Below the pieces are notes generated by a model. That model worked only from the letters and a program-made list of their open reading frames with translations. It was not told where the DNA came from and searched no databases. Below are positions 1 to 64,000 of a stretch of 64,000 nt of DNA, in pieces. A program made the position numbers and the translations under genes. Origin of the DNA: Erythrobacter sp. EC-HK427 (GTDB lineage: Bacteria; Pseudomonadota; Alphaproteobacteria; Sphingomonadales; Sphingomonadaceae). The stretch is from the NCBI RefSeq assembly GCF_902498745.1, contig NZ_LR701479.1, positions 1,819,663-1,883,662 on the forward strand, given 5' to 3'. How positions within the stretch are numbered: position 1 is the stretch's first letter; each line of letters begins with the position of its first letter.

Positions 1-1
1 T

Positions 2-511
2 CCCGACTGGCCGCTGCCCAAGCTGTTCCGCGTAAAGAAGGCGGGCAAAGTGGACCGCGCGATCTTCGAAGGCGCGACGATTAACACCCCCTCCATGCTG
101 GCGGTGGAAGATTATATCTGGTGCCTTGAATGGGCGAAGTCGATCGGTGGGCGTGCCGCGCTGATCGAGCGGGCGAACTCCAACGCGCAGATCGTCAAGG
201 ACTGGATCGAAGCGACCCCGTGGCTGCGCAATATGGCGAGCGATCCCGCGCAGCAGACCAATACCGGCGTGTGCATGGTGTTCCAGGGCGAATGGTATGA
301 CAGCCTGTCCGAAGAGGACAAGGCGGGTGTGCCCACGAAAATCGCCGCCAAGCTGGAAGCGCTCGATGTCGGTTACGATTTCAACGGCTACCGCGATGCC
401 CCTCCGGGCCTGCGCATCTGGTGCGGCGGCTCGGTGGAAGCCGAGGACGTGCGCCGCCTGCTGCCGTGGATCGAATGGGCTTACGAAGAGCTGAAAGCCG
501 GACGGCTGTAG
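2..511 (+). CDS. serC: Phosphoserine aminotransferase, C-terminal part (5' end outside window)
   Basis: Catalyses transamination of 3-phosphohydroxypyruvate with glutamate to phosphoserine, the second step of serine synthesis, using PLP in the cytosol. The reading frame is open from base 2, so the N-terminal half including the PLP lysine lies upstream of the window. The visible 169 residues contain the family stretch FEGATINTPSMLAVEDY and the C-terminal segment ending in PPGLRIWCGGSVE, typical of the alphaproteobacterial SerC type. serA, the preceding step of the pathway, follows 134 bp downstream on the same strand, which supports the call. Seen directly: partial frame and motifs. Inferred: operon with serA. 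Confidence 0.9.
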   Translation, partial: PDWPLPKLFRVKKAGKVDRAIFEGATINTPSMLAVEDYIWCLEWAKSIGGRAALIERANSNAQIVKDWIEATPWLRNMASDPAQQTNTGVCMVFQGEWYDSLSEEDKAGVPTKIAAKLEALDVGYDFNGYRDAPPGLRIWCGGSVEAEDVRRLLPWIEWAYEELKAGRL

Positions 512-534
512 GCCAATCGCCACGCTTCCTTCCC

Positions 535-624
535 CGCTCATCCTGAGCTTGTCGAAGGATCGCTTTTTCTTTTTCCGCCGCGCCTGAAGTGAAGGGCAAC
601 CCTTCGACAAGCTCAGGGTGAGCG
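535..624. repeat. Palindromic intergenic repeat, copy 1 (CTGAGCTTGTCGAAGG family)
   Basis: Arms at 535-558 and 601-624 are 24 bases long and complementary except for one position that can form a G-U pair. They enclose a T/C-rich loop of about 42 bases. The core CCTGAGCTTGTCGAAGG recurs at 45522-45602. It lies between serC and serA, so it would be part of a serC-serA transcript and fold into a long hairpin. No T-tract follows the stem, so it is not a standard intrinsic terminator. Confidence 0.85.
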
Positions 625-645
625 GTTGTTTTAAGGTATAGTCAC

Positions 646-2244
646 ATGACCAAACCCAAAGTTCTCATTTCCGACAAGATGGACCCCAACGCCGCGCGCA
701 TTTTTGAAGATCGTGGCTGCGATGTCGATGTCATCACCGGCGAAACGCCCGAACAGCTGATCGCCCGGATCGGCGACTATGACGGCCTCGCCATCCGTTC
801 GTCGACAAAGGTGACGCGCGAAATCCTCGATGCGGCGACCAATCTGAAGGTCATCGGCCGTGCCGGGATCGGGGTCGACAATGTCGATATTCCCTACGCC
901 TCGTCCAAGGGTGTGGTGGTGATGAACACGCCGTTCGGCAATTCGATCACCACGGCGGAACACGCCATCGCGCTGATCATGGCGCTCGCCCGGCAAATCC
1001 CGGCGGCCAATGCGCAGACGCAGGCGGGCGAATGGCCCAAGAGCGCGTTCATGGGCGTCGAAGTCACCGGCAAGACGCTCGGCCTGATCGGCGCGGGCAA
1101 TATCGGCTCCATCGTCGCGAGCCGCGCGCAAGGCTTGCGGATGAAAGTGATCGCCTATGATCCGTTCCTGACCGCCGAGCGCGCGGTGGAACTGGGTATC
1201 GAAAAGGTCGATCTGGGCGCGCTGGTGGCGCGGGCCGATTTCATCAGCCTGCACAGCCCGCTGACCGACGAGACTCGCAATATCCTCAGCCGCGAACGGC
1301 TGGAGCAGACCAAGAAAGGCGTGCGGATTGTCAACTGCGCGCGCGGCGGTCTGGTGGACGAAGCGGCGCTGAAGGATATGCTCGACAGCGGGCATATCGC
1401 CGGGGCCGCGCTCGATGTGTTCGCGGTCGAGCCGCCCGCGAAGGATCACCCGCTGTTCGGCACGCCCAATTTCATCTGCACCCCGCATCTGGGTGCCTCG
1501 ACCACCGAAGCGCAGGTCAATGTCGCCTTGCAGGTGGCCGAACAGATGGCGGATTATCTCGTCAATGGCGGCGTGACCAACGCATTGAACGTGCCGAGCC
1601 TCAGCGCCGAGGAAGCACCGCGCCTGAAGCCCTATATCGCGCTGGCGGAAAAACTCGGCTCGCTGGTCGGGCAGTTGGAAGGGCCGGATGTGACCGCGAT
1701 AAGCGTCGAAGTCTCCGGCGCGGCGGCGGAACTGAACCTGAAGCCGATCACCGCGGCGGTGCTCGCGGGCATGATGCGCGCCTGGTCGGACACGATCAAC
1801 ATGGTCAACGCGCCGATCCTGGCGAAGGAACGCGGGCTCGATGTCGCCGAAGTGCGGCACAATGACGAAGGCGATTACCACACGCTGCTACGCATTGTCG
1901 CCATCACGCCCGACCGCCGCCGCGAGGTTGCAGGCAGCCTGTTCGGCGAATCCGAAATGCGGCTGGTGGAAATCGCCGGAACCCGGATCGAAACCGATCT
2001 GGAAGGCCATATGATGTATATCGTCAACGAAGACCGCCCCGGCTTTATCGGCCGCTTGGGTTCGGTGCTGGGCGAGGCGGACGTCAATATCGGCAACTTC
2101 CACTTGGGCCGCCGCCTGCCCGACAAGCATCGCGGCGGGGACGCTGTGCTGCTGCTCTCGGTTGACCAGCAACCGGGCAAGGAGGTGCAGGATGCCGTGT
2201 GCGCGCTTGATGGCGTGAAGAAGGTGAAGGCGCTGAGTTTCTAA
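646..2244 (+). CDS. serA: D-3-phosphoglycerate dehydrogenase
   Basis: Oxidises 3-phosphoglycerate to 3-phosphohydroxypyruvate with NAD+, the first step of serine synthesis; cytosolic. The 532-residue length fits the long SerA type: a catalytic and NAD-binding unit, an ASB domain (about 320-450) and a C-terminal ACT domain (about 455-530) for allosteric control. The NAD loop GAGNIG is at 149-154, and the catalytic set is Arg233 (CARGG), Glu262 and His281 (TPHLGA). The ATG at 646 gives a normal N-terminus (MTKPKVLISD). It sits behind serC and in front of hisZ on the same strand. A repeat lies on either side of the gene. Confidence 0.97.
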   Translation: MTKPKVLISDKMDPNAARIFEDRGCDVDVITGETPEQLIARIGDYDGLAIRSSTKVTREILDAATNLKVIGRAGIGVDNVDIPYASSKGVVVMNTPFGNSITTAEHAIALIMALARQIPAANAQTQAGEWPKSAFMGVEVTGKTLGLIGAGNIGSIVASRAQGLRMKVIAYDPFLTAERAVELGIEKVDLGALVARADFISLHSPLTDETRNILSRERLEQTKKGVRIVNCARGGLVDEAALKDMLDSGHIAGAALDVFAVEPPAKDHPLFGTPNFICTPHLGASTTEAQVNVALQVAEQMADYLVNGGVTNALNVPSLSAEEAPRLKPYIALAEKLGSLVGQLEGPDVTAISVEVSGAAAELNLKPITAAVLAGMMRAWSDTINMVNAPILAKERGLDVAEVRHNDEGDYHTLLRIVAITPDRRREVAGSLFGESEMRLVEIAGTRIETDLEGHMMYIVNEDRPGFIGRLGSVLGEADVNIGNFHLGRRLPDKHRGGDAVLLLSVDQQPGKEVQDAVCALDGVKKVKALSF

Positions 2245-2247
2245 TCT

Positions 2248-2342
2248 CCCCTCCCGCTTGCGGGAGGGGCCGGGGGAGGGCCTGTAACCCGCCCCGCGCC
2301 AGTGACATTCCCTCCCCTAACCCCTCCCGCAAGCGGGCGGGG
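2248..2342. repeat. Paired GC-rich palindromes between serA and hisZ
   Basis: Two short palindromes lie in the 142-bp serA-hisZ gap. The first has 10-bp arms at 2248-2257 and 2260-2269 (CCCCTCCCGC, loop TT). The second is the same motif at 2321-2342 with loop AA and one arm mismatch. They are separated by GGGGGAGGG and CCCTCCCC tracts that are also mutually complementary, so the whole stretch can fold as one long stem. No poly-T follows. Probably a repetitive extragenic palindrome pair. Confidence 0.75.
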
Positions 2343-2386
2343 AACAAGGTTTCGACAAGCCGGAAGGTGGTCGCTAGAGGAACCCC

Positions 2387-3499
2387 ATGACCATCCCCAC
2401 GCAAGACCTCCTGCCCGAAGGCCTCGAAGACCGCTTGCCGCAAAGCGCGGCGGCGGCGGCGCGTATCCAGCGGGCGATGCTCGATGTGATGCGCAGCCAT
2501 GGCTATGACCGCGTCCGCCCGCCGCTGATCGAATTCGAACAGAGCATGGCCAAGCGGATGGACGGGGTGCAAACGCGCCGGCTGTTCCGCTTTGTCGATC
2601 CCAAAAGCCTGCGCTCGCTCGCTTTGCGCAGCGACATGACGGTGCAGGTCGGGCGTATCGCCGCCACTGGTCTCGCCAATGCACCGCGCCCGTTGCGGCT
2701 CGCTTATGCGGGACAAGTGGCGCGCATCCAGGGCGATATGCTCGACCCGCGCCGCGAATACCAGCAGGTCGGGGCCGAGCTGATCGGCAGCGATAGCGTG
2801 GCGGCGGCAAGCGAAGTGGTGGAGTTGGCGATCCTAGCGCTGGAAGCGGCGGGGGCGCACGGCATTTCGGTCGATTTCACGCTGCCCGACCTGGTCGATA
2901 CGCTGGCCGACGGGCCGCTCCCGCTGACCCCGCAGCAGCGCGTGACGGTGCGACGCGAGCTCGATGCGAAGGATGCAGGTGCACTCGTGGAGGCGGGGGG
3001 CGCTGCCTATCTGCCGCTGATCCACGCGACGGGGCCATTTCCCGCAGCGGCGGAGAAGCTCGCCGCGCTCGATGCGACCGATGCGCTCGCCTCGCGCATC
3101 GAAGGACTGCGCGCGATTGCCGAGCGGGTGCAAGGCCGCGCCCGTGTGACGCTCGATCCGAGCGAGCGACACGGTTTTGAATACCAAAGCTGGTTCGGCT
3201 TCACGCTCTATGCCGAAGGGGTGCGCGGCGCGCTGGGGCGCGGCGGCACCTATCGCATCGGCGGCAGCGAGGAAGTGGCGACGGGCTTTTCGCTCTTCCC
3301 CGATGCGCTGGTGGAAGCTGTCAAGGCTGCCGAGGATCTCGGCCGCAAGCTGTTCCTGCCGTTGGGCCATGACCGCGACGCGGCGGCCCGGCTGCGCGCC
3401 GAAGGCTGGCGCACGGTCGCTGCGCTGGCGGATGGCGATGACGCCGCGCTGCTCGGCTGCACGCACGTGCTTGATGGCGGCAAAGCGAAAGCGGTTTAG
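2387..3499 (+). CDS. hisZ: ATP phosphoribosyltransferase regulatory subunit
   Basis: HisZ is a catalytically inactive paralogue of histidyl-tRNA synthetase that binds and activates the short form of HisG, the first enzyme of histidine synthesis. The 370-residue protein shows the class II aminoacyl-tRNA-synthetase-like fold: the opening DLLPEGLEDRLPQSA, the motif 2-like RSDMTVQVGRI and ARIQGDMLDPRREYQQVGAE, and the late GGGTYRIGG segment. No anticodon-binding domain follows, as expected for HisZ. The ATG at 2387 has AGAGGA five bases upstream. hisG is not in the window. The 3' end overlaps the convergent esterase gene by four bases. Confidence 0.93.
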   Translation: MTIPTQDLLPEGLEDRLPQSAAAAARIQRAMLDVMRSHGYDRVRPPLIEFEQSMAKRMDGVQTRRLFRFVDPKSLRSLALRSDMTVQVGRIAATGLANAPRPLRLAYAGQVARIQGDMLDPRREYQQVGAELIGSDSVAAASEVVELAILALEAAGAHGISVDFTLPDLVDTLADGPLPLTPQQRVTVRRELDAKDAGALVEAGGAAYLPLIHATGPFPAAAEKLAALDATDALASRIEGLRAIAERVQGRARVTLDPSERHGFEYQSWFGFTLYAEGVRGALGRGGTYRIGGSEEVATGFSLFPDALVEAVKAAEDLGRKLFLPLGHDRDAAARLRAEGWRTVAALADGDDAALLGCTHVLDGGKAKAV

Positions 3500-4356
3500 C
3501 GCAGGATTTCGGCGAGCCAGGCATCGACCACGGCGGTCGCTGGATAGTCCGGATCACCCAATCGCACATTGATCTCCCGATGGCCACGCAGGCCGCGCCC
3601 GGCAAAACCTTGCACGCGTGCGGGTGTGCCAGCGGCTTGCAGCGCCGCGGCAAGCGCCTCGCTCTGCTGCGCGCCATCGCGCCGTTGCACGTGAAGGATA
3701 AGGAAGTTCGGCGCATTCGGGCCTTCGGCATGGAATGTCGGCGAAAGCGCGCGCTGGCGGGCAGGATCGCTCCCGAAGGCTGCGGCATAGGTGTCTTGCA
3801 TGATACGGTTGCCGTCTTCGATCTGGCGGGGGACATCATAGGCCGCGCCGTCCAGCGGCAACACGCCGCGCAGGTCGCTATCGCTCATGCCCACACCGCG
3901 CAGATATTGCGGATCGGTTCCCACCAGCGCGACGAGATGCGCGCCAGCCGAATGGCCGGTCAGCACAATCCGTCCGGCATCCAGCCCGAGCTCTGCCGCG
4001 TTTGAACGTAAATGCGCCACCGCGCTCGCCACATCGCTGGCCTGCTGCTCCACCGTTGCATCGGGCACCAGCCGGTAATTGACCGAAGCCACGGCATAGC
4101 CCTGCGCCTGCCAGTGCCGCAGCTTGTCCGAATCCACCATCATCCGCATATCGCCGCGCGACCAGCCGCCGCCATGGACGAACACGATCACCGGCGCATT
4201 GCGCGATGCGCCCGGCCAGAACATCATTTGCTGCAAGCGTTCATCGCCATAGGCGATCGTCTGCGCGTCGGGCAGGGCGAGGCGGGTCTCGATCTCCGCT
4301 TGTGGCAGAGCAGCAAGCGGATGGGCGAGCGCGAAGAGGAGCGCGTAGGTCAGCAT
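3496..4356 (-). CDS. Secreted alpha/beta-hydrolase (esterase/lipase, BD-FAE/HSL-like)
   Basis: Likely an exported carboxylesterase of unknown substrate. A short signal peptide (MLTYALLFALAHPLAALP) is followed by an alpha/beta-hydrolase: oxyanion motif HGGGW at 61-65, nucleophile elbow GHSAG at 134-138 (Ser136), and a plausible acid/His pair near the C-terminus (GHREI). The ATG at 4356 was chosen over an in-frame ATG 45 bases upstream because AAAGGA lies seven bases before it and it puts the hydrophobic signal at the N-terminus; 286 residues. It points against hisZ. DUF1501 and DUF1800 genes lie upstream on the same strand. Substrate cannot be read from sequence. Confidence 0.8.
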   Translation of the reverse strand: MLTYALLFALAHPLAALPQAEIETRLALPDAQTIAYGDERLQQMMFWPGASRNAPVIVFVHGGGWSRGDMRMMVDSDKLRHWQAQGYAVASVNYRLVPDATVEQQASDVASAVAHLRSNAAELGLDAGRIVLTGHSAGAHLVALVGTDPQYLRGVGMSDSDLRGVLPLDGAAYDVPRQIEDGNRIMQDTYAAAFGSDPARQRALSPTFHAEGPNAPNFLILHVQRRDGAQQSEALAAALQAAGTPARVQGFAGRGLRGHREINVRLGDPDYPATAVVDAWLAEILR

Positions 4357-4434
4357 GGCACAGTTCCTTTCACCGCCCATTTTCGCGTCGGGCAGGGGCA
4401 AAGGCCAGTCGCAAAATGTCGGAAAGTGTCGCGG

Positions 4435-5859
4435 CTACACCGCCGCCTGCATGAACCCCAGATCGGGCGCGGCGAACTGGCCGATATTGGGCGAGATGCT
4501 CGGCAACTCGCTGGAGGAGACACCGAACCACTTCGCCAAAGTCGCCGAATATTCATCGACCGAGGTGGTCGGCAGCAAGCGGCCTTGGCCGACATCGTCC
4601 GGCCCGTCCACCGCGATCACCGGTGCCCGGCCATAGAAGCGCCCGCCATTCACCGCGCCGCCAAGGATGAAATGGTGGCTGCCCCAGCCATGATCCGAGC
4701 CATCTCCATTCGATGCCAGCGTGCGCCCGAAATCGGAAGCGGTGAAGGTCGTCACCTGGTCACTGACACCTTGCGCCACCATTTCGCGGTAGAAAGCGTC
4801 CATCGCGAAATCGACCTGGCCCAGCAGCGCCTCGTGCGATCCGATCAGCCCGTCATGGTGGTCAAAGCCGCCGATGCTCACGAAGAAGACCTGCCGGTTC
4901 ACTTGCAGGGCACTGCGCGCGCTGATCATCTGCGCCACCGTGCGCAGCTGGCCAGCGAGCCCGTTGCCCGAGCCGAAATCGGTGCTGATCGTTGCGCCTG
5001 CCAGCGCGCTGTTGACGAAATCGCCATAGGTGATCGATCGCGCCAGCGTTTGCGCGTGATCGGCCTGCAACATATGGCCGTGGTGGACGGTCAGCAGGCT
5101 GTTCAGCGCATCGCGCACAGCGGCGGAATTGTAGACCCGCTGGTTCAGCCCGCGAATGGTCACCGCGCCGCCATTGGAAATCTGGTACGGCACGGCATCT
5201 TCGCCCGCGAGGAAAACCGCATTGCCCGATGCGTTGATCGCGGTGAACATGGCGTTGGTGTTGCCCGACAGGGCGAGATCGCCCATGCGCCCGCCCCAGC
5301 CGGTGATCGAGCCTTCGGGCTGCGAACTTTGCCAGGTCGATTGCTGGTCATTATGGCTGAACAGCTTGGCCGGGCGCGGATAGCGCGAATTGTTGTCACT
5401 TTCATATTGCGCCTTGGTCAGCGGCACCACCAGCGGCCCGACATTGAGCAGCGGCGCCATCGTGCCTTCGCGATACCGCTGGGCAAGGCGCGGCATGGTG
5501 GGCGCGAGCGCCAGCGTCATGTCGTCGGTCAGCGTCTGGCCCTGCGGGGTGGGGAGCAGGGTATTGGCCAGGCTCGATTGCGCCAGCGCGATCCCGCCAT
5601 CCGCCGCGCGCCCGCGAATGTTGAGATAGCGGCCGTAATTAGTGTCATCGAACGGGATCAGCGTGTTCGCATGGTCGTTCCCGCCATACAGGAACACGCA
5701 CACCAGCGCCTTGTATCCGCCCGCCGAGCTGAAGGCTGCGGCTTCCGCCATTCCCGCAAGGCCCAGCGCGTAGGATGATGCGCCACCGAGGATGGCGAGC
5801 TGTCCCGAACGGCGCAAGAAGGCGCGGCGCGAAATCTCGATATCTTTGCCGATAAACAT
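4435..5859 (-). CDS. DUF1501 family Tat-exported protein
   Basis: A 474-residue protein of the DUF1501 family, distant relatives of sulfatases/alkaline phosphatases, function unproven. The N-terminus carries a twin-arginine signal (SRRAFLRRSGQ, residues 10-20) followed by a hydrophobic stretch ending AEAAAF, so export folded to the periplasm is expected. The family opening ALVCVFLYGGNDHANTLIP and later GGFDHHD and SDHGWGSHHF segments are present; these His/Asp clusters look metal-binding. The ATG at 5859 has TAGGAG nine bases upstream. It starts 11 bases after the DUF1800 stop, so the pair is almost certainly cotranscribed, a pairing seen widely in bacteria. Confidence 0.88.
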   Translation of the reverse strand: MFIGKDIEISRRAFLRRSGQLAILGGASSYALGLAGMAEAAAFSSAGGYKALVCVFLYGGNDHANTLIPFDDTNYGRYLNIRGRAADGGIALAQSSLANTLLPTPQGQTLTDDMTLALAPTMPRLAQRYREGTMAPLLNVGPLVVPLTKAQYESDNNSRYPRPAKLFSHNDQQSTWQSSQPEGSITGWGGRMGDLALSGNTNAMFTAINASGNAVFLAGEDAVPYQISNGGAVTIRGLNQRVYNSAAVRDALNSLLTVHHGHMLQADHAQTLARSITYGDFVNSALAGATISTDFGSGNGLAGQLRTVAQMISARSALQVNRQVFFVSIGGFDHHDGLIGSHEALLGQVDFAMDAFYREMVAQGVSDQVTTFTASDFGRTLASNGDGSDHGWGSHHFILGGAVNGGRFYGRAPVIAVDGPDDVGQGRLLPTTSVDEYSATLAKWFGVSSSELPSISPNIGQFAAPDLGFMQAAV

Positions 5860-5870
5860 GGCCGCTGCTC

Positions 5871-7712
5871 CTACCGCTGAACCGAGTAATCGTTGGACAC
5901 CATCACCATAAAAACGGCGGCATGGATGCGGCGCAGTTTCGTCTCGTCGGTATCGGTTTGCAGCACCGGCGTTGCGTCCAGCGCGCTGCGGATGGTTGCC
6001 TTGGTGTCGCTGGAAAGCTGGCCTGCGGTCAGCAGCAGGTCGATCCGGTCGAGCAGGGCTGCCGTGTCATGCGCGATGGGCAGTTCCAGCGAATAGCGCG
6101 CCTTGACATCGCGCGCCCAATATCCGGCGCCTTCGATCATCCGTTCCATGAAATTGACATAGCTGGCGACCGAGGTTTCGTTGACGAGCTGCATTTCGGG
6201 CGCGACCAGCCCGGCAGCGGCGGTTTGCGAGCCGAGCGGGACATAGCCGGGGCGGAAGAAGTTGAAGACCGAAGGCGAACGCAGCGGGGCCTGGCCAAGG
6301 CGGCCATTGGGATCGGCCAGATCGCCGATTTCCCATTTGCCGCTTGCCGAGCGGGCACCGAAAGTGCGTCCCCATTGCGCCAGCTTGACCATCGGTTCGC
6401 GCAGCTTGCCGAACTGCTGGCTGCTGAGCGTGGTAGGCGACAGCGCCTCTTCGTCGAGCAGGATGGCTTTGAACACTGCCCCCAGATCGCCGCGCCTGCC
6501 CGATCCGTTATTGTCGAACACGGCGGCGACGCGGCGGACATAATCGGGGCTGGGATTGCTCGTCACCAGCCGCTGGATCATCTGCTTGCCGAAGAACGGG
6601 CCGACATTGGGATGGTTGAACAGGGTATCGAGCGTGATGCGCAGCGTCTCGGTCGCATTGGTGCCCGCGGGGATGGTGGTGCCAAGGAAGCTCTTGGCTT
6701 CGGTTTCGTGATAGCTATCCTTGCGGGGCCAGCGCCATCTTGCAGGGTCTGCGGTCATCCGCTGGCGCACTTTGAGAGGGCTCGAAATCGTCCAGCCGCC
6801 ACCGCCCGGCTCGGGCGTTTCGGTGACGCCGGTGTGGTCATAATCATAACCGGTGAAGGCCTTGGCGATGCCGGAGACGTCATCATTGTCATAGGTTTCG
6901 ATCGGCCCCCCGTCGGGGCCGGCCTTCAGCGTGCCGTCGGGATTGAGTTCGTACAAGCCGATCGAGAACAGCTGCATCACTTCGCGCCCGAAATTCTCGT
7001 CCGGCACGCGGCCCGTTGCCGGGTCTGCCTTGCGATTGCCCAGCGTGTTGAGGAATTCGCCCATCGCCGGGTTCAGCGTGACTTCTTCCAGCAGTTCGCG
7101 GAAATTGCCGAAGGCGAGGCGGTTGAGCGTGTCCCAGTAATGCCCCATGGCCTGGCTGCGCCAGAGGATTTCTAGCGAGTTGAGCGAGACGACGAAGAAT
7201 TCCGACAGCGCCAGCGCGGCGCGTTTGCGCACGCCGCTATTGCCCAACATCAGCTGTTTCCACAGCATATCGTCGGCGATGCCGGAATTGAAGAAATAGC
7301 CGTTGCTGTCGATGGCGTCATAGCCCTCGGCAATGAAAAACTGCTCTGCTGTCTGGTCGTTGGCGAGGCGCATCTGCGCATCCAGCCACGGCTCGTAACC
7401 CTGTTGGCGGATATCGGCGATGGCGTTGGTGGAGGCGGAAAGCGAGGCGTGGAGGATGAAGCGCGCGGCTTCCTGATCGGTTTGCGGCCGCAGCACGGTG
7501 GGCGGCGCGGTGCCTCCGCTGCTGCCGCCGCTGATCGGGCCGCCGCCGCCACTTCCCGAATCCCCGCCGCCGCAGGCCGCTGTTGCGGTAGCGAGCCCGA
7601 CGATAGCTGCGGCGCGGCCCAATGCCTCGGCATGGCTGGCCACCGGTGTGCTTGTAACGGGTTCGGCGCTGGCGCCGGTGGCGGGAGGGGTTTCGGCGGT
7701 ATCGTCCAGCAT
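5871..7712 (-). CDS. DUF1800 family protein
   Basis: A 613-residue DUF1800 protein, usual partner of DUF1501; biochemical role unknown. The N-terminus is polar (MLDDTAETPPATG) and is followed by a hydrophobic segment ending in AACGGGDSGSGGGG (Cys47). This resembles a displaced lipobox with a glycine/serine linker, so it may be membrane-anchored. The body has the family features AARFILHASLSAS, NFGREVMQLFSIGLYELNPDG (near 245-265), FLGTTIPAG and the C-terminal VFMVMVSNDYSVQR. The ATG at 7712 has AGGG six bases upstream. Faces purA divergently across 161 bp. Confidence 0.87.
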   Translation of the reverse strand: MLDDTAETPPATGASAEPVTSTPVASHAEALGRAAAIVGLATATAACGGGDSGSGGGGPISGGSSGGTAPPTVLRPQTDQEAARFILHASLSASTNAIADIRQQGYEPWLDAQMRLANDQTAEQFFIAEGYDAIDSNGYFFNSGIADDMLWKQLMLGNSGVRKRAALALSEFFVVSLNSLEILWRSQAMGHYWDTLNRLAFGNFRELLEEVTLNPAMGEFLNTLGNRKADPATGRVPDENFGREVMQLFSIGLYELNPDGTLKAGPDGGPIETYDNDDVSGIAKAFTGYDYDHTGVTETPEPGGGGWTISSPLKVRQRMTADPARWRWPRKDSYHETEAKSFLGTTIPAGTNATETLRITLDTLFNHPNVGPFFGKQMIQRLVTSNPSPDYVRRVAAVFDNNGSGRRGDLGAVFKAILLDEEALSPTTLSSQQFGKLREPMVKLAQWGRTFGARSASGKWEIGDLADPNGRLGQAPLRSPSVFNFFRPGYVPLGSQTAAAGLVAPEMQLVNETSVASYVNFMERMIEGAGYWARDVKARYSLELPIAHDTAALLDRIDLLLTAGQLSSDTKATIRSALDATPVLQTDTDETKLRRIHAAVFMVMVSNDYSVQR

Positions 7713-7873
7713 AGCTTGCCCTTTGTGCTGCCGTGACGGCCACGGACAGGCCGTTCTCCTGTAAGGTGGTGAAATCCGCCTTTCCGAACAGGGTTAACAG
7801 GGCGTAACCCATTGCTCCGCCATGCGCGAGCGCCTAGGGCGCGCTCTGGCTACAAAATGGCAGGATTCACCGC

Positions 7874-9163
7874 ATGGCAAACGTCACCGTAATCGGCGCC
7901 CAATGGGGCGATGAGGGCAAGGGCAAGATTGTCGACTGGCTCGCCGCCCGCGCCGACGTCGTGGTGCGCTTCCAGGGCGGGCACAATGCCGGGCACACGC
8001 TGGTGGTGGGTGACCAGACCTACAAGCTCAGCCTGCTGCCCAGCGGCATCGTTACCGGCACGCTGAGCCTGATCGGCAATGGCGTGGTGCTCGATCCGTG
8101 GGCTTTGCAGAGCGAAATCGCCAAGCTGGAATCGCAGGGCGTTGCCATTACGCCCACCAATTTCGGGATTGCCGACAATTGCCCGCTGATCCTGCCCCTG
8201 CACCGCGACCTCGACGGCTTGCGCGAAGCGGCGGCGGGCGCGGGCAAGATCGGTACGACGGGGCGCGGCATTGGCCCGGCCTATGAAGACAAGGTGGGCC
8301 GCCGCGCTATCCGCGTGTGCGATCTGGCGCATCTCGATGATCTGACCCCGCAGCTTGACCGGCTGTGCGCGCATCACGACGCGCTGCGCGCCGGTTTCGG
8401 ACAGGCGCCGGTGGACCGCGAGGCGCTGCTCGCCGAACTGCGCGAAATCGCGCCCTTCGTGAACCAGTTTGCGCAGCCGGTGTGGAAGCGCCTCAACGAA
8501 GTGAAGAAGGCGGGCGCGAAGATCCTGTTCGAAGGCGCGCAGGGCGTGCTGCTGGATGTCGATCACGGCACCTATCCCTTCGTCACCAGCTCCAACACGG
8601 TGAGCGGCACGGTGGCGAGCGGCAGCGGGCTTGGCCCCGGCAGTGCAGGCTTTGTGCTCGGCATCGTCAAGGCCTACACCACCCGCGTGGGCAGCGGCCC
8701 GTTCCCGACCGAGCTTGAAGACGAAGTGGGCCAGAAACTGGGCGAGCGCGGGCACGAATTCGGCACAGTCACCGCAAGGAAGCGCCGCTGCGGCTGGTTC
8801 GACGCGGTGCTGGTACGCCAGACCTGCGCGCTTAGCGGCGTCACCGGCATTGCGCTCACCAAGATCGACGTGCTCGACGGGTTCGAGACGATCCGCATCT
8901 GCACCGGCTACAGGCTGGGCGACCAGGTGCTTGACTACTTGCCGAGCCATGCTGCCGATCAGGCGGCCATCGAACCGATCTACGAGGAATTCGAAGGCTG
9001 GGAAGGCACCACGGTCGGCGCGCGCAGCTGGGCTGATTTGCCCGCACAGGCGATCAAATATATCCGCCGGATTGAAGAACTGATCGATTGCCCGGTAGCG
9101 AGCGTTTCCACGAGCCCCGAGCGTGAAGACACGATCCTGGTGCGCGATCCGTTCGCGGATTGA
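7874..9163 (+). CDS. purA: Adenylosuccinate synthetase
   Basis: Joins IMP and aspartate with GTP hydrolysis to adenylosuccinate, the committed step to AMP; cytosolic. 429 residues, the usual length. The GTP-binding and catalytic opening [10 protein letters not shown] contains Asp13, and GGHNAGHT contains His41, the two acid/base residues in the same positions as in Escherichia coli PurA. The IMP-site segment [14 protein letters not shown] and the base-recognition TKIDVLDG are also present. The ATG at 7874 has AGGA about nine bases upstream. It stands alone on its strand. Confidence 0.98.
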
Positions 9164-9171
9164 TGCCGTTT

Positions 9172-9304
9172 TCCCCTTCCCTTCAGGGGAGGGGATCAAG
9201 GGGTGGGGGCGAGCCGTCAGGCTCGCTGGGGCTGCAAGCCCCCACCCTACTGCGACTAGGCGGCAAGCCGCCAAGTCTCGTTATCCCTCACCTAAAGAGG
9301 AGGG
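9172..9304. repeat. About 133-bp structured repeat, copy A
   Basis: The purA to DUF6768 gap is filled by an element whose ends (tcccctTCCC and GAGGAGGG) are inversely related and whose interior contains further stems: the arms of GAGCCGTCAGGCTC, and GGCGGCAAGCCGCC flanked by GCGACTA and AAGTCTCGTT. The reverse complement of this element aligns along its whole length with the one at 30837-30972. It therefore looks like a dispersed mobile-type repeat rather than two chance hairpins. It could also act as the convergent terminator between purA and the DUF6768 gene. Confidence 0.85.
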
Positions 9305-9309
9305 ATGCC

Positions 9310-9687
9310 TCACTCTCCGCCCTTTTCCTTCAGCAGCGCCACCTGCACCTGCAACCGCTTCACTTCGCGCAATATGCTGAGCATATTCATGCGGCTGAAC
9401 AGCCATTGCTTCACGAAGCCCTGCATCGTCAGCACCATCAGCGCGGCAATCGCCCACATCAGGTGTTCGAATTGGTGCTGCGTGGTGAAGACCTTGTAGA
9501 AGCAGAAGACAATCAGGCCGCCGAACACCAGGCTGAGCGCGAAAACCAGCTTCGTCCAATTGCCCATCGGGCCGGCCATGCTGTCGCCGATCTGCCGCCA
9601 GAGGCTGCGGTCGCTTTCCAGCTCGCTGAGGAATTGCTGGTCATCGGCATCCAATACGTCGCGGATGCGGTCGTCAATTTCGGTCAT
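9310..9687 (-). CDS. DUF6768-like inner-membrane protein
   Basis: A 125-residue membrane protein of unknown function. Soluble acidic N-terminus (DDRIRDVLDADDQQFL), two transmembrane helices at about 46-66 and 75-93, and a C-terminal amphipathic/coiled-coil segment (101-121) ending LKEKGGE. The ATG at 9687 lies three bases after the sigma-factor stop, with GGGAG seven bases upstream. A TTG six bases earlier is a less likely start. The tight coupling to an ECF sigma gene suggests it is either a sigma-controlled effector or a membrane regulator of that sigma factor. It has no recognisable zinc-binding anti-sigma motif. Confidence 0.7.
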   Translation of the reverse strand: MTEIDDRIRDVLDADDQQFLSELESDRSLWRQIGDSMAGPMGNWTKLVFALSLVFGGLIVFCFYKVFTTQHQFEHLMWAIAALMVLTMQGFVKQWLFSRMNMLSILREVKRLQVQVALLKEKGGE

Positions 9688-9689
9688 CG

Positions 9690-10241
9690 TCAATCTCCCG
9701 TAAGAGCCGCTTTCAACTGGCGGCGGGCGTGGAACAGGCGTGTTTTGGCAGTGCCGACGGGCACCGCCTGGACTTCGGCAATTTCGGCGAGGGTGAAGCC
9801 CTCAATATAGTGCAGATGCGCGGCGAGCCGCTGGTTGGCGGGCAAAGCGGCGATGGCCTGGCGGATGGCGAGCGCCTCGTCCGCAGGCTCTTCGGGCGCG
9901 GGCAAATCCTCCGGCACATCGCCTCCCGCGCGGCGTCGCCCCTGCTGCTCGGCGCGGATGGCGTCGGCGCATTTGCGGTGCAGGATCGTGAAGGCCCACG
10001 GCGCAAAGCGCGCCGGGTCTGCCAGCGAGCCGATCCCGCCCAGCACCGCCACCCAGCATTGCTGCGCGGCGACCTGCGCCAGATCATCGCTGCCGAGCAT
10101 CCGGCGTGCCGTGCGCAGCAGGCGCGGGTGCCAGCGCTGCGCCAGCCGCTCGCCCGCGCGCCGGTCTCCACCGACATAGAGCGTGACGAGCAATTCGTCA
10201 TAAACCCGCCCTGTTTGCGCCACCGTTGCCATCCCCTGCAT
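9690..10241 (-). CDS. ECF-type RNA polymerase sigma factor
   Basis: A sigma-70 family factor with region 2 and region 4 only, directing RNA polymerase to a small regulon. Region 2 spans roughly residues 15-85 (DRRAGERLAQRW, ARRMLGSDDLAQVAAQQCWVAV, FAPWAFTILHRKCADAIR). Region 4 is about 115-178, with the helix-turn-helix LAEIAEVQAVPVGTAKTRLFHARR. The frame is open 111 bases further upstream. I chose the ATG at 10241 because conserved sequence starts there; the ATG at 10232 is equally possible. 183 residues. The next gene encodes a two-helix membrane protein rather than a classical anti-sigma factor. A promoter-like motif just upstream may be autoregulated. Confidence 0.88.
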   Translation of the reverse strand: MQGMATVAQTGRVYDELLVTLYVGGDRRAGERLAQRWHPRLLRTARRMLGSDDLAQVAAQQCWVAVLGGIGSLADPARFAPWAFTILHRKCADAIRAEQQGRRRAGGDVPEDLPAPEEPADEALAIRQAIAALPANQRLAAHLHYIEGFTLAEIAEVQAVPVGTAKTRLFHARRQLKAALTGD

Positions 10242-10255
10242 GATTGCTTCGGTTG

Positions 10256-10286
10256 GATAGTCGCTGCAAGCGGCGGAAAGGTTCAA
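10256..10286 (-). promoter_or_regulatory. Possible ECF promoter of the sigma/DUF6768 operon
   Basis: On the minus strand, TTGAACCTTTCC (starting at 10286) is followed about 20 bases later by CGACTATC (10263-10256), just upstream of the proposed sigma-factor start. AAC-containing minus 35 and CG-containing minus 10 boxes are usual for ECF promoters, and ECF genes are often self-controlled. Only one copy is in the window, so no consensus can be derived here. Confidence 0.3.
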
Positions 10287-10403
10287 CGGGTGGATGGAAA
10301 TAGGCGGATGGTTCGTCAGAAACCCTCGCACTGGCGCATAATTCCCCCGCACTGCCTCCCGCCTATCGTGCGCTTGCTAACACTGGCGTAAGCGCCGCCG
10401 CGC

Positions 10404-11135
10404 ATGACTACGCGCGAAAAAACCGGCCTGCTCTCGCTCGCCGACACCTCACCTGAACGCCCGCTTCGTGAGCAGGTGTTCACCATTGCGTTCGGCGCGA
10501 TCCAGTGGCCGTGGCTGGCCAAGAGCCTGTGGGGCGGCACCAAGCGTTCCAAGCGCGAGCTGCTCGCGCGGCTCGATCTGGCGGCTGACGCGCTGCCCAA
10601 TCTGGGGAGCTGGAAGGCGGATACCTATCTGCTGCACCGGATTGTCGATGTGATCGAAACCGCGCGCCCGCAAGTCGTGGTGGAACTCGGCTGCGGCGCC
10701 ACCTCGCTGGTGATTGCCCGCGCCCTGCAAATGCACGGTGGCGGCAAGCTCTACAGTTTTGACCAGAACGCCGAATTTGTCGAACACACCGCGCGCTGGC
10801 TGAAGGATCACGGGGTGGAGGCGCAATTGCACCCGGCTCCGATTGTGCCCGATCCCACCCCATGGGCTTCGCAATGGTATAGCCTGCCGGTGGTGCCGCC
10901 AGAGATCGACCTGCTGCTGATTGACGGCCCGCCATGGTCGATCAACCCGCTGGTGCGCGGCCGCGCCGAAGTGCTGTTTGACCGGATTACGCCCGGCGGG
11001 ATCGTGCTGCTGGATGATGCAGCGCGTCCGGGAGAGCGGCTGGTGGCCCGCCGCTGGCGGCGGGATTGGCCGGGTTTTGCCTTCCACCTGCTTTCGGGCG
11101 GGAAGGGGACGCTGGTCGGCCAGAAGGGCGTATAG
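10404..11135 (+). CDS. Class I SAM-dependent methyltransferase
   Basis: A 243-residue methyltransferase of unknown acceptor. The SAM-binding motif I is VVVELGCGATS (91-101) preceded by a helical region. LYSFDQNAEFVEHT supplies the acidic residue after beta-2, and LLLIDGPPWSINP plus GGIVLLDDA complete the Rossmann core (TylF/Methyltransf_24-like). No transmembrane or signal segment. The start ATG at 10404 has no obvious ribosome site; no better alternative is visible. It is followed 71 bases later by a winged-helix gene on the same strand, which does not identify the substrate. Confidence 0.75.
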   Translation: MTTREKTGLLSLADTSPERPLREQVFTIAFGAIQWPWLAKSLWGGTKRSKRELLARLDLAADALPNLGSWKADTYLLHRIVDVIETARPQVVVELGCGATSLVIARALQMHGGGKLYSFDQNAEFVEHTARWLKDHGVEAQLHPAPIVPDPTPWASQWYSLPVVPPEIDLLLIDGPPWSINPLVRGRAEVLFDRITPGGIVLLDDAARPGERLVARRWRRDWPGFAFHLLSGGKGTLVGQKGV

Positions 11136-11206
11136 TCGCCCACATTCTTGACACGATCCCTTTTTGTTCGCATCATGTTCCTCGTATCGATTCGAGGAGC
11201 CGTGCG

Positions 11207-12193
11207 ATGTCGCAGTCCGATTTCACCTACGCGATGGCGGCAGATGCTGCCGGTTTGCCGCTGGCGGTCTCGATCTTTGCCGATTGCGATCTGCTGCGCG
11301 GGCAGATGGAGGATGACGTTGCCACGGCCGGACTGAAGGTGCGCGAAACGGGCACGCTGGCGCAATTGTTCGCCGGAGACGCGCAGGCCTTGGGCGAAGT
11401 GGTGCTCGTCGATTGCCCGCAGCCCGATGCGGCCGACATGGCGACGCTGGCACGGCTTGATAGCCGGGCGGCGCATTCGGGCGCGCGGCTGGTGATTTCG
11501 ACGAGTATGGACGCGCTCGACACGGTGTTCGGCTGCTGCGCGCAGTCTTCGCCGCAAATTCTCGTTAACCCTATTAGGTGTGAACGCGTAATTGCGCTTG
11601 GCAGGGTTTTAGCCAGTATCCCCAATATGCGATTGCGCGAACTCTCCGAAGATGACCGGCTAACCCTGCTGCGCTTGACCGAACAGGTAGGGCAGATTGC
11701 CGAACGGCTCGACCGGCTGGATAGCGCACAAGGCTGGGGCAAGCGCGATGGCGGCGGCGCGTTCCGTTTCGAAAGCCCCGGCGATGCGTGGCGCCCGCCA
11801 GCCAGAGACAATGAGCGCGAACTGATCCGCAAGCCGCGCCCGCCTTTGCCCGATGCGCGGCTGGTGCGGCAAGTGATTGCCAAGCGGCAGGCGCGGACGA
11901 AATTCTTCGATGCCGAGCTGTTTGCCGATCCGGCATGGGATATGCTGCTCGACCTTACGGCGGCGCGGGTGGAGCGCAAGCGGGTGAGCGTGACCTCGCT
12001 CTGCATTGCCTCGGCGGTTCCGCCGACAACCGCGCTGCGCTGGATCGGGCAAATGGTCGATGCGGGCCTGTTCATCCGCGTAGAAGACGAGACCGACCGC
12101 CGCCGCGCCTTTATCGACCTGTCAGATCGCGCGGTGGACGCGATGGCGCGCTATTTCGCCGATGTGGGAGAGAACGCGCTGCTCGCCGCCTAA
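11207..12193 (+). CDS. Receiver-like/winged-helix (MarR-type) DNA-binding protein
   Basis: A 328-residue cytosolic protein with a receiver-like alpha/beta N-terminal part (about 15-140: VVLVDCPQPD, ARLVISTSMDALD, ILVNPIRCE), a linker helix with coiled-coil character (LRLTEQVGQIAERLDRL) and a C-terminal winged helix (about 240-325: SVTSLCIASAVPPTTALRWIGQMVDAGLFIRVEDETDRRRAFIDLS). The helix-turn-helix followed by a D/R-rich wing is MarR-like. The ATG at 11207 was chosen for GAGGAGC six bases upstream. The longer frame upstream overlaps the methyltransferase gene. Target genes unknown. The 3' end overlaps the asparaginase gene by four bases. Confidence 0.7.
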   Translation: MSQSDFTYAMAADAAGLPLAVSIFADCDLLRGQMEDDVATAGLKVRETGTLAQLFAGDAQALGEVVLVDCPQPDAADMATLARLDSRAAHSGARLVISTSMDALDTVFGCCAQSSPQILVNPIRCERVIALGRVLASIPNMRLRELSEDDRLTLLRLTEQVGQIAERLDRLDSAQGWGKRDGGGAFRFESPGDAWRPPARDNERELIRKPRPPLPDARLVRQVIAKRQARTKFFDAELFADPAWDMLLDLTAARVERKRVSVTSLCIASAVPPTTALRWIGQMVDAGLFIRVEDETDRRRAFIDLSDRAVDAMARYFADVGENALLAA

Positions 12194-13176
12194 CGCCGGT
12201 CAAACGCGGCCTGCGCCTCCGCCTGACCGGTCACGCCGCTGGCGATCAGCACTTGCAGCAAAATCCGCGCCTTGGCGGGTCCGAGCGCGCGGGTGGCGAT
12301 GAAACCGTGTGTTGCATCACCGGGTTCGGGATCAACCAAGCCTTCATCGACGCGGGTGGCGCGCACCACGGGAATGCCGCTCGCCACCGCTTCCGCCAGC
12401 GCCTCGCGCACGACTTGCGGCATATTTCCCGCGCCAAAGCCCGCCAGCACGATGCCTTGCGCGCCGCTGGCCAGCGCCGATGCGACGCTGCCAGCGTCCA
12501 TTCCGGCAAAGGCGTGCAGGATCGGCACCAGCGGCAACGCGGCGGGGAAGGGGAAGCGCGCGGCTTCCTCCACCCGCCACGGCGGCGAGAGCCAGTCGAG
12601 CGCGGAGGGCGTCGCGAGCGCCACCGGCCCGCGCGGAAATCCGGCAAAGGCATTCGTCCCGCCAGTGCGCGCCTTGCGGGCATCGCGCGCGCTCAGCACC
12701 GTGTCGCCCATGACAAGCAGCACGCCGCGCCCCGCCGCTTCGGGATGCGCGGCGACTTGAACCGCATTGGCAAAGTTCCTCAGCCCATCGCTCCCCACCG
12801 CATCCGCAGGCCGCATCGCGCCCACGAGCACGACGGGCTTGGCCGTGGGCAAGGTCAGATCGAGCAGGAAGGCGGTTTCCTCCGCCGTATCGGTGCCGTG
12901 GGTGATGATAACACCCGCGCAGTCCGGATCGTCCATCGCCGCCATGCAGGCCGAATGCAATTCGCGCCAGATGGCGAAACTTATGTCCGCCGAATCGATT
13001 GCCGCCACCTGCTGTCCGACAAGTTGCGCCTCGACCCCCAGATCGCGGAAAGCGGCGAGGAAGTCGGCAATGTCGATCTGTCCCGGGCGGTAATCGGCGC
13101 GGGTAGCAGAGCCTGCCTGCCCCGCAATCGTGCCGCCGGTGGCGAGGACGAGGATGGAGGGGGAGGAGCTTTGCAT
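12190..13176 (-). CDS. L-asparaginase (type I/II fold)
   Basis: Hydrolyses L-asparagine to aspartate and ammonia. The 328-residue protein shows both asparaginase signatures: ATGGTIAG at 12-19 with nucleophile Thr16, and HGTDTAEE at 93-100 with Thr95-Asp96. It also has VGAMRPADAVGSDG carrying the substrate-site region and a C-terminal domain with GFGAGNMP. No signal peptide is evident, so it is probably cytosolic. The ATG at 13176 is the first in-frame start outside the tRNA gene; the frame stays open upstream through the tRNA, which is a coincidence. Its ribosome site is weak. Confidence 0.92.
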   Translation of the reverse strand: MQSSSPSILVLATGGTIAGQAGSATRADYRPGQIDIADFLAAFRDLGVEAQLVGQQVAAIDSADISFAIWRELHSACMAAMDDPDCAGVIITHGTDTAEETAFLLDLTLPTAKPVVLVGAMRPADAVGSDGLRNFANAVQVAAHPEAAGRGVLLVMGDTVLSARDARKARTGGTNAFAGFPRGPVALATPSALDWLSPPWRVEEAARFPFPAALPLVPILHAFAGMDAGSVASALASGAQGIVLAGFGAGNMPQVVREALAEAVASGIPVVRATRVDEGLVDPEPGDATHGFIATRALGPAKARILLQVLIASGVTGQAEAQAAFDRR

Positions 13177-13230
13177 AAGGGTTGGTTTAGTCCTTCCCGA
13201 AGGCGCAGCGCACCCTTCGCTTTGCTCGGG

Positions 13231-13277
13231 AGCGTTTCGACCGAAGATGTCCCCCGGACATCTTCGGTCGAAACGCT
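13231..13277. repeat. Perfect 22-bp inverted repeat abutting tRNA-Val
   Basis: Arms at 13231-13252 and 13256-13277 are perfectly complementary over 22 bp with a three-base loop. The right arm ends inside the tRNA CCA complement, so on the minus strand the hairpin begins at the last base of CCA. It lacks a following T-tract. It may stop or process the tRNA transcript, or be a repeat inserted at a tRNA 3' end. Confidence 0.85.
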
Positions 13278-13352
13278 GGTGGGCGATGACAGGCTCGAAC
13301 TGCCGACCCTCTCGGTGTAAACGAGATGCTCTACCAACTGAGCTAATCGCCC
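13277..13352 (-). tRNA. tRNA-Val (anticodon TAC)
   Basis: The minus strand folds as a complete 76-base tRNA with encoded CCA. Acceptor GGGCGAT/ATCGCCC, D arm GCTC-AGTTGGTA-GAGC, anticodon stem TCTCG/CGAGA with loop TTTACAC (anticodon TAC, reads GUA), T arm GGCAG-TTCGAGC-CTGTC, discriminator A. It lies just upstream of the asparaginase gene on the same strand. No other tRNA was recognised in the window. Confidence 0.95.
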
Positions 13353-13425
13353 CCAAAAGCGGGTGTGCTATTGTCTATAGCGGGCGCGCCTTAGCGGAAG
13401 GTTGACGGACAGGGAAGGGGCGAAA

Positions 13426-14724
13426 GTGCAAACAATCGATATCGGTATCGCCGGTTGCGGCATCTCGGGTCTGGCGGCGGCGCTGCTGCTGCACCGGCAG
13501 GGGCACAGCGTCACGCTGTATGAACGGTTCGCAGCGCCACAGCCGCTGGGCAGCGGGCTGATGATCCAGCCGACCGGCATGGCGGTGCTCGATGCCTTGG
13601 GATTGGCGGAAGAGGTGGCGCGGCGCGGTGCGCCGGTCGATGGCCTGCTCGGCCTCAACACCGAAGGTGAGCCGGTGCTCGAAGCCGCCTATGCCGATTT
13701 GGGCGTGCCGGGCATGGTCGGCCTCGGCATTCACCGCGCCAGCCTGTTCGGGGTGTTGTATGAGGCGGTGCTGGCGAGCGGGATTACGGTGCAAACGGGG
13801 TGCGAAGTCACCGGCCTGCAATTGCGCGGAGTGCAGTCGCGCCTCACTTTTGCGCAAGGCGAACCCTCGCCGCCGCACGATCTGCTCGTCGATTCGCTCG
13901 GCGTGCGCTCCACCCTCGTCCCGCCGCTCAAGGCCGAACTGCCTTTCGGCGCGCTGTGGGCATCGGTCGACTGGCCGGAGGATGCAGGGTTCAACCAACG
14001 CCTCCTCGAACAACGCTACGAACGCGCCAACCGGATGGTCGGTCTGCTGCCGCTGGGCGAGGGCAAGGCGGCTTTCTTCTGGTCTTTGCGCGGGGACGAA
14101 TATGCCGCGTGGCAAGCGCGCGGTATGGCTGCGTTTCGGGCTGAGGTGCTCGCACTCTGGCCGCAGCTGGCGCCCGTGACCGCGCAACTCACCGACCCCG
14201 AACAGCTGACTTTCGCCCGTTACGCCCACCGCACCACCAAACGCGCCACCGCGCCGGGCATCGTGCATATCGGCGATAGCTGGCACGCGGCGAGCCCGCA
14301 GCTGGGGCAGGGGGCGAACATGGCGCTGCTCGATGCGGTCGGGCTGGCGCGGGCTGTCGAGCGCTCCGACACGCTGGAGGCAGCGCAGCAGGCCTATCTC
14401 GCGCTGCGCAAGACGCACGTCATGCTCTACCAATGGCTGACCTGGGGCTTTACGCCGCCCTTCCAGTCGGCATCGGTGTGGCCGGCGATCTTCCGCGACC
14501 ACTTTATGGCCCCTGCCTCGCGCATCGCGCCGGGGCCGCGGCTGAAGGCCTATCTGGTGGCGGGGCTGGCGGGTGCCGGGCTCGCTTCCCTCGGGGTGAA
14601 AGTGCCCGAATTCTCGCGGATTATCGGCCCGACATCACCCGAAGGCTCGACGCGCGGCGACGGGGTGACGGGGCTGAGCGCCTCCAGCACCTCCTCGCGC
14701 GCTTCCGCCGTGCTCCAGTCATAG
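13426..14724 (+). CDS. FAD-dependent monooxygenase (PHBH/UbiH-like)
   Basis: A flavoprotein hydroxylase of unknown substrate, 432 residues. The FAD dinucleotide loop GCGISGLAAALLL starts at residue 10 and is followed by YERF. The second FAD motif is GIVHIGDSWHAASPQLGQGANMALLDAV near 280-305. The GTG at 13426 was chosen because AGGGAAGGGG lies just upstream; an in-frame TTG 24 bases earlier lacks this. The C-terminal 58 codons overlap, antisense, the 3' end of the tlpA-like gene. NAD(P)H use is expected from the family but not visible as a separate domain. Confidence 0.82.
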   Translation: MQTIDIGIAGCGISGLAAALLLHRQGHSVTLYERFAAPQPLGSGLMIQPTGMAVLDALGLAEEVARRGAPVDGLLGLNTEGEPVLEAAYADLGVPGMVGLGIHRASLFGVLYEAVLASGITVQTGCEVTGLQLRGVQSRLTFAQGEPSPPHDLLVDSLGVRSTLVPPLKAELPFGALWASVDWPEDAGFNQRLLEQRYERANRMVGLLPLGEGKAAFFWSLRGDEYAAWQARGMAAFRAEVLALWPQLAPVTAQLTDPEQLTFARYAHRTTKRATAPGIVHIGDSWHAASPQLGQGANMALLDAVGLARAVERSDTLEAAQQAYLALRKTHVMLYQWLTWGFTPPFQSASVWPAIFRDHFMAPASRIAPGPRLKAYLVAGLAGAGLASLGVKVPEFSRIIGPTSPEGSTRGDGVTGLSASSTSSRASAVLQS

Positions 14725-15242
14725 GCGCCGATCACCCGCCACACTTCATTGCCGTTGGCATCGTAGAGGATAGTCAGCGGCAGCACCGCGCCACCGCCAT
14801 AGGCCATGGCGAGATCGTTGGGCTGGTCCATCCAGCCCGGCAAATGGGTGAATTGCCGCTCAGCAAAGAACGGCCCGACGACTTCCGCCCCGCGCAAATC
14901 CATGCTCACCGTAAGCACGCGCACCTGCCCGTCCAGATCGGCAGCGAGATCATCGAGCAGCGGCATTTCGGCGATGCACGGCGCGCACCATGTCGCCCAG
15001 AGATTGACCAGCACCGGTTCTTGCAGGCTCGCCAGATCGAGCGTCTGCCCCTCCAGATCGGTGACCGTAACAGCCGGTCTAGGCTCGCCGGTAAAGCTGC
15101 GGTCGAGCAATCCGTCGAGCACCACCGCGCCCGCCGCCGCGTCATCGCCTTGCGCTGCTTGTCTCGCGCCACTATCGCACGCGCTCAGCAGTCCTGCGAA
15201 AAGCGCAGCACAGGCTAGACAGGAAAGGCGCGATTTGGCCAC
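14550..15242 (-). CDS. TlpA-like thiol-disulfide oxidoreductase, lipoprotein
   Basis: A periplasmic thioredoxin-fold reductant. The N-terminal signal ends in LLSAC (Cys22), a lipobox. The redox motif WCAPC at 85-89 sits in the TlpA context [20 protein letters not shown], and the cis-proline loop is [11 protein letters not shown]. The GTG start at 15242 has GGAGGAA seven bases upstream. 230 residues. Homologous sequence ends around VLEALSPV; the last 45 or so residues read antisense through the monooxygenase C-terminus and may be an unselected extension. It lies head-to-head with argH, an arrangement usual in alphaproteobacteria, with no spacer between the two starts. Confidence 0.87.
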
Positions 15243-16650
15243 GGATACTTCCTCCAAAACCCCGGCGGGCAATGCCATGTGGGGCGGCAGGTTTGCTGCC
15301 GGCCCCTCCGCTATCATGCGGGAGATTAACGCATCGATCCCCTTCGATAAACGCTTGTGGAAACAGGATATAGCGGCAAGCTGCGCCCATGTCGCCATGC
15401 TGGCGGCCTGCGATATCGTGAGCGACGCCGATGCGCAGGCGATCATCGCCGGGCTGGAGAAGATTGCGGACGAATACGCGCGTGACGGGGTTCCCGAAAA
15501 CTGGGATCTGGAAGACATCCACATGACCACCGAAGCGCGGCTCGCCGAACTGATCGGCCCGGCAGCGGGTCGTCTGCACACGGCGCGCAGCCGCAACGAC
15601 CAGGTGGCGACCGATTTCCGCCTGTGGGTGCGCGATACGATGGATGCGCTGCTGCAAGGCCTCGCCGGATTGCAGCGCGCGCTGGTGGCGCGGGCGGAGG
15701 AGCACGCGGGCAGCATCATGCCGGGCTTCACCCATCTGCAAACCGCGCAGCCGGTGACGCTGGGCCATCATTTGATGGCTTATTACGAGATGGTAAGTCG
15801 CGATGTGGCGCGCTTTGCCGAAGCGCGGGCGCGGCTCAACCAGTGCCCGCTCGGCAGCGCGGCCTTGGCGGGAACGGGGTTTCCCATCGACCGCGATATG
15901 ACCGCGCAGGCGCTGGGCTTTGCCGCGCCGACCGCGAACAGCCTTGATGCGGTAAGCGACCGCGATTTCGCCTTGGATTTCCTCGCCGCGGCCAGCCAGT
16001 GCGCGCTGCATCTGTCGCGTTTGGCGGAGGAATTCGTGATCTGGGCCAGCCAGCCCTTCGGCTTTGTGCGGATGCCCGATACGCTCAGCACCGGCTCGTC
16101 GATCATGCCGCAGAAGAAAAACCCCGACGCTGCCGAACTGGTGCGCGGGCATACGGGGCGGATTGTCGGCTGCCAGATGGCGCTGATGATGACGATGAAG
16201 GGCCTGCCGCTCGCCTATTCAAAGGATATGCAGGACGACAAGCCGCCGGTGTTCGAAGCTGCCGACTTGCTGGCTTTGTGCATCGCGGCGATGACGGGCA
16301 TGGTGGAAGGCGCGGACTTCCGGACGGAGCGGATGCGGCAGGCGGCAGAACTGGGCTATGCCACCGCCACCGATCTAGCCGACTGGCTGGTGCGCGCCGC
16401 GGACATCCCTTTCCGCGAGGCGCACCACATCACCGGCGCGGCAGTGAAGCTGGCCGAGAGCAAGGGCATCGCGCTCGATGCGCTTTCGCTGGAGGACTTG
16501 CAGGCAATTGATGCGCGCATCGATGATCGGGTGTATGCGGCATTATCGGTGGAGGCATCGGTGGCAGCGCGCCATTCCTACGGCGGTACTGCACCCGATC
16601 AGGTGCGCGCCCGCATTGCCGAGGCCAAGGCGCGGTTGGAGATCGAGTGA
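15235..16650 (+). CDS. argH: Argininosuccinate lyase
   Basis: Cleaves argininosuccinate to arginine and fumarate, the last step of arginine synthesis. The protein has the fumarase/aspartase superfamily signature [15 protein letters not shown] with the catalytic serine loop, plus [17 protein letters not shown] and [16 protein letters not shown]. The start is uncertain: a TTG at 15235 with AGGAAAGG six bases upstream gives 471 residues. The ATG at 15277, directly before WGGRF, gives 457 residues, close to the classical length, but has a poor ribosome site. The family usually carries a few residues before WGGRF, so I used the TTG. The stop overlaps the start of the next gene by one base. Confidence 0.94.
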
Positions 16651-16889
16651 TGAAACGGGCTTTTGCCACTTGTCTGATTGCGCTGGCGCTCGCCGCCTGC
16701 GGCCAGCGCGCGGCGTTGCAGCCCTTGGCGGGGGAGAGCTTGCCACCCGCGCCCTATGGCGCAGACGAGCCGCTGACCGCGGAAGAGCTGCTCGAAACCG
16801 AACCGCAAGCCGCGCCCGATCGCAATGTCGAACTGCGCCGCGAAAGCGAGGAGCGCGAGGACGATCCGTTCGATCTGCCGCCTGAGTGA
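16650..16889 (+). CDS. lptM: Small LptM-like outer-membrane lipoprotein
   Basis: A 79-residue lipoprotein with signal [17 protein letters not shown] (Cys17), followed by GQRAALQP, which resembles the CG-x-KGPL-Y/F motif of LptM (YifL). LptM helps the LptDE translocon mature by mimicking lipopolysaccharide. The rest is acidic and low-complexity, ending DDPFDLPPE. The ATG at 16650 overlaps the argH stop (TGATG); an adjacent GTG is less likely. Its position between argH and lysA is the standard one for this lipoprotein in alphaproteobacteria and is the main support for the name. Confidence 0.72.
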   Translation: MKRAFATCLIALALAACGQRAALQPLAGESLPPAPYGADEPLTAEELLETEPQAAPDRNVELRRESEEREDDPFDLPPE

Positions 16890-16981
16890 TTTTCGGCGGC
16901 GGCGCGGGAAAGCGCAGCTATCGCACCCCGCCCGAATAACTGTCTCGACTACACGCCGCTGCGTCGCCATGAGGGGCCGCG

Positions 16982-18244
16982 ATGGATCATTTCGCAATCA
17001 GAGACGGCGAACTTCACGCCGAAGACGTGCCGCTGTCGCGCATAGCGGAGGACGTGGGCACGCCCGTCTATGTCTATTCGCGCGCCACGTTTGAACGCCA
17101 TGCGCGGGTTTTTCGCGCAGGGCTGGACGGGCTGGAGAAGCCGCCCCACCTTGCTTTTGCGGTGAAAGCCAATCCCAATCTCGCGGTGCTGCGCCTGCTC
17201 GCCAATGAAGGCTACGGCGCGGATGTGGTCTCGGGCGGAGAGCTGGCGCGCGCGCTGCTCGCCGGAATGCCTGCGGAGGACATCGTCTTTTCCGGCGTCG
17301 GCAAAACCGGTGCCGAGCTGGTGCAGGGGCTGGATGCCGGGATCGGCCAGTTCAACATCGAATCGGGCGAAGAAGGGCGCGAGCTTGCCGCTATTGCTGC
17401 CTCGCGCGGGCAAGTGGCGCGCTGCGCGCTGCGGGTGAACCCCGATGTCGATGCGGGCACGCATGACAAGATTTCCACCGGCAAGGCGGACAACAAATTC
17501 GGCGTGCCCATCGGCCATGCGCCCGAACTGTTCGCCGAACTCTCGGCGCTTCCCGGCATCGAACTGCGCGGGCTGGCAGTGCATATCGGCAGCCAATTGT
17601 CCGACCTCACCCCGCTCGAAACCGCCTTTGGCAAATTGGGCGAAATGCTCGTGCGGCTGCGGAGCGAGGGGCACAGCATCACCCATATGGATCTGGGCGG
17701 CGGCATCGGCGTGCCCTACAGGCCGGGCGAGCGCACCCCGTCTCCGGCGGAATATGGCGCGATGGTCGCGCGCGTCACCAAGGGCTGGGGCGTCACGCTG
17801 ATGTTTGAGCCAGGGCGGGTGATTGCGGGCAATGCAGGCGTGCTGCTGACCCGCGTGATCCGCGTGAAGCGCGGGCTCAACAATCCCTTCGTGATCGTCG
17901 ATGCAGCGATGAACGATCTGGCGCGCCCTGCGCTCTACGGCGCCTATCACGGATTTACCGCCGTGCGGCCCACGGGTGAGCGGATGACCGCCAATATCGT
18001 CGGCCCGATCTGCGAGACGGGCGATACCTTTGCCACCGACCGCGAAACCGACGCGCTGGTTTCCGGCGACCTCGCGATTTTCCGCACCGCCGGGGCTTAC
18101 GGCGCGACCATGGCGTCGAGCTACAACTCGCGCGGCTTTGTGGCCGAGGTGATGGTGGATGGCAGCGATTATGCGGTCGTCGCAGACCGCATCCTCCCCG
18201 GCAGCATCGCCGATGCCGAGCGCGTGCCGGACTTCCTCACCTGA
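16982..18244 (+). CDS. lysA: Diaminopimelate decarboxylase
   Basis: Decarboxylates meso-diaminopimelate to L-lysine with PLP. Lys62 in LAFAVKANPN is the Schiff-base lysine. HIGSQLSDL, DLGGGIGVPY and MFEPGRVIAGNAG form the phosphate and PLP contacts of the TIM barrel, and GPICETGDTF supplies the active-site cysteine from the partner subunit. 420 residues, the usual length. The ATG at 16982 has GAGGGG six bases upstream. It follows the lptM-like gene by 92 bp and its stop overlaps the next start (TGATG). Confidence 0.97.
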   Translation: MDHFAIRDGELHAEDVPLSRIAEDVGTPVYVYSRATFERHARVFRAGLDGLEKPPHLAFAVKANPNLAVLRLLANEGYGADVVSGGELARALLAGMPAEDIVFSGVGKTGAELVQGLDAGIGQFNIESGEEGRELAAIAASRGQVARCALRVNPDVDAGTHDKISTGKADNKFGVPIGHAPELFAELSALPGIELRGLAVHIGSQLSDLTPLETAFGKLGEMLVRLRSEGHSITHMDLGGGIGVPYRPGERTPSPAEYGAMVARVTKGWGVTLMFEPGRVIAGNAGVLLTRVIRVKRGLNNPFVIVDAAMNDLARPALYGAYHGFTAVRPTGERMTANIVGPICETGDTFATDRETDALVSGDLAIFRTAGAYGATMASSYNSRGFVAEVMVDGSDYAVVADRILPGSIADAERVPDFLT

Positions 18245-19032
18245 TGCAGCAATTGCCGCTCTTCCACTCGATTGCCGGACAGCCGGTGCTGGTGCTGGGC
18301 GAAGGCGAGATGGCAGAGCCCAAGGCGCGGCTGGTGGCTCGGGCGGGCGGGCGCATCGTTTCCGATATGCAGCAGGCCATCGACGAAGGCGCGCGGCTGG
18401 CCTTTGTCGCGCACGATGATGCCGCGATGTGCGAGGCCGATGCGATCCGCCTGCGCTGTGCGGGAATGCTGGTCAACGTGGTTGACCGGCCCGACCTGTG
18501 CGACTTTACAACGCCGAGCATTCTCGACCGCGATCCGGTTCTGCTGGCGGTGGGGACGGGCGGTGCTTCTGCCGGGCTGGCCAAGCAATTGCGGTTGCGG
18601 CTCGAAAAGCTGCTGCCCGCCGATCTCGGCACGCTAGCCGACCGGCTGTTTGCAATGCGCGAGGCGATCAAGGCGCGCTTTCCCGTGATGGCCGAGCGCC
18701 GCCGCGCGCTCGACGCGGCCTTGGGCGAGGGCGGGGCGCTCGATCCCTTGCGCGCGGGGAGCGCGGAGCGGATTGCGGACTGGCTGGAGCAAGCTGCGGA
18801 CGTGCAGCCGGGCGAAGTGCACGCCTTCACCCTCACCAGCGCCGACCCCGACGACCTGACCCTGCGGCAAGCGCGGCTGCTCGGTAGCGCGGATGTGGTG
18901 ATTGCCGATGCGGGCATGCCCGCCGCCATCCTGCAACGCGCCCGCGCCGATGCGCAGCGGCTTTTGCCGGATGAGGCAAGGGCTGATTCTCAAGGGCTTA
19001 CCGTCATCCTCCGGTTTGATGTGGGTCAATAA
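18244..19032 (+). CDS. Siroheme synthase-like protein (CysG N-terminal domain with vestigial methyltransferase tail)
   Basis: The first roughly 180 residues match the precorrin-2 dehydrogenase/sirohydrochlorin ferrochelatase half of CysG: VLVLGEGEMAEPKARLV for NAD binding, NVVDRPDLCDF at 78-88, PVLLAVGTGGASAGLAKQLR at 98-117. Residues 190-243 (GEVHAFTLTSADPDDLTLRQARLLGSADVVIAD) align in pattern with the first strands of the uroporphyrinogen-III methyltransferase domain. The SAM loop AGPGDP is replaced and the domain stops after about 55 residues. It probably makes siroheme for sulfite or nitrite reductase while methylation is done elsewhere. The ATG overlaps the lysA stop by one base. 262 residues. 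Confidence 0.78.
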   Translation: MQQLPLFHSIAGQPVLVLGEGEMAEPKARLVARAGGRIVSDMQQAIDEGARLAFVAHDDAAMCEADAIRLRCAGMLVNVVDRPDLCDFTTPSILDRDPVLLAVGTGGASAGLAKQLRLRLEKLLPADLGTLADRLFAMREAIKARFPVMAERRRALDAALGEGGALDPLRAGSAERIADWLEQAADVQPGEVHAFTLTSADPDDLTLRQARLLGSADVVIADAGMPAAILQRARADAQRLLPDEARADSQGLTVILRFDVGQ

Positions 19033-19137
19033 TTCCAGCGATTACAAGAGTTTAATTTCATCCTTCGCCGCCGCTGCGGCACTCCTTTGCGCGGTTCGAC
19101 ACTCCTGTCGGGCCGCTTGTGTGAAGAGGAATACAGG

Positions 19138-19326
19138 ATGAAATTTCCCAAGATTGACCTGTCCAGCCTGCCGGACCTTGGAACGCTGACCGGAATGTTC
19201 GGCTCCATCGCCGATCCCACGTCGCCGACCGATCCCGGCCCCGGCCTGCCCGGCCCCGACGATACCATCGTGGTGCTGGCAACGCTGGTGTATGACAGCG
19301 CCCCGCCCAGCGGCGGCCTGTTCTAG
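19138..19326 (+). CDS. 62-residue peptide, first gene of an uncharacterised three-gene cassette
   Basis: A short frame, MKFPKIDLSSLPDLGTLTGM onward, with a Pro/Gly/Asp-rich middle (DPTSPTDPGPGLPGPDD) and a C-terminus of hydrophobic strand plus APPSGGLF. The ATG at 19138 has GAAGAGGA about nine bases upstream. There is no signal peptide, transmembrane helix or cysteine. Size, composition and position directly ahead of two larger unknown genes resemble a ribosomally made peptide precursor, but a structural or partner role is equally possible. I do not recognise a named family. Reality is supported by the good ribosome site, its own 105-bp upstream gap and the 17-bp distance to the next gene. 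Confidence 0.6.
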   Translation: MKFPKIDLSSLPDLGTLTGMFGSIADPTSPTDPGPGLPGPDDTIVVLATLVYDSAPPSGGLF

Positions 19327-19343
19327 AAGGCGGGCGGCTCCCG

Positions 19344-20318
19344 ATGGATGTGCATCCGTTCATCGCGGCGCTGCGGAGCGACCGGGCTCCGCAGCGCCAG
19401 GCCCAGAGCGCGATGGAAGCCGCGCGCACCGCGTGGCGGGCAGAGCCCGGCGCGGCGCAGATGATGGCCGAGCTGGAGCGGTACGGGAACGGCGCGTCGC
19501 TCACCGATTGCCCGCAGCTGGAAGCGGTGTTCACCGGGCAGGGCGAGGCCGAGCGGCTGATGGCGCTGCTCAGCCGCCATTATTGCGCGGCGCTTGCCGC
19601 CAATCCCATCGGCCACCCGCCGTTCCGCCACGGCTTCAACGGCAGCGCGGGGACGATCCTGCTCGCCCGTTCGGGCCGCGCGCAGATCATGCTCCAGAGC
19701 CGCGAGCCGGGGGACTTCCGGCAGGCGAGCTACAAATACACCGACGCCACCCGCTTCGATGCGGTGCTGGCAGGCGCGGGCGAAGCGCGGATCGTGCGCG
19801 CTCGGCCCGCTGCTGGTGAGGGCGAGAGGATGGACTTCACCGAAGAAGCTGTGCCCCTCGCTGCCGGCGGACGCTTCGCCTTCGATTGTTCGAGCGAGGC
19901 TTTGGTGACGGACAGCGTCACCCGCCGCATCGTCATGCTGCGCCTGTTGCGCGCCAATGCTGCCCCCGCGCCGAGCCGCGAGTATGCAGCCGCTACGGGC
20001 GAGCTGCTGCTGCAAAGCGCCGCCACCATCGCCACCAGCCGGCAAGAGGCGATCATCGCGCTGCTCGGCCGCATGGGGCGCACGGATGCCGCTCCCGCCA
20101 TCGCCCGAACGGCACTCGGCGAAGGAGACCTTTCGCTGCGCTGGCAGGCACTGCGCGAATGCCTTGCGCTCGACACGAAGGCGGGCTTCACCGCGCTGCT
20201 CGCTCTCGCAAGACGCAGCGACGATCCGCTCGCCGCCCATGCCGGTGCCTTGCGCGCGCAATTGCTCGAAACCCATCCCCAACTCGCCCAATGGGAGGCG
20301 CGCCAATGCCCCGCGTAA
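19344..20318 (+). CDS. Uncharacterised protein with C-terminal HEAT-like repeats
   Basis: 324 residues, no signal or membrane segment. The N-terminal half (about 1-180) is mixed and contains FNGSAGTILLARSGRAQIMLQS, a beta-rich core. The C-terminal part (about 210-320) is a run of helix pairs (REAIIALLGRMG-RTDAAPAIARTAL; LRWQALRECLALDTKAGFTALLALARR) typical of HEAT repeats, a protein-binding scaffold. It begins 17 bases after the short peptide gene and overlaps the following gene by 13 bases, so translational coupling is likely. I cannot assign a function; a binding partner or adaptor for the cupin-like protein is an inference. Confidence 0.65.
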   Translation: MDVHPFIAALRSDRAPQRQAQSAMEAARTAWRAEPGAAQMMAELERYGNGASLTDCPQLEAVFTGQGEAERLMALLSRHYCAALAANPIGHPPFRHGFNGSAGTILLARSGRAQIMLQSREPGDFRQASYKYTDATRFDAVLAGAGEARIVRARPAAGEGERMDFTEEAVPLAAGGRFAFDCSSEALVTDSVTRRIVMLRLLRANAAPAPSREYAAATGELLLQSAATIATSRQEAIIALLGRMGRTDAAPAIARTALGEGDLSLRWQALRECLALDTKAGFTALLALARRSDDPLAAHAGALRAQLLETHPQLAQWEARQCPA

Positions 20319-21205
20319 TCGACTGTCCCGACACCACCAGTTGCGAGCTGGGTGAATGCATCGACGCGCTTTATGCCCAAGGCTTCCACCCGTGGGAGGA
20401 GGAAAGCCTGCTGGGCGCGGCGGGCTGGCTGCGGAAGCTGGGAAATAACCGCGACTTCCTCGGCGATATGTTGGTTGACGAGCTCAAACGCGGGATCAAG
20501 GCGGCGGAGGATGCGAGCGATTACGGCCCGCAAGTGGTGATGCTCTCCACACTCGGCAGCGAGTTTTATATGCGCGCCAATTTCTGGCCGGGCGAGGACG
20601 AACATATGTTCCGCGCCAGCGGGCACTCGGCCTTCAGCTATCACTTGCCGCACGATCACAATTTCGACTTCCTGACGGTCGGCTATTTCGGCCCCGGCTA
20701 TTCGAGCGATTATTACGAGTATGATTACGAGAGCGTCGCCGGGATTGTCGGCGAGAAAGCGGGCTTGCGTTTTGTCGAGCGATCCACGCTGACGCCCGGC
20801 AAGCTGATGCATTATCGCGCGCACCGCGATGTGCATTCGCAATTGCCGCCGCAAAGCCTCTCGGTCTCGCTCAACATCATGCACGCAGGCGGCGCGCAGG
20901 GCTGGCTCGACCAGTATCGCTTCGATGTCGAGCGGGACGCGATTGCGGGCGTTATCAGCGCGGGCGGGAGCGAGACGTTTCTGCGCGTGGCTGTCGGGCT
21001 GGGGGGCGGAGAGGCGCGCGATCTGGCGCACCACTTCGCCGGGTCGCACCCCAGCGACCGGATGCGGCTGGTGGCGCTGGATGCGCAGGCCGGCGTGCTG
21101 GATGCGGAGGAACGCGATGCGCTTTGGCGGCGGGCCGAGGCATCGGGCAGCAGGCTGGTGGCGGGCGAGGCCGCACGGCGGCGGCGGGCGCTCGCGGCCG
21201 CTTAG
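20306..21205 (+). CDS. Uncharacterised histidine-rich, cupin-like protein
   Basis: 299 residues, cytosolic. A beta-rich central region carries a dense set of possible metal ligands: His113, His116 and His118 (YHLPHDHNFDF), acidic residues in DYYEYDYES (136-143), and His169, His173 and His177 (LMHYRAHRDVHSQLPP). The spacing, with two histidine clusters separated by a beta hairpin and GEKAG-LRFVE strands, looks like a metal-binding cupin or 2-oxoglutarate-oxygenase-type barrel. The C-terminus is helical and Arg/Ala-rich. The ATG at 20306 overlaps the HEAT-like gene. It may be an enzyme acting on the small peptide or on a cellular protein; no family name is certain. Confidence 0.65.
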   Translation: MPRVIDCPDTTSCELGECIDALYAQGFHPWEEESLLGAAGWLRKLGNNRDFLGDMLVDELKRGIKAAEDASDYGPQVVMLSTLGSEFYMRANFWPGEDEHMFRASGHSAFSYHLPHDHNFDFLTVGYFGPGYSSDYYEYDYESVAGIVGEKAGLRFVERSTLTPGKLMHYRAHRDVHSQLPPQSLSVSLNIMHAGGAQGWLDQYRFDVERDAIAGVISAGGSETFLRVAVGLGGGEARDLAHHFAGSHPSDRMRLVALDAQAGVLDAEERDALWRRAEASGSRLVAGEAARRRRALAAA

Positions 21206-21696
21206 AGAATCCCCCCCGCCAGCCGGTCAATCGCGCCTTGCAGGATGATTGCGGCGGCGTGGCTGTCGATCCGTTCGGCGCGTTTGGCGCGGCTGAAATC
21301 CTGCGCGATCAGGTCACGCTCTGCACTCGCGGTTGACCAGCGTTCGTCCCACAGCAGCACGGGCAGGCCCAGCACCAGCAGGTTGCGCGCAAAGCTGCGG
21401 CTCGCCTGCGCGCGCGGGCCGGAACTGCCATCCATGTTGAGCGGCAAGCCGATGACGATACCCGCTACGCTGCGTGCCCGCACGATTTCTTCCAACGCCG
21501 CCTTGTCGCGGCCAAACTTGCCTTTGGGCAATGTCTTGCCCGCCGTGGCAAAACTCCAGCTTGCATCGCACAAGGCCGTGCCGATGGTCTTGGTGCCCAG
21601 ATCAAGCCCCAGCAGCACGCCGCCATCGGGCAGCGCCCCGGCGAATTCGGCGGCGTTCTCGGTCAGCAGCGGGGTTAGCGGTTCGGGCTCTGCCAT
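21202..21696 (-). CDS. ruvX: Holliday junction resolvase-like nuclease (YqgF family)
   Basis: An RNase H-fold nuclease implicated in 16S rRNA 5'-end maturation and possibly Holliday-junction resolution. The active-site motifs are GLDLGTKTIG (Asp32), VIGLPLNMDGSSG, LWDERWST (acidic residue) and the late IDSHAAAIIL (Asp). 164 residues, slightly longer than usual owing to a 20-residue N-terminal extension. It is the last gene of the minus-strand run; its start overlaps the end of the DUF3089 gene by 22 bases, and its stop overlaps that of the convergent cupin-like gene by four bases. Confidence 0.93.
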   Translation of the reverse strand: MAEPEPLTPLLTENAAEFAGALPDGGVLLGLDLGTKTIGTALCDASWSFATAGKTLPKGKFGRDKAALEEIVRARSVAGIVIGLPLNMDGSSGPRAQASRSFARNLLVLGLPVLLWDERWSTASAERDLIAQDFSRAKRAERIDSHAAAIILQGAIDRLAGGIL

Positions 21697-22901
21697 GCGC
21701 CCACCCGGTTGACGATGTCGCTTTGCAAATTCTTCCAGAACAGCGGGATATCGTAAGCGTGATAATTGTTGCCCGGCAGCACATATTGCCCAAGTTCCGG
21801 CGGGTCGCCGATCAGCAGCAGGCCGTTTTCGGCGCAGCTTGCGGGTACGGCGCGGGCGACAAGCTCTCCGGCAGACAGATCGTCATTGGGCACCAGTGTG
21901 CCCATATTGCGCTCGACCCCGGCGCTGTCGTTCAGTGTTCCGGTGAGCGGGTTGACGCAAAGGATCGGGCTTTCGCCACGCGGCTCGCCATCAATGCCGG
22001 GCACTTGCGAATAGCGGCGCAGGAACAGGCCGGGCTCGGCAGGTTCAGCAAAGCTGGCATAGCCGAACACGCAGGCGGCCTGTCCGGGTGTAGCGCAGGC
22101 GGGCAGGCCAAGGCCGGGCAAATCATGCTCGACACTGATCGGCCAGCCGATGGGATAGGCCATGGCGATGCGGCCCTGCAGCTCGGTTCCCGCAACCCGC
22201 TCGGCCAGCAGCCGTGTCACGTGATAGCCGCCCTGGCTGTGCCCCGCGAGCACGATCGGCATATCGGCGGGCACCGATTCGAGGAAGAAATCAAACGCGT
22301 CTGACACGTCCTGATAGGCGGCGTCGAGCGCTTGCGTCGATTCGGGCATATCGGTGATGAACGCGCCAAAGGTCGCCTGCCGGTAGCGCGGCACCCAGAT
22401 TTCGCTCGCCTGGTTGAACGCACTCGCCAGCCCGCGCACCATCAGCCGCGCGCGGTTTTGCGAATCCTCGTGATCGAGCGGGGCGTTCCACTGCCGCGCG
22501 TCGAAGAAGCTGGTGGGGTGGACGAAGAAGACCGCGAAACGCGGCGCAGCGATATCCGGAGTCGGCTCTGCCCGCGGAGGCGATGCGCTTTCTGCGGGTG
22601 CATCGGAGACCGCATCCTCTTCCACACGGAACGCGGGCTGCCAGCGTGCCGGATCATTGCCTGCGCCCATGCCGGGGCGGCTGAACCACATGGCGGGATC
22701 CTGATAGGCGTTCACTTCGAGCGGGGCCTGCTCGACAAATTCCGCATCGGGCACCAGCGCCACTTCGGTCAACTCGTCTCCGAATACCCTGAGGCCGAAC
22801 ATCGCCGCGATGGCGAGCACGGTCAGGGTCACGATCGTGTAGAGAAACTTACGCAGGGTTATTCTCCATATAGGGTATCCGGCTTTGCCGCCGGGCTTCA
22901 T
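21675..22901 (-). CDS. DUF3089 domain alpha/beta-hydrolase-like membrane-anchored protein
   Basis: A periplasmic alpha/beta-hydrolase of unknown substrate anchored by an N-terminal helix (KFLYTIVTLTVLAIAAMFGL). The DUF3089 body has VFFVHPTSFFD, the nucleophile elbow LAGHSQGGYH and DIPLFWKNLQSDIVNRV near the end. The start is unclear. Conserved sequence begins at RKFLYTI, where the only codon with a ribosome site (GGAG) is a CTG at 22856. The nearest normal start is the ATG at 22901, used here, which gives extra residues that overlap the upstream transporter gene by 53 bases. Part of the pyrE-to-ruvX gene run. Confidence 0.8.
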   Translation of the reverse strand: MKPGGKAGYPIWRITLRKFLYTIVTLTVLAIAAMFGLRVFGDELTEVALVPDAEFVEQAPLEVNAYQDPAMWFSRPGMGAGNDPARWQPAFRVEEDAVSDAPAESASPPRAEPTPDIAAPRFAVFFVHPTSFFDARQWNAPLDHEDSQNRARLMVRGLASAFNQASEIWVPRYRQATFGAFITDMPESTQALDAAYQDVSDAFDFFLESVPADMPIVLAGHSQGGYHVTRLLAERVAGTELQGRIAMAYPIGWPISVEHDLPGLGLPACATPGQAACVFGYASFAEPAEPGLFLRRYSQVPGIDGEPRGESPILCVNPLTGTLNDSAGVERNMGTLVPNDDLSAGELVARAVPASCAENGLLLIGDPPELGQYVLPGNNYHAYDIPLFWKNLQSDIVNRVGAWQSPNR

Positions 22902-23988
22902 CCTGTGCATCGTTTGCCGCGGCTCTTTGTTCCAGCGCGACCTTGATCATCGCGAGGAGCGGATCGGCCAGGAACAGGCCGAGAATGCCGAACAATATGC
23001 CCATGATAAGCTGGAAGCCGAGCACCAGAGCAGGGGCGAGGTCGACCGTTTTGCGGGCAATCAGCGGGATGACGAAATAGCCGTCGATATTCTGCACCAG
23101 CAAATAGACGACAATCGTGTAGAGTCCCATCTCCATCCCGCCGCTAAAGCCCACCAGCACCATCAGGGCACCCGATACCAGCGCGCCGATATTGGGAACG
23201 AAGGCCAGCAGGCCGGTCAGGATGGCGAGCAGCGCGGCCATCGGGATCTCGTCGCCGGTGACAAGGCCGTAGCCCACCAGCATCGCGTAAGTGAACACGC
23301 CTTCGAACACCATGCCCACCAGCCGTCCGAACATCAGCCGCCGCATGGTGTAGCCCATCCGCTCCACCGTGACGTGGAAATCGGCGCGCTGGGTTTTGGG
23401 CAGAATCCACGCAACGCCGCGCTCGTAAAGCCGCGGTTCGGCGGCGACATAGATGCCGATAATGGCGACAATCACCAGTGTGGTGAGCGCGCCGAACACG
23501 CCGCCAATCGCACTGGTAATCAGTCCCGCGCCGGACATGACCTGATTGATGATCGTTTCCGCATTGTCCTGATTGACGGCAAAGCCCTGCTCGCTGAGCC
23601 AACCGAGAAACAGGTCGAACTGTTCGCTGACAATGGCGGGAAATTGCGCCGCTTGCCGCGATATTTGCGTGCCCGCAAAAAGGCTCAGCCACACAAGGAA
23701 GCCGACCAGCGACAACAGCACAATGGCGATCCGCACACCGCGCCCCACGGGCAGCACGCGGCCGAGCAGGCGCGCGCCGCCATCGATCATCGCGGCGAAC
23801 ACCATCGCGCCGAAAATCACCAGCAGGCTTTGCGAGATATAGACCGCGAGCAGCGACAGCCCGATCACGCCCATCCAGATCAGCGCCTTGGCGAACTCCA
23901 TCCTGAGTTCGGGATTGCTGATGCGCGCGGGGCTGGCCCCCATCGGGGCGTCGGTGTCCTTGTCGGCCTTGGACGGTTTGCCGCTCAC
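22849..23988 (-). CDS. AI-2E family (PerM/TqsA-type) membrane transporter
   Basis: A 379-residue polytopic inner-membrane protein of the AI-2E exporter superfamily; in most bacteria the true substrate is unknown and autoinducer export should not be assumed. About eight transmembrane helices in the family layout: two near the N-terminus, a long soluble segment (about 110-165), then a cluster including ALLAILTGLLAFVPNIGALVSG, the conserved PNIG motif, and NIDGYFVIPLIARKTVDLAPALVL near the C-terminus. Its ATG overlaps the lepB stop by four bases (ATGA). Confidence 0.88.
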   Translation of the reverse strand: MSGKPSKADKDTDAPMGASPARISNPELRMEFAKALIWMGVIGLSLLAVYISQSLLVIFGAMVFAAMIDGGARLLGRVLPVGRGVRIAIVLLSLVGFLVWLSLFAGTQISRQAAQFPAIVSEQFDLFLGWLSEQGFAVNQDNAETIINQVMSGAGLITSAIGGVFGALTTLVIVAIIGIYVAAEPRLYERGVAWILPKTQRADFHVTVERMGYTMRRLMFGRLVGMVFEGVFTYAMLVGYGLVTGDEIPMAALLAILTGLLAFVPNIGALVSGALMVLVGFSGGMEMGLYTIVVYLLVQNIDGYFVIPLIARKTVDLAPALVLGFQLIMGILFGILGLFLADPLLAMIKVALEQRAAANDAQDEARRQSRIPYMENNPA

Positions 23989-24857
23989 TCGGTGCTTCCT
24001 TCGCCTGGCTGTCCGCGCAATTCAGGACGCAGAGTGCGCCAAGCGCGCTCGCCGCGCAAGGCATCCCACCAGGTGAGCGGATTATAGGTCGAGGAGCCGT
24101 CGAGCGAGAAGGTGATAAATTCCGCCCGCCCGCCGACATCGGCCAGCGGCACCGGCCCGCCAAGCCCCAATTGGCCGAAGCCTGCGGGCGCGCGGCTGTC
24201 TGCCGAATGGTCTCGGTTGTCGCCCATCAGGAAGACATGGCCATCGGGCACGGCCACCGGCGCCATATTGTCGAGATACTGCTCGGTATGGTCGATCACC
24301 AGATAGCTCGCGCCATTGGGCAGCGTCTCGCGGTAGGTCGGCGGCTCGTAGACCTGGCTGCCGTCTTCCAGCGTGACGCGATAGGGCTCGAACGCGGACA
24401 GGCACGGCGTGCCATCGCACAGATTGTCGTTTCCGGTGCTGAGCCGCACGGGCACTTCGACTTCGCGCGGCACCATTTCGCCATTGAGGATGATCCGCCC
24501 GTCCACCAGCGCGATGGTATCGCCCGGCAGCGCGACGACGCGCTTGATATAGTCCTGCTCGCTATCGGGCGGGACGAGGATCACCACATCGCCATATTCG
24601 GGCGCGGCGGGGGCGATGCGCCAATCATCGCGCGGGAAGACGCGGAAGGTCGCCGAAACCCAGCTCCAGCCATAGGGATATTTGGACACGATCAGCCGGT
24701 CGCCCACCAGCAGATTGGGCACCATGCTGGCGCTGGGGATGTAGAACGGCTTGGCGATGAAGGTGTGGAACACCAGCACGGCGAGCAGCATCAGGGCGAG
24801 GCCACGCAATTCGGCCCACCAGTTGATGGCTTCATCCTGTTTTTTGGCATCGCTCAT
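23985..24857 (-). CDS. lepB: Signal peptidase I
   Basis: Cleaves signal peptides of exported proteins at the outer face of the inner membrane. One N-terminal transmembrane helix (about 19-35, LALMLLAVLVFHTF) is followed by the catalytic SASM motif with Ser44 and by DYIKRVVALPGD with the general base Lys105. The late box GDNRDHSADSR is box E of the family. 290 residues. In alphaproteobacteria lepB lies downstream of acpS, as here, 15 bp after it. rnc and era, often next, are absent; a transporter gene follows instead. Confidence 0.96.
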   Translation of the reverse strand: MSDAKKQDEAINWWAELRGLALMLLAVLVFHTFIAKPFYIPSASMVPNLLVGDRLIVSKYPYGWSWVSATFRVFPRDDWRIAPAAPEYGDVVILVPPDSEQDYIKRVVALPGDTIALVDGRIILNGEMVPREVEVPVRLSTGNDNLCDGTPCLSAFEPYRVTLEDGSQVYEPPTYRETLPNGASYLVIDHTEQYLDNMAPVAVPDGHVFLMGDNRDHSADSRAPAGFGQLGLGGPVPLADVGGRAEFITFSLDGSSTYNPLTWWDALRGERAWRTLRPELRGQPGEGSTE

Positions 24858-24872
24858 GGGCGAGGGGCGTTT

Positions 24873-25274
24873 CTATTCGGGCAGCGCTTCAAGAATGACG
24901 AAGGCCTGTGCCCATGGGTGATCGTCGGTGAGAGTCAGATGAACGGTGACGCGGTGCCCCGGCGGGGTGAGCGCATCGAGCCGTTCCTTCGCGCCGCCCG
25001 TTAGCGCAAGCGTGGGCGCGCCGGAAGGGGCATTCACGACGCCGATATCTTTCATGAACACGCCGCGCTTGAACCCGGTGCCCACCGCCTTGCTGAAAGC
25101 TTCCTTGGCGGCGAAACGCTTGGCATAGGTGCCCGCCTGCGTGTGCGTTCGTTTGGCAGCCTTGGCGTTCTCGACATCGGTAAAGACGCGCGCGGTAAAT
25201 CGCTCGCCCCAGCGATCGAGCGAATTCTGGATGCGCTCGATATTGCAGAGGTCGGAGCCGAGGCCGATGATCAC
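24873..25274 (-). CDS. acpS: Holo-[acyl-carrier-protein] synthase
   Basis: Transfers 4'-phosphopantetheine from CoA to apo-ACP, activating fatty-acid synthesis. The magnesium ligands Asp8 ([12 protein letters not shown]) and Glu58 ([15 protein letters not shown]) are in the canonical positions and spacing. 133 residues, the usual length. The ATG at 25274 is supported by the family N-terminus MIIGLGSD. It lies between pdxJ (118 bp upstream, with a palindromic repeat in the gap) and lepB. Confidence 0.96.
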
Positions 25275-25290
25275 GACGATCCCCCCAGAT

Positions 25291-25378
25291 CGTCGCCCCG
25301 GACTTGATCCGGGGTCCCGCTGCCTTCTTGGCTAGGGCAAAAGAAAGCGGGTTCCCGGCTCGGGGGCCGGGATGACGG
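25291..25378. repeat. Palindromic intergenic repeat (CCCCGGACTTGATCCGGGG type)
   Basis: The pdxJ-acpS gap is nearly filled by an imperfect palindrome. Outer ends CGTCGCCCCGG and CCGGGATGACG are complementary with small mismatches. An inner perfect-armed hairpin CCCCGGA-CTTGA-TCCGGGG lies at its left, and GCGGG/CCCGC pairing surrounds the centre. It lies inside the transcribed region of the presumed pyrE-to-ruvX unit. No T-run follows. Looks like a dispersed extragenic palindrome. Confidence 0.75.
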
Positions 25379-25392
25379 GGTTGGGCGAACCG

Positions 25393-26133
25393 TCACCGCG
25401 CCAGATCCATCAGTTCGCGCATTTTCAGTACCGCAGGCTCCAGCCCGTCGAAAATCGCCTCGCCGATCAGGTAGTGCCCGATATTCAGCTCGGCGAGCTG
25501 CGGGATGGCGGCGATGGGCTGGACATTGTCATAGGTGAGCCCGTGGCCCGCGTGGGGCTCGATCCCGTTTTTCGTGGCGAGCGCGGCCATATCGGCGATG
25601 CGCTTCAGCTCGCGCGCCACTTTCTCGCCATCGGCATCCAGCGCGGCATGGGCATATTCGCCGGTGTGGAATTCCACCACAGGCACGCCCAATCGCAGCG
25701 CCGCATCCAATTGCCGCTCGCTCGCTTCGATAAACAACGACACGCGAATGCCCGCATCCTGCAACGGGCCGACGATGGAGGTGAGGTGATTGTCCAGCCC
25801 CGCCGCGTCCAGTCCGCCCTCTGTCGTGCGCTCCTCGCGCTTCTCGGGGACGATACAGGCGGCGTGGGGGCGATGGGCAAGCGCAATGGCGAGCATTTCG
25901 CGCGTCGCCGCCATTTCCAGATTGAGCGGCAGATCGGTCGCATCCTGGATGCGCTTCAGGTCGTCATCGCGGATATGCCGCCGGTCTTCACGCAGATGTG
26001 CCGTAATCCCGTCCCCTCCGCACGCCGCCACAATCTGCGCCGCGCGAACCGGATCAGGATGATCCCCGCCGCGCGCATTGCGGATGGTGGCGACGTGATC
26101 GATATTGACGCCGAGGCGGAGGAAGTTGGTCAT
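25393..26133 (-). CDS. pdxJ: Pyridoxine 5'-phosphate synthase
   Basis: Condenses 1-deoxyxylulose 5-phosphate with 3-amino-2-oxopropyl phosphate to pyridoxine 5'-phosphate, the last ring-forming step of the DXP-dependent vitamin B6 pathway. The N-terminus LRLGVNIDHVATIRNARG with Asn10 and His13, GITAHLREDRRHI with the active-site His/Arg, and HAGHGLTYDNV near residue 200 are all diagnostic. 246 residues, full length. The order pyrE-pdxJ-acpS-lepB is common in the group. Confidence 0.97.
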   Translation of the reverse strand: MTNFLRLGVNIDHVATIRNARGGDHPDPVRAAQIVAACGGDGITAHLREDRRHIRDDDLKRIQDATDLPLNLEMAATREMLAIALAHRPHAACIVPEKREERTTEGGLDAAGLDNHLTSIVGPLQDAGIRVSLFIEASERQLDAALRLGVPVVEFHTGEYAHAALDADGEKVARELKRIADMAALATKNGIEPHAGHGLTYDNVQPIAAIPQLAELNIGHYLIGEAIFDGLEPAVLKMRELMDLAR

Positions 26134-26157
26134 AGCGCGCGCGCCCCTATAGCAAAC

Positions 26158-27222
26158 TCAGCGGCAAGCCAATTCGGCAAGCGTATCGTGCATGGGGCCT
26201 GCCCCCGTCCAGATTTCGCCGAAGTCGAAGTCCGGCTGGTCGGTTGCGATGGCCACCGCGATGCCGAGATCGGGCAAGATGACGTTGCGTACTTGGTATT
26301 CGGCGATTCCGCCGCGCCGTTCGATGATCCGCACCGGCATATCACAACCCGCCAACGGCACTTCGAACGACCACTGGCCAAGCGCCATGTAGCCGAGCGC
26401 CGGGTCGCCTTCCCACAGCCGTTCGCGCCATTCTGCGCCCAGCAATGTGCCGTCCATCAATGCGCGGTCGAAGGCCAGCATGTCGTCGAGCGGGCCGACG
26501 AGGCTTGCTGCCGCGCCATATCCGGCAATGCGGCTGGCGGCGAGATCGGTTCGCGCGGCGAATTGCCGTTCGCTCCCGCGCTCGAAAAATCCGGTGTTGA
26601 TCCAACCGGAGTCGAGGCCCACCCCCTGCGCCAGCAACAGATCAAGACTGGAATCGGTCGCCGCCTCCAGCAGCGCGCCAAGCACGACGTAATCGCAGTT
26701 GTTGTAGACCCAGCTCCCTTCCGCAGGCGCCTCGCCTCTTCCGGTGCAGAATGCCAGCGGGTCGCCGGAACTAGTGTAGAAGGAGGGGAAGCCGTTGGCA
26801 TCGGGTGCGGTATCATCCGGGTTGGGCAGTCCGCTGCGATGGCGCAAAAGGTCTTCGACCGAGATCTCCCGTCCGCGCAATCGGGGCACGAACTGGCCAA
26901 CGTCGCTCCCCAGCGAAAAAGTGCCTTCTTCCACTTCGCGCATAACCAGAACCGCGATCACCTGCTTGGTGACGGATGCCCATGGCCAGCCCTCGACCGT
27001 GCGGGTGGCGGCCTCTTCCGGCTCGGTCGGGCCGTAATAGATGGTGTCCGGCTTGCCGGGCACACTGAAGGCGGCATCGCCGGCAAATCCGCTTTCAACC
27101 AGAACGGCGTAAGCGCGGGCATCGGCGTCCTGCGTTTCGAAGGAGCCGAGGTTTGGCGTCGCACAACCAGCCAGCGCCGCAGCGAGCAAAGCGGCGAGGG
27201 GCAGGGTGCGGGGTAGGTTCAC
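26158..27222 (-). CDS. Serine hydrolase/class C beta-lactamase-like lipoprotein
   Basis: A 354-residue member of the penicillin-binding-protein/beta-lactamase superfamily; substrate unknown (esterase, D-aminopeptidase or peptidase roles all occur). Signal peptide with lipobox LAGC (Cys20). Catalytic SVTK at 83-86 (Ser83, Lys86), and YNN at 173-175 as the second motif. The third motif is less certain. The GTG start at 27222 overlaps the pyrE stop (GTGA) and has GGGGAG about six bases before it, so it is translationally coupled to pyrE. Its place between pyrE and pdxJ is not part of the usual gene order and may be an insertion. Confidence 0.83.
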   Translation of the reverse strand: MNLPRTLPLAALLAAALAGCATPNLGSFETQDADARAYAVLVESGFAGDAAFSVPGKPDTIYYGPTEPEEAATRTVEGWPWASVTKQVIAVLVMREVEEGTFSLGSDVGQFVPRLRGREISVEDLLRHRSGLPNPDDTAPDANGFPSFYTSSGDPLAFCTGRGEAPAEGSWVYNNCDYVVLGALLEAATDSSLDLLLAQGVGLDSGWINTGFFERGSERQFAARTDLAASRIAGYGAAASLVGPLDDMLAFDRALMDGTLLGAEWRERLWEGDPALGYMALGQWSFEVPLAGCDMPVRIIERRGGIAEYQVRNVILPDLGIAVAIATDQPDFDFGEIWTGAGPMHDTLAELACR

Positions 27223-27797
27223 TTCCGGCTCCCCGGCTTGGTAATCTCTATCGCGGCCAGTTCTGCCGGCACTTCGTCCGCCGCATAGGTTGGGAAGTCG
27301 ATGTCGATCAGCGGGAAGAAGGGCACGCCCAGATCGGCGGAGCCGTTCGAGCGGTCGACCAGCGCCACCTCCGCCAGCACTTCGCCGCCTTCGCGCGCCA
27401 CGGCGGCGATTGCCTCGCGGCTGGAAAGGCCGGTGGTGACCACGTCCTCCACCATCAGCACTTTCGCGCCTTCGGGCAATGCAAAGCCGCGGCGTAGGTG
27501 GAACACGCCGTCGGGCCGTTCGAGGAACATCGCATCTAGATGCAGCGCGCGGCCCATTTCGTGGCCGATAATCAGCCCGCCCATCGCTGGCGACACCACG
27601 GCATCGAGCGAATCGATGATCTCGCCGGGGATTTTCGCCGCCAGCGCCTCTGCCAGACGGGCGGCCCGATGCGGGTTCATCAGCACCCGCGCGCATTGCA
27701 GATAATGCCCGCTATGGCGGCCCGAGGAGAGCTTGAAATGCCCTTCCAGCAGTGCGCCCGATGCGCGGAATTCGGCAAGAACCTCGTCTGTCGTCAT
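27219..27797 (-). CDS. pyrE: Orotate phosphoribosyltransferase
   Basis: Forms orotidine 5'-monophosphate from orotate and PRPP in pyrimidine synthesis. The PRPP loop VLMVEDVVTTGLS spans 113-125; FKLSSGRHSGHYLQC and DAVVSPAMGGLIIGHEMGR are typical of the alphaproteobacterial type. 192 residues from the ATG at 27797; a longer in-frame extension upstream is not conserved in sequence style. It is the first gene of the run continuing to ruvX. pyrC lies 18 kb away. Confidence 0.95.
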   Translation of the reverse strand: MTTDEVLAEFRASGALLEGHFKLSSGRHSGHYLQCARVLMNPHRAARLAEALAAKIPGEIIDSLDAVVSPAMGGLIIGHEMGRALHLDAMFLERPDGVFHLRRGFALPEGAKVLMVEDVVTTGLSSREAIAAVAREGGEVLAEVALVDRSNGSADLGVPFFPLIDIDFPTYAADEVPAELAAIEITKPGSRK

Positions 27798-27885
27798 GCT
27801 GCTGAAAGCTCCTGCCTTTTCCTGACTTTGCCAAGCTGGGACAAAGGGCCGCATAGACCCTGTCGAAAAAAGTCCCTAGAGGCGC

Positions 27886-27914
27886 TTGAGGCACGGGGCA
27901 ACCATGCGTATAGG
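27886..27914 (+). promoter_or_regulatory. Candidate sigma-70 promoter of the cytochrome oxidase operon
   Basis: TTGAGG (27886-27891) is followed after exactly 17 bases by TATAGG (27909-27914), matching the vegetative minus 35/minus 10 layout. It lies 85 bases upstream of the ctaC start in the divergent pyrE-ctaC gap. No promoter data exist; the spacing and box matches are the only support. Confidence 0.5.
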
Positions 27915-27998
27915 CGCGCCAAACGCGGCATTAGTCCACCGCGTACGGGCTGCTATCAGGTGTGGTGACCCGGGAACGATAATGGGAAGACCTTTGGT

Positions 27999-29051
27999 AT
28001 GACGTTCGGCGACTTCGCCCGCACCCCGCTGCAAAAGCTCGCTATGATGCTGGCAGCATTCTCGATGATTGCAGCGCCCGCGCTCGCGACCGCACAGGAC
28101 GCCGTGGTGGAAGAAGCGGTGGTGGAAACCGCAACCGCTCCCGCCACCGAAGCAGCGCCTGCTGACGAAGCGGCAGTGGCGGCAGAAGCGCCCGCGTTCG
28201 AGCATTTCGGTGCCGACATGATCAAGGGCCAGCCCGAAGCGGGCGGGATCGATTTCCAGCCGCAGTTCACCGCCGACGGGCAGTTCGCGCATGATATGCA
28301 CAATTACCTGCTGATGCCGATTATCACCGTCATCAGCCTGTTCGTGCTCGGCCTGCTGCTGTGGGTGATCGTGCGTTACCGTCGCAGCGCCAATCCGGTT
28401 CCGTCGAAAACCAGCCACAACACGCTGATCGAGGTTATCTGGACGGTTGTGCCGGTTATCATCCTTGTGGTGATTGCGGTACCTTCCATCACGCTGCTGG
28501 CGCGCCAGTATGAAACCCCGCCGGAAGACGCCATCACCATCAAGGCCAATGGCTACCAGTGGTATTGGGGATACGAATACACCGACAATGGCGGCTTCGA
28601 AGTGATCTCGAACATGCTGACCGCCGAAGAAGCGCTGGACACTCGTGAGCCGTTCCAGCTCGCGGTCGATAACCGCATGGTCGTGCCCGTGGGCGTGCCG
28701 CTGCGCATCCAGACCTATGGTGCGGATGTGATCCACTCCTTCGCCATCCCTTCGCTGTGGTTCAAGCTCGACGCTGTGCCGGGCCGCATCAACGAGCGGA
28801 TGCTGCTGATCGAGGAAGAGGGCATTTATTACGGCCAGTGCATGGAACTGTGCGGTTCGCGCCACGGCTATATGCCGATCGCGATCGAAGCGCGCAGCAT
28901 GGAAGATTACAACGCCTGGGTGCAGGCGCAGGGCGGGCAGACGCGCGAGCAGATCGCTGCGGAAGCGGCGGCTGCTGCGGCTCCGGCTCCCGCTGCTGAA
29001 GAGGCTCCGGTTGTCACTGGCGCCGAAGCAGCCGTGCCTGCTGCCGAGTAA
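27999..29051 (+). CDS. ctaC: Cytochrome c oxidase subunit II
   Basis: Carries the CuA centre that takes electrons from cytochrome c in the aa3-type oxidase. Signal peptide to about residue 31, then an Ala/Glu-rich stretch (34-66), two transmembrane helices (about 104-126 and 144-167) and the cupredoxin domain. CuA ligands are His246, Cys281, Glu283, Cys285, His289 and Met292 (CMELCGSRHGYM). KANGYQWYWGYEY is the tryptophan-rich electron-entry loop. After the domain comes an Ala/Pro/Glu tail (318-350). 350 residues, longer than usual because of the two low-complexity regions. Confidence 0.97.
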   Translation: MTFGDFARTPLQKLAMMLAAFSMIAAPALATAQDAVVEEAVVETATAPATEAAPADEAAVAAEAPAFEHFGADMIKGQPEAGGIDFQPQFTADGQFAHDMHNYLLMPIITVISLFVLGLLLWVIVRYRRSANPVPSKTSHNTLIEVIWTVVPVIILVVIAVPSITLLARQYETPPEDAITIKANGYQWYWGYEYTDNGGFEVISNMLTAEEALDTREPFQLAVDNRMVVPVGVPLRIQTYGADVIHSFAIPSLWFKLDAVPGRINERMLLIEEEGIYYGQCMELCGSRHGYMPIAIEARSMEDYNAWVQAQGGQTREQIAAEAAAAAAPAPAAEEAPVVTGAEAAVPAAE

Positions 29052-29105
29052 GACGCAGCCCGAACCGAATTACGACGACGAAATACAAAGCAAGGTCCGC
29101 AAATC

Positions 29106-30830
29106 ATGGCTACTACTGCCGAAGCTTTTGAAGCCCATCACGACGATCACGCGCATTCGCACGCCGATCACAAGCCGGGTTTCTTCGCCCGCTGGTTCAT
29201 GTCGACCAACCACAAGGATATCGGTACGCTGTATCTGATCTTCGCGATCATCGCGGGGATCATCGGTGGTGCGATTTCCGGCTTCATGCGCTGGGAACTG
29301 GCTGAGCCGGGCCTGCAGATCATGGGCCAACTGGTGAACGCGATGGGCGGTGACGGCTCCAGCTTCGACCAGCAGGGCCATATGTGGAACGTGCTAATTA
29401 CCGCGCACGGCCTCATCATGGTCTTCTTCATGGTGATGCCCGCGATGATCGGCGGCTTCGGCAACTGGTTTGTGCCGCTTATGATCGGCGCGCCGGACAT
29501 GGCGTTCCCGCGCATGAACAATATCTCGTTCTGGCTGACCGTGGCGGGCTTTATCTCGTTGCTGTTCTCCATGTTCGTCCCCGGTGGCCCGGGCGGCGTG
29601 CTGGGGGCAGGCACGGGCTGGACGGTGTACGCGCCGCTGTCGACATCGGGTTCGGAAGGCCCTGCGGTCGACTTCGCGATCTTCTCGCTGCACCTTGCGG
29701 GCGCGGGCTCGATCCTTGGCGCGACCAACTTCATCACCACCATCTTCAATATGCGCGCGCCGGGTATGACGCTGCATAAGATGCCGCTGTTCGTGTGGTC
29801 GGTGCTCGTCACCGCCTTCCTGCTGCTGCTCGCGCTGCCGGTGCTGGCCGCTGCCATCACCATGCTGCTGACCGACCGCAATTTCGGCACGACCTTCTTC
29901 GATCCGGCGGGTGGCGGTGATCCGGTGCTCTACCAGCACCTGTTCTGGTTCTTCGGCCACCCCGAAGTCTACATCATGATCCTGCCGGGCTTCGGCATGA
30001 TCTCGCAGATCATCGCGACCTTCAGCCGCAAGCCGGTGTTCGGCTATCTCGGCATGGCCTACGCCATGGTCGCCATCGGCGTGGTCGGCTTCATCGTGTG
30101 GGCGCACCATATGTACACGGTCGGCCTCAGCGTGAACGTGAAGATGTACTTCACTGCCGCCACGATGGTGATTGCGGTGCCGACCGGCATCAAGATCTTC
30201 AGCTGGATCGCGACCATGTGGGGCGGTTCGATCACCTTCAAGTCACCGATGGTATGGGCGATGGGCTTCATCTTCCTGTTCACCGTTGGCGGTGTGACGG
30301 GTGTGGTGCTGGCCAATGGCGGCATCGACGATAACCTGCACGACAGCTACTATGTGGTGGCGCACTTCCACTACGTGCTGTCGATGGGCGCGGTGTTCTC
30401 GATCTTCGCGGGCTTCTATTACTGGTTCCCGAAAATGAGCGGCCGCTGGCACAGCGAGATGCTCAGCCATCTGCACTTTTGGGTGTTCTTCATCGGCGTG
30501 AACGTGATCTTCTTCCCGATGCACTTCCTGGGTGTGCAGGGTATGGCGCGCCGTTACCCCGACTTTAACGAGGCGTTCGCCTACTGGAACGAGATCGCCA
30601 GCTACGGCTATCTCATCATGGCTGCCTCGATGGTGATCTTCTTCGTCAATATCGGCTACGCGCTGGTTGCCGGTCGCCGGGCGGAAGGCAATTACTGGGG
30701 CGAAGGCGCGACGACGCTCGAATGGAGCCTGTCGAGCCCGCCGCCGTTCCACCAGTTCGAAACGCTGCCGGTGATCGAAGACCACCACGATGCGAACGAC
30801 CATATCAGCGCGAAGCCGGCAACCGCTTGA
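29106..30830 (+). CDS. ctaD: Cytochrome c oxidase subunit I
   Basis: The catalytic heme-copper subunit: reduces oxygen to water at heme a3-CuB and pumps protons. 574 residues, twelve transmembrane helices. Heme a ligand His in [15 protein letters not shown]; CuB and cross-link motif [14 protein letters not shown] (His-Pro-Glu-Val-Tyr); [10 protein letters not shown] supplies the two other CuB histidines; [17 protein letters not shown] gives the heme a3 and second heme a ligands. Asn-rich D-channel segment [21 protein letters not shown] identifies the A-type family. A repeat element separates it from ctaB. Confidence 0.98.
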
Positions 30831-30836
30831 TGCATA

Positions 30837-30972
30837 TCCCCTCCTCTTCAGAGGAGGGGCAACGAGACTTGGCGGCTTTGCCGCCTAGTCGCAGTGGGGT
30901 GGTGCGGGAACGCAATGCGACCTGACGGTCGCACAACCACCCCCGACCCCTCCTTTGAAAAGGAGGGGGGAG
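30837..30972. repeat. About 133-bp structured repeat, copy B, inside the cox operon
   Basis: The ctaD-ctaB gap holds the second copy of the element at 9172-9304, here in the reverse orientation. Shared blocks include AACGAGACTTGGCGGCT, GCCGCCTAGTCGCAGT, CCTGACGG and the CCCCTCC/GGAGGG ends. The left end folds as CCCCTCCTC-TTCA-GAGGAGGGG, and GGCGGC-TTT-GCCGCC and GCGACC-TGAC-GGTCGC are inner stems. The last bases also supply a purine-rich stretch ahead of ctaB. Confidence 0.87.
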
Positions 30973-30980
30973 ATTGGAAG

Positions 30981-31946
30981 ATGAGAGCCACAACTGCCAA
31001 GGATGTCGATCAGGTCGCGCTTGCCGTTAGTCCGGCCGCTGTGCCTGTTGCCATGCCGGCGGACTGGCGCGACTTCTTCGCGCTGACCAAGCCCAAGGTC
31101 ATGCGGCTGGTGGTTTACACCGCCCTGTGCGGCCTGCTTGCCGCGCCGGGGAACATCCACCCCGTGCTCGGCTTCACCGCCATCCTCTGCATCGCGCTGG
31201 CCGCCGGGGGCGCAGGCGCGCTCAATATGTGGTGGGAAGCCGATATCGACGCGAAGATGAAGCGTACATCGGCCCGCCCTCTGCCGCAGGGCAAGCTGCG
31301 CCGCGAGGATGCGCGCGATTTCGGGCTCGCCATGTCGGGTTTCAGCGTAATGGTGATGGGGCTGGCGATCCACTGGCTCGCCGCCGCCTTCCTTGCCTTC
31401 AGCGTGTTCTTCTACGTCGTCATCTACACTATGTGGCTGAAGCCGCGCACCCCGCAGAACATCGTCATCGGCGGCGCGGCTGGCGCGTTCCCGCCGCTGA
31501 TCGGGTGGATCGCGGTGACGGGCGAGGTTACCTGGATGCCGGTGCTGCTGTTCGCGATCATCTTCATGTGGACGCCGCCGCATTTCTGGGCGCTGGCGCT
31601 GTGGGTGAAGCCCGATTACGCTGCGGCCAACATCCCGATGATGCCCAACGCGGCAGGCGAAGTTTCCACCCGCCGCCAGAGCCTTGTCTACTCCGCACTG
31701 CTGCTCCCGCTCAGCGTCACGCCTTGGCTGATCGGGGAAACAGGCGCGATTTACGGCATTTCGGCGCTTATTCTATCGGGCATTTTCCTCGCGCTCACCG
31801 TGCCTATCGGCCTGCGCCGCAGCGTTGAGGGCGACGGGATGAAGCCGGAAAAGAAGCTGTTTGCCTATTCCATCCTCTATCTCTTCGTCCTGTTCGGCGC
31901 GCTGGTGCTTGATCGTGTGCTGGCACAATGGGGAGTGATCGCATGA
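30981..31946 (+). CDS. ctaB: Heme o synthase (protoheme IX farnesyltransferase)
   Basis: Adds a farnesyl group to heme b to give heme o, precursor of heme a for the oxidase. A 321-residue UbiA-superfamily membrane protein with the first Asp-rich motif [15 protein letters not shown] and second motif [26 protein letters not shown] is characteristic of heme o synthases. The ATG at 30981 follows a purine-rich stretch GGGGGGAGATTGGAAG. Its stop overlaps the next small gene (ATGA). Confidence 0.96.
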
Positions 31947-32071
31947 CGCCCGAAGAGGAAAAGGAATTCCTCCGCCGCCGCAAATCGCGCAACGCCGTGT
32001 TCGGCCTTGTGCTGCTGGCGATGGTGGTGCTTTTCTACGCCATCACGATTGTCCGGATTGGCCAGCAATGA
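31943..32071 (+). CDS. 42-residue single-pass membrane protein between ctaB and ctaG
   Basis: A very short frame: charged N-terminus [17 protein letters not shown], then one transmembrane helix at about 18-37 ([20 protein letters not shown]), then RIGQQ. It overlaps ctaB at its start (ATGA) and ctaG at its stop (ATGA), so it is locked into the operon by translational coupling at both ends. The positive-inside rule puts the N-terminus in the cytoplasm. Similar tiny membrane proteins occur at this place in other alphaproteobacterial cox operons; an assembly role for the copper centres is inferred from position only. Confidence 0.8.
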
Positions 32072-32658
32072 CGACGCAAACGCTCGACACCCGCAACCGC
32101 AAGACGATGGCCCAGATGTTTGCGCTGGCGCTGGGAATGCTCGGCCTCGGCTTTGCTGCCGTGCCGCTGTATGATCTGTTCTGCCGCGTCACCGGTTTTG
32201 GCGGCACCACGCAGGTCGCCAGCGAAAGCGAAGCGCGGCTTGCCTCGATGCTCGGTCTGGAGGCGGGCGCGCCCGAATATTCGATCCGCTTCGATGCCAA
32301 TACCGCGCGCGATCTGCCGTGGGAATTCACGCCGGTGCAGGTGACCGACACCGTCACCATCGGCCAGCGCGATATGGCGTTCTACACCGCGCGCAACACC
32401 TCCGACCGCCCGATCACCGGCACCGCGACCTTCAATGTCGAGCCGGAGCAGGCGGGGCGCTATTTCAACAAGATCCAGTGCTTCTGCTTTACCGAACAGA
32501 CGCTGCAACCGGGCGAGGAAATCCGGATGCCGGTGCTCTATTTCATCGACCCGCGCGCGCTGGAAGACGAGAATATGCAAGGGGTGGAGCAGATCACGCT
32601 GAGCTACACCTTCCACGAATCCACCACCTCACGAAACCCGACGGACAATGACAGCTAA
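32068..32658 (+). CDS. ctaG: Cytochrome c oxidase assembly protein CtaG/Cox11
   Basis: Copper chaperone that delivers Cu to the CuB site of subunit I. One transmembrane helix (about 15-35), then a periplasmic immunoglobulin-like domain. The copper-binding pair is in KIQCFCFTEQTLQPGE (Cys138 and Cys140), and Cys39 lies just after the membrane helix as in other Cox11 proteins. 196 residues, full length. Translationally coupled to the 42-residue gene before it; ctaE follows after 67 bases. Confidence 0.97.
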   Translation: MTTQTLDTRNRKTMAQMFALALGMLGLGFAAVPLYDLFCRVTGFGGTTQVASESEARLASMLGLEAGAPEYSIRFDANTARDLPWEFTPVQVTDTVTIGQRDMAFYTARNTSDRPITGTATFNVEPEQAGRYFNKIQCFCFTEQTLQPGEEIRMPVLYFIDPRALEDENMQGVEQITLSYTFHESTTSRNPTDNDS

Positions 32659-32725
32659 GCCCCTAGACCCGCGCGTTTGCGGGCATTAAGGGCAGGGCAT
32701 AAACACCAAGGATCAGGACAGTCCC

Positions 32726-33625
32726 ATGGCCGGCGCCAAGAACCACGATTACCACATTCTCGATCCCGATATCTGGCCGCTGATCGGCGCGATGTCGGCG
32801 GTTATCTTCACCACCGGCATGGTGTTTTTCATGCACCATGTGCCCGCGACCGAAGACGCGCCCGCGCAGTTCGGTTTCTGGCCGGTTGTGCTCGGCCTCG
32901 GCATTGCCGGACTGATCGCCACCTTCTTCGGCTGGTTCTCCAAGGTCGTGAACGAAGCGCAGCGCGGTGACCACACGCCGGTGGTGCAGCTGCATATGCG
33001 ATACGGCATGATCCTGTTCATCGCTTCGGAAGTGATGTTCTTTGTCGGCTGGTTCTGGGCGTTTTTCGATTTCGCCCTGTTCCCCGATGCGCTGCGCGTC
33101 TCTGCCGCCGGAACGCCGGAGCAGGCAACCGAGCTGCTGACCGGCACCGCAGGCGCAGTCGCGTCGCTGGTTCCGGAAGGCATGGAAGTGCTCGACGCCT
33201 TCAGCCTGCCGCTGCTCAACACGATCATCCTGCTGTGTTCGGGCACCACGGTGACCTGGGCGCACCACGCGCTGATCCATGGTGACCGTGAAGGCCTCAA
33301 GCAGGGCCTGTGGCTCACCATTCTGCTGGGCGCGCTGTTCACCGCCATCCAGGCCTACGAGTACAGCATCGCACCGTTCAACTTCGGCCAGAACACCTAT
33401 TCGAGCGCCTTCTACATGGCGACCGGCTTCCACGGCTTCCACGTACTGGTCGGCACGATCTTCCTGATCGTCTGCCTCGTGCGCACCTATAAGGGCCACT
33501 TCACGCCCAAGCAGCATTTCGGATTCGAAGCGGCGGCGTGGTACTGGCACTTCGTTGACGTGGTGTGGCTGTTCCTCTTCATCGCTGTTTACGTTTGGGG
33601 CGGTTGGGGCGCAGAGGTCCACTAA
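32726..33625 (+). CDS. ctaE: Cytochrome c oxidase subunit III
   Basis: Structural subunit of the aa3 oxidase that stabilises the active site and binds lipid. 299 residues with seven transmembrane helices: YGMILFIASEVMFFVGWFWAFF, LCSGTTVTWAHHALIHG, YSSAFYMATGFHGFHVLVGTIFL and AAWYWHFVDVVWLFLFIAVYVWG are all family hallmarks, including the buried Glu of helix III. The N-terminus AKNHDYHILDPDIWPL is typical. The stop overlaps the DUF3291 gene start (TAATG). Confidence 0.97.
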   Translation: MAGAKNHDYHILDPDIWPLIGAMSAVIFTTGMVFFMHHVPATEDAPAQFGFWPVVLGLGIAGLIATFFGWFSKVVNEAQRGDHTPVVQLHMRYGMILFIASEVMFFVGWFWAFFDFALFPDALRVSAAGTPEQATELLTGTAGAVASLVPEGMEVLDAFSLPLLNTIILLCSGTTVTWAHHALIHGDREGLKQGLWLTILLGALFTAIQAYEYSIAPFNFGQNTYSSAFYMATGFHGFHVLVGTIFLIVCLVRTYKGHFTPKQHFGFEAAAWYWHFVDVVWLFLFIAVYVWGGWGAEVH

Positions 33626-34155
33626 TGGCAGAGCGCTATCGGGACGCGCCGGAGAACGGCTGGCATCTCGCGCAGATCAATATCGGGCGGCTGATAGCGC
33701 CCCAAGGCGATCCGCGAGTCCAGCCATTTTTCGATGCGCTTGACCGGATAAACGCGCTGGCAGAAACCTCTCCGGGCTTTGTGTGGCGGCTCAAAGACGA
33801 GACGGGCCATGCAATGGATATCCGCTACTCGACTGATCCGTTGCTTGCTGTCAACATGACAGTGTGGCGCGACGCGGATGCGCTGTTCGACTTCGTCTAT
33901 CGCAGCGCACATACGCCAGTTATGGCGCGACGCCGCGAGTATTTCTCCCGTATGGATGGCGCCTATCAGGCGCTTTGGTGGATCCCGGCGGGAACCCGGC
34001 CCACGGTAAATGACGGGCTGGCCAAATTATGGCTACTCGATCAGGAAGGGCCAACGCCGCTGGCCTTTACTTTCAAAAGCCGCTTCCCCGCTCCGGGAAT
34101 GGAAGGGCCGCCAGTCGATCACAAGCCTGATCCTTGGTGCATGGGGAACGCCTGA
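33625..34155 (+). CDS. DUF3291 family protein
   Basis: A 176-residue cytosolic protein whose opening (HLAQINIGRLIAPQGDPRVQPFFDALDRIN) and ALAETSPGFVWRL and LWWIPAGTRPTVNDGLAKL segments identify DUF3291, a ferredoxin-like (antibiotic-monooxygenase-type) fold. Function unknown. The ATG overlaps the ctaE stop by one base and the DUF983 gene starts seven bases after it ends, so it sits inside the oxidase operon. That location is unusual. A heme- or quinone-related role would be guesswork. Confidence 0.78.
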   Translation: MAERYRDAPENGWHLAQINIGRLIAPQGDPRVQPFFDALDRINALAETSPGFVWRLKDETGHAMDIRYSTDPLLAVNMTVWRDADALFDFVYRSAHTPVMARRREYFSRMDGAYQALWWIPAGTRPTVNDGLAKLWLLDQEGPTPLAFTFKSRFPAPGMEGPPVDHKPDPWCMGNA

Positions 34156-34162
34156 GGGCGTG

Positions 34163-34519
34163 ATGGACCGCCGCGCATTTGAAGGACGCTGCCCGCGCTG
34201 TAAGGCGGGGGCGCTGTTTGCAGGGCCGGTGAAGTTCGCCGACCGGTGCGAGAATTGCGGGCTAGACTATACGACCTTCAATGTTGGCGATGGCCCGGCG
34301 GCTTTTCTGACGATGATCGTGGGCGCGGTGGTGGTTGCGCTGGCGCTGTGGGTGCAACTGGCTTTCGAACCGCCATGGTGGGTGCACGTAATCCTGTGGT
34401 TGCCGCTGATCCTGCTCGGCGTGGTCGGCGGCTTGCGGCTGGCGAAAGGCTGGTTGCTCACCACCGAATACAACCGCAGCGCCGAAGAACACCGCATCGA
34501 CGGGAGCGGCCCGCAATGA
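34163..34519 (+). CDS. DUF983 family zinc-ribbon membrane protein
   Basis: 118 residues. An N-terminal zinc ribbon CPRC-x(15-20)-CENCGLD precedes two transmembrane helices (AFLTMIVGAVVVALALWVQL and WWVHVILWLPLILLGVVGGLRL). DUF983 proteins are regular neighbours of ctaE and surf1 in alphaproteobacteria, suggesting a part in oxidase assembly, but no activity is established. The ATG at 34163 is preceded by GAGGGCG; an adjacent GTG is possible. The stop overlaps the SURF1 start (ATGA). Confidence 0.85.
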   Translation: MDRRAFEGRCPRCKAGALFAGPVKFADRCENCGLDYTTFNVGDGPAAFLTMIVGAVVVALALWVQLAFEPPWWVHVILWLPLILLGVVGGLRLAKGWLLTTEYNRSAEEHRIDGSGPQ

Positions 34520-35142
34520 CATGGCGTGATGTTCCCGTGCTCCCGACGATCGTGGTGCTGGCCGCCGTCGCTACCATGATCGCGCTCGGCGTGTGGCAAT
34601 TGGGGCGGGCGGACGAGAAGAATGCGCTAGTGGCGCGGTATGAGGCGGCAATCGCCGACACTGAACTGGTGACCTTTCCTGTGGCGTCGCAGTCTGCCGC
34701 TGAGTCCGTGCTCTATCGGCAGAGCCGCATTGATTGCGCGTTTTCCAGCCAGCCCCGTTCCGTAGCTGGCCGCAGCGAGAGTGGCCGCTCCGGGTACGTG
34801 CATATTTTCCTTTGCGGAATCAACAACGGTCCGCCTAGCGCGGATCGCACCGCATACGTCCAGATAGGCTGGTCAGAAAGCCCGAACGCTCCCGCTTGGC
34901 AAGGCGGTGAAGTGAGGGGGCGTATCGCTCCCAATCGTGAAGGTTTTGCCAAACTGGTCGCCGACCCGCCGCTTGCAGGCCTCGAACCCTCCGCCCAACC
35001 CGACCCCAACGACATCCCCAACAACCACCTCGCCTATGCCGGCCAGTGGTTCCTCTTCGCGCTCACCGCGCTGCTGATCTACGGCTTCGCGCTGCGCAGC
35101 AAGCTGCGCGCCAAGCGGAAGGGCGCGGGTGGGCAAGAATAG
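34516..35142 (+). CDS. SURF1 family oxidase assembly protein
   Basis: Assists heme a insertion into subunit I. 208 residues with the SURF1 layout of two helices bracketing a periplasmic domain: N-terminal helix TIVVLAAVATMIALGVWQLGRA and C-terminal NNHLAYAGQWFLFALTALLIYGFAL, whose NxHLxYAxxWF pattern is the family signature. The middle domain is shorter and more divergent than in typical members; GYHV-like and GWxP-like motifs are weak (AYVQIGWSESP). Coupled to the DUF983 gene. The call rests on the two terminal motifs and context. Confidence 0.85.
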   Translation: MTWRDVPVLPTIVVLAAVATMIALGVWQLGRADEKNALVARYEAAIADTELVTFPVASQSAAESVLYRQSRIDCAFSSQPRSVAGRSESGRSGYVHIFLCGINNGPPSADRTAYVQIGWSESPNAPAWQGGEVRGRIAPNREGFAKLVADPPLAGLEPSAQPDPNDIPNNHLAYAGQWFLFALTALLIYGFALRSKLRAKRKGAGGQE

Positions 35143-35184
35143 CTTGCTTGCCGCGCAGCATTCGCAACGCTAACGCGCGCCACA

Positions 35185-36597
35185 ATGAAATATATCTCCA
35201 CCAGAGGCAGCGCGCCCGCGCTCGATTTTGAAGGCGTCACGCTGGCGGGGCTCGCCAGCGATGGCGGGCTGTATGTGCCGGAAAGCTGGCCGCGTTTCAG
35301 CGAAGGCGAGATCACCGCGATGGCGGGCTTGCCCTATGCCGAACTCGCCGTGCGGGTCATGGCACCGTTCACCGCCGGATCGCTGACTGAAGAGCAGCTG
35401 CGCGCGCTGTGCGAAGGCGCCTATGGCCGTTTCTCGCACGATGCCGTCACCCCGCTCACCCAGTTCGACCAGCAGCACTGGCTGCTCGAACTGTTCCACG
35501 GCCCGACGCTCGCCTTCAAGGACGTGGCGCTGCAATTGCTCGGGCGGCTGTTCGAGCATTTCCTTGAGAAATCCGACCGCCATTTGACGATTGTCGGCGC
35601 GACCAGCGGGGATACCGGCAGCGCGGCGATTGATGCGGTGGCGGGGCGCGAGCGGGTCGATATCTTTATGCTCCACCCTGAAGGCCGGGTGAGCGATGTG
35701 CAGCGCCGCCAAATGACGACCGTGCTCGCCCCCAACGTCCACAATATCGCCATTAGCGGCAGCTTTGACGATGCGCAGGCGATGGTGAAGGCGATGTTCG
35801 TCGATCCCGCGCTGGCCTCTTCGCACGGGGGGCGCTTCCACATCGGCGCGGTCAATTCGATCAACTGGGCGCGGTTGATGGCGCAGGTCGTGTATTACTT
35901 CGCCGCCGCGCTGCAACTGGGCGCGCCGCAGCGCAAGGTCGCCTTCAGCGTGCCGACGGGCAATTTCGGCGACGTGTTCGCGGGCTATGTCGCGGCGCAA
36001 ATGGGCTTGCCGATCGAGCGGCTGATCGTCGCCACGAACGTGAACGACATTCTCCACCGCGCACTCTCCACCGGCGACTATTCGGCGGGCCACGTCACCC
36101 CCACCGCCGCGCCGAGCATGGATATTCAGGTCTCCAGCAACTTCGAGCGTCTGCTGTTCTGCGAAGGCGGGCGCGATGGCGCGGCGCTGGCGGAGCAGAT
36201 GCGCGGGTTCGAAGCGACCAAGGCGATGCAGCTCACCAACGCCCAGCGGCAGGGCGCGGCGGCGCTGTTCACCAGTGCGCGGGTGGACGAGGCGCAAATG
36301 GCGCAGGCGATGGCCTATGCCGCTGCGCATTATGGCGAGATCATCGATCCGCACACCGCGATTGGCCTGCACGCCGCGCGCGAGGTGGGAGTCGACCCTG
36401 CGGTGCCCGTAGTAACGCTCGCCACCGCGCATCCGGCCAAGTTCCGCGACGCGGTGGAGCGGGCGACCGGCGCGCGGCCCGCGCTCCCCAAACGGGTAGG
36501 CGATCTGTTCGAGCGCGAGGAACGCTACGATTCGCTGCCGGGCGACTATGCCGCGGTGCGCGATTACGTGACGGCGCGGGCGACGCAGAGCGCCTGA
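35185..36597 (+). CDS. thrC: Threonine synthase
   Basis: Converts O-phosphohomoserine to threonine with PLP. The N-terminus MKYISTRG and GLASDGGLYVPE are typical of the long bacterial type. Schiff-base Lys112 is in HGPTLAFKDVALQ, GATSGDTGSAAI is the phosphate-binding loop, and VPTGNFGDVFAGYVA the later loop. 470 residues, full length. It follows surf1 after 42 bases, a conserved neighbourhood; its stop overlaps the next start (TGATG). Confidence 0.97.
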   Translation: MKYISTRGSAPALDFEGVTLAGLASDGGLYVPESWPRFSEGEITAMAGLPYAELAVRVMAPFTAGSLTEEQLRALCEGAYGRFSHDAVTPLTQFDQQHWLLELFHGPTLAFKDVALQLLGRLFEHFLEKSDRHLTIVGATSGDTGSAAIDAVAGRERVDIFMLHPEGRVSDVQRRQMTTVLAPNVHNIAISGSFDDAQAMVKAMFVDPALASSHGGRFHIGAVNSINWARLMAQVVYYFAAALQLGAPQRKVAFSVPTGNFGDVFAGYVAAQMGLPIERLIVATNVNDILHRALSTGDYSAGHVTPTAAPSMDIQVSSNFERLLFCEGGRDGAALAEQMRGFEATKAMQLTNAQRQGAAALFTSARVDEAQMAQAMAYAAAHYGEIIDPHTAIGLHAAREVGVDPAVPVVTLATAHPAKFRDAVERATGARPALPKRVGDLFEREERYDSLPGDYAAVRDYVTARATQSA

Positions 36598-37490
36598 TGG
36601 CTGATCTTGCCCCCCAGCCCATCATCATGGCGGGTGAACCGTGGGCGGATTATGGCCTGATCGATTCGGGCAATGGCCGCAAGCTCGAACGCTACGGCCC
36701 CTACCGCTTCATCCGACCCGAACCGCAAGCCATGTGGCAACCGCGCCTCCCCGAGGCCGGGTGGCAGGCGCATGGCGAGTTCATTCCCGGCAGTGACGAG
36801 GATGGCGGCGGGCGCTGGCATTTCACCCGCGATGTTCCGCCAGAAGGCTGGCCGCTCAAATGGAACGAGGTAACCTTCACCGCGCAATGCACGCCGTTCC
36901 GCCATTTGGGGTTCTTCCCCGATATGGCTCCGGTGTGGGACTGGATGCGGGGGCAATTGGCGGGCCGCGAAGACGCGCAGACGCTCAACCTCTTCGGCTA
37001 CACCGGCGTCGGCTCGCTGGCGCTGAGCGCGTGCGGGCCGGTTACCCATGTCGATGCGAGCAAGAAATCGGTGGCGCAGGCGCGCGAGAACGCGGCGCTT
37101 TCAGGGATGGACGACAAGCCCGTCCGCTGGCTGATCGACGATGCGGGCAAGTTCACCGCGCGCGAAGTGCGGCGCGGCAACCGCTATGACGGGATCATCC
37201 TCGATCCCCCCAAATTCGGGCGCGGGCCGAAGAACGAGACCTGGCGGCTGGAAGAATCGCTCCCCGGCCTGATTGGCGATTGCCGGCAATTGCTCGATGC
37301 CGACAGCCGCTTCCTGTTTCTCACCGTCTACGCCGTGCGGATGAATGCGCTCGCCATCGCCGGGCTGCTCGACGAGGCCTTCGCCGATCTGCCCGGGCGC
37401 GTGGAATATGGCGAACTGGCCGTGCGGGAAGACAGCGAAGCGGGCCGTCTGTTGCCGACCGCTATTTTCGCGCGCTGGTCCAATTCCTGA
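36597..37490 (+). CDS. SAM-dependent methyltransferase, RlmI/YccW-like
   Basis: A 297-residue methyltransferase of the rRNA-type family. Motif I is in LNLFGYTGVGSLALSACG, the next acidic loop in HVDASKKSVAQARENAALSGM, and motif IV is YDGIILDPPKFGRGPK, an N-(D/N)PPF/K-type active-site signature of nucleic-acid methyltransferases. There is no PUA or THUMP domain; the N-terminal 90 residues are a beta-rich region (YGPYRFIRPEPQAMW). The ATG overlaps the thrC stop by one base. The target (rRNA base) is inferred from the family only. Confidence 0.8.
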   Translation: MADLAPQPIIMAGEPWADYGLIDSGNGRKLERYGPYRFIRPEPQAMWQPRLPEAGWQAHGEFIPGSDEDGGGRWHFTRDVPPEGWPLKWNEVTFTAQCTPFRHLGFFPDMAPVWDWMRGQLAGREDAQTLNLFGYTGVGSLALSACGPVTHVDASKKSVAQARENAALSGMDDKPVRWLIDDAGKFTAREVRRGNRYDGIILDPPKFGRGPKNETWRLEESLPGLIGDCRQLLDADSRFLFLTVYAVRMNALAIAGLLDEAFADLPGRVEYGELAVREDSEAGRLLPTAIFARWSNS

Positions 37491-37517
37491 CCCCCGCTCT
37501 GGGCGCGCGAAGGCCCG

Positions 37518-38390
37518 CTAGTTGGACGCGCGCAAATCGTTCAGAAACGCCTCGATCCGCGCGGCGTTATAGCCCAGATCGCTCCCGCCCACGCGGCTGA
37601 CGCTGCGCATATCAACGCGGGTTGACCCGTCGGCAATCGGGGTGGCTTCGACAATCACGTCATCATAGAAGCGGATAAAGCCTGCGGTTGCAGTCGCTTC
37701 CAACCGACCGGCTGCGGGCGAATATTCGGCAATCTCCCAGCCGCGTGCCTCAGCCAGAGCGTGCGCATCGGCGATCACCAGTTCGGGCGACTTGTTGATG
37801 ATGACCGGTTCGATATTGGGATAGCTCTCACGGTGTGCGGAGCGCCACGCCTCGATATCGCCGTCATGCACATCCAGATTGTCCTCGCGCAGGGTCAACG
37901 TCTGGAATGCGGGCGGATCGTCCACATCGGTGCTGATATCGTGCATGAAGGGTGCGCTGCGGGCGGGGGCAATCACCTGCGTGTAGAACACGCCGAGCAT
38001 GACCACTGACAGCACCAGCGCCAAGGGGTTGCGCCAACCCGCGCCGCGCTTGCGCAGCATCCCGATAGCGATGCCGATCACCGCAATCACGGCCAAGGCC
38101 GCGAAAGGATACATCGTCATCATAAATCCGCGAAAGCCGGACAGTTTGTCGATGATGTCGTATCGGGCCAAGACAAGCGAACCGAACGCGATCACCAGCA
38201 TGATAACAGCGCCGCCATGGGTGAAATTGCCGATCCACCGCGTGAGCTTCGACGGCCCTTGCGCAGCGAGTTCCGGCGCGACCGCTTCGGTAGCAGACGC
38301 ATCGGGCTGAATGCCTGCCGTGGTTGCTTCGGGCGACGTAGTATCGTGTGTGGTCGCTTCGGGCGTGGTGTTCTCTGGCGTATCGGCCAT
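37518..38390 (-). CDS. DUF1499 family membrane protein
   Basis: 290 residues. A Thr/Ala/Glu-rich N-terminal tail (2-50) is followed by three transmembrane helices (about 65-160: GGAVIMLVIAFGSLVLARY, FMMTMYPFAALAVIAVIGIAIGML, PLALVLSVVMLGVFYTQ). The C-terminal DUF1499 domain contains HDISTDVDDPPAF and the end VDMRSVSRVGGSDLGYNAARIEAFLNDL. Function unknown. The ATG at 38390 has GGGGAA eight bases upstream and was preferred to an ATG 57 bases earlier. Divergent from folB. Confidence 0.82.
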   Translation of the reverse strand: MADTPENTTPEATTHDTTSPEATTAGIQPDASATEAVAPELAAQGPSKLTRWIGNFTHGGAVIMLVIAFGSLVLARYDIIDKLSGFRGFMMTMYPFAALAVIAVIGIAIGMLRKRGAGWRNPLALVLSVVMLGVFYTQVIAPARSAPFMHDISTDVDDPPAFQTLTLREDNLDVHDGDIEAWRSAHRESYPNIEPVIINKSPELVIADAHALAEARGWEIAEYSPAAGRLEATATAGFIRFYDDVIVEATPIADGSTRVDMRSVSRVGGSDLGYNAARIEAFLNDLRASN

Positions 38391-38552
38391 GGCGTGCTTC
38401 CCCTGAATGTTCTGCTTTATGTTTTGCTGTATCGCGTTCTTCGCCAACGGGTTTGGCCCCGCAAGGGTTCCGCGTCAATCGCCAGCACGGCTCCGTCCCG
38501 CCCGCCAACACCGCTTGCAAACCCGCGCCCGCGCTGTAAGGGCGCAAAGCCT

Positions 38553-38924
38553 ATGGCCGACAGCCTTTATCTCGAGCTCGTCGATTTCGAGCATGATGTG
38601 TACACCGGTATCTTCTCCGAGGAGACCGGCAAGCCGCAGCCTTTGCGCTTCACCGTGCGCGCGCGGCTGAAATCGTTGCCCTTTTACGATCCCGAAACCC
38701 CGCTCGACGAGAGCAAGAATTACATGGATCTGAAGGATGCCTGCTCGGTCGGGCTGGGCACGCGGCATTACAAGCTGATCGAGGCGGTGGCGGATCACAT
38801 CTGCGAAACGCTGTTTGCGCAGGACGTGCGGATCGAGGAAGTGCAGGTCAAGATCGTCAAACTGGCGCTGACCGAACGCCACGAACAAATTGGTATCACG
38901 CTCACCCGCGAGCGTCCGGCTTGA
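38553..38924 (+). CDS. folB: Dihydroneopterin aldolase-like protein
   Basis: 123 residues of the FolB tunnel fold. Members cleave 7,8-dihydroneopterin in folate synthesis. The sequence runs LYLELVDFEHDVYTGIFSEE, then YMDLKDACSVG, HYKLIEAVADHICETLF and VKIVKLALTERHEQIGITLTRERPA; the pattern of helix DHICETLF and final strands fits FolB. The catalytic Lys/Tyr pair is not certain by eye, so an epimerase-type or divergent member is possible. The ATG at 38553 has AAGGG about ten bases upstream. It overlaps the next gene by four bases. Confidence 0.75.
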   Translation: MADSLYLELVDFEHDVYTGIFSEETGKPQPLRFTVRARLKSLPFYDPETPLDESKNYMDLKDACSVGLGTRHYKLIEAVADHICETLFAQDVRIEEVQVKIVKLALTERHEQIGITLTRERPA

Positions 38925-39262
38925 GCGCGCAGCGCGTGATGGCGCGCGGCCTGCCCGCAAAGCCGCTCGATGCCGCAGCGGAATTTGCCGCCCGCTTCCT
39001 CCCCAAAATCCGCGCGGCTTTGCCCGCCGATATCGTCATCCTGTTCGATCCGGCGGACCATCCGCACGATAGCTGGCGCCGTGCGATGGTCGAGGAGCTG
39101 GCGCGCGAGGCTGTGCCGGGGCGGGTGAACGCGGTTGTCGGCATGGATGTGGCGGCGGTGGAGGAAACGGTGGCCTTCCTCGAACGCGCGCCCGGCGTAA
39201 CCGGACAGGTCTTCACGACGAATGACGCTGTGACGCATGACGGGACGCCCGTTTCCCGCTAA
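38921..39262 (+). CDS. Small Rossmann-like protein between folB and moaA
   Basis: A 113-residue protein with alternating helix/strand pattern: helix LDAAAEFAARFLPKIRAAL, strand DIVILFDPADH, helix DSWRRAMVEELAREAVP, strand GRVNAVVGMD, helix VAAVEETVAFLERAPGVTGQVF. It looks like half a Rossmann fold without a dinucleotide glycine motif. I do not recognise an enzymatic function. The start is a TTG at 38921 overlapping the folB stop (TTGA); an ATG at 38939 would give 107 residues. It lies nine bases before moaA, so cotranscription with folB and moaA is likely. Confidence 0.6.
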   Translation: MSAQRVMARGLPAKPLDAAAEFAARFLPKIRAALPADIVILFDPADHPHDSWRRAMVEELAREAVPGRVNAVVGMDVAAVEETVAFLERAPGVTGQVFTTNDAVTHDGTPVSR

Positions 39263-39271
39263 CAGGATTGC

Positions 39272-40273
39272 ATGACCCAGCACGCGCCCCTGATCGACCG
39301 TTTCGACCGGCGCGTGACCTATCTGCGCCTCTCGGTGACCGATCGCTGCGATTTGCGCTGCACCTATTGTATGCCCGAGCGGATGCAGTTTCTGCCCAAG
39401 GCCGACGTGCTCAGCCTTGAGGAGCTGGAGGTGTTGGCGAAGGGCTTCATCGCGCGCGGGATCAGCAAAATCCGCCTCACTGGCGGCGAGCCGCTGGTGC
39501 GGCGCGATGTCATGCAATTGGTGCGCGCTTTGGGGCGCGAGCTCGGCAACGGTCTGGACGAGCTGACGCTCACCACCAATGCCATGCAGCTGGCGACCTA
39601 TGCCGAATACCTTGCAGCGGCGGGTGTTGAGCGGATCAATGTCAGCCTAGACACACGCGATCCGGCTCTGTTTGCACAGCTCACGCGGCGTGACGGGTTG
39701 GAGCGGGTGCTGCACGGCATTGCCGCAGCGCGCGCGGCGGGCTTGCGGGTGAAGATCAACACCGTGGCGCTGAAAGACCAGAACGAGGGCGAAATCCCCG
39801 CGCTGATCCGCTGGGCGCATGAGCATGGCCATGATCTGACGCTGATCGAAGTCATGCCGCTGGGCGAAGTGGAAGGCGAGCGGGTCGACCACTTCCTGTC
39901 GCTCACGGCGGTGCGCGCCGCGCTGGAGAAGCATTTTACGCTCACCGACCTGCCCGACAGCACGGGCGGCCCCTCGCGCTATGTGCGGGTGGAAGAGACG
40001 GGCGGCAGGCTCGGCTTTATCAGCCCGCTGACCAACAATTTCTGCGCCGGCTGCAACCGCGTGCGCGTGACCGCGACGGGGCAGCTCTACGCTTGTCTCG
40101 GCGGGGCGGAGCAGGTGGATTTGCGCGAGGCCTTGCGTTCCGATGCGCCCGAAGCGCGGCTCGCTGAAGCGCTCGACACTGCGATGCAGATCAAGCCCGA
40201 GCGCCACCACTTCCGCATCGCCGAGGGCGAAGGCCCGGCGCTCGCGCGGCATATGTCGGTGACAGGGGGATGA
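39272..40273 (+). CDS. moaA: GTP 3',8-cyclase (radical SAM)
   Basis: First enzyme of molybdenum cofactor synthesis, converting GTP to 3',8-cyclo-GTP. The radical-SAM cluster CDLRCTYC uses Cys26, Cys30 and Cys33; the second 4Fe-4S cluster uses [23 protein letters not shown] in the C-terminal third. [13 protein letters not shown] is the SAM-binding GGEP motif. The protein ends in GG, as MoaA requires. 333 residues, full length. The stop overlaps moaD (ATGA). moaC, its usual partner, is not in the window. Confidence 0.98.
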
Positions 40274-40512
40274 CCGTCACTCTCGTCTTCCTCGGCAAGC
40301 TGGCCGACCTTGCGGGAGCGGCGGAGCGCGAAGTCTCCGCACCGCTCGACTGGCCGCAATTGCTCGCCGCGCTCGAACCCGGTCTGCAATCCGCCATCGC
40401 CGCCGACACCACGCGAATCGCGGTGGATGGCGTGCTGCTGGCGGACAAGACCGCGCTCCATGCCGCAGCGGGAAGCGAAGTCGCTTTCCTCCCGCCGGTG
40501 AGCGGAGGCTGA
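40270..40512 (+). CDS. moaD: Molybdopterin synthase sulfur-carrier subunit
   Basis: An 80-residue ubiquitin-like protein whose C-terminal glycine is thiocarboxylated and gives sulfur to molybdopterin. The sequence ends [10 protein letters not shown], the expected double-glycine tail, with the beta-grasp pattern [14 protein letters not shown] ahead. It is coupled to moaA by a four-base overlap and followed one base later by moaE, its partner subunit. Confidence 0.95.
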
Positions 40513-40513
40513 G

Positions 40514-40972
40514 ATGGCGATTACCGTCCGTCTGCTCGATGCCCCGATGAATCCGGGCGCGATGATCGGGCCGTTCACCAATGCCCATCCGGGGCTGGGC
40601 GGGGTGTGCACCTTTGTCGGCGAAGTGCGAGGGGGAGAAGGCGCAGAGGCGCTCGAACTGCTCCACTACGCGCGCATGACCCTGCCCGGTATGGAGGCTT
40701 TGGCCGAGCGGGCAAACACGCGATTCGGCCTGATGGGCCTGCTCATGCTCCACCGCACCGGCGTGATGTATCCTGGCGAGCCGGTGGTGCTGGTGTCAGC
40801 CGCCGCCCTGCATCGCCGCGCCGCCATCGACGCGGTGGACTTCTGCATGGACCATCTGAAAGCCGAAAGCTGGTTCTGGAAGCGCGAGCAGCGCGGCGGG
40901 GAGTGGCACTGGATCGAACCGCGCGCGGATGATTACGCTGCTCTGGCGCGCTGGCAATCGCCTCAGGCGTAG
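40514..40972 (+). CDS. moaE: Molybdopterin synthase catalytic subunit
   Basis: Converts cyclic pyranopterin monophosphate to molybdopterin with MoaD thiocarboxylate. 152 residues with GGVCTFVGEVRGGEG near 31-45, LHYARMTLPGMEA, GVMYPGEPVVLVSAAALHR and the active-site DHLKAESWFWKRE containing the catalytic lysines. Full length. Its last ten bases overlap the convergent FNR-type regulator gene. Confidence 0.96.
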   Translation: MAITVRLLDAPMNPGAMIGPFTNAHPGLGGVCTFVGEVRGGEGAEALELLHYARMTLPGMEALAERANTRFGLMGLLMLHRTGVMYPGEPVVLVSAAALHRRAAIDAVDFCMDHLKAESWFWKREQRGGEWHWIEPRADDYAALARWQSPQA

Positions 40973-41646
40973 CCGCTCAATTGCGCCGGATTGACCAGCT
41001 CGATCCCGCGCGTTCCCCTCCGCTTGAGCGCGCCGGTCTTCTCCAGCGCGGACAGCGCGCGGCTGACCGTTTCGATGGTCAGGCCGAGCATATTGGCCAT
41101 CTCCCCGCGCGTCAGCGGCAGATCAAACTCGCGTGCGGGGTGGCACGAGGTATCGCTCGCCGCGCGGGCCAGCGCCAGTATCAGCCCGCCCACCTGCTCG
41201 CCCGCGCTACGGCCCGACCCCAGCGCCAGCAGATCGCGCGCTGCGTGCAGATCTTCCTGGCTGCGGCGGAACAGCGCAATGGCAAGGTCAGGATAAGCAC
41301 CCAGCGCGCGCTCCATATCGCCGCGCGCGAACAGGCAGACTTTCGACGCTGTCAGCGCCACCACGTCATATTGCGGGAAGGGAGCGAACAATTCGCCGAC
41401 AAACCCGGCGGGGTGAATCAGCGCGAGGATGCGTTCATTGCCCTCGGCATCATATTGCGTGACCTTGAGCGCGCCGCTGACCAGCGTGGCGCAGGCCGAG
41501 TTTTCGTCGCCCGCGCTGAACAGCGTTTCGCCGCGCGCCAGCTTTTTCGTGTGGCCCGCGCGGGCGAGTTCGTCGCGCTCGGCCTCGGTCAACACCGCGC
41601 AGGCGGCGCTGTCGCGGACGGGGCATTCGGCGCAAGCGGTGGTCAT
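40963..41646 (-). CDS. FNR-type oxygen-sensing transcriptional regulator
   Basis: A 227-residue Crp/Fnr-family protein. Cysteines at 5, 8 and 16 (CAECPVRDSAAC) and Cys104 match the four ligands of an oxygen-labile 4Fe-4S cluster, although they begin closer to the N-terminus than in Escherichia coli Fnr. The cyclic-nucleotide-type beta barrel follows, then the dimer helix and a helix-turn-helix whose recognition helix LTIETVSRALS has the E-x-x-S-R set that reads TTGAT-N4-ATCAA. It probably controls microaerobic genes. Adjacent moa genes make molybdoenzyme cofactor, consistent with that role. Coupled to the lipoprotein gene behind it. Confidence 0.88.
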   Translation of the reverse strand: MTTACAECPVRDSAACAVLTEAERDELARAGHTKKLARGETLFSAGDENSACATLVSGALKVTQYDAEGNERILALIHPAGFVGELFAPFPQYDVVALTASKVCLFARGDMERALGAYPDLAIALFRRSQEDLHAARDLLALGSGRSAGEQVGGLILALARAASDTSCHPAREFDLPLTRGEMANMLGLTIETVSRALSALEKTGALKRRGTRGIELVNPAQLSGYA

Positions 41647-42149
41647 GGCTGCACCGTGGCGAGCAGTTCGCTAATCACAGCGTTCTCCTGCTGCAAGAGC
41701 CCGGCAATCCCGTCGCGCGCCTCCTCGACACCGGCAATTGCCTCCCCCGCGCTGGAGGTATCGACATAGATCCGGTCGAGATCGGCGAGCGCGATCATCA
41801 AATCGCCGCGATGGCCTTCCAGCACCGCTATGGCGACTTGCGCCTGCGCCCAGCTTTCGCTGCCCGGACTGCTGCCGCGCGCGGCATTGCTGCGGCGGCG
41901 GGCGAGCGGTTCGTCAGCGAGGAAACCGTTATGCGCGGCCAGCGCGCGGCGTTCCAGCTCGGCAATTTGCGCCAGCGTATCGGCAGGCAAGGGGGCGGGG
42001 GTGTAGGCGCGCGCCTCGGCTGGGGCCATGCTGCCGACAAACCGCTCCGCATCGCGGATGGCGAGGGAGGGATAGTCTTCGGCAGGCGCTGCGCACGCGG
42101 TGAGTGCTGCAATGCTCGCGAGGTGGACCAGGACACGGGCTTGCTTCAT
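41643..42149 (-). CDS. Putative lipoprotein of unknown function
   Basis: 168 residues. Signal peptide MKQARVLVHLASIAALTAC with the lipobox cysteine at 19, then AAPAEDYPSLAIRDAERFVG. The mature part is almost entirely helical (LPADTLAQIAELERRALAAHNGF, SWAQAQVAIAVLEGHRGDLMIALADLDRIYVD, AGLLQQENAVISELLATV), suggesting a coiled, periplasmic helical bundle. No named domain recognised. It lies upstream of the FNR-type gene and overlaps its start by four bases. Confidence 0.72.
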   Translation of the reverse strand: MKQARVLVHLASIAALTACAAPAEDYPSLAIRDAERFVGSMAPAEARAYTPAPLPADTLAQIAELERRALAAHNGFLADEPLARRRSNAARGSSPGSESWAQAQVAIAVLEGHRGDLMIALADLDRIYVDTSSAGEAIAGVEEARDGIAGLLQQENAVISELLATVQP

Positions 42150-42247
42150 TGCGGGGCAACCCTATCGTGTGCGTCCGGCGATTTCCAGCAAAAGCGGGGA
42201 TCGGCAAAAAGGGACAGAAAAAGCGCGGCCCGAACGCCATCTCGCGG

Positions 42248-42276
42248 TTGACAGGGGCAGGCGCATACCCTAACGG
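42248..42276 (+). promoter_or_regulatory. Candidate promoter of rplU-rpmA
   Basis: TTGACA (42248-42253) is a perfect minus 35 box. With a 17-base spacer the minus 10 position is TAACGG (42271-42276), a weak match. Transcription would start about 15 bases upstream of the intrinsic-terminator-like hairpin at 42290 and about 100 bases upstream of rplU. Confidence 0.4.
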
Positions 42277-42289
42277 CGTCGCTCTTGAC

Positions 42290-42313
42290 GGTGCCCTTTC
42301 GGGCGCCCTTTTT
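42290..42313 (+). terminator. Intrinsic terminator-like hairpin in the rplU leader
   Basis: GGTGCCC (42290-42296), loop TTTC, GGGCGCC (42301-42307), then CTTTTT. The stem is seven base pairs with one G-U pair and a T-run follows directly. The gene to the left is transcribed the other way, so this stem does not end an upstream plus-strand gene. It could act as an attenuator in the rplU-rpmA leader. Confidence 0.6.
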
Positions 42314-42381
42314 GTTGTTGCCCCGGCGTGGATTGCTTCCGGGTCGGGCGCGGGAACACCAGATAAACGGATTATAGCACC

Positions 42382-42810
42382 ATGTTCGCAGTAGTGCGCA
42401 CGGGCGGCAAGCAGTATCGCGTCGCCGCCGGAGACAAAATCGCGGTTGAAAAGCTGGCAGGTGATGCCGGTGAAACGATCGTGCTGGACGATGTTCTGCT
42501 GGCCGGCGAAGGCGCCGACTTTGCGGACGCTTCGAAGATCACGGTTTCGGCCGAAGTCATCGCCCAGGCGAAGAGCGAAAAGGTGATCGTTTTCAAGAAG
42601 CGTCGCCGCCACAACTATCGCCGCAAGGCCGGTCACCGCCAGCAGATGACGCTGCTGCGCATCACGGCTGTGGGCGAAGCCAAAAAGGCGCCTGCGAAGA
42701 AGGCTGCGGCCAAGGCTGACGATGCCGCTCCGGCTGCGGAAGCCAAGAAGGCTCCTGCAAAGAAGGCACCGGCCAAGAAGGCCGCCGCCAAGAAGACTGA
42801 CACGAAGTAA
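42382..42810 (+). CDS. rplU: 50S ribosomal protein L21
   Basis: Ribosomal large-subunit protein binding 23S rRNA. Residues 1-102 are the normal L21 fold: [19 protein letters not shown], then [23 protein letters not shown]. Residues 103-142 are a Lys/Ala-rich tail ([15 protein letters not shown]... ending AAAKKTDTK) absent from the 103-residue enteric protein; such tails are known in alphaproteobacteria. The ATG at 42382 has only a weak ribosome site (GGATTA). rpmA follows 13 bases later, the universal partner. Confidence 0.97.
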
Positions 42811-42823
42811 GGACTGACGGACC

Positions 42824-43093
42824 ATGGCACATAAAAAAGCAGGCGGTTCATCGCGTAACGGTCGCGACTCAGCCGGTCGCCGCCTTGGTGTGAAGAAATT
42901 CGGCAGCCAGGAAGTGATTCCGGGCAATATTATCGTGCGTCAGCGCGGCACGAAGTTCTACCCGGGTGTCAATGTCGGCATGGGCAAGGACCACACGCTG
43001 TTCGCGCTCGAAGCGGGCCGAGTCCGCTTCCACGATGGCAAGCTGGGCCGCAAATACGTCTCTGTCGACGTTATGGCGCAAGCTGCCGAGTAA
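42824..43093 (+). CDS. rpmA: 50S ribosomal protein L27
   Basis: Ribosomal protein near the peptidyl-transferase centre. 89 residues with the family N-terminus [26 protein letters not shown], whose flexible end reaches the P-site tRNA, and [22 protein letters not shown]. The ATG at 42824 has AAGGA about ten bases upstream. It is cotranscribed with rplU and followed by an intrinsic terminator at 43166. Confidence 0.98.
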
Positions 43094-43165
43094 TCGGACG
43101 ATCCGCGAAAGGGGCCGTCCACCGGGATGGCCCCTTCCGGAGCTCAAAAATCCGGAAAGCTGGAA

Positions 43166-43194
43166 GGAGATGGGGCCGCCCCGTCTCCTTTTTT
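43166..43194 (+). terminator. Rho-independent terminator after rplU-rpmA
   Basis: GGAGATGGGG (43166-43175), loop CCG, CCCCGTCTCC (43179-43188), then six T residues. Ten base pairs with one G-U pair. A weaker hairpin GGGGCC/GGCCCC precedes it at about 43107-43133. It ends the ribosomal-protein transcript about 70 bases after the rpmA stop. Confidence 0.88.
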
Positions 43195-43327
43195 GATTCT
43201 CCTTCCCCCGCATGGCTCTGGCCGCCGCATTTTTTGCACTGCGCAACAAAGTTGCAGTCTGCCAGACTCATTATTGCAACACCGGCCTGCAATGGAGGCG
43301 CTCGCCGGTATCCGAGGGAGAAGACCG

Positions 43328-43876
43328 ATGTTCATGCGTACCGAGCGGCTGTTTCTGCGGCCTGTGTTTTCCGAAGACTGGCGCGACGTGTATCGCGGCA
43401 TTGCGGATGAAAATGTCGTCCGCAATCTCGCCCGCGCACCGTGGCCCTATACCGAGGACGATGCCCGCCAATTCTGCGCGAAAGCGAATGACGGCGAAGG
43501 GCACAGGTTCGCGATCACCCTTCCCCAAGCGAAGGGCGCTCCGGTTATCGGACTGATCGGCTATGATCTGTCAGCGGATGGCGGCTATGAACTCGGCTAC
43601 TGGATCGGCAAGGCATGGGAAGGGCGCGGCTTCGCGACCGAGGCCGGGCGCGGCGTGCTCGAATCGACCGACGCGCTGGGTATAGAGACCATGGCGGCAG
43701 GCCATTTCATCGACAATCCCGCCAGCGGGCGCGTGCTGCGCAAGCTGGGCTTCACCGATACCGGAGAGATCCGCCCGATGCGCAGCGCCGGGCGCGGCGG
43801 CGCGCAGGTTCCATGCCGTCGCTTTGTGCGGGTGGCGGGTCAAGACTGCGCCAGCTATCACCCCGCTGCGGCCTGA
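43328..43876 (+). CDS. GNAT family N-acetyltransferase (RimJ/RimL-like)
   Basis: Transfers an acetyl group from acetyl-CoA to an unknown amine. 182 residues. The opening RTERLFLRPVFSEDWRDVYRGI is RimJ/RimL-like. The acetyl-CoA loop is in YELGYWIGKAWEGRGFATEAGRGVLE (Q/RxxGxG/A pattern), followed by DNPASGRVLRKLGFTDTGE, the conserved C-terminal half. The ATG at 43328 has GGGAG eight bases upstream. Stands alone. Confidence 0.88.
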   Translation: MFMRTERLFLRPVFSEDWRDVYRGIADENVVRNLARAPWPYTEDDARQFCAKANDGEGHRFAITLPQAKGAPVIGLIGYDLSADGGYELGYWIGKAWEGRGFATEAGRGVLESTDALGIETMAAGHFIDNPASGRVLRKLGFTDTGEIRPMRSAGRGGAQVPCRRFVRVAGQDCASYHPAAA

Positions 43877-43880
43877 GCGA

Positions 43881-44765
43881 TCAGGCGGCGGCGGGGGCGC
43901 GTTGCGGGTCGTGCGCTCCAGCGGAGGCGCGGCCTGCCTGCTCCATTTCCCACCCGGCAATCAGATAGCGGTCATCATGATCCCATGGGTGGAAGCCGGG
44001 GCGGAAATAGCGCAGCCAGTTGCGCGCCACGCGGCGCAGCAGGCCGGGTGAATAGACGAGATAGGCGAACAGCTTCCAGCGCGCCGCCCATGTGCCGATC
44101 CCGTCCTGCCGCATCAGCTCGATCGCATCGGTGGAGCGGTTGCGGGTAAAGCGGATGCTGACAATCAGCATGAGCAGGCAGCGGAAACGCCAGCGCTTGA
44201 AGGCAGACCAGTCGCGCGTCGCGTGGAGGAAGGTGTCAAAAGCCACCGCCTTGTGGTCGATCTCCTCCACCGAATGCCACAGCCACAGATCGATATCGCC
44301 GATCCCGGCGGGCGTCAGCTCGTCGCGGTTGGTGAGAAATTCGTGCGCGAAAATCGCGGTGAAATGTTCGAGCGCGCAGGTAATGCCAAGCTGCGCAATC
44401 GGTCGCAGCGATTGCGTCATCGCCACCAGATTTTTCACCCGCGCATCGATATGGGTGAGGTCATAGCCCGCTTCCTCCACCGCGCGGTTGAAGGCGAGGT
44501 GTTCGCGGCTGTGATTGACCTCCTGCTTGATGAAATCGCGGATTTCCTCTGCCAGCTTCTCCGGCACACCGTCGCGGTGCTGGCGCACGGCATCGATAAA
44601 CATCGCCTCGCCGCGCGGGAAACTGGCCGAAAGCGCGGCAAACCAGGCGGCGGCGACGGGATCGACCCCGCGCTCGCGCCGCTGGCCACGGGCAAAGCGT
44701 TGATCACGCACGGTTAGCTGGTGGTGGTCAGGTGTGCTGGCTTGCAAGCGGGCATGGGCAGTCAT
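43881..44765 (-). CDS. Metal-dependent hydrolase-like protein (PF10118 family)
   Basis: A 294-residue predicted diiron-type protein. Histidine/glutamate motifs FIKQEVNHSREHLAFNR, ITCALEHFTAIFAHEFL and LWHSVEEIDHKAVAFDTFLH resemble four-helix-bundle metal sites. A hydrophobic stretch (FRCLLMLIVSIRF) suggests membrane contact. The family is annotated as putative metal-dependent hydrolase; the true reaction is not known. It is divergently transcribed from a TetR gene with operator-like repeats in the 86-bp gap, so it is the likely TetR target. Confidence 0.8.
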   Translation of the reverse strand: MTAHARLQASTPDHHQLTVRDQRFARGQRRERGVDPVAAAWFAALSASFPRGEAMFIDAVRQHRDGVPEKLAEEIRDFIKQEVNHSREHLAFNRAVEEAGYDLTHIDARVKNLVAMTQSLRPIAQLGITCALEHFTAIFAHEFLTNRDELTPAGIGDIDLWLWHSVEEIDHKAVAFDTFLHATRDWSAFKRWRFRCLLMLIVSIRFTRNRSTDAIELMRQDGIGTWAARWKLFAYLVYSPGLLRRVARNWLRYFRPGFHPWDHDDRYLIAGWEMEQAGRASAGAHDPQRAPAAA

Positions 44766-44817
44766 AACGTGGACCCTTATATCACACTGGTCTTCCCGTC
44801 ACAGAGTGGCATCCGTG

Positions 44818-44857
44818 AACTGACACTGCTGTTAATAGGTAACTGACACGTATGTCA
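44818..44857. promoter_or_regulatory. Operator-like repeats in the TetR divergent promoter
   Basis: The nonamer AACTGACAC occurs at 44818-44826 and 44841-44849, 23 bases apart (about two helical turns). The second copy is also the left half of the perfect inverted repeat TGACA-CGTA-TGTCA (44844-44857), which overlaps the tetR start codon. A repressor bound here could block both divergent genes. Confidence 0.55.
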
Positions 44858-45448
44858 ACAAGAAAGCGCCTGAGCCCCGAGGAAAGCCGCGCCGCCGCGC
44901 TCGAAGCCGCGCGGGCGCTGCTGATCGAGGCGGGGCCGCAGGCGGTGACGCTAAAGGCAGTCGCGGCGCGAATCGGGCGCACCCACGCCAATCTGCTGCA
45001 CCATTTCGGCAGCGCGGCGGGCTTGCAGAAGCAGCTGGCGGCGCATCTCGCGGGCACCGTTTGCGAATCGATTGCCGATGCGGTGCGGGCGACCCGCGCC
45101 GGAATCGGTTCCCCGCGCGAGGTCGTCGATCTCACTTTCGATGCCTTCGGACGCGAAGGCGGCGGCGCGCTGGCAAGCTGGATGCTGGCATCGGGCAATG
45201 AAGACGCGCTCGATCCGATTATCGAGACGATTCACACGCTGGTGCACGATTTGCGCCCCGAAGAAGAGCATGACAGCACCGATCTCGCGATGCACGAGAC
45301 GACTTTCACGCTGGTGCTGCTGGCGCTGGGCGATGCGCTGGTGGGCGAACAGCTGGCCGATTCGCTCACCGTCAATCGCAGCGTGGTGCGCGAACGGGCG
45401 ACCGAAATGCTGATCGCCGCCTTTGTGAAGAACGGGGTGCGGGTTTAG
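44852..45448 (+). CDS. TetR family transcriptional regulator
   Basis: 198 residues. N-terminal helix-turn-helix at about 13-60 (AALEAARALLIEAGPQAVTLKAVAARIGRTHANLLHHFGSAAGLQKQLAAHL, with the TetR-type LLHHFGS turn). The C-terminal ligand/dimer domain is helical and lacks a recognisable ligand signature. The ATG at 44852 lies inside an inverted repeat, suggesting autorepression. The divergent neighbour is a metal-dependent hydrolase-like gene. Ligand unknown. Confidence 0.88.
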   Translation: MSTRKRLSPEESRAAALEAARALLIEAGPQAVTLKAVAARIGRTHANLLHHFGSAAGLQKQLAAHLAGTVCESIADAVRATRAGIGSPREVVDLTFDAFGREGGGALASWMLASGNEDALDPIIETIHTLVHDLRPEEEHDSTDLAMHETTFTLVLLALGDALVGEQLADSLTVNRSVVRERATEMLIAAFVKNGVRV

Positions 45449-45521
45449 GTCCTTGCAAGGGAAACCCGTGCGTGTTGAGCCTTTCGAACGAAATTGAGCC
45501 TCCGACCCAAATACCGACTGC

Positions 45522-45602
45522 CCTGAGCTTGTCGAAGGGCTGCACTTCTTTTTGAGCCTCGCACGGGGCTTAAAGAAAAAGCAGTCCTTCGACAGGCTCA
45601 GG
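45522..45602. repeat. Palindromic intergenic repeat, copy 2 (CTGAGCTTGTCGAAGG family)
   Basis: Arms at 45522-45538 and 45586-45602 are complementary except one position, the same core as the 535-624 copy. The interior also pairs in part: GGCTGCACTTCTTTTTGAGCC against GGCTTAAAGAAAAAGCAGTCC, giving a nearly continuous stem. It lies between the convergent tetR and ygfZ genes, where a hairpin could end both transcripts. Confidence 0.85.
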
Positions 45603-45612
45603 ACGGACGGGT

Positions 45613-46338
45613 TTAGGAGGTGGTCAGCTCCATCCACCCCGGCACCAGATCCGCCGGAATATCCTCCACCCGCAAGTGATCGACCCCGAGCCCGAGCTGC
45701 GGATACTCCACCTTGCGCCGCTTCTCTTGCGAGAGCGCCAGCGGAACCACCACCAGCCGCCGGTTGACCTTGCTCCGCCAGTTCATCCGCGCGGTGTTTT
45801 CCTGCCCGATATAGCAACCCTTGGTGAAACTGACCCCGTTCAACTCGACCGCATTGGTTTCCAGCCAGAGGATATCGCCCATGTCGCTGCGCCCCTCCGG
45901 CACGCCCAGTTGGAGCCGGTGCGCCAGATAGGCGTCGTCCACCGCCGCGTCCTCGCTTGCCGCGCCGATGCGGCGATTGCCGAGCGCGGGCAGGCGGGGA
46001 TCGGCGGTGAAGCCTTCTGTGTGCGTATCGCTCCAAAACACGCCAAGAGCCTCGTCCACCGCAATCGCCAGCTTACGGCGCAGGCGGTAGAGCGAGAGGC
46101 GCTTCGCCAGTTCCTCGGCCAAAGCGGCCTCGCAGTCGAGCAGCACGTCCGCCCCGTCGCGCCACACCAGCATATCGAACAAGGTCTTGCCCTGCGCGCT
46201 CAGCAGCGCGGCATAGGCGGGCGTGTCCCCCGTCACATCATTGGTAAGCAGACCTTGCAGGAACGCGGCAGCATCCTCGCTTGGCTCCAGCGGCGAAACG
46301 CGCACCACCGCGCGATTGGTCAAACGGCCCATTGTCAT
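45613..46338 (-). CDS. ygfZ: YgfZ/GcvT-like folate-binding protein
   Basis: A folate-binding protein involved in Fe-S cluster assembly or repair (human IBA57 relative). 241 residues with the diagnostic KGCYIGQEN motif near 175-183 and the preceding [25 protein letters not shown] is the conserved N-terminal loop. Start at the ATG at 46338 (MTMGRL); the ATG at 46332 is as likely, and neither has a clear ribosome site. Divergent from pyrC. Confidence 0.93.
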
Positions 46339-46440
46339 GCGCTGCAAAGTGGTGTTCCGATGGCTGGTGTGCAAGCGCCCCTGTCCTACACGCTCCGTGT
46401 GTGGCAAGGGCGCCAACTATCACTGGTCACTCGGGTAAAA

Positions 46441-47478
46441 ATGACAAAAATTCTCAAAATCCGCCGCCCTGACGACTGGCACCTGCATTTCCGCGATGGC
46501 GACATGATGCGCGATGTGGTGCCCTACACAGCACGGCAGTTTGCCCGGGCGATTGTCATGCCCAACCTCACCCCGCCCATCACCACGGTGGAGGCAGGCC
46601 GCGCCTATCGCGAGCGTATTCGCGCGGCGGTTCCATCTGGCTTAGCGTTCGAGCCGCTGATGACCTGCTACCTCACCGACAATCTCGACCCCGAAGAAGT
46701 GCGGCGCGGCTTTGCCGAGGGCGTGTTTACCGCCTGCAAACTCTACCCCGCAGGCGCGACCACCAATTCGGACAGCGGCGTAACCGATGTGGCGAATATT
46801 CGCGGCGTGCTCGAAGTGATGGCGGACATCGGCATGGTGCTATGCGTCCACGGTGAAGTGACGCATTCGGACATCGACATTTTCGACCGCGAGGCGGTGT
46901 TCATCGAGCAAGTGCTGCGCCCGCTGCTGGCCGATCTGCCCACGCTCAAAGTGGTGTTCGAACATATCACCACCGAGGAAGCGGTGGCATTCGTCCAAGC
47001 CTCCGGCCCCAATGTCGCCGCGACGATCACGCCGCAGCACCTGCACATCAACCGCAACGCCATGCTGGTGGGCGGGATGCGGCCGCACAATTACTGCCTG
47101 CCCGTCGCCAAGCGGGAGAAGCACCGACTGGCACTGCGCAAGGCGGCGACGAGCGGCAACCCGAAGTTCTTCCTCGGCACCGACAGCGCCCCGCACGCCC
47201 GCCACGCCAAGGAAAGCGCCTGCGGCTGCGCAGGGATATTCAACGCACCCTTCGCGCTGGAAAGCTATCTCGCCGTGTTCGACGAAGAGGGCGCGCTCGA
47301 CCATTTCGAAGGCTTTGCCAGCCTCCACGGCCCCGCCTTCTACGGCCTGACGGTGAATGCGGAGACGGTGACGCTGGAAAAGCGCGATTGCGTCGTGCCC
47401 GAAATGCTCAGTGCAGCGGGCGAGGAGATCGTGCCGTTCCACGCCGGACAGACATTGGGGTGGACTTACGCGGGCTGA
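46441..47478 (+). CDS. pyrC: Dihydroorotase (type II)
   Basis: Cyclises carbamoyl aspartate to dihydroorotate in pyrimidine synthesis; zinc enzyme. The metal motif WHLHFRDG has His14 and His16, the carbamylated Lys100 is in [14 protein letters not shown], histidine ligands are in [11 protein letters not shown] and [11 protein letters not shown], and the catalytic Asp is in [14 protein letters not shown]. 345 residues, standard for the single-function PyrC type. The ATG at 46441 fits the family N-terminus; the long open frame upstream is antisense to ygfZ. The 3' end overlaps rarD by 13 bases. Confidence 0.97.
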
Positions 47479-48377
47479 GCGGGCTTGCGCGATTTGCGGA
47501 ACAGATCCCAGCTGAACAGCGCAACCGCGCTCCAGATGACGATAAAGCTGATGAGCTGCGCCAGCCGCAATTCCTCGCCGAACACGGTCAGGCCGAGGAC
47601 GAACATCATAGTCGGCGCGAGGAATTGCATCAGGCCGATCACCGAATAGGGCAAGGCCCGCGCGGCAGTGGCGAAGAACAGCAGCGGGGTTGCGGTGACG
47701 ACGCCAGCGCCGATTATCGCAGCGGTTTCCAGCGCGTCGCGCCCCAGCGCGGTTCCGGTGGAGCTTTCGATCCACAGCAGATAGCCCGCGACAATCGGGA
47801 AGAGGATAGCGGCTTCGACAGTCAGCCCGACCAGCGCCCCGGCAGCAACGGTTTTGCGCAGCAGGCCGTAAATGCCGAAGGAGAAAGCGAGCAGCAGGCT
47901 CACCCACAACGTTGTCGGCGCACCCGCTGCCAGCGCGCTTACACCGATGGCAGCGAGGCCCACCGCGCTCCATTGCATCGCCGAGAGCCGCTCCTTGAGG
48001 AGGACAACGCCGATCATCATGCTAACCAGCGGAAGGATGTAATAACCAAGGCTCGCCGCGAACACGAAGCCGTTCTGCACCGCCCAGATATAGCCGAGCC
48101 AGTTCACCGCGATCAGCGCCGCCGTGCAGAAGAGGATGCGCAGCACTTGCCCGCTGCGCAGCACCTGCCGCAGTTCGGCGCCACGCCCCATCAGCAGGAC
48201 GAGCAGCAGGCACACCGGCAGGGTGAAAAGCGTGCGCCAGGCGACGAATTCGACCGCCGGCACGTCTTTCACCAACACCAGATACAGCGGCAGCAGCCCC
48301 CATATCGTGTAGGCGGTAAGGGCGTAGGCAAAGGCCTGCCCCTGGCTCGTTTCGGCGGTGGCAGGGGCTGGCGTCAT
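47466..48377 (-). CDS. rarD: RarD-type EamA family permease
   Basis: A 303-residue inner-membrane protein with ten predicted helices, the drug/metabolite transporter fold as two EamA repeats. RarD marks: [77 protein letters not shown] and [27 protein letters not shown]. The name comes from chloramphenicol-sensitivity work; substrate unknown. Start at the ATG at 48377. Convergent with pyrC. Confidence 0.92.
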
Positions 48378-48428
48378 CGCGCGGGGCGGTAGGCGAGGGG
48401 CGGGCGCGGCGCAAGCGCGCTGCTGCGG

Positions 48429-49847
48429 TCAGCTGCCCTTGAAACCGACGCCCACGCTGGCGCGCGGCTGCTCCATTTCGGTGCTGGTGACCGGATAGGC
48501 GCAATAATCCGCCGCGTAGAACGCCGCCGGGCGGTGGTTGCCCGAAAAGCCGATCCCGCCAAACGGAGCGGCAGAGGATGCGCCATTGGTCGGGCGGTTC
48601 CAGTTGACGATCCCGGCGCGGATATTCGCCCAGAAGCGGTTATATTGCTGCGGATTGCCGCCCACCAGCGATGCCGAAAGTCCAAAGCGCGTGCGGTTCG
48701 CCTCGGCAATCGCTTCGTCGAAATCGCTCACCTTGATCACCTGCAGCAGCGGCCCGAACAGCTCCACATCGGGCCGGTCGGCCATGGCGGTGGTGTCGAT
48801 GATCGCGGGCGACACGAAAGGCAGATCCTCGCGCAGCCGCCGCATATGGCGGATCGCTTTGCCGCCATTGGACAGCAAATAGAGGAAGCTCTCAGTCAGC
48901 TGGTCAGCCGTCGCATTGTCGATCACCGGGCCCATGAAGGGCGCAGGCTCGTCAAACGGAGCGCCGACGATCAGCCGGTCGGTAAGCGATCGGACCTCGC
49001 CGATCACCTCGTCATACATCGTGTCCTTGACGATCAACCGCCGCGCAGCGGTGCACCGCTGGCCTGCCGTGGTGAAGGCCGATTGGACGATCAGCGCCGC
49101 GGCATCTGCGATCTTGGGCGTGTCCCACACCACCATCGGGTTGTTGCCGCCCATTTCCAATGCGACGATCTTGCCCGGCTCGGTCGCCAGCTTGCGGTTG
49201 ATCGCAATGCCGACCTGCGCGGAGCCGGTGAACAGCACGCCGTTGACATCGGGATGCGCGACCAGTGCCTTGCCTTCTTCCGGCCCGCCGATCAGCAATT
49301 GCACCACGCCTTCGGGAATGCCGCAGCGGTTGAACAGTTCGACTAGCTTCGCACCGACCGCCGGAGTCTTTTCGGACGGTTTGAGGATCACCGCATTCCC
49401 GGCGATAAGCGCAGGCAGCATATGTCCGTTGGGCAGATGCGCGGGGAAGTTATACGGCCCCAGCACCGCCATCACCCCGTGCGGCTTGTGGCGCAGCGCG
49501 GCCGAGCCTTGCAGCGCGCTGTCGAGCTTGCGCTGGCCGGTGCGTTCGGCATAGGCGCGGACGGAAATCTCCACCTTGGCCATCACCGCTTCGACTTCGG
49601 TGCGCGCTTCCCACATGGGCTTGCCCGTCTCGCGCGCAATCAGCTCGGCAAATTCCTGCTGATCCTTCAGCACTTCGTTGGAGAAGCGGCGCACCAGTTC
49701 GATGCGGGTCGCGAGCGGCGATGCGGCCCATGCGGCCCAGCTTTTGCGCGCGGTGGCCACGATCCGGTCAACATTGCCATGCTCCCCGCGCCAAAGCTCG
49801 GCGCCGGTGGCGGGTTCAAAGGAAACAAGGGTCTGGGCTGCGGCCAA
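48429..49847 (-). CDS. astD: Succinylglutamate-semialdehyde dehydrogenase-like aldehyde dehydrogenase
   Basis: An NAD-dependent aldehyde dehydrogenase closest in appearance to AstD, which oxidises N-succinylglutamate semialdehyde in arginine catabolism. Motifs: PYNFPAHLPNGHMLPALIAGNAVILKPSE, GGPEEGKALVAHPDVNGVLFTGS, catalytic Glu in ALEMGGNNPM and catalytic Cys in TTAGQRCTAARR. No ATG start exists; the TTG at 49847 gives a family-length N-terminus (472 residues), while a TTG at 49910 adds 21 unconserved residues. No astA, astB or astE is present nearby, so the substrate is uncertain. Confidence 0.85.
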   Translation of the reverse strand: MAAAQTLVSFEPATGAELWRGEHGNVDRIVATARKSWAAWAASPLATRIELVRRFSNEVLKDQQEFAELIARETGKPMWEARTEVEAVMAKVEISVRAYAERTGQRKLDSALQGSAALRHKPHGVMAVLGPYNFPAHLPNGHMLPALIAGNAVILKPSEKTPAVGAKLVELFNRCGIPEGVVQLLIGGPEEGKALVAHPDVNGVLFTGSAQVGIAINRKLATEPGKIVALEMGGNNPMVVWDTPKIADAAALIVQSAFTTAGQRCTAARRLIVKDTMYDEVIGEVRSLTDRLIVGAPFDEPAPFMGPVIDNATADQLTESFLYLLSNGGKAIRHMRRLREDLPFVSPAIIDTTAMADRPDVELFGPLLQVIKVSDFDEAIAEANRTRFGLSASLVGGNPQQYNRFWANIRAGIVNWNRPTNGASSAAPFGGIGFSGNHRPAAFYAADYCAYPVTSTEMEQPRASVGVGFKGS

Positions 49848-49955
49848 GGAGAAACTGCTTTCGAAACGAAACTGGTTGCGTTCACTAACGATCTTATTGC
49901 GAAGGCGCAAAGGGCAGACTGATATGTAAAATGAAAACGGGGTTAAGTCTGCTCG

Positions 49956-51359
49956 CTAATCGCGCGTATGTCCGGCGGGCGTGGGCGGTTCACCCAGCGC
50001 GTTTCCGAGCGCGCGGATGGCGGCGACCTTGTCGTGCAGCGGCTGCCAGTCATCGCGTTCGGCAATCGCGCTCCACAGTGTTTCGACCTCGTCGATCAAC
50101 AGCGATTCGGGCGGAGCGTCGCGCCAGTAATCATCCGCTTGCTCGGTAGCGCGATAGCCTTCCAGCGCCTCAGCCAGCACACCATCGGCCCCGCGCCCGC
50201 CGCGATGGCGGTGGAAGAAAGCGTCCGGCCCGATCTTCGCTTGCGTCATTACTGTCTCGGCCGCTTCGACCAGCGCGGCGTCTTTCTCCGGCCCCTGCTG
50301 CTCCACCCCCAGCCGCCAGCAAAAGCGCCGCATCATCGCTGCGCCATAGAGCGGTGCGAACCGGTCGAGCGCGGCGATCAGCGGTGCCGATTCGGCGAGC
50401 GGGCGCAAAGCAATGGCGAATTGCGCGAGGTTCCAGCGGATCGCTTCGGGCTGGCGGCCAAAGGCATACAGCCCGCCATGGTCGAAATAGGCAGCGGTGA
50501 AACCGGGGTCCCATTGCGGCAGCCAGCGCCACGGCCCGTAATCGAAACTCTCGCCCGAAATGTTCATATTGTCGGTGTTGAGCACGCCATGGACGAAGCC
50601 CGCAACCATGTAGCTGGCGGCGAGATCGGCGAGCCGTTCGGTCACCTGGTGCATCAGCCGGATGGCGGGTTCCTCCCGCCCCGGCGCATCCGCAGGCGCT
50701 TCCGGCCCCGGATAGGTTGCCAGACAATAATCGACCAGCTTGGCCAGTGCCGAGTGCTCCTCCAGCGCCATCAGCCGCTGGAATGTGCCCACGCGGATAT
50801 GCCCGTGGCTCAGCCGCACCTGCACCGCCGACCGGGTGGGCGAGGGCTCGTCATTGCGCCACAATTCCTCGCCCGTCTCGACAACCGAGAAGGTCTTCGA
50901 GGTGTTGACCCCCAAGGCTTCGAGCATTTCGGTGGCGAGAATTTCCCGCACCGCGCCTTTCAGCGTCAGCCGCCCGTCGCCTGCACGGCTGTAAGGCGTC
51001 GTCCCGCTGCCCTTGGTGCCCAAATCGAGCAGACGACCCGCGCCATCGCGCATTTGCGCAAACAGAAACCCGCGCCCGTCGCCGATCTCGGGATTATACA
51101 CCTGGAACTGGTGCCCGTGATAGCGCAGCGCGAGCGGGGCGGGGAGATTGTCGGGCAGGGCTTCGAACCGCCCGAAATGCGCCGTCCATTCCGCATCAGT
51201 GAGGTCATCCAACCCCACGGCTGCGTCCCAACGGCGGTTGCGGAAACGCAATTCGTGGGCCGGAAACGCCGCCGCTTGCACGGTATCGCCGATAAATCCC
51301 GCTATTTGCGTGATTTCCGGATCGGGGCGATAGGGCGAGTGTTGCGGTTCGGCGCGCAT
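49956..51359 (-). CDS. selO: Protein adenylyltransferase SelO (YdiU/UPF0061)
   Basis: A pseudokinase-fold enzyme that transfers AMP from ATP to Ser/Thr/Tyr residues of proteins in redox stress. 467 residues with the family blocks YHGHQFQVYNPEIGDGRG, DLGTKGSGTTPYSRAGDGRLTLKGAVREILATEMLEALGV, and VHGVLNTDNMNISGESFDYGPW, the latter holding the metal/nucleotide Asn and Asp. The usual C-terminal selenocysteine/cysteine of eukaryotic SelO is not evident at the end (GHTRD). The ATG at 51359 was chosen; no ribosome site is visible. Divergent from a hydrolase gene. Confidence 0.92.
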   Translation of the reverse strand: MRAEPQHSPYRPDPEITQIAGFIGDTVQAAAFPAHELRFRNRRWDAAVGLDDLTDAEWTAHFGRFEALPDNLPAPLALRYHGHQFQVYNPEIGDGRGFLFAQMRDGAGRLLDLGTKGSGTTPYSRAGDGRLTLKGAVREILATEMLEALGVNTSKTFSVVETGEELWRNDEPSPTRSAVQVRLSHGHIRVGTFQRLMALEEHSALAKLVDYCLATYPGPEAPADAPGREEPAIRLMHQVTERLADLAASYMVAGFVHGVLNTDNMNISGESFDYGPWRWLPQWDPGFTAAYFDHGGLYAFGRQPEAIRWNLAQFAIALRPLAESAPLIAALDRFAPLYGAAMMRRFCWRLGVEQQGPEKDAALVEAAETVMTQAKIGPDAFFHRHRGGRGADGVLAEALEGYRATEQADDYWRDAPPESLLIDEVETLWSAIAERDDWQPLHDKVAAIRALGNALGEPPTPAGHTRD

Positions 51360-51425
51360 GGCGGCATTAGTGCCGCGCACAGCCCCGCTTGCCAAGCGCG
51401 GCCTTCATTTCGCGGGGAACAAGCA

Positions 51426-52298
51426 TTGGGCGACAAGGCCTATACCGACGGCACTTGGCAAAGCAGCGACGAGCTGACGCTGCATTACCGCGACTATGCC
51501 GGGCGTGATGCCAAAGACGATGGCCGCCCACCGATCCTGTGCATTCCCGGCCTCACCCGCAATGCGCGCGATTTCGAGCCGGTGGCCGATGCCATTGCGG
51601 GCGAGTGGCGGGTGATCGTAGTGGAGCTGCGAGGGCGGGGCGAAAGCGATTATGCCAAAGACCCCGCAACCTATGTGACGTCCACCTATGTTGCCGATAT
51701 CGTGGCGCTGCTGGATTATCTGAAGCTCGAAAAGGTGGTCGCCTTCGGCACCTCGCTGGGCGGAATCATCACCATGCTGATGGCGCGTCTGCATCCCGGT
51801 CGCTTTGTCGCCGCGATCCTCAACGATATCGGCCCGGTGGTCGAGGAGGAGGGGCTGGCGAAAATCCGCGACCATGTCGGTTACGGGCGCAGCTTCCCCA
51901 CCTGGATGCACGCGGCGCGCGCGATGCAGGAGACGAGCGCGCATATCTATCCCGATTTCGGCGTCCATGACTGGCTGACCTTCGCCAAGCGACTAATGGT
52001 GGTGAGCAATAGCGGGCGCATCAGTTTCGATTATGACATGAAGATCGCCGAACAATTCGCGCCTGTGGGCGAAGAGCCTGCCGATATGTGGCCGCTGCTG
52101 CGCGCGCTGGGTGACATTCCGGTGTTGGGGCTGCGCGGCGAATTGTCGGACATTCTCTCGCCAGAGACCTTTGCCAAGATGGCGCAGGAATTGCCGCAAT
52201 TTGTTGGCGTCACCGTGCCGCGCGTCGGCCATGTGCCGACGCTGGAAGAACCTGTGGCGCAAGCGGCCATCGCTGCTTTGCTGGAGAAAATCGCATGA
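51426..52298 (+). CDS. Alpha/beta-fold hydrolase
   Basis: A 290-residue cytosolic hydrolase of unknown substrate. Oxyanion region LCIPGLTRNARDFEPVADAIAG, strand VELRGRGESDY, nucleophile elbow FGTSLGGIITM (Ser in GTSLGG), acid Asp in LRGELSDILS and the catalytic His in PRVGHVPTLEEP, the classical haloperoxidase/esterase layout. The start is a TTG at 51426 with GGGGA nine bases upstream; no ATG suits the conserved N-terminus. It is followed by a glycosyltransferase gene with a four-base overlap. Confidence 0.82.
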   Translation: MGDKAYTDGTWQSSDELTLHYRDYAGRDAKDDGRPPILCIPGLTRNARDFEPVADAIAGEWRVIVVELRGRGESDYAKDPATYVTSTYVADIVALLDYLKLEKVVAFGTSLGGIITMLMARLHPGRFVAAILNDIGPVVEEEGLAKIRDHVGYGRSFPTWMHAARAMQETSAHIYPDFGVHDWLTFAKRLMVVSNSGRISFDYDMKIAEQFAPVGEEPADMWPLLRALGDIPVLGLRGELSDILSPETFAKMAQELPQFVGVTVPRVGHVPTLEEPVAQAAIAALLEKIA

Positions 52299-53470
52299 GC
52301 CGCAAGGCCGATCGTCCCCGCATCCTGCATCTGCACTCGACCTTCGATGCAGGTGGGAAGGAAGTACGCAATGTCCGCCTGATCAATGCCTGGGGCAAGG
52401 CGGCGGAGCATGCTATTGTGTCGGGTGATCTGGAAAAGCGCGGCGCGGCGCAGTTGATCGGGCGGAGCAATTCCGTGCGCTGGCCCAAATTCCCGCCGCT
52501 ATCGGGCACGCCGACGCCAGGCCGTCTGGCCAAGCTGGCGAAGGCGATGGCGGGTTACGACCTTATCTGCACCTACAATTGGGGCGCGATCGACGCGGTA
52601 ATGGCGCACACGATTTTTGCCGACAGCTTCAAGCTGCCGCCGCTGGTGCACCACGAAGACGGGTTCAACGAGGACGAGGCCAAGCGGCTGAAAAAGCGCC
52701 GCAACTGGTATCGCCGCATCGCGCTGGGCCGGACGGCGGCGATGGTGGTGCCGTCGGCCACGCTGGAGGACATCGCGCTTACCGTGTGGGATCAGCCGCG
52801 CACGCGCGTGCGGCGGATCGCCAACGGGATCGACACCCGCGCCTATGCCGCGCCGCCCAAGCGCGACATTCTGCCCAAGCTGCTGAAGCGCAAGGGCGAA
52901 TTTTGGCTCGGCTCGCTCGCCGGCTTGCGGCCCGTCAAACAGCTCGAACTGCTGGTGCGGGCGATGCCGTACCTGCCGCCCGAATGGCAGCTGGTGATCG
53001 CGGGCGAGGGGCCGGAGCGCGATGCGCTGCTCGCCGAGGCCGAGCGGCTGGGCGTCGAAGACCGCGTGCATCTGCCCGGCTTTGTCGCCGAACCGCAGAA
53101 GTTGATCGGCCATTTCGATATCTTCGCGCTATCCAGCCAGTCCGAGCAATTCCCCATTTCGGTGGTGGAGGCGATGGCGGCGGGGCTGCCGGTGGTCGCG
53201 CCGCGCGTGGGCGACATCGGGCGGATGGTCGCCAGCGAGAACGGGCCGCTGCTGGTCGATGCAGGCGACGGCGCGGCGCTGACTGCGGCGCTGGTCGATC
53301 TGGCGGGCAAACCTGCCGAGCGCAAACGCATCGGGCAGGCCAATCGCCAGAAGGCGCGCGCCGAATATGACGAAGGCAAAATGATCGAGCGGTACAAGGC
53401 GCTGTATTGGGGTCTGATGGAGAAATACGCCAAGCCCGCCGCGTCCGATGATGCCGGTGACGGTGACTAG
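52295..53470 (+). CDS. Glycosyltransferase family 4
   Basis: A GT-B-fold glycosyltransferase using an unknown sugar nucleotide. 391 residues; N-terminal acceptor domain begins ILHLHSTFDAGGKEVRNVRL. The donor domain has GSLAGLRPVKQLELLVRAMPYL, VIAGEGPERDALLAEAERLGVEDRVHLPGFV and the E-x7-E motif EQFPISVVEAMAAGLPVVA. The start overlaps the hydrolase stop (ATGA). No polysaccharide locus surrounds it, so a glycolipid or envelope role is only an inference from the family. Confidence 0.9.
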   Translation: MSRKADRPRILHLHSTFDAGGKEVRNVRLINAWGKAAEHAIVSGDLEKRGAAQLIGRSNSVRWPKFPPLSGTPTPGRLAKLAKAMAGYDLICTYNWGAIDAVMAHTIFADSFKLPPLVHHEDGFNEDEAKRLKKRRNWYRRIALGRTAAMVVPSATLEDIALTVWDQPRTRVRRIANGIDTRAYAAPPKRDILPKLLKRKGEFWLGSLAGLRPVKQLELLVRAMPYLPPEWQLVIAGEGPERDALLAEAERLGVEDRVHLPGFVAEPQKLIGHFDIFALSSQSEQFPISVVEAMAAGLPVVAPRVGDIGRMVASENGPLLVDAGDGAALTAALVDLAGKPAERKRIGQANRQKARAEYDEGKMIERYKALYWGLMEKYAKPAASDDAGDGD

Positions 53471-53583
53471 CCTTCATCGCGCATTCAGCGCCGGGTGGAC
53501 AGTCTTGCCTCTTCGATTGAAATGCGCCCCGTTACCGCCTAACAGCGCAGCCCGATCGTCCACAAAACGCTAGAACCAGACCC

Positions 53584-54369
53584 TTGGCCAAAGAACCTAT
53601 CCCCGCTCCCGCCCCCGCTCCGCGCCCTGATGCCGAGCAGGAAATGCTCATGCGCGAGGTGGATGAAGCTGTCCGTCAGGATCAGGCGACCACGTTCGCC
53701 AAGAAATACGGCTTTGCTATTGGCGGCGTGCTGCTGGCAGGCCTGCTGGCCTTTGGGGCCTACCTGATCTGGCAATCGCGCAGCGAAGCGGCGCTGGAAG
53801 CCAAGTCGGAAGAGCTGGTGCTGGCGATTGACGAGCTGGAAGCGGGCAATCTTGACCAAGCCGATGCCGATCTTACCGCGCTGTCCGAAGGGACGGACGG
53901 CCATGCGGCGATGGCAGCGCTGACGCGCGCTGGTATCGCCATTCAGAACGGCAATACCGAGCTGGCGGTGGAATTGTTTGACCGTGTGGCGAACAATGCC
54001 GATCTGCCCGCCGAGGTGCGCGATATCGCAGCCATCCGCTCGGTCACGGCAAATTGGGACAATCTCGATCCGCAGCAAGTGATCGACCGGCTGGGGCCGA
54101 TGGCGCAGGCGAGCAATCCCTATTTTGGCAGCGCGGGCGAACTCGTCGCGCACGCCTATCTGGCGCAGGACAAGCGCGATCAGGCAGGGCCGCTGCTCGT
54201 TGCCATCGCGCAGAACGAGGACGTTCCCGAATCGCTGCGCGCCCGCACGCGGCAGCTTGCAGGCCTGATCGGCTTTGATGCTATCGAGGATGTCGATGCG
54301 GCGCTTGATGAAATTACCGGAGGCGCAGAGCCTACACGCGGTGAACCGGCCGTCGAACTGGTCGAATAG
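53584..54369 (+). CDS. YfgM-like TPR membrane protein (ancillary SecYEG translocon subunit type)
   Basis: 261 residues: Pro/Ala-rich tail, one transmembrane helix (about 43-64, FAIGGVLLAGLLAFGAYLIW) and a periplasmic helical domain with TPR-like pairs (LVLAIDELEAGNLDQADADL, MAALTRAGIAIQNGNTELAVELFDRVA). In enterobacteria yfgM precedes bamB, as here, which with the topology supports the call. The start used is the TTG at 53584 (MAKEP); an in-frame ATG at 53644 would remove the first 20 residues. Likely helps hand over secreted proteins to chaperones. Confidence 0.75.
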   Translation: MAKEPIPAPAPAPRPDAEQEMLMREVDEAVRQDQATTFAKKYGFAIGGVLLAGLLAFGAYLIWQSRSEAALEAKSEELVLAIDELEAGNLDQADADLTALSEGTDGHAAMAALTRAGIAIQNGNTELAVELFDRVANNADLPAEVRDIAAIRSVTANWDNLDPQQVIDRLGPMAQASNPYFGSAGELVAHAYLAQDKRDQAGPLLVAIAQNEDVPESLRARTRQLAGLIGFDAIEDVDAALDEITGGAEPTRGEPAVELVE

Positions 54370-54384
54370 AAATACGGAAACAGC

Positions 54385-55749
54385 ATGACGAAATTGATCA
54401 TTCCCGCCCCTTTCCGCACCTGGCGCGCCGCGCTGGTGCTCGCATCGTGCAGCGCGCTCGCGGCGTGCAGCACGCTGGGCCTTGGCGGCGGCGGGAGTGA
54501 CGATCCGGAAACCCCTACGCTGGGCAACCGCCAGCCGATCCTTTCGCGCATCGCGACCGAAATCGTCGCCGATCCAGAGCTGGCAAATGTCGCCGTGGTG
54601 GTGCCTCCGGCGCAGAACAATCCCAATTGGGAGCAGGCGGGCGGCAATGCGGCCAAGGTGTCGGGCCACCGCACGCTTTCGGCAGCCCCTGTCCGCGCGT
54701 GGACGGCTTCGATTGCGGGCACGACCAATACCCGCCGCCTCGCCGCCGCTCCGGTAGTGGCCGACGGGATGGTTTTCGCGGTGGATACCGGCGCGACGGT
54801 GCACGCGTTCGATGCGCAGACCGGCGCGGTGCGCTGGCGCCATGAAATTGAAGTTACGGGCGACTTGCAGGACGCAACCTTTGGTGGCGGCGCGAGCTAT
54901 GCCGGAGGCAGGATTTATGCCACCAATGGCGTGGGCGATGTGGTGGCGCTGAACGCTGCCACGGGCGAGCAAATCTGGCGGGTCAAGCCCGCAGGCCCGC
55001 TGCGCGGATCACCGACTGTTGCGTTCAACTCGGTATTCGTGATGACCCAGAACAATCAGATAATCGCGCTCAATGCCGATGACGGGGCTGTGGTCTGGCA
55101 AAAGGCGGCGGCCATCGGCCAGCAGGGCGTGTTCGGCGTGGCCGCTCCGGCGGCTGGCCAAGGCACGCTGCTGGCAGGTTTTTCGAGCGGCGAACTGGTT
55201 GCCTACCGGTACGAGAACGGCCGCGAATTGTGGTCGGACGCGCTTTCGCGCACCTCGATCAGCACATCCGTGGGCACGCTGACCGATGTCGATGCCGATC
55301 CGATTATCGACCAGGGCCGCGTTTACGCGCTGGGGCAGGGCGGGCGCATGGCCGCTTATGAACTGCTCACCGGCCAACGCATCTGGGAACTGACGCTGGC
55401 GGGGATTTCGACCCCCACCATTTCCGGCGAATGGGTGTTCACCCTGACCGACGATTCGCGCCTGCTGGCGATCCAGCGCAATACGGGCCGCATCCGCTGG
55501 ATGACGCAGCTTGACCAGTGGCGCGATGTCGAAGACCGCGAAGGGCCGATTTTCTGGACGGGGCCGGTGCTTGCCAGCAACCGCCTGTGGATTGCCAGCT
55601 CGCGCGGCGTGGTGCGTTCGGTCGATGTGATGACCGGCACGGCGGCGGACTTTACCGAGCTTGATGCCGGTGTCTCGCTGCCCCCCGTGGTGGCGGACAA
55701 CACGCTGTATATCCTCGACGATAGCGGCCGCATCACCGCCTGGCGGTAA
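54385..55749 (+). CDS. bamB: Outer-membrane assembly lipoprotein BamB
   Basis: PQQ-type beta-propeller lipoprotein of the BAM complex that inserts outer-membrane proteins. 454 residues. Signal with lipobox LAAC (ALAACSTLG). Repeated propeller blades carry the W-motif: AFDAQTGAVRWRHEIE, ALNAATGEQIWRV, ALNADDGAVVWQK, YRYENGRELWSD, YELLTGQRIWEL, AIQRNTGRIRWMTQL. The C-terminal YILDDSGRITAWR closes the propeller. It is longer than the enteric protein (392) because of an extended N-terminus. der, often next, is absent. Confidence 0.92.
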   Translation: MTKLIIPAPFRTWRAALVLASCSALAACSTLGLGGGGSDDPETPTLGNRQPILSRIATEIVADPELANVAVVVPPAQNNPNWEQAGGNAAKVSGHRTLSAAPVRAWTASIAGTTNTRRLAAAPVVADGMVFAVDTGATVHAFDAQTGAVRWRHEIEVTGDLQDATFGGGASYAGGRIYATNGVGDVVALNAATGEQIWRVKPAGPLRGSPTVAFNSVFVMTQNNQIIALNADDGAVVWQKAAAIGQQGVFGVAAPAAGQGTLLAGFSSGELVAYRYENGRELWSDALSRTSISTSVGTLTDVDADPIIDQGRVYALGQGGRMAAYELLTGQRIWELTLAGISTPTISGEWVFTLTDDSRLLAIQRNTGRIRWMTQLDQWRDVEDREGPIFWTGPVLASNRLWIASSRGVVRSVDVMTGTAADFTELDAGVSLPPVVADNTLYILDDSGRITAWR

Positions 55750-55765
55750 CGCTTCCGCAATCGGC

Positions 55766-55791
55766 CGTCCCGCGACGGGACGCGGCGTTTT
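55766..55791 (+). terminator. Possible terminator after bamB
   Basis: CGTCCCG (55766-55772), loop CGA, CGGGACG (55776-55782), then CGGCGTTTTG. The stem is seven perfect base pairs but the T-run is only four long and starts five bases after the stem, so strength is doubtful. Confidence 0.45.
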
Positions 55792-55836
55792 GCCGTTACG
55801 CAGGTTTTAACCGTTCCGCGCTAGAGCGGGCGGGTA

Positions 55837-57195
55837 ATGAGCGCGCCTTCGCCCACCCCTTCGCGGCCCCCGGCCAGCGATGTATCGCCCATGGTCGGGC
55901 TGGTCGGCCTCGCCGTCCTGATCGGCTATATCCTGTTTGCCCGGTCGTTCCCGGAGATTTCGGCGGCGTTCGGCTATCCAGTCGATCGCGGCCCGCTCTC
56001 CGGCCCCTATTCGGCGATGCTGTGCATGGTGTTGACCGGCGGCGCGATGGCGGCGTGGTCGGTCTTCGTCGACAAGGTGCACCGCAACCCCAGCACCGGC
56101 ATCGATTGGGACAACCCGCGCAAGCTTGACGCGGTGATCGACATCTCCATCACCAAGCTGGCGGGCCTGTGGGCGACATGGTTCATCATCGGCGGGCTCT
56201 ACTGCCTTGGCCGCTGGTATTGGGAAGGGCAGTATCTCTTCGCCATGCAGGTGCTCGGCGCGGCGGTGGTGCCGCTGGTGATCCTCAGCGTCCCCTATGT
56301 GCTGTGGACAGACCGCGTGCTGAAAAACCCGCGCGACCACACATGGCATTTCGGGGCGATGCTGATCGGGCGCGATGCCTATGATTTCGAGGAAGTGAAG
56401 CATCACTGGCGCAGCTGGATCATCAAGGGCTTCTTCACTGCCTTCATGATCTCGATCATCCCCATCGGCTTCCAGACCGTGGTGGAGACGCAGACCTCGG
56501 AGCTGTGGGCCAATCCGGTGCTGCTCGGCGTGTTCCTGTTCGAGATATTGTTCGTGATCGATGTGCAGATCGGCACGGTAGGGTACCTGCTGACCTTCCG
56601 CCCGCTCGACGCGCATATCCGCAGCGGCAACCCGTTTCTTGGCGGCTGGATCGCGGCGCTGGCCTGTTATCCGCCGCTCGCCTGGGGTCTGCTCGGCAAT
56701 ATCATTAAATATGACGTGAACACGGCGGACTGGGCGTACTGGTTTGCCGATTATCCGGTGCTGCTGTGGATCTGGGCGGCGTGGCTGGTGTTCCTCACCG
56801 GCATCTATGCGTGGGCGACGGTGGCCTTCGGCATCCGCTTTTCCAACCTCACCTATCGCGGGGTGATTACGAGCGGACCGTACCGCTTCACCCGGCACCC
56901 GGCCTATGTCTCGAAAAACCTGTTCTGGTGGTGCTCCACCATGCCTTTCCTCGTCACCAGCGATTCCTATGTCGATATGATCCGCAACACGGTTTTTATC
57001 GCCTTGGTCAGCGCCATCTATTACTGGCGCGCCCGCACCGAAGAGGCGCATTTGCTCGCCGAAGACCCGAAATACCGCGAATATTACGACTGGATGCAGG
57101 AACACGGGCTCCTGACCGCCCGGCTGGCCAAGCTGCTGCGCTGGGCGAACCCGCGCAAAGGGCAAGGCCGGCTGGAACCGCAAGCGGCGGAGTGA
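55837..57195 (+). CDS. Large isoprenylcysteine carboxyl methyltransferase-like membrane protein
   Basis: 452 residues with about ten transmembrane helices. The C-terminal part carries the ICMT/PEMT signature: SGPYRFTRHPAYVSKNLFWW, the SAM-binding RHP motif, followed by YWRARTEEAHLLAEDPKYREYYDWM, the EExxL...Y-x-EY end of the family. The N-terminal roughly 250 residues are an additional polytopic region not part of ICMT. A methyltransferase on lipid or isoprenoid thiol is expected from the C-terminal motif; the actual substrate is unknown. Confidence 0.78.
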   Translation: MSAPSPTPSRPPASDVSPMVGLVGLAVLIGYILFARSFPEISAAFGYPVDRGPLSGPYSAMLCMVLTGGAMAAWSVFVDKVHRNPSTGIDWDNPRKLDAVIDISITKLAGLWATWFIIGGLYCLGRWYWEGQYLFAMQVLGAAVVPLVILSVPYVLWTDRVLKNPRDHTWHFGAMLIGRDAYDFEEVKHHWRSWIIKGFFTAFMISIIPIGFQTVVETQTSELWANPVLLGVFLFEILFVIDVQIGTVGYLLTFRPLDAHIRSGNPFLGGWIAALACYPPLAWGLLGNIIKYDVNTADWAYWFADYPVLLWIWAAWLVFLTGIYAWATVAFGIRFSNLTYRGVITSGPYRFTRHPAYVSKNLFWWCSTMPFLVTSDSYVDMIRNTVFIALVSAIYYWRARTEEAHLLAEDPKYREYYDWMQEHGLLTARLAKLLRWANPRKGQGRLEPQAAE

Positions 57196-57230
57196 CCCCG
57201 CGCCGGAGGCGCCCTTAAGCACCTTAAGCA

Positions 57231-57304
57231 TTTCGCGCAGAGATCGCGGAGAGCGCAGAGGCAGTCGCAATCACCTCTCTGCGGTCTCTGCGATCTCTGC
57301 GCGA
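57231..57304. repeat. Imperfect inverted repeat with TCTCTGCG arms
   Basis: Arms 57231-57261 (TTTCGCGCAGAGATCGCGGA...) and 57274-57304 (...GATCTCTGCGCGA) are complementary with a few mismatches around a 12-base loop. It lies between the convergent methyltransferase-like gene and ubiA, where it could stop transcription from both sides. The pattern of repeated GCAGAG/CTCTGC units suggests a dispersed extragenic palindrome. Confidence 0.75.
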
Positions 57305-57330
57305 GACGACATTGCTGAGGCTTCGCCGCG

Positions 57331-58242
57331 TTACGCCCCCGCATTCCCCGCGACGAAACACGCCGTCGCCATCAGCGCGCCCGCCCAGCGGTTCGAGCGG
57401 AAGCGGGCGAGGGGATTGTCTGGGTCTGCCGGATCGAGCGTGATGACTTGCCACGCCAGATGCAGCGCGACCGGCGCCAGCGCGAGCAATGCTACCGGAT
57501 CGCTCCGCAGCCACCAGAAGGCGAGCGCCCACAGACCCACAGCCAGCGCATAGAACAGCGCGACTCCGCCCTGCACCCGCCCGCCCAGCCGCAGGGCCGA
57601 GCTTTTGATGCCGACCAGCGCATCATCCTCGCGGTCTTGCAGCGCGTAGATCGTGTCATAGCCGATCGTCCAGAACACCGCGCCGCCATACAGCGCCAGC
57701 ATCACCGCCAGATTGTCGTCGCGCAGGGCCATCCAGCCGACCAGTGCGCCCCAGTTGAACACCAGCCCCAGCCATGCCTGCGGCCACCAGGTAATGCGCT
57801 TCATAAACGGATAGGCAGCGACCATGGCGAGGCTGCCCAGCGCCACCAATTGCGCCTCCAGCCGCAATTGCAGCAGCACGACAAGGCCGATGAGGCACAG
57901 GCCGATGAGCCACACCCACGCCGCGCGTTTGCTCACCCGCCCGCTGGCAATCGGGCGCAGCGCGGTGCGCGCGACTTGCTTGTCCAGATCGGCATCGACG
58001 ATATCGTTATACACGCAGCCCGCCGCGCGCATGGCAATCGCGCCGAGCAGCAGCCACGCAACCAGCGCCCATTGCGCGCCCGCACCGGTCAGCCACACGC
58101 TCCACGCACAGGGCCAGAACAGCAGCCACCAGCCGATGGGCCGGTCAAACCGCCCCAGCAGCGCATAGTCGCGCAGGGGCTGCGGCAGGCGCTCGGCAAG
58201 GCTGCGATGCTCGGTGTCGGGCGTGATGGTTTCGCTTGTCAC
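57331..58242 (-). CDS. ubiA: 4-hydroxybenzoate polyprenyltransferase
   Basis: Attaches the polyprenyl chain to 4-hydroxybenzoate in ubiquinone synthesis. 303 residues, eight or nine transmembrane helices. First Asp-rich motif GCVYNDIVDADLDKQVART, second motif GYDTIYALQDREDDALVGIKSSAL, and the usual RPIASGRVS after the first. The GTG at 58242 gives MTSETITPD and a family-type N-terminus; the long frame upstream is antisense to rsmE. Divergent from rsmE across 39 bases. Confidence 0.95.
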   Translation of the reverse strand: MTSETITPDTEHRSLAERLPQPLRDYALLGRFDRPIGWWLLFWPCAWSVWLTGAGAQWALVAWLLLGAIAMRAAGCVYNDIVDADLDKQVARTALRPIASGRVSKRAAWVWLIGLCLIGLVVLLQLRLEAQLVALGSLAMVAAYPFMKRITWWPQAWLGLVFNWGALVGWMALRDDNLAVMLALYGGAVFWTIGYDTIYALQDREDDALVGIKSSALRLGGRVQGGVALFYALAVGLWALAFWWLRSDPVALLALAPVALHLAWQVITLDPADPDNPLARFRSNRWAGALMATACFVAGNAGA

Positions 58243-58281
58243 GGCTTGCCTGTTAGCGCCGCTTGCCCCAAGTGCATAGCC

Positions 58282-59037
58282 ATGCCCGCTACCCCCGCCT
58301 GGCCGCCACGATCCGCCCCGCGCCTGTTTGTTGAACAGCCGCTGGGCGAGGGCGTGCAGATCACTCTGGATGCTCCGAAAGCGCATTACCTCGCCCGCGT
58401 TATGCGCGTGGGGGAAGGGGATGCGGTTATCCTGTGCGACGACCAAACCGGCGAATGGACAAGCGAAGTGATCGCCGCGGGCAAGCGCGAGGTCGCGCTG
58501 GCGGTGAAGGATCGCTTGCGCCCGCGCGAGGCGGTGCCCGATCTGGTGCTCTGCCCCGCACTGCTCAAGAAAGACCGCTTCGATCTGGTGCTGGAAAAGG
58601 CCACGGAGCTGGGCGTCGCCCGCATCCAGCCGGTACTGACGCGCCGCTGCGTGGCGGACAAGCTCAACCCCGATCGCGCGCGGATGATCGTCACCGAGGC
58701 GGCCGAGCAATGCGCGCGCACCGCGCTGCCCGAACTGGGCGAAGTGACGAAGCTGGAGGTGCTGCTGCGCGATTGGCCGGAAAGCCGCGCGCTGTTCTTC
58801 GCCGATGAACTGGGGGGAGAGCCTGCGGGCCATGCCTTTGCCGCGCACGGCACCCCTGCCGCCATCCTGATCGGCCCCGAAGGCGGCTTTGACGATGCCG
58901 AGCGGGCGGCCATCCGCGCGCATCCGATGGCGAAACCCGTCAGCCTCGGCCCGCGAATACTGCGCGGGGAAACCGCCGCGATTGCCGCGCTTTCGCTGTG
59001 GATGGGCATTGCCGGCGATTGGCGGCAGTCACCATAG
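58282..59037 (+). CDS. rsmE: 16S rRNA (uracil-1498-N3)-methyltransferase
   Basis: Methylates U1498 of 16S rRNA. 251 residues: PUA-like N-terminal part (PRLFVEQPLGEGVQITLDAPKAHYLARVMRVGEGDAVILCD), then the SPOUT knot with LLKKDRFDLVLEKATELGV, RMIVTEAAEQCARTALPEL and the SAM loop ILIGPEGGFDDAE with the trefoil SLGPRILRGETAAIAAL at the end. Start at the ATG at 58282. gshA follows after 78 bases; the divergent ubiA start is 39 bp away. Confidence 0.96.
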   Translation: MPATPAWPPRSAPRLFVEQPLGEGVQITLDAPKAHYLARVMRVGEGDAVILCDDQTGEWTSEVIAAGKREVALAVKDRLRPREAVPDLVLCPALLKKDRFDLVLEKATELGVARIQPVLTRRCVADKLNPDRARMIVTEAAEQCARTALPELGEVTKLEVLLRDWPESRALFFADELGGEPAGHAFAAHGTPAAILIGPEGGFDDAERAAIRAHPMAKPVSLGPRILRGETAAIAALSLWMGIAGDWRQSP

Positions 59038-59115
59038 GCCGGTTGCACCCGACGAAAAAGCAGGTGGCGATTTGCTACGGGTCGGCTACACACGCCGCGA
59101 TTTGAGGGAGCAGGT

Positions 59116-60501
59116 ATGAGCACGCGCAAAGCCAGCGAAGGCGAGGAACCGCGGATCGAAAGCCGCGATCAACTGATTGCGCCGATGGCGAAGGGCGAGA
59201 AGCCCAAGGCGCAATGGCGCATCGGCACCGAGCACGAAAAGCTGGTTTACAAGACCTCCGATTATCACGCGCCGTCCTATGGCGAGCCGGGGGGTATCCG
59301 CGACATCCTGATGGCCATGCGCGAATTTGGCTGGGAGCCGGTGGAGGAAGCGGGGCCGGATGGCAGCGTGAACGCCATCGCCATGTCGGGCAGCGACGGG
59401 ACGATCAGTCTGGAACCGGCAGGCCAACTGGAACTGTCGGGCGCGCCATTGGAAACGCTGCACCAGACCTGCGCCGAAACCGGCCGCCATCTGATGCAGG
59501 TTAAACAAGTGGGCGAGGCGTGCGAGGTCGGCTTTCTTGGCCTCGGAATGTGGCCCGACAAGACCCGCGCAGAGCTGCCGGTGATGCCCAAGCAGCGTTA
59601 TGCCATCATGATGCGCCATATGCCGCGCGTGGGCAGCCTCGGGCTCGACATGATGCTGCGCACCTGTACCATTCAGGTTAATCTGGATTACTCGTCAGAA
59701 ACGGATATGGTGAAGAAATTCCGCACCGGCCTGGCGCTGCAACCGCTCGCCACCGCCCTCTTCGCCAACTCGCCCTTTACCGAGGGTAAGCCCAACGGCT
59801 TCCTTTCCTATCGCAGCCACATCTGGTCGGACACCGATCCGCAGCGCACCGGGATGCTGCCTTTCGTGTTCGAGGACGGCTTCGGCTATGAACGCTATGT
59901 CGACTATATGCTCGATGTGCCGATGTACTTTGTCTATCGTGACGGCACCTATATCGACGCTGCCGGGCAGAGCTTCCGCGACTTTATGCGGGGCGAACTC
60001 CCCGCGCTGCCGGGCGAATTGCCGACGGCCAGTGATTGGTGGGATCACCTTTCCACTGCCTTCCCCGAAGTGCGGTTGAAAAGTTTCCTCGAAATGCGCG
60101 GCGCCGATGGTGGCCCCTGGAATCGCATCTGCGCGCTGCCCGCCTTCTGGGTGGGCTTGCTCTACGATCAGGGCGCGCTCGATGCGGCGTGGGCGCTGGT
60201 CGAGCATTGGTCGATGGAAGAGCGCGAGGCGCTGCGCAACGCCGTGCCCGCGCAAGGCCTTGCCGCCGCCATTCCGGGCGGGCGCACGCTCCGAGATCTG
60301 GCCCGCGAAGTGCTCGACATCGCGCACCAGGGCCTCGTCGCGCGCGCCGCGCTCAATTCGATGGGCGACAATGAAAGCGGCTTCCTCAGCCCGTTGCGCG
60401 AGATTGTCGAGAGCGGCAAAGTGCCCGCGCAATTGCTGCTCGACAAATATCACGGCGAATGGGGCGGTGACATTTCGCGCGTGTATGAGGAAAGCTTCTG
60501 A
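59116..60501 (+). CDS. gshA: Glutamate-cysteine ligase (plant/alphaproteobacterial type)
   Basis: Joins glutamate and cysteine with ATP, the first step of glutathione synthesis. 461 residues with the class-3 GCL features: WRIGTEHEKLVYK, EPAGQLELSGAPLETLHQTCAE, LGLGMWPDKTRAELPVMPKQRYAIMM, TIQVNLDYSSETDMVKKFR and LEMRGADGGPWNRICALPAFWVGLLYD. This type is unrelated in sequence to the enteric GshA. GGGAGCAGGT lies before the ATG at 59116. rsmE-gshA is a common alphaproteobacterial pair. Confidence 0.96.
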   Translation: MSTRKASEGEEPRIESRDQLIAPMAKGEKPKAQWRIGTEHEKLVYKTSDYHAPSYGEPGGIRDILMAMREFGWEPVEEAGPDGSVNAIAMSGSDGTISLEPAGQLELSGAPLETLHQTCAETGRHLMQVKQVGEACEVGFLGLGMWPDKTRAELPVMPKQRYAIMMRHMPRVGSLGLDMMLRTCTIQVNLDYSSETDMVKKFRTGLALQPLATALFANSPFTEGKPNGFLSYRSHIWSDTDPQRTGMLPFVFEDGFGYERYVDYMLDVPMYFVYRDGTYIDAAGQSFRDFMRGELPALPGELPTASDWWDHLSTAFPEVRLKSFLEMRGADGGPWNRICALPAFWVGLLYDQGALDAAWALVEHWSMEEREALRNAVPAQGLAAAIPGGRTLRDLAREVLDIAHQGLVARAALNSMGDNESGFLSPLREIVESGKVPAQLLLDKYHGEWGGDISRVYEESF

Positions 60502-60516
60502 TCGCTTTGAAAATGA

Positions 60517-60906
60517 TCAGGAATAGCTGACCACTTCAAATTCGATCCCGTCCCAGTCAAAGAAATAGAAGCTGCGCGGGCCGGGTTCGTAGGTGCCGTG
60601 GCTGAAGGTTTCGAGCCCGTGGCGCTGCACCACCGCATCCGCCGCGTCGAGATCGGCGACCTGCAAGCCGACATGGTTCATCGGCTTGCCCTTGCTCTGG
60701 CCAGCGTGATCCGCGCCGTCAGACCACAGCGCGAGATAGCTCGTCTCGCTCCCCACATGGGCAAATTCGCCGCTCTCTCCGTGCGGCGCGCGAAGGCGCA
60801 AGTGCCAGCCCAGCAGGTCTTCAAACAGCCGAATCGAACGGTCGAGTTGGCTGACGGTGAGGTTCACGTGTTCGATGAATCCGGCGGTTGCGGGGTGATT
60901 TTGCAT
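60517..60906 (-). CDS. VOC-fold (glyoxalase/dioxygenase) protein
   Basis: 129 residues with the vicinal-oxygen-chelate fold as two beta-alpha-beta units: EHVNLTVSQLDRSIRLFEDLLGWHLR (metal His), HVGLQVADLDAADAVVQRHGL (second metal His) and YFFDWDGIEFEVVSYS (metal Glu). The substrate is unknown. The ATG at 60906 has AAAGGAC six bases upstream; an upstream in-frame ATG is not supported. A SoxR box lies in the gap to soxR and is placed like a SoxR-controlled promoter for this gene, so a role in redox or electrophile stress is inferred. Confidence 0.83.
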   Translation of the reverse strand: MQNHPATAGFIEHVNLTVSQLDRSIRLFEDLLGWHLRLRAPHGESGEFAHVGSETSYLALWSDGADHAGQSKGKPMNHVGLQVADLDAADAVVQRHGLETFSHGTYEPGPRSFYFFDWDGIEFEVVSYS

Positions 60907-60995
60907 GGCAAGTCCTTTGTATAAAGCGTTGATAATATTCACTACAGGTGCGCCTATCTGCGCCGCCGTGAATCGCGACTTGCACACTCATGCAA

Positions 60996-61013
60996 CCTCA
61001 AGTTAAGGTGAGG
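60996..61013 (-). promoter_or_regulatory. SoxR binding site
   Basis: CCTCAAGTTAAGGTGAGG is a near-palindrome matching the SoxR box CCTCAAGTTAACTTGAGG at 16 of 18 positions. On the minus strand it follows TTGACC (61019-61014), and a 19-base spacer leads to CATGAG, the overlong spacing typical of MerR-family promoters. It faces the VOC-fold gene. The soxR gene reads away on the other side, so autoregulation is possible too. Confidence 0.78.
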
Positions 61014-61052
61014 TCAAGCTTTTGTTGAAGATTTTTCGCTAGGGCAGGCGCG

Positions 61053-61490
61053 ATGCAAACGAAGTTCATCACGATCGGCGATCTCGCCAAGCGCACCGGC
61101 GTCGCCGTTTCGGCGCTGCGCTTCTATGAAGACAAGGGCCTGCTCGATCCGATCCGCACCAGCGGCAACCAGCGGCGCTTCCTGCGCGGCGATATTCGCC
61201 GGGTGAGCTTTATCCTGATTGCCCAGAAGCTGGGGCTGGGCCTCGCCGAGATCGAGGATCACCTCTCCCGCCTGCCGCAAGGCCGCAACCCGACGCTGGC
61301 CGACTGGCAAAAGATCAGCCGCGCGATGCGGCACGAGATCGACAACAAAATCAAACTCCTCACCCGCACCCGCAACCAGCTCGACCAGTGCATCGGCTGC
61401 GGCTGTTTGAGCCTGGAGAAGTGCCGGCTGTACAACAAGGACGACAAGCTGGGGCTGAGGGGGCCGGGGCCTAGGGCGGTTTTGGATTAG
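61053..61490 (+). CDS. soxR: Redox-sensitive transcriptional activator SoxR
   Basis: MerR-family sensor of redox-cycling compounds and superoxide. 145 residues: winged helix at 7-45 (ITIGDLAKRTGVAVSALRFYEDKGLL), dimer helix about 75-112, and the [2Fe-2S] motif CIGCGCLSLEKC with Cys113, Cys116, Cys118 and Cys124, the same spacing as in Escherichia coli SoxR. No soxS is nearby, as usual outside enterics; SoxR then regulates a few genes directly. The 3' end overlaps the next convergent gene by four bases. Confidence 0.96.
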   Translation: MQTKFITIGDLAKRTGVAVSALRFYEDKGLLDPIRTSGNQRRFLRGDIRRVSFILIAQKLGLGLAEIEDHLSRLPQGRNPTLADWQKISRAMRHEIDNKIKLLTRTRNQLDQCIGCGCLSLEKCRLYNKDDKLGLRGPGPRAVLD

Positions 61491-62029
61491 GGCGAGGTGT
61501 TCGTTCCTTCCGAACGCGCCTCATACTTCTGGCTGTTTTCTTCGCTCACCGCATAGTTTCCGTCTTCGAGTATCAGGTCTTCTGCAAGCGGCAACGCCCC
61601 ATTGGGCATTTGCGGAATGCTGGGCAGTTGCCCAAATTCAGTCTGCAACTCGTCGAGCAGTCTGCGGCGAAAGGCCTGATTCCGTTGCGGCTCGGTTCCG
61701 CGATAGAAAGTTACAAACACAAGACCAAGTCGCTCTTCAAAATCCTGCGCGCAGGCGAGCATTTCTTCGTCGTCTTCACCAACCCAAATGCACGCCTTGA
61801 TCGATTGCTCATACACGTCCGCTTGCAATGCAAGTTCCTGTCCGGTGGCAGCGTCCATGTGGTGACCTTCGGTCTCCGCAACGCGCTCGAAGACGCGAAG
61901 CAGTTGGTCTCTCTCCCCTTGCGATGACGCTTCAATTCCGTAGGCGGCGGTCAACTCGATCCACTCCGGCTGCTCCGCCGCACCGCAGCCGGCCAGCAAG
62001 AGCAGCAATGGTGAGAAAAGGTGCCTCAC
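61487..62029 (-). CDS. Putative lipoprotein of unknown function
   Basis: 180 residues. Signal MRHLFSPLLLLLAGC with the lipobox Cys at 15. The mature part is acidic, with two further cysteines (KACIWVG and MLACAQDF) that may form a disulfide, and a helical middle. No domain recognised. The GTG start at 62029 overlaps the smc stop (GTGA) and has GCGGAG before it, so it is translated after smc. The smc and lipoprotein pair is convergent with soxR. Confidence 0.7.
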   Translation of the reverse strand: MRHLFSPLLLLLAGCGAAEQPEWIELTAAYGIEASSQGERDQLLRVFERVAETEGHHMDAATGQELALQADVYEQSIKACIWVGEDDEEMLACAQDFEERLGLVFVTFYRGTEPQRNQAFRRRLLDELQTEFGQLPSIPQMPNGALPLAEDLILEDGNYAVSEENSQKYEARSEGTNTSP

Positions 62030-64000
62030 TCCGCCGCGAGCGCCTCCGCCTGCCCCAAGTCCACGCTCACCAAGCGCGACACGCCTTTCTCCACCATCGT
62101 CACGCCGAACAGGCGGTGCATCCGGCTCATGGTGACGGCGTTGTGGGTGACGATCAGGTAGCGGGTGTTTGTCTCGCGCACCATGGAGTCGAGCAGGTCG
62201 CAGAAGCGTTCGATATTGGCATCGTCGAGCGGCGCGTCGACTTCGTCCAGCACGCAAATTGGTGCCGGATTGGTTAGAAATAGGGCAAAGATAAGCGCGG
62301 TTGCGGTTAGCGCCTGTTCACCCCCAGACAGCAAACTCAAGGACTGCAAACGTTTCCCCGGCGGCTGCGCGTAAATCTCCAGCCCTGCTTCCAGCGGATC
62401 GTCCGAATCGACCAGCGCCAGATGCGCCTGCCCGCCATCAAAAAGGCGGGTGAAGAGCTTGCGGAAATGGCCGTCCACTTCCTCGAATGCAGCGCGCAGC
62501 CTCTCGCGGCCTTCACGGTTCAGATTGCCGATAGACCCGCGCAGCCGGTGCACCGCCTCGGCCAGTTCGGCCTGTTCGGCCGCGCTGGAGCCGTGTTCGG
62601 CCTCGATCCGCGAAAGTTCGTCGGCGGCGACGAGGTTCACCGGGCCGATCCGCTCGCGGCTCGCCACCAGCCGGTCCATCTCTTCGCTTTCGAGGCCCCA
62701 ATTGCGCACCGCATCCTCGGCAAATTCAAAGCGGCCCGGCAGCAGCGGGGGCGGGCACTGGAAGCGCTCGCCCGAAATGCGCGCCATTTCCTCGCGGCGG
62801 TTCTCCTCGTTCTCCGCCCGTGCGGCGAGCGTGGCGCGCGCTTCGCGGGCGGTGGAGAGCGCTTCGTTGAGCTCCGCCAGCGCGCTATCCGCCGCGCGCG
62901 CCAGCGCCTCGGCCTCGCGCACCTCCATCTCGGCCTTCGCTAGTTCCTCGCCCAGCCGCGCGCGCACCGCTTCGCCGCTTTCAATCTCGCGCATCAGGCC
63001 TTCGGGCTTGGCGGCGACGACCGCGCGCTCCTCGGCAATCTCGTCAAACCGGGCGGACATTCCCGCCAGCCGCGATGCCGCATCACCTGCGCGGGCCTGC
63101 CAGCTCTTGCGGTCGGCGCGCTGGGTGGCGACCCGCTCGCGCAGCACGGCAAGCGACTGGTCATGCGCTGCTAGCCCCGCCTGCGCCGCCTGCGCGCTTT
63201 CCCGCGCTGCCTCATTCTTCGCCCGAGCCGCCTCCAGCACCGCGCGCCCTGCTTGGGGATCGGGCAGGTCGGCCAGCCGCGCCTTGGCCGCTGCCAGATC
63301 ACGTTCCGCGCCCTCGCGCTGGTCTGCCAGTTCGCCGGATGAACGCGCGATCTGTTCAAGCCGCGCAGCCATTTGTTCGACAGCCGCCTCGGCCTGGTCG
63401 ACACGGCGGAGCGCGGTGCGTTCTGCCTCGATAGCGGCGGCAATCGCGCGGTCGCGCTCGATCAGCGCCTGCTGCATTTGCGCATAGGCGTTTTGCGCGT
63501 GGGCCACTTCGGCCTCGGCCTCGGCAGCGCGGGCGCGCAGGGTAGGGACGTGTTCGGCGAGTTCGGCAAAGCGGTTCTCCGCTTCCAGCCGTGCGGCTTC
63601 CGCCCCGCCTTCGCCGCGCGCGACAAAACCGTCCCACCGCCGCAGCGCGCCATCGCGCGTGACGAGCCAGTGGCCGGGGGCGAGCGCGCGCCCGTCATCG
63701 GTATCGGCGACGTGCACCAGAGCCAGTCGCGCGGCGAGTTCCGCCGGGCAATCACCGACCTGATGCGCGAGCGAGTCGGCCACGGGCTGAGGCGGGGTGG
63801 TGCCCGTCCAGAAACGACCTTCGCCGTCGGCTGCGCCCAAGGGCGAGCGGGCATCGCGGCCCAGAGCCGCCGCCAGCGCGCGTTCAAAGCCGGGAGCAGC
63901 CCGCACCCGGTCAATCGCAACCGCACGGCCCGAGCGGTTTGCCTGCTGCTTCGCCCGCGCTGCGCGGTCGCGTTCCAGCGCGGCAAATTCGCGCTCGACA
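62026..64000 (-). CDS. smc: Chromosome segregation protein SMC, C-terminal part (5' end outside window)
   Basis: Condensin ATPase that organises and separates chromosomes with ScpA/ScpB. The frame stays open to the window end, so the N-terminal ATPase half and first coiled coil are missing. Visible in order: the hinge-region end (AAPGFERALAAALGRDARSPLG), a long Ala/Glu/Arg coiled coil (about 450 residues), then the C-terminal ATPase with signature LLSGGEQALTATALIFAL, Walker B PICVLDEVDAPLDD and the H-loop VTHNAVTMSRM. The stop is coupled to the following lipoprotein gene. Confidence 0.95.
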   Translation of the reverse strand, partial: VEREFAALERDRAARAKQQANRSGRAVAIDRVRAAPGFERALAAALGRDARSPLGAADGEGRFWTGTTPPQPVADSLAHQVGDCPAELAARLALVHVADTDDGRALAPGHWLVTRDGALRRWDGFVARGEGGAEAARLEAENRFAELAEHVPTLRARAAEAEAEVAHAQNAYAQMQQALIERDRAIAAAIEAERTALRRVDQAEAAVEQMAARLEQIARSSGELADQREGAERDLAAAKARLADLPDPQAGRAVLEAARAKNEAARESAQAAQAGLAAHDQSLAVLRERVATQRADRKSWQARAGDAASRLAGMSARFDEIAEERAVVAAKPEGLMREIESGEAVRARLGEELAKAEMEVREAEALARAADSALAELNEALSTAREARATLAARAENEENRREEMARISGERFQCPPPLLPGRFEFAEDAVRNWGLESEEMDRLVASRERIGPVNLVAADELSRIEAEHGSSAAEQAELAEAVHRLRGSIGNLNREGRERLRAAFEEVDGHFRKLFTRLFDGGQAHLALVDSDDPLEAGLEIYAQPPGKRLQSLSLLSGGEQALTATALIFALFLTNPAPICVLDEVDAPLDDANIERFCDLLDSMVRETNTRYLIVTHNAVTMSRMHRLFGVTMVEKGVSRLVSVDLGQAEALAAE

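Follow-up and report, generated by a model that had tools for sequence, protein, structure and literature searches.

A conserved peptide gene beside a thiol-dioxygenase-fold protein pair in Sphingomonadaceae: a probable undescribed peptide-modifying system

Introduction

Three adjacent genes in the window, the 64,000-nucleotide stretch of Erythrobacter sp. EC-HK427 DNA that was analysed, probably make up an undescribed system for the chemical modification of a gene-encoded peptide, because the trio is conserved within a single bacterial family and some of its distant cousins lie beside exporters or leader-cutting proteases. The genes encode, in this order, a short peptide (P0001), a partner protein (P0002) and an enzyme candidate (P0003), and on balance we favor reading them as an O2-dependent enzyme/partner pair that modifies the co-encoded peptide (Table 1). 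If this reading is true, the trio would introduce a novel type of enzyme pair that acts on peptides, most of them without cysteine, by means of a fold known from thiol oxidation, and such a system would have become established in a single family's core genome. None of the three window proteins scores above the cut-offs of Pfam or NCBIfam, and a literature search at the level of titles and abstract beginnings found no description of this system.

Table 1. Features of the three-gene cassette (window positions; residue numbers are those of the encoded protein)
Feature	Position	Strand	Basis
Ribosome-binding site of P0001, AAGAGGAA	19124..19131	+	sequence
Gene of the short peptide P0001 (62 aa), the proposed target of modification	19138..19326	+	conservation, pN < pS
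Conserved leader-like N-terminal segment, residues 1-23, with F-G-S at its end	19138..19206	+	residue conservation
Core-like hydrophobic strand, residues 41-53, DDTIVVLATLVYD	19258..19296	+	residue conservation
324-aa partner (P0002) with N-terminal helical part, cupin-type barrel and HEAT-like C-terminal part; probably a non-catalytic P0003 homologue	19344..20318	+	
P0002 beta-barrel domain, residues 95-225	19626..20018	+	model
P0002 HEAT-like helices, residues 229-321	20028..20306	+	model; PF13646 below cut-off
P0003, 299 aa, proposed catalytic subunit: thiol-dioxygenase fold followed by C-terminal helices	20306..21205	+	
H116-D117-H118, proposed metal ligands 1 and 2	20651..20659	+	116/116 rows; align with HDH of CDO/3MDO homologues
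D175-V176-H177, proposed metal ligand 3	20828..20836	+	H177 115/116; aligns with D-I-H of 3MDO homologue
S188-L-N190-I-M192, site of the thiol dioxygenase Ser-His-Tyr	20867..20881	+	alignment
P0003 C-terminal helices, residues 221-298, related to those of P0002	20966..21199	+	model; profile-profile alignment

Results

Organization of the cassette

An initial annotation made from the letters alone had drawn the three frames, and its coordinates and lengths (62, 324 and 299 residues) proved exact, as did its spacing: a 17-bp gap between P0001 and P0002, an overlap of P0002 and P0003 (13 bp) and a 105-bp gap upstream. The ribosome-binding site that it had noted, AAGAGGAA, indeed precedes P0001, and purine-rich sites stand ahead of the short frame in many relatives (by eye). 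Upstream of the cassette lie genes for a siroheme-synthase-like protein and a PLP decarboxylase (presumably lysA); downstream, a convergent RuvX gene is followed by the gene for a DUF3089 protein. The siroheme-synthase-like protein (18244-19032) matches NAD_binding_7 and CysG_dimeriser, with a methylase-domain match that is short and below cut-off, and its gene is close to the cassette in 52/80 loci (best 80 of 128 relatives). A promoter and terminator scan and an Rfam search gave nothing above chance or threshold. P0003 has one match in its own 3.14-Mb genome, and its nearest fetched relative is found in Aurantiacibacter marinus (83%).

The short peptide

A genome collection was scanned for P0003 relatives; 128 were confirmed, and the analysis continued with the best 80 of them. 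At 79 of these 80 loci (best 80 of 128), tblastn places P0001 upstream of P0002, and the sole miss is a contig (L076) that begins inside the second gene; the short frame is thus conserved and adjacent, the check on which the initial annotation had made its cassette depend. The aligned P0001-type peptides (n = 80, 46-62 aa) have two conserved parts flanking a variable linker, the first reading roughly M-x-L-P-K-I-D-L-S-S-L-P-D-L-D-T-L-T-G-x-F-G-S and the second roughly D-D-x-I-V-V-I-M-x-x-V-Y-E/D. P4, P12 and G22 each occur in 80/80 peptides, residue 23 is S, T or A in 79/80 and F-G-S is found in 62/80; beyond the linker, D42 is kept in 78/80, Y52 in 77/80 and D or E at residue 53 in 78/80. Cysteine is absent from 75/80 of these window-type peptides. 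In this family the C-terminal part, close to the end of the peptide, is conserved and not variable; many RiPP cores are variable.

P0001 evolves as a protein. Mean pN was 0.19 and mean pS 0.55 over 66 pairs from 12 close sequences, with pN < pS in 66/66 of these pairs and in 3140/3160 pairs of all peptides. A chance frame is therefore ruled out, because P0001 is in the same place in 79/80 loci (best 80 of 128) and pN is below pS in every close pair. Across 118 genomes of the order, a peptide profile matched 17 at E 2e-5 or better, at one place each, and four more only weakly, in a chance-like manner; at least five P0003-positive genomes of this draw (G039, G044, G056, G062, G116) had no profile match, and in these five the short frames were picked out by eye despite the miss. 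The short frames are unmatched in the libraries searched, Pfam and NCBIfam included, and the record of an Alteromonas plasmid that carries a P0003 relative lists no gene over its short frames, its gene table being incomplete.

P0003, the enzyme candidate

The predicted structure assigns P0003 the thiol-dioxygenase (cysteine dioxygenase) fold, that is, the cupin-type barrel of CDO_I and 3MDO, followed by C-terminal helices. Residues were counted over 116 aligned rows, comprising 79 of the P0003 alignment (A1) and 37 diverged ones, with one gene entered twice (as L106 and L123): H116 and H118 are present in 116/116 rows and H177 in 115/116 (37/37, 37/37 and 36/37 in the diverged rows), W94, G129 and G131 in 116/116 each and D175 in 115/116. 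By alignment only, H116, H118 and H177 correspond to the three histidines of thiol dioxygenases, whose modelled ligands in 3MDO are His 90, 92 and 142 in the available text of PMC8050391. Not all the histidines singled out in the initial annotation fared equally: these three stood, whereas H113 is histidine in 6/116 rows and H173 in 83/116. Its guess of a metal-dependent oxygenase gains support from the predicted fold and the near-invariant three-histidine positions.

Comparison of the P0003 family with eight CDO/3MDO homologues gave a profile match with a score of 33.1, a pairwise E of 7.5e-4 and a probability of only 25%, in which HDH falls on HDH and D-V-H on D-I-H; column shuffles reached that score in 0/60 cases (maximum 20.8). 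At the site of the Ser-His-Tyr triad, the family has S188 in 115/116 rows, N190 in 113/116 and M192 in 91/116, and since His-Tyr is thus mostly replaced by Asn-Met, we do not class P0003 among the thiol dioxygenases. The triad is described as helpful, with activity possible without it (PMC8050391, available text). PF05995 has no match in P0003 or elsewhere in its own genome, and DUF692 has none in the window proteins at E up to 10. A weak match to DUF693, another family than DUF692, appeared at E 0.061; DUF693 also matched 23/79 P0003 relatives (best E 0.053) and was dropped. PDB sequence searches with P0003, A1 and the P0002 alignment (A2) returned nothing beyond one chance-level mini-protein at E 1.4.

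The P0003 frame looks interrupted in some relatives. Seven genomes of genus g6 (G221, G139, G134, G228, G137, G206, G068) have one in-frame stop within the P0003 match, and at L028 (5001-5438) the frame ends after 146 residues while the tblastn match is near full length, which may reflect a broken frame or a mistake in sequencing. A1 accordingly omits L028, as well as L078 (contig end); A2 omits L010, L024, L033 and L076 (without a full frame) and L060 (over-long frame).

P0002, the partner

The model of P0002 shows an N-terminal helical part, a barrel (about residues 95-225) and helices again from about residue 229. The initial annotation had described HEAT-like helices in a plain scaffold or adaptor; the helices are borne out in the C-terminal part of the model, but the protein is not mainly HEAT, having a barrel and a PF13646 (HEAT_2) score of 15.9 bits against a cut-off of 27.7. 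PF13646 does exceed its cut-off in relatives (35.4 bits in the diverged P0004; 36.7 bits at L133:8018-9010). Library scans of alignment members gave weak matches only, of which HEAT_2 was the sole fitting one (41/76 P0002 relatives, 10/79 P0003 relatives).

The idea of a plain scaffold itself gives way to a different relationship, in that profile comparison and shuffles make P0002 a diverged homologue of the oxygenase-like P0003. Deep sets of the two families (116 + 108 rows, none shared) aligned with a score of 72.8 and a probability of 96.4. The 141 columns of this alignment take in the latter half of the barrel and the helices that follow, and shuffles reached the score in 0/60 cases (maximum 21.5). 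The relation emerged only with the deeper sets; hhalign with the first, shallow alignments found none (probability 0.1). The best histidine column of the P0002 family holds His in 67/108 rows, versus near-universal histidines in P0003. Judged from these profiles, P0002 is a diverged P0003 homologue without the histidine signature and is probably a non-catalytic partner. Its likeness to CDO is a statement about fold only, because Foldseek ranks seed-storage cupins first.

Distribution in Sphingomonadaceae

P0003 matches occurred in 78/246 genomes of the order, all Sphingomonadaceae (G119 and G234 with weak partial matches only), and in 3/289 genomes of a class-wide draw, again all of this family. 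P0002 is present at 80/80 loci by tblastn (best 80 of 128 P0003 relatives). The initial annotation had asked whether the larger genes occur apart; they are found together in 80/80 core loci (best 80 of 128), in 17/20 diverged family loci and in 15/17 distant stretches. The diverged set comprises 20 family loci with weaker or unusual P0003 matches. RuvX is encoded near the trio in 73/80 core loci (best 80 of 128) versus 2/20 diverged ones, and at least one of ruvX, DUF3089, cysG-like, lysA and lepB in 77/80 core loci (best 80 of 128) versus 9/20; therefore, the core form has mostly kept a single inherited location, and some of the diverged members are found at other sites. That the cassette is an artefact of shared chromosomal position is ruled out, since the same arrangement is seen at other chromosomal sites and on a plasmid as well. 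A tree of the catalytic family, built from 57 rows (20 of the 79 in A1 among them), places the core-position sequences together in a clade with support of 100/99; the nine exporter- or protease-linked stretches all lie across the midpoint root, but that split is too weak (82/96), and several branches are too long, for a history to be read from it.

Diverged and distant relatives

The partner profile matches 17/20 diverged loci, the remainder being two contig-end loci and L106, where a HEAT partner was recognised by place and Pfam. A small frame precedes the pair in 18/18 assessable diverged loci (by eye; L111 and L112 were excluded as contig ends, and L105 is weak, with a TTG start); 7 of these 18 are supported by the peptide profile (E 1e-5 or better). 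A strict leader motif, which was formulated once the peptides had been seen, occurs in 7/49 small frames next to the pair versus 0/1134 elsewhere, and a loose motif in 9/49 pair-adjacent small frames versus 4/1134, the latter being absent in 9/18 loci.

Beyond these loci, P0003 relatives are carried on the Alteromonas plasmid and, more weakly, on a Vibrio plasmid (2 records). Eight of 385 genomes matched: four Sphingomonadaceae, three only at E about 0.003 and one further, high-scoring alphaproteobacterium. A draw across the phylum gave matches in 15/398 genomes, 2 of them outside Sphingomonadaceae, and the families of those 2 held P0003 matches in 6/149 and 6/147 genomes; phage records held no match to P0005. 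The distant set of 17 stretches from 16 genomes or records shows a partner profile match beside the P0003-like gene in 15/17, four of these 15 being rows of the profile itself; L168 and L172 are unmatched by that profile. A plausible short frame with a ribosome site lies beside the pair in 13/17 (by eye), and no convincing one was seen by eye at L134, L149, L167 and L169.

Double-glycine-like leaders are present in three diverged genomes (L106, L173, L174). The peptide of L106/L123 reads ...LTLDEADVVSAGALENP... and lies beside divergent HlyD and C39-ABC genes; those of L173 and L174 read ...ELTLEDAEFVSGG/GIPPFIGYQEPPIEEL. Positions -4, -7 and -12, which C39 leader proteases read as hydrophobic (PMC10885120, available text), are occupied there by V, A and L, and the division into leader and core is plainest at L173. 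Several diverged and distant peptides end in a hydrophobic stretch, and no core residue common to all peptides was seen in the two sets. Two short frames beside diverged pairs resemble multi-core precursors: that at L166 (8002-8193) repeats a core-like stretch (STLFIFAA/STAFIFAA), and that at L168 (2601-2732) has internal repeats (PPQNQ/PPQDQ). At L173, the double-glycine peptide and pair are preceded, at a distance of about 3 kb, by a long gene (82-5166) whose first part was scanned and contains AMP-binding, carrier and condensation domains (NRPS type).

Exporters and leader proteases

Twelve exporter and protease queries, taken from five distant records, were run on all distant records, the family loci and the window. 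They matched 9/17 distant stretches, equal to 8/16 records, of which five were the query sources themselves (G039, the Alteromonas plasmid, G733, G1240 and G1241); among the non-query records, G986, G1055 and G1125 matched (3/11) and the other 8/11 did not. There were matches in 0/80 core loci (best 80 of 128) and none in the window, and among 100 family loci plus the window only L106 (the same place as L123) matched. Pfam, applied to part of the neighbour genes, named a C39-ABC protein at L123 (with HlyD there too, scanned as L106), HlyD/ABC/MacB at L133, an S49 peptidase and ABC protein at L170, two TldD/PmbA-type proteins at L171 and HlyD with AcrB at L150; all told, HlyD/ABC/MacB sets are present at L133, L164 and L170. 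In G1241 (L169, L170), three P0003-like genes and their partners lie within about 14 kb, together with MacB-type exporter genes and the S49 peptidase. The Erythrobacter genome itself has no C39 and no TldD/PmbA match.

Core loci are 10 kb or longer in 61/80 cases (median 10.9 kb) and distant stretches 10.6-19.5 kb; the contrast in exporters and proteases between distant and core loci is only suggestive, given the lesser length of most core loci and the origin of the queries in distant loci. The analogy with ribosomally made and modified peptides (RiPPs), already drawn in the initial annotation, is strengthened by the relatives beside C39-ABC, HlyD/MacB, RND and TldD/E proteins and by the double-glycine-like leaders.

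Discussion

Proposed mechanism

In the mechanism that we propose, P0003 would be a mononuclear non-heme iron enzyme of the thiol-dioxygenase fold with H116, H118 and H177 as ligands, and P0002, as a diverged homologue without the metal signature, would pair with it, probably as a heteromer. The HEAT-like helices and the P0002 barrel would bind the N-terminal, leader-like half of P0001, and a residue within the conserved C-terminal part would be oxidised by P0003 with O2; we infer the peptide's role as substrate of P0003/P0002, and likewise the heteromer, the iron, the O2 and the site of modification. Distant members seem to remove the leader and export the product in a RiPP-like manner. The window member looks like a core-genome relative in which export was lost or never present, and since it lacks a local exporter or leader protease, its product may remain in the cell. 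The weak points of this reading are the conserved C-terminal part of the peptide and an own genome without a leader protease match.

A broader proposal, which we put forward as speculative, is that pairs of thiol-dioxygenase-fold HEAT proteins, one catalytic and the other not, define a RiPP-like class, and that in Sphingomonadaceae this class has become domesticated in the core genome, is not exported and yields a conserved intracellular product or a modified small protein. PQQ and mycofactocin, which are peptide-derived cofactors, are comparable in logic to such a domesticated form.

Alternative explanations

The likeliest alternative, to which we assign a rather low probability, is that P0001 is a permanent small subunit or regulator of P0002/P0003 and that what the enzyme oxidises is a small molecule or a different protein. 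The conservation of both peptide ends across 80 sequences would fit a fixed subunit, as would the mostly single core position (ruvX in 73/80 loci and exporter matches in 0/80, best 80 of 128) and the want of a C39 or TldD/PmbA match in the genome; such a subunit, however, would have no need of the exporters and proteases that adjoin some relatives, and the short frames of distant relatives are very different, with double-glycine-like leaders in three genomes. It is less probable still, and in our view unlikely, that the pair serves, without catalysis, as a cupin/HEAT receptor or chaperone for a hydrophobic peptide, with a metal site that is structural or senses metal or oxygen. The replaced His and Tyr of the triad and the hydrophobic stretch that ends several peptides are what such a role would predict, but three histidines that are near-absolute even in highly diverged members fit catalysis better, and the triad is reported to aid thiol dioxygenase activity without being essential in the available text of PMC8050391.

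That P0003 is an ordinary cysteine or 3-mercaptopropionate dioxygenase with incidental neighbours we consider very improbable: although it has the same fold and, by alignment, the same three histidines, most members carry Ser-Asn-Met for Ser-His-Tyr, PF05995 is unmatched in the genome, and neighbours that include the partner in 80/80 and the short frame in 79/80 core loci (best 80 of 128) are hardly incidental. Modification of P0001 by the P0003/P0002 pair remains the reading we prefer.

Comparison with known systems

P0003 resembles the thiol dioxygenases (CDO, 3MDO and mercaptosuccinate dioxygenase) in the fold and aligned histidines described above; in contrast to them, it mostly has Ser-Asn-Met at the triad, carries extra C-terminal helices, lacks a PF05995 match and has a diverged partner and a small peptide gene alongside. 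Like RiPP loci with PCAT (C39-ABC) or TldD/E, the trio has a short gene with leader-like and core-like parts conserved beside putative modifying genes (79/80 loci, best 80 of 128; 18/18 diverged loci by eye), and relatives extend the likeness with C39-ABC (L123), TldD/PmbA-type (L171) and HlyD/ABC/MacB (L133, L164, L170) proteins. Unlike such loci, the window has no exporter or protease match, its genome has no C39 or TldD/PmbA match, and its peptide family is conserved close to the end.

DUF692 proteins are TIM-like barrels, whereas the model of P0003 is a cupin-type barrel without a DUF692 match at E up to 10. The make-up proposed for the trio, an enzyme, a partner and a short gene, is nevertheless that of the MNIO (DUF692) systems, in which a non-heme iron enzyme acts with a partner protein and a short precursor (PMC12257519, available text). 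PbsQ, described in the same text as a cupin-fold, JmjC-related RiPP hydroxylase that hydroxylates a residue of a ribosomal peptide, is alike in its fold and in the action proposed for P0003; it differs in its JmjC relationship, and the available part of PMC12257519 does not mention a HEAT part or dead partner for it. For the pairing of P0002 with P0003, TldD/TldE offers an analogy only, being a protease of another fold in which an active and a catalytically dead homologue form a heteromer that acts on a peptide (PMC10885120, available text).
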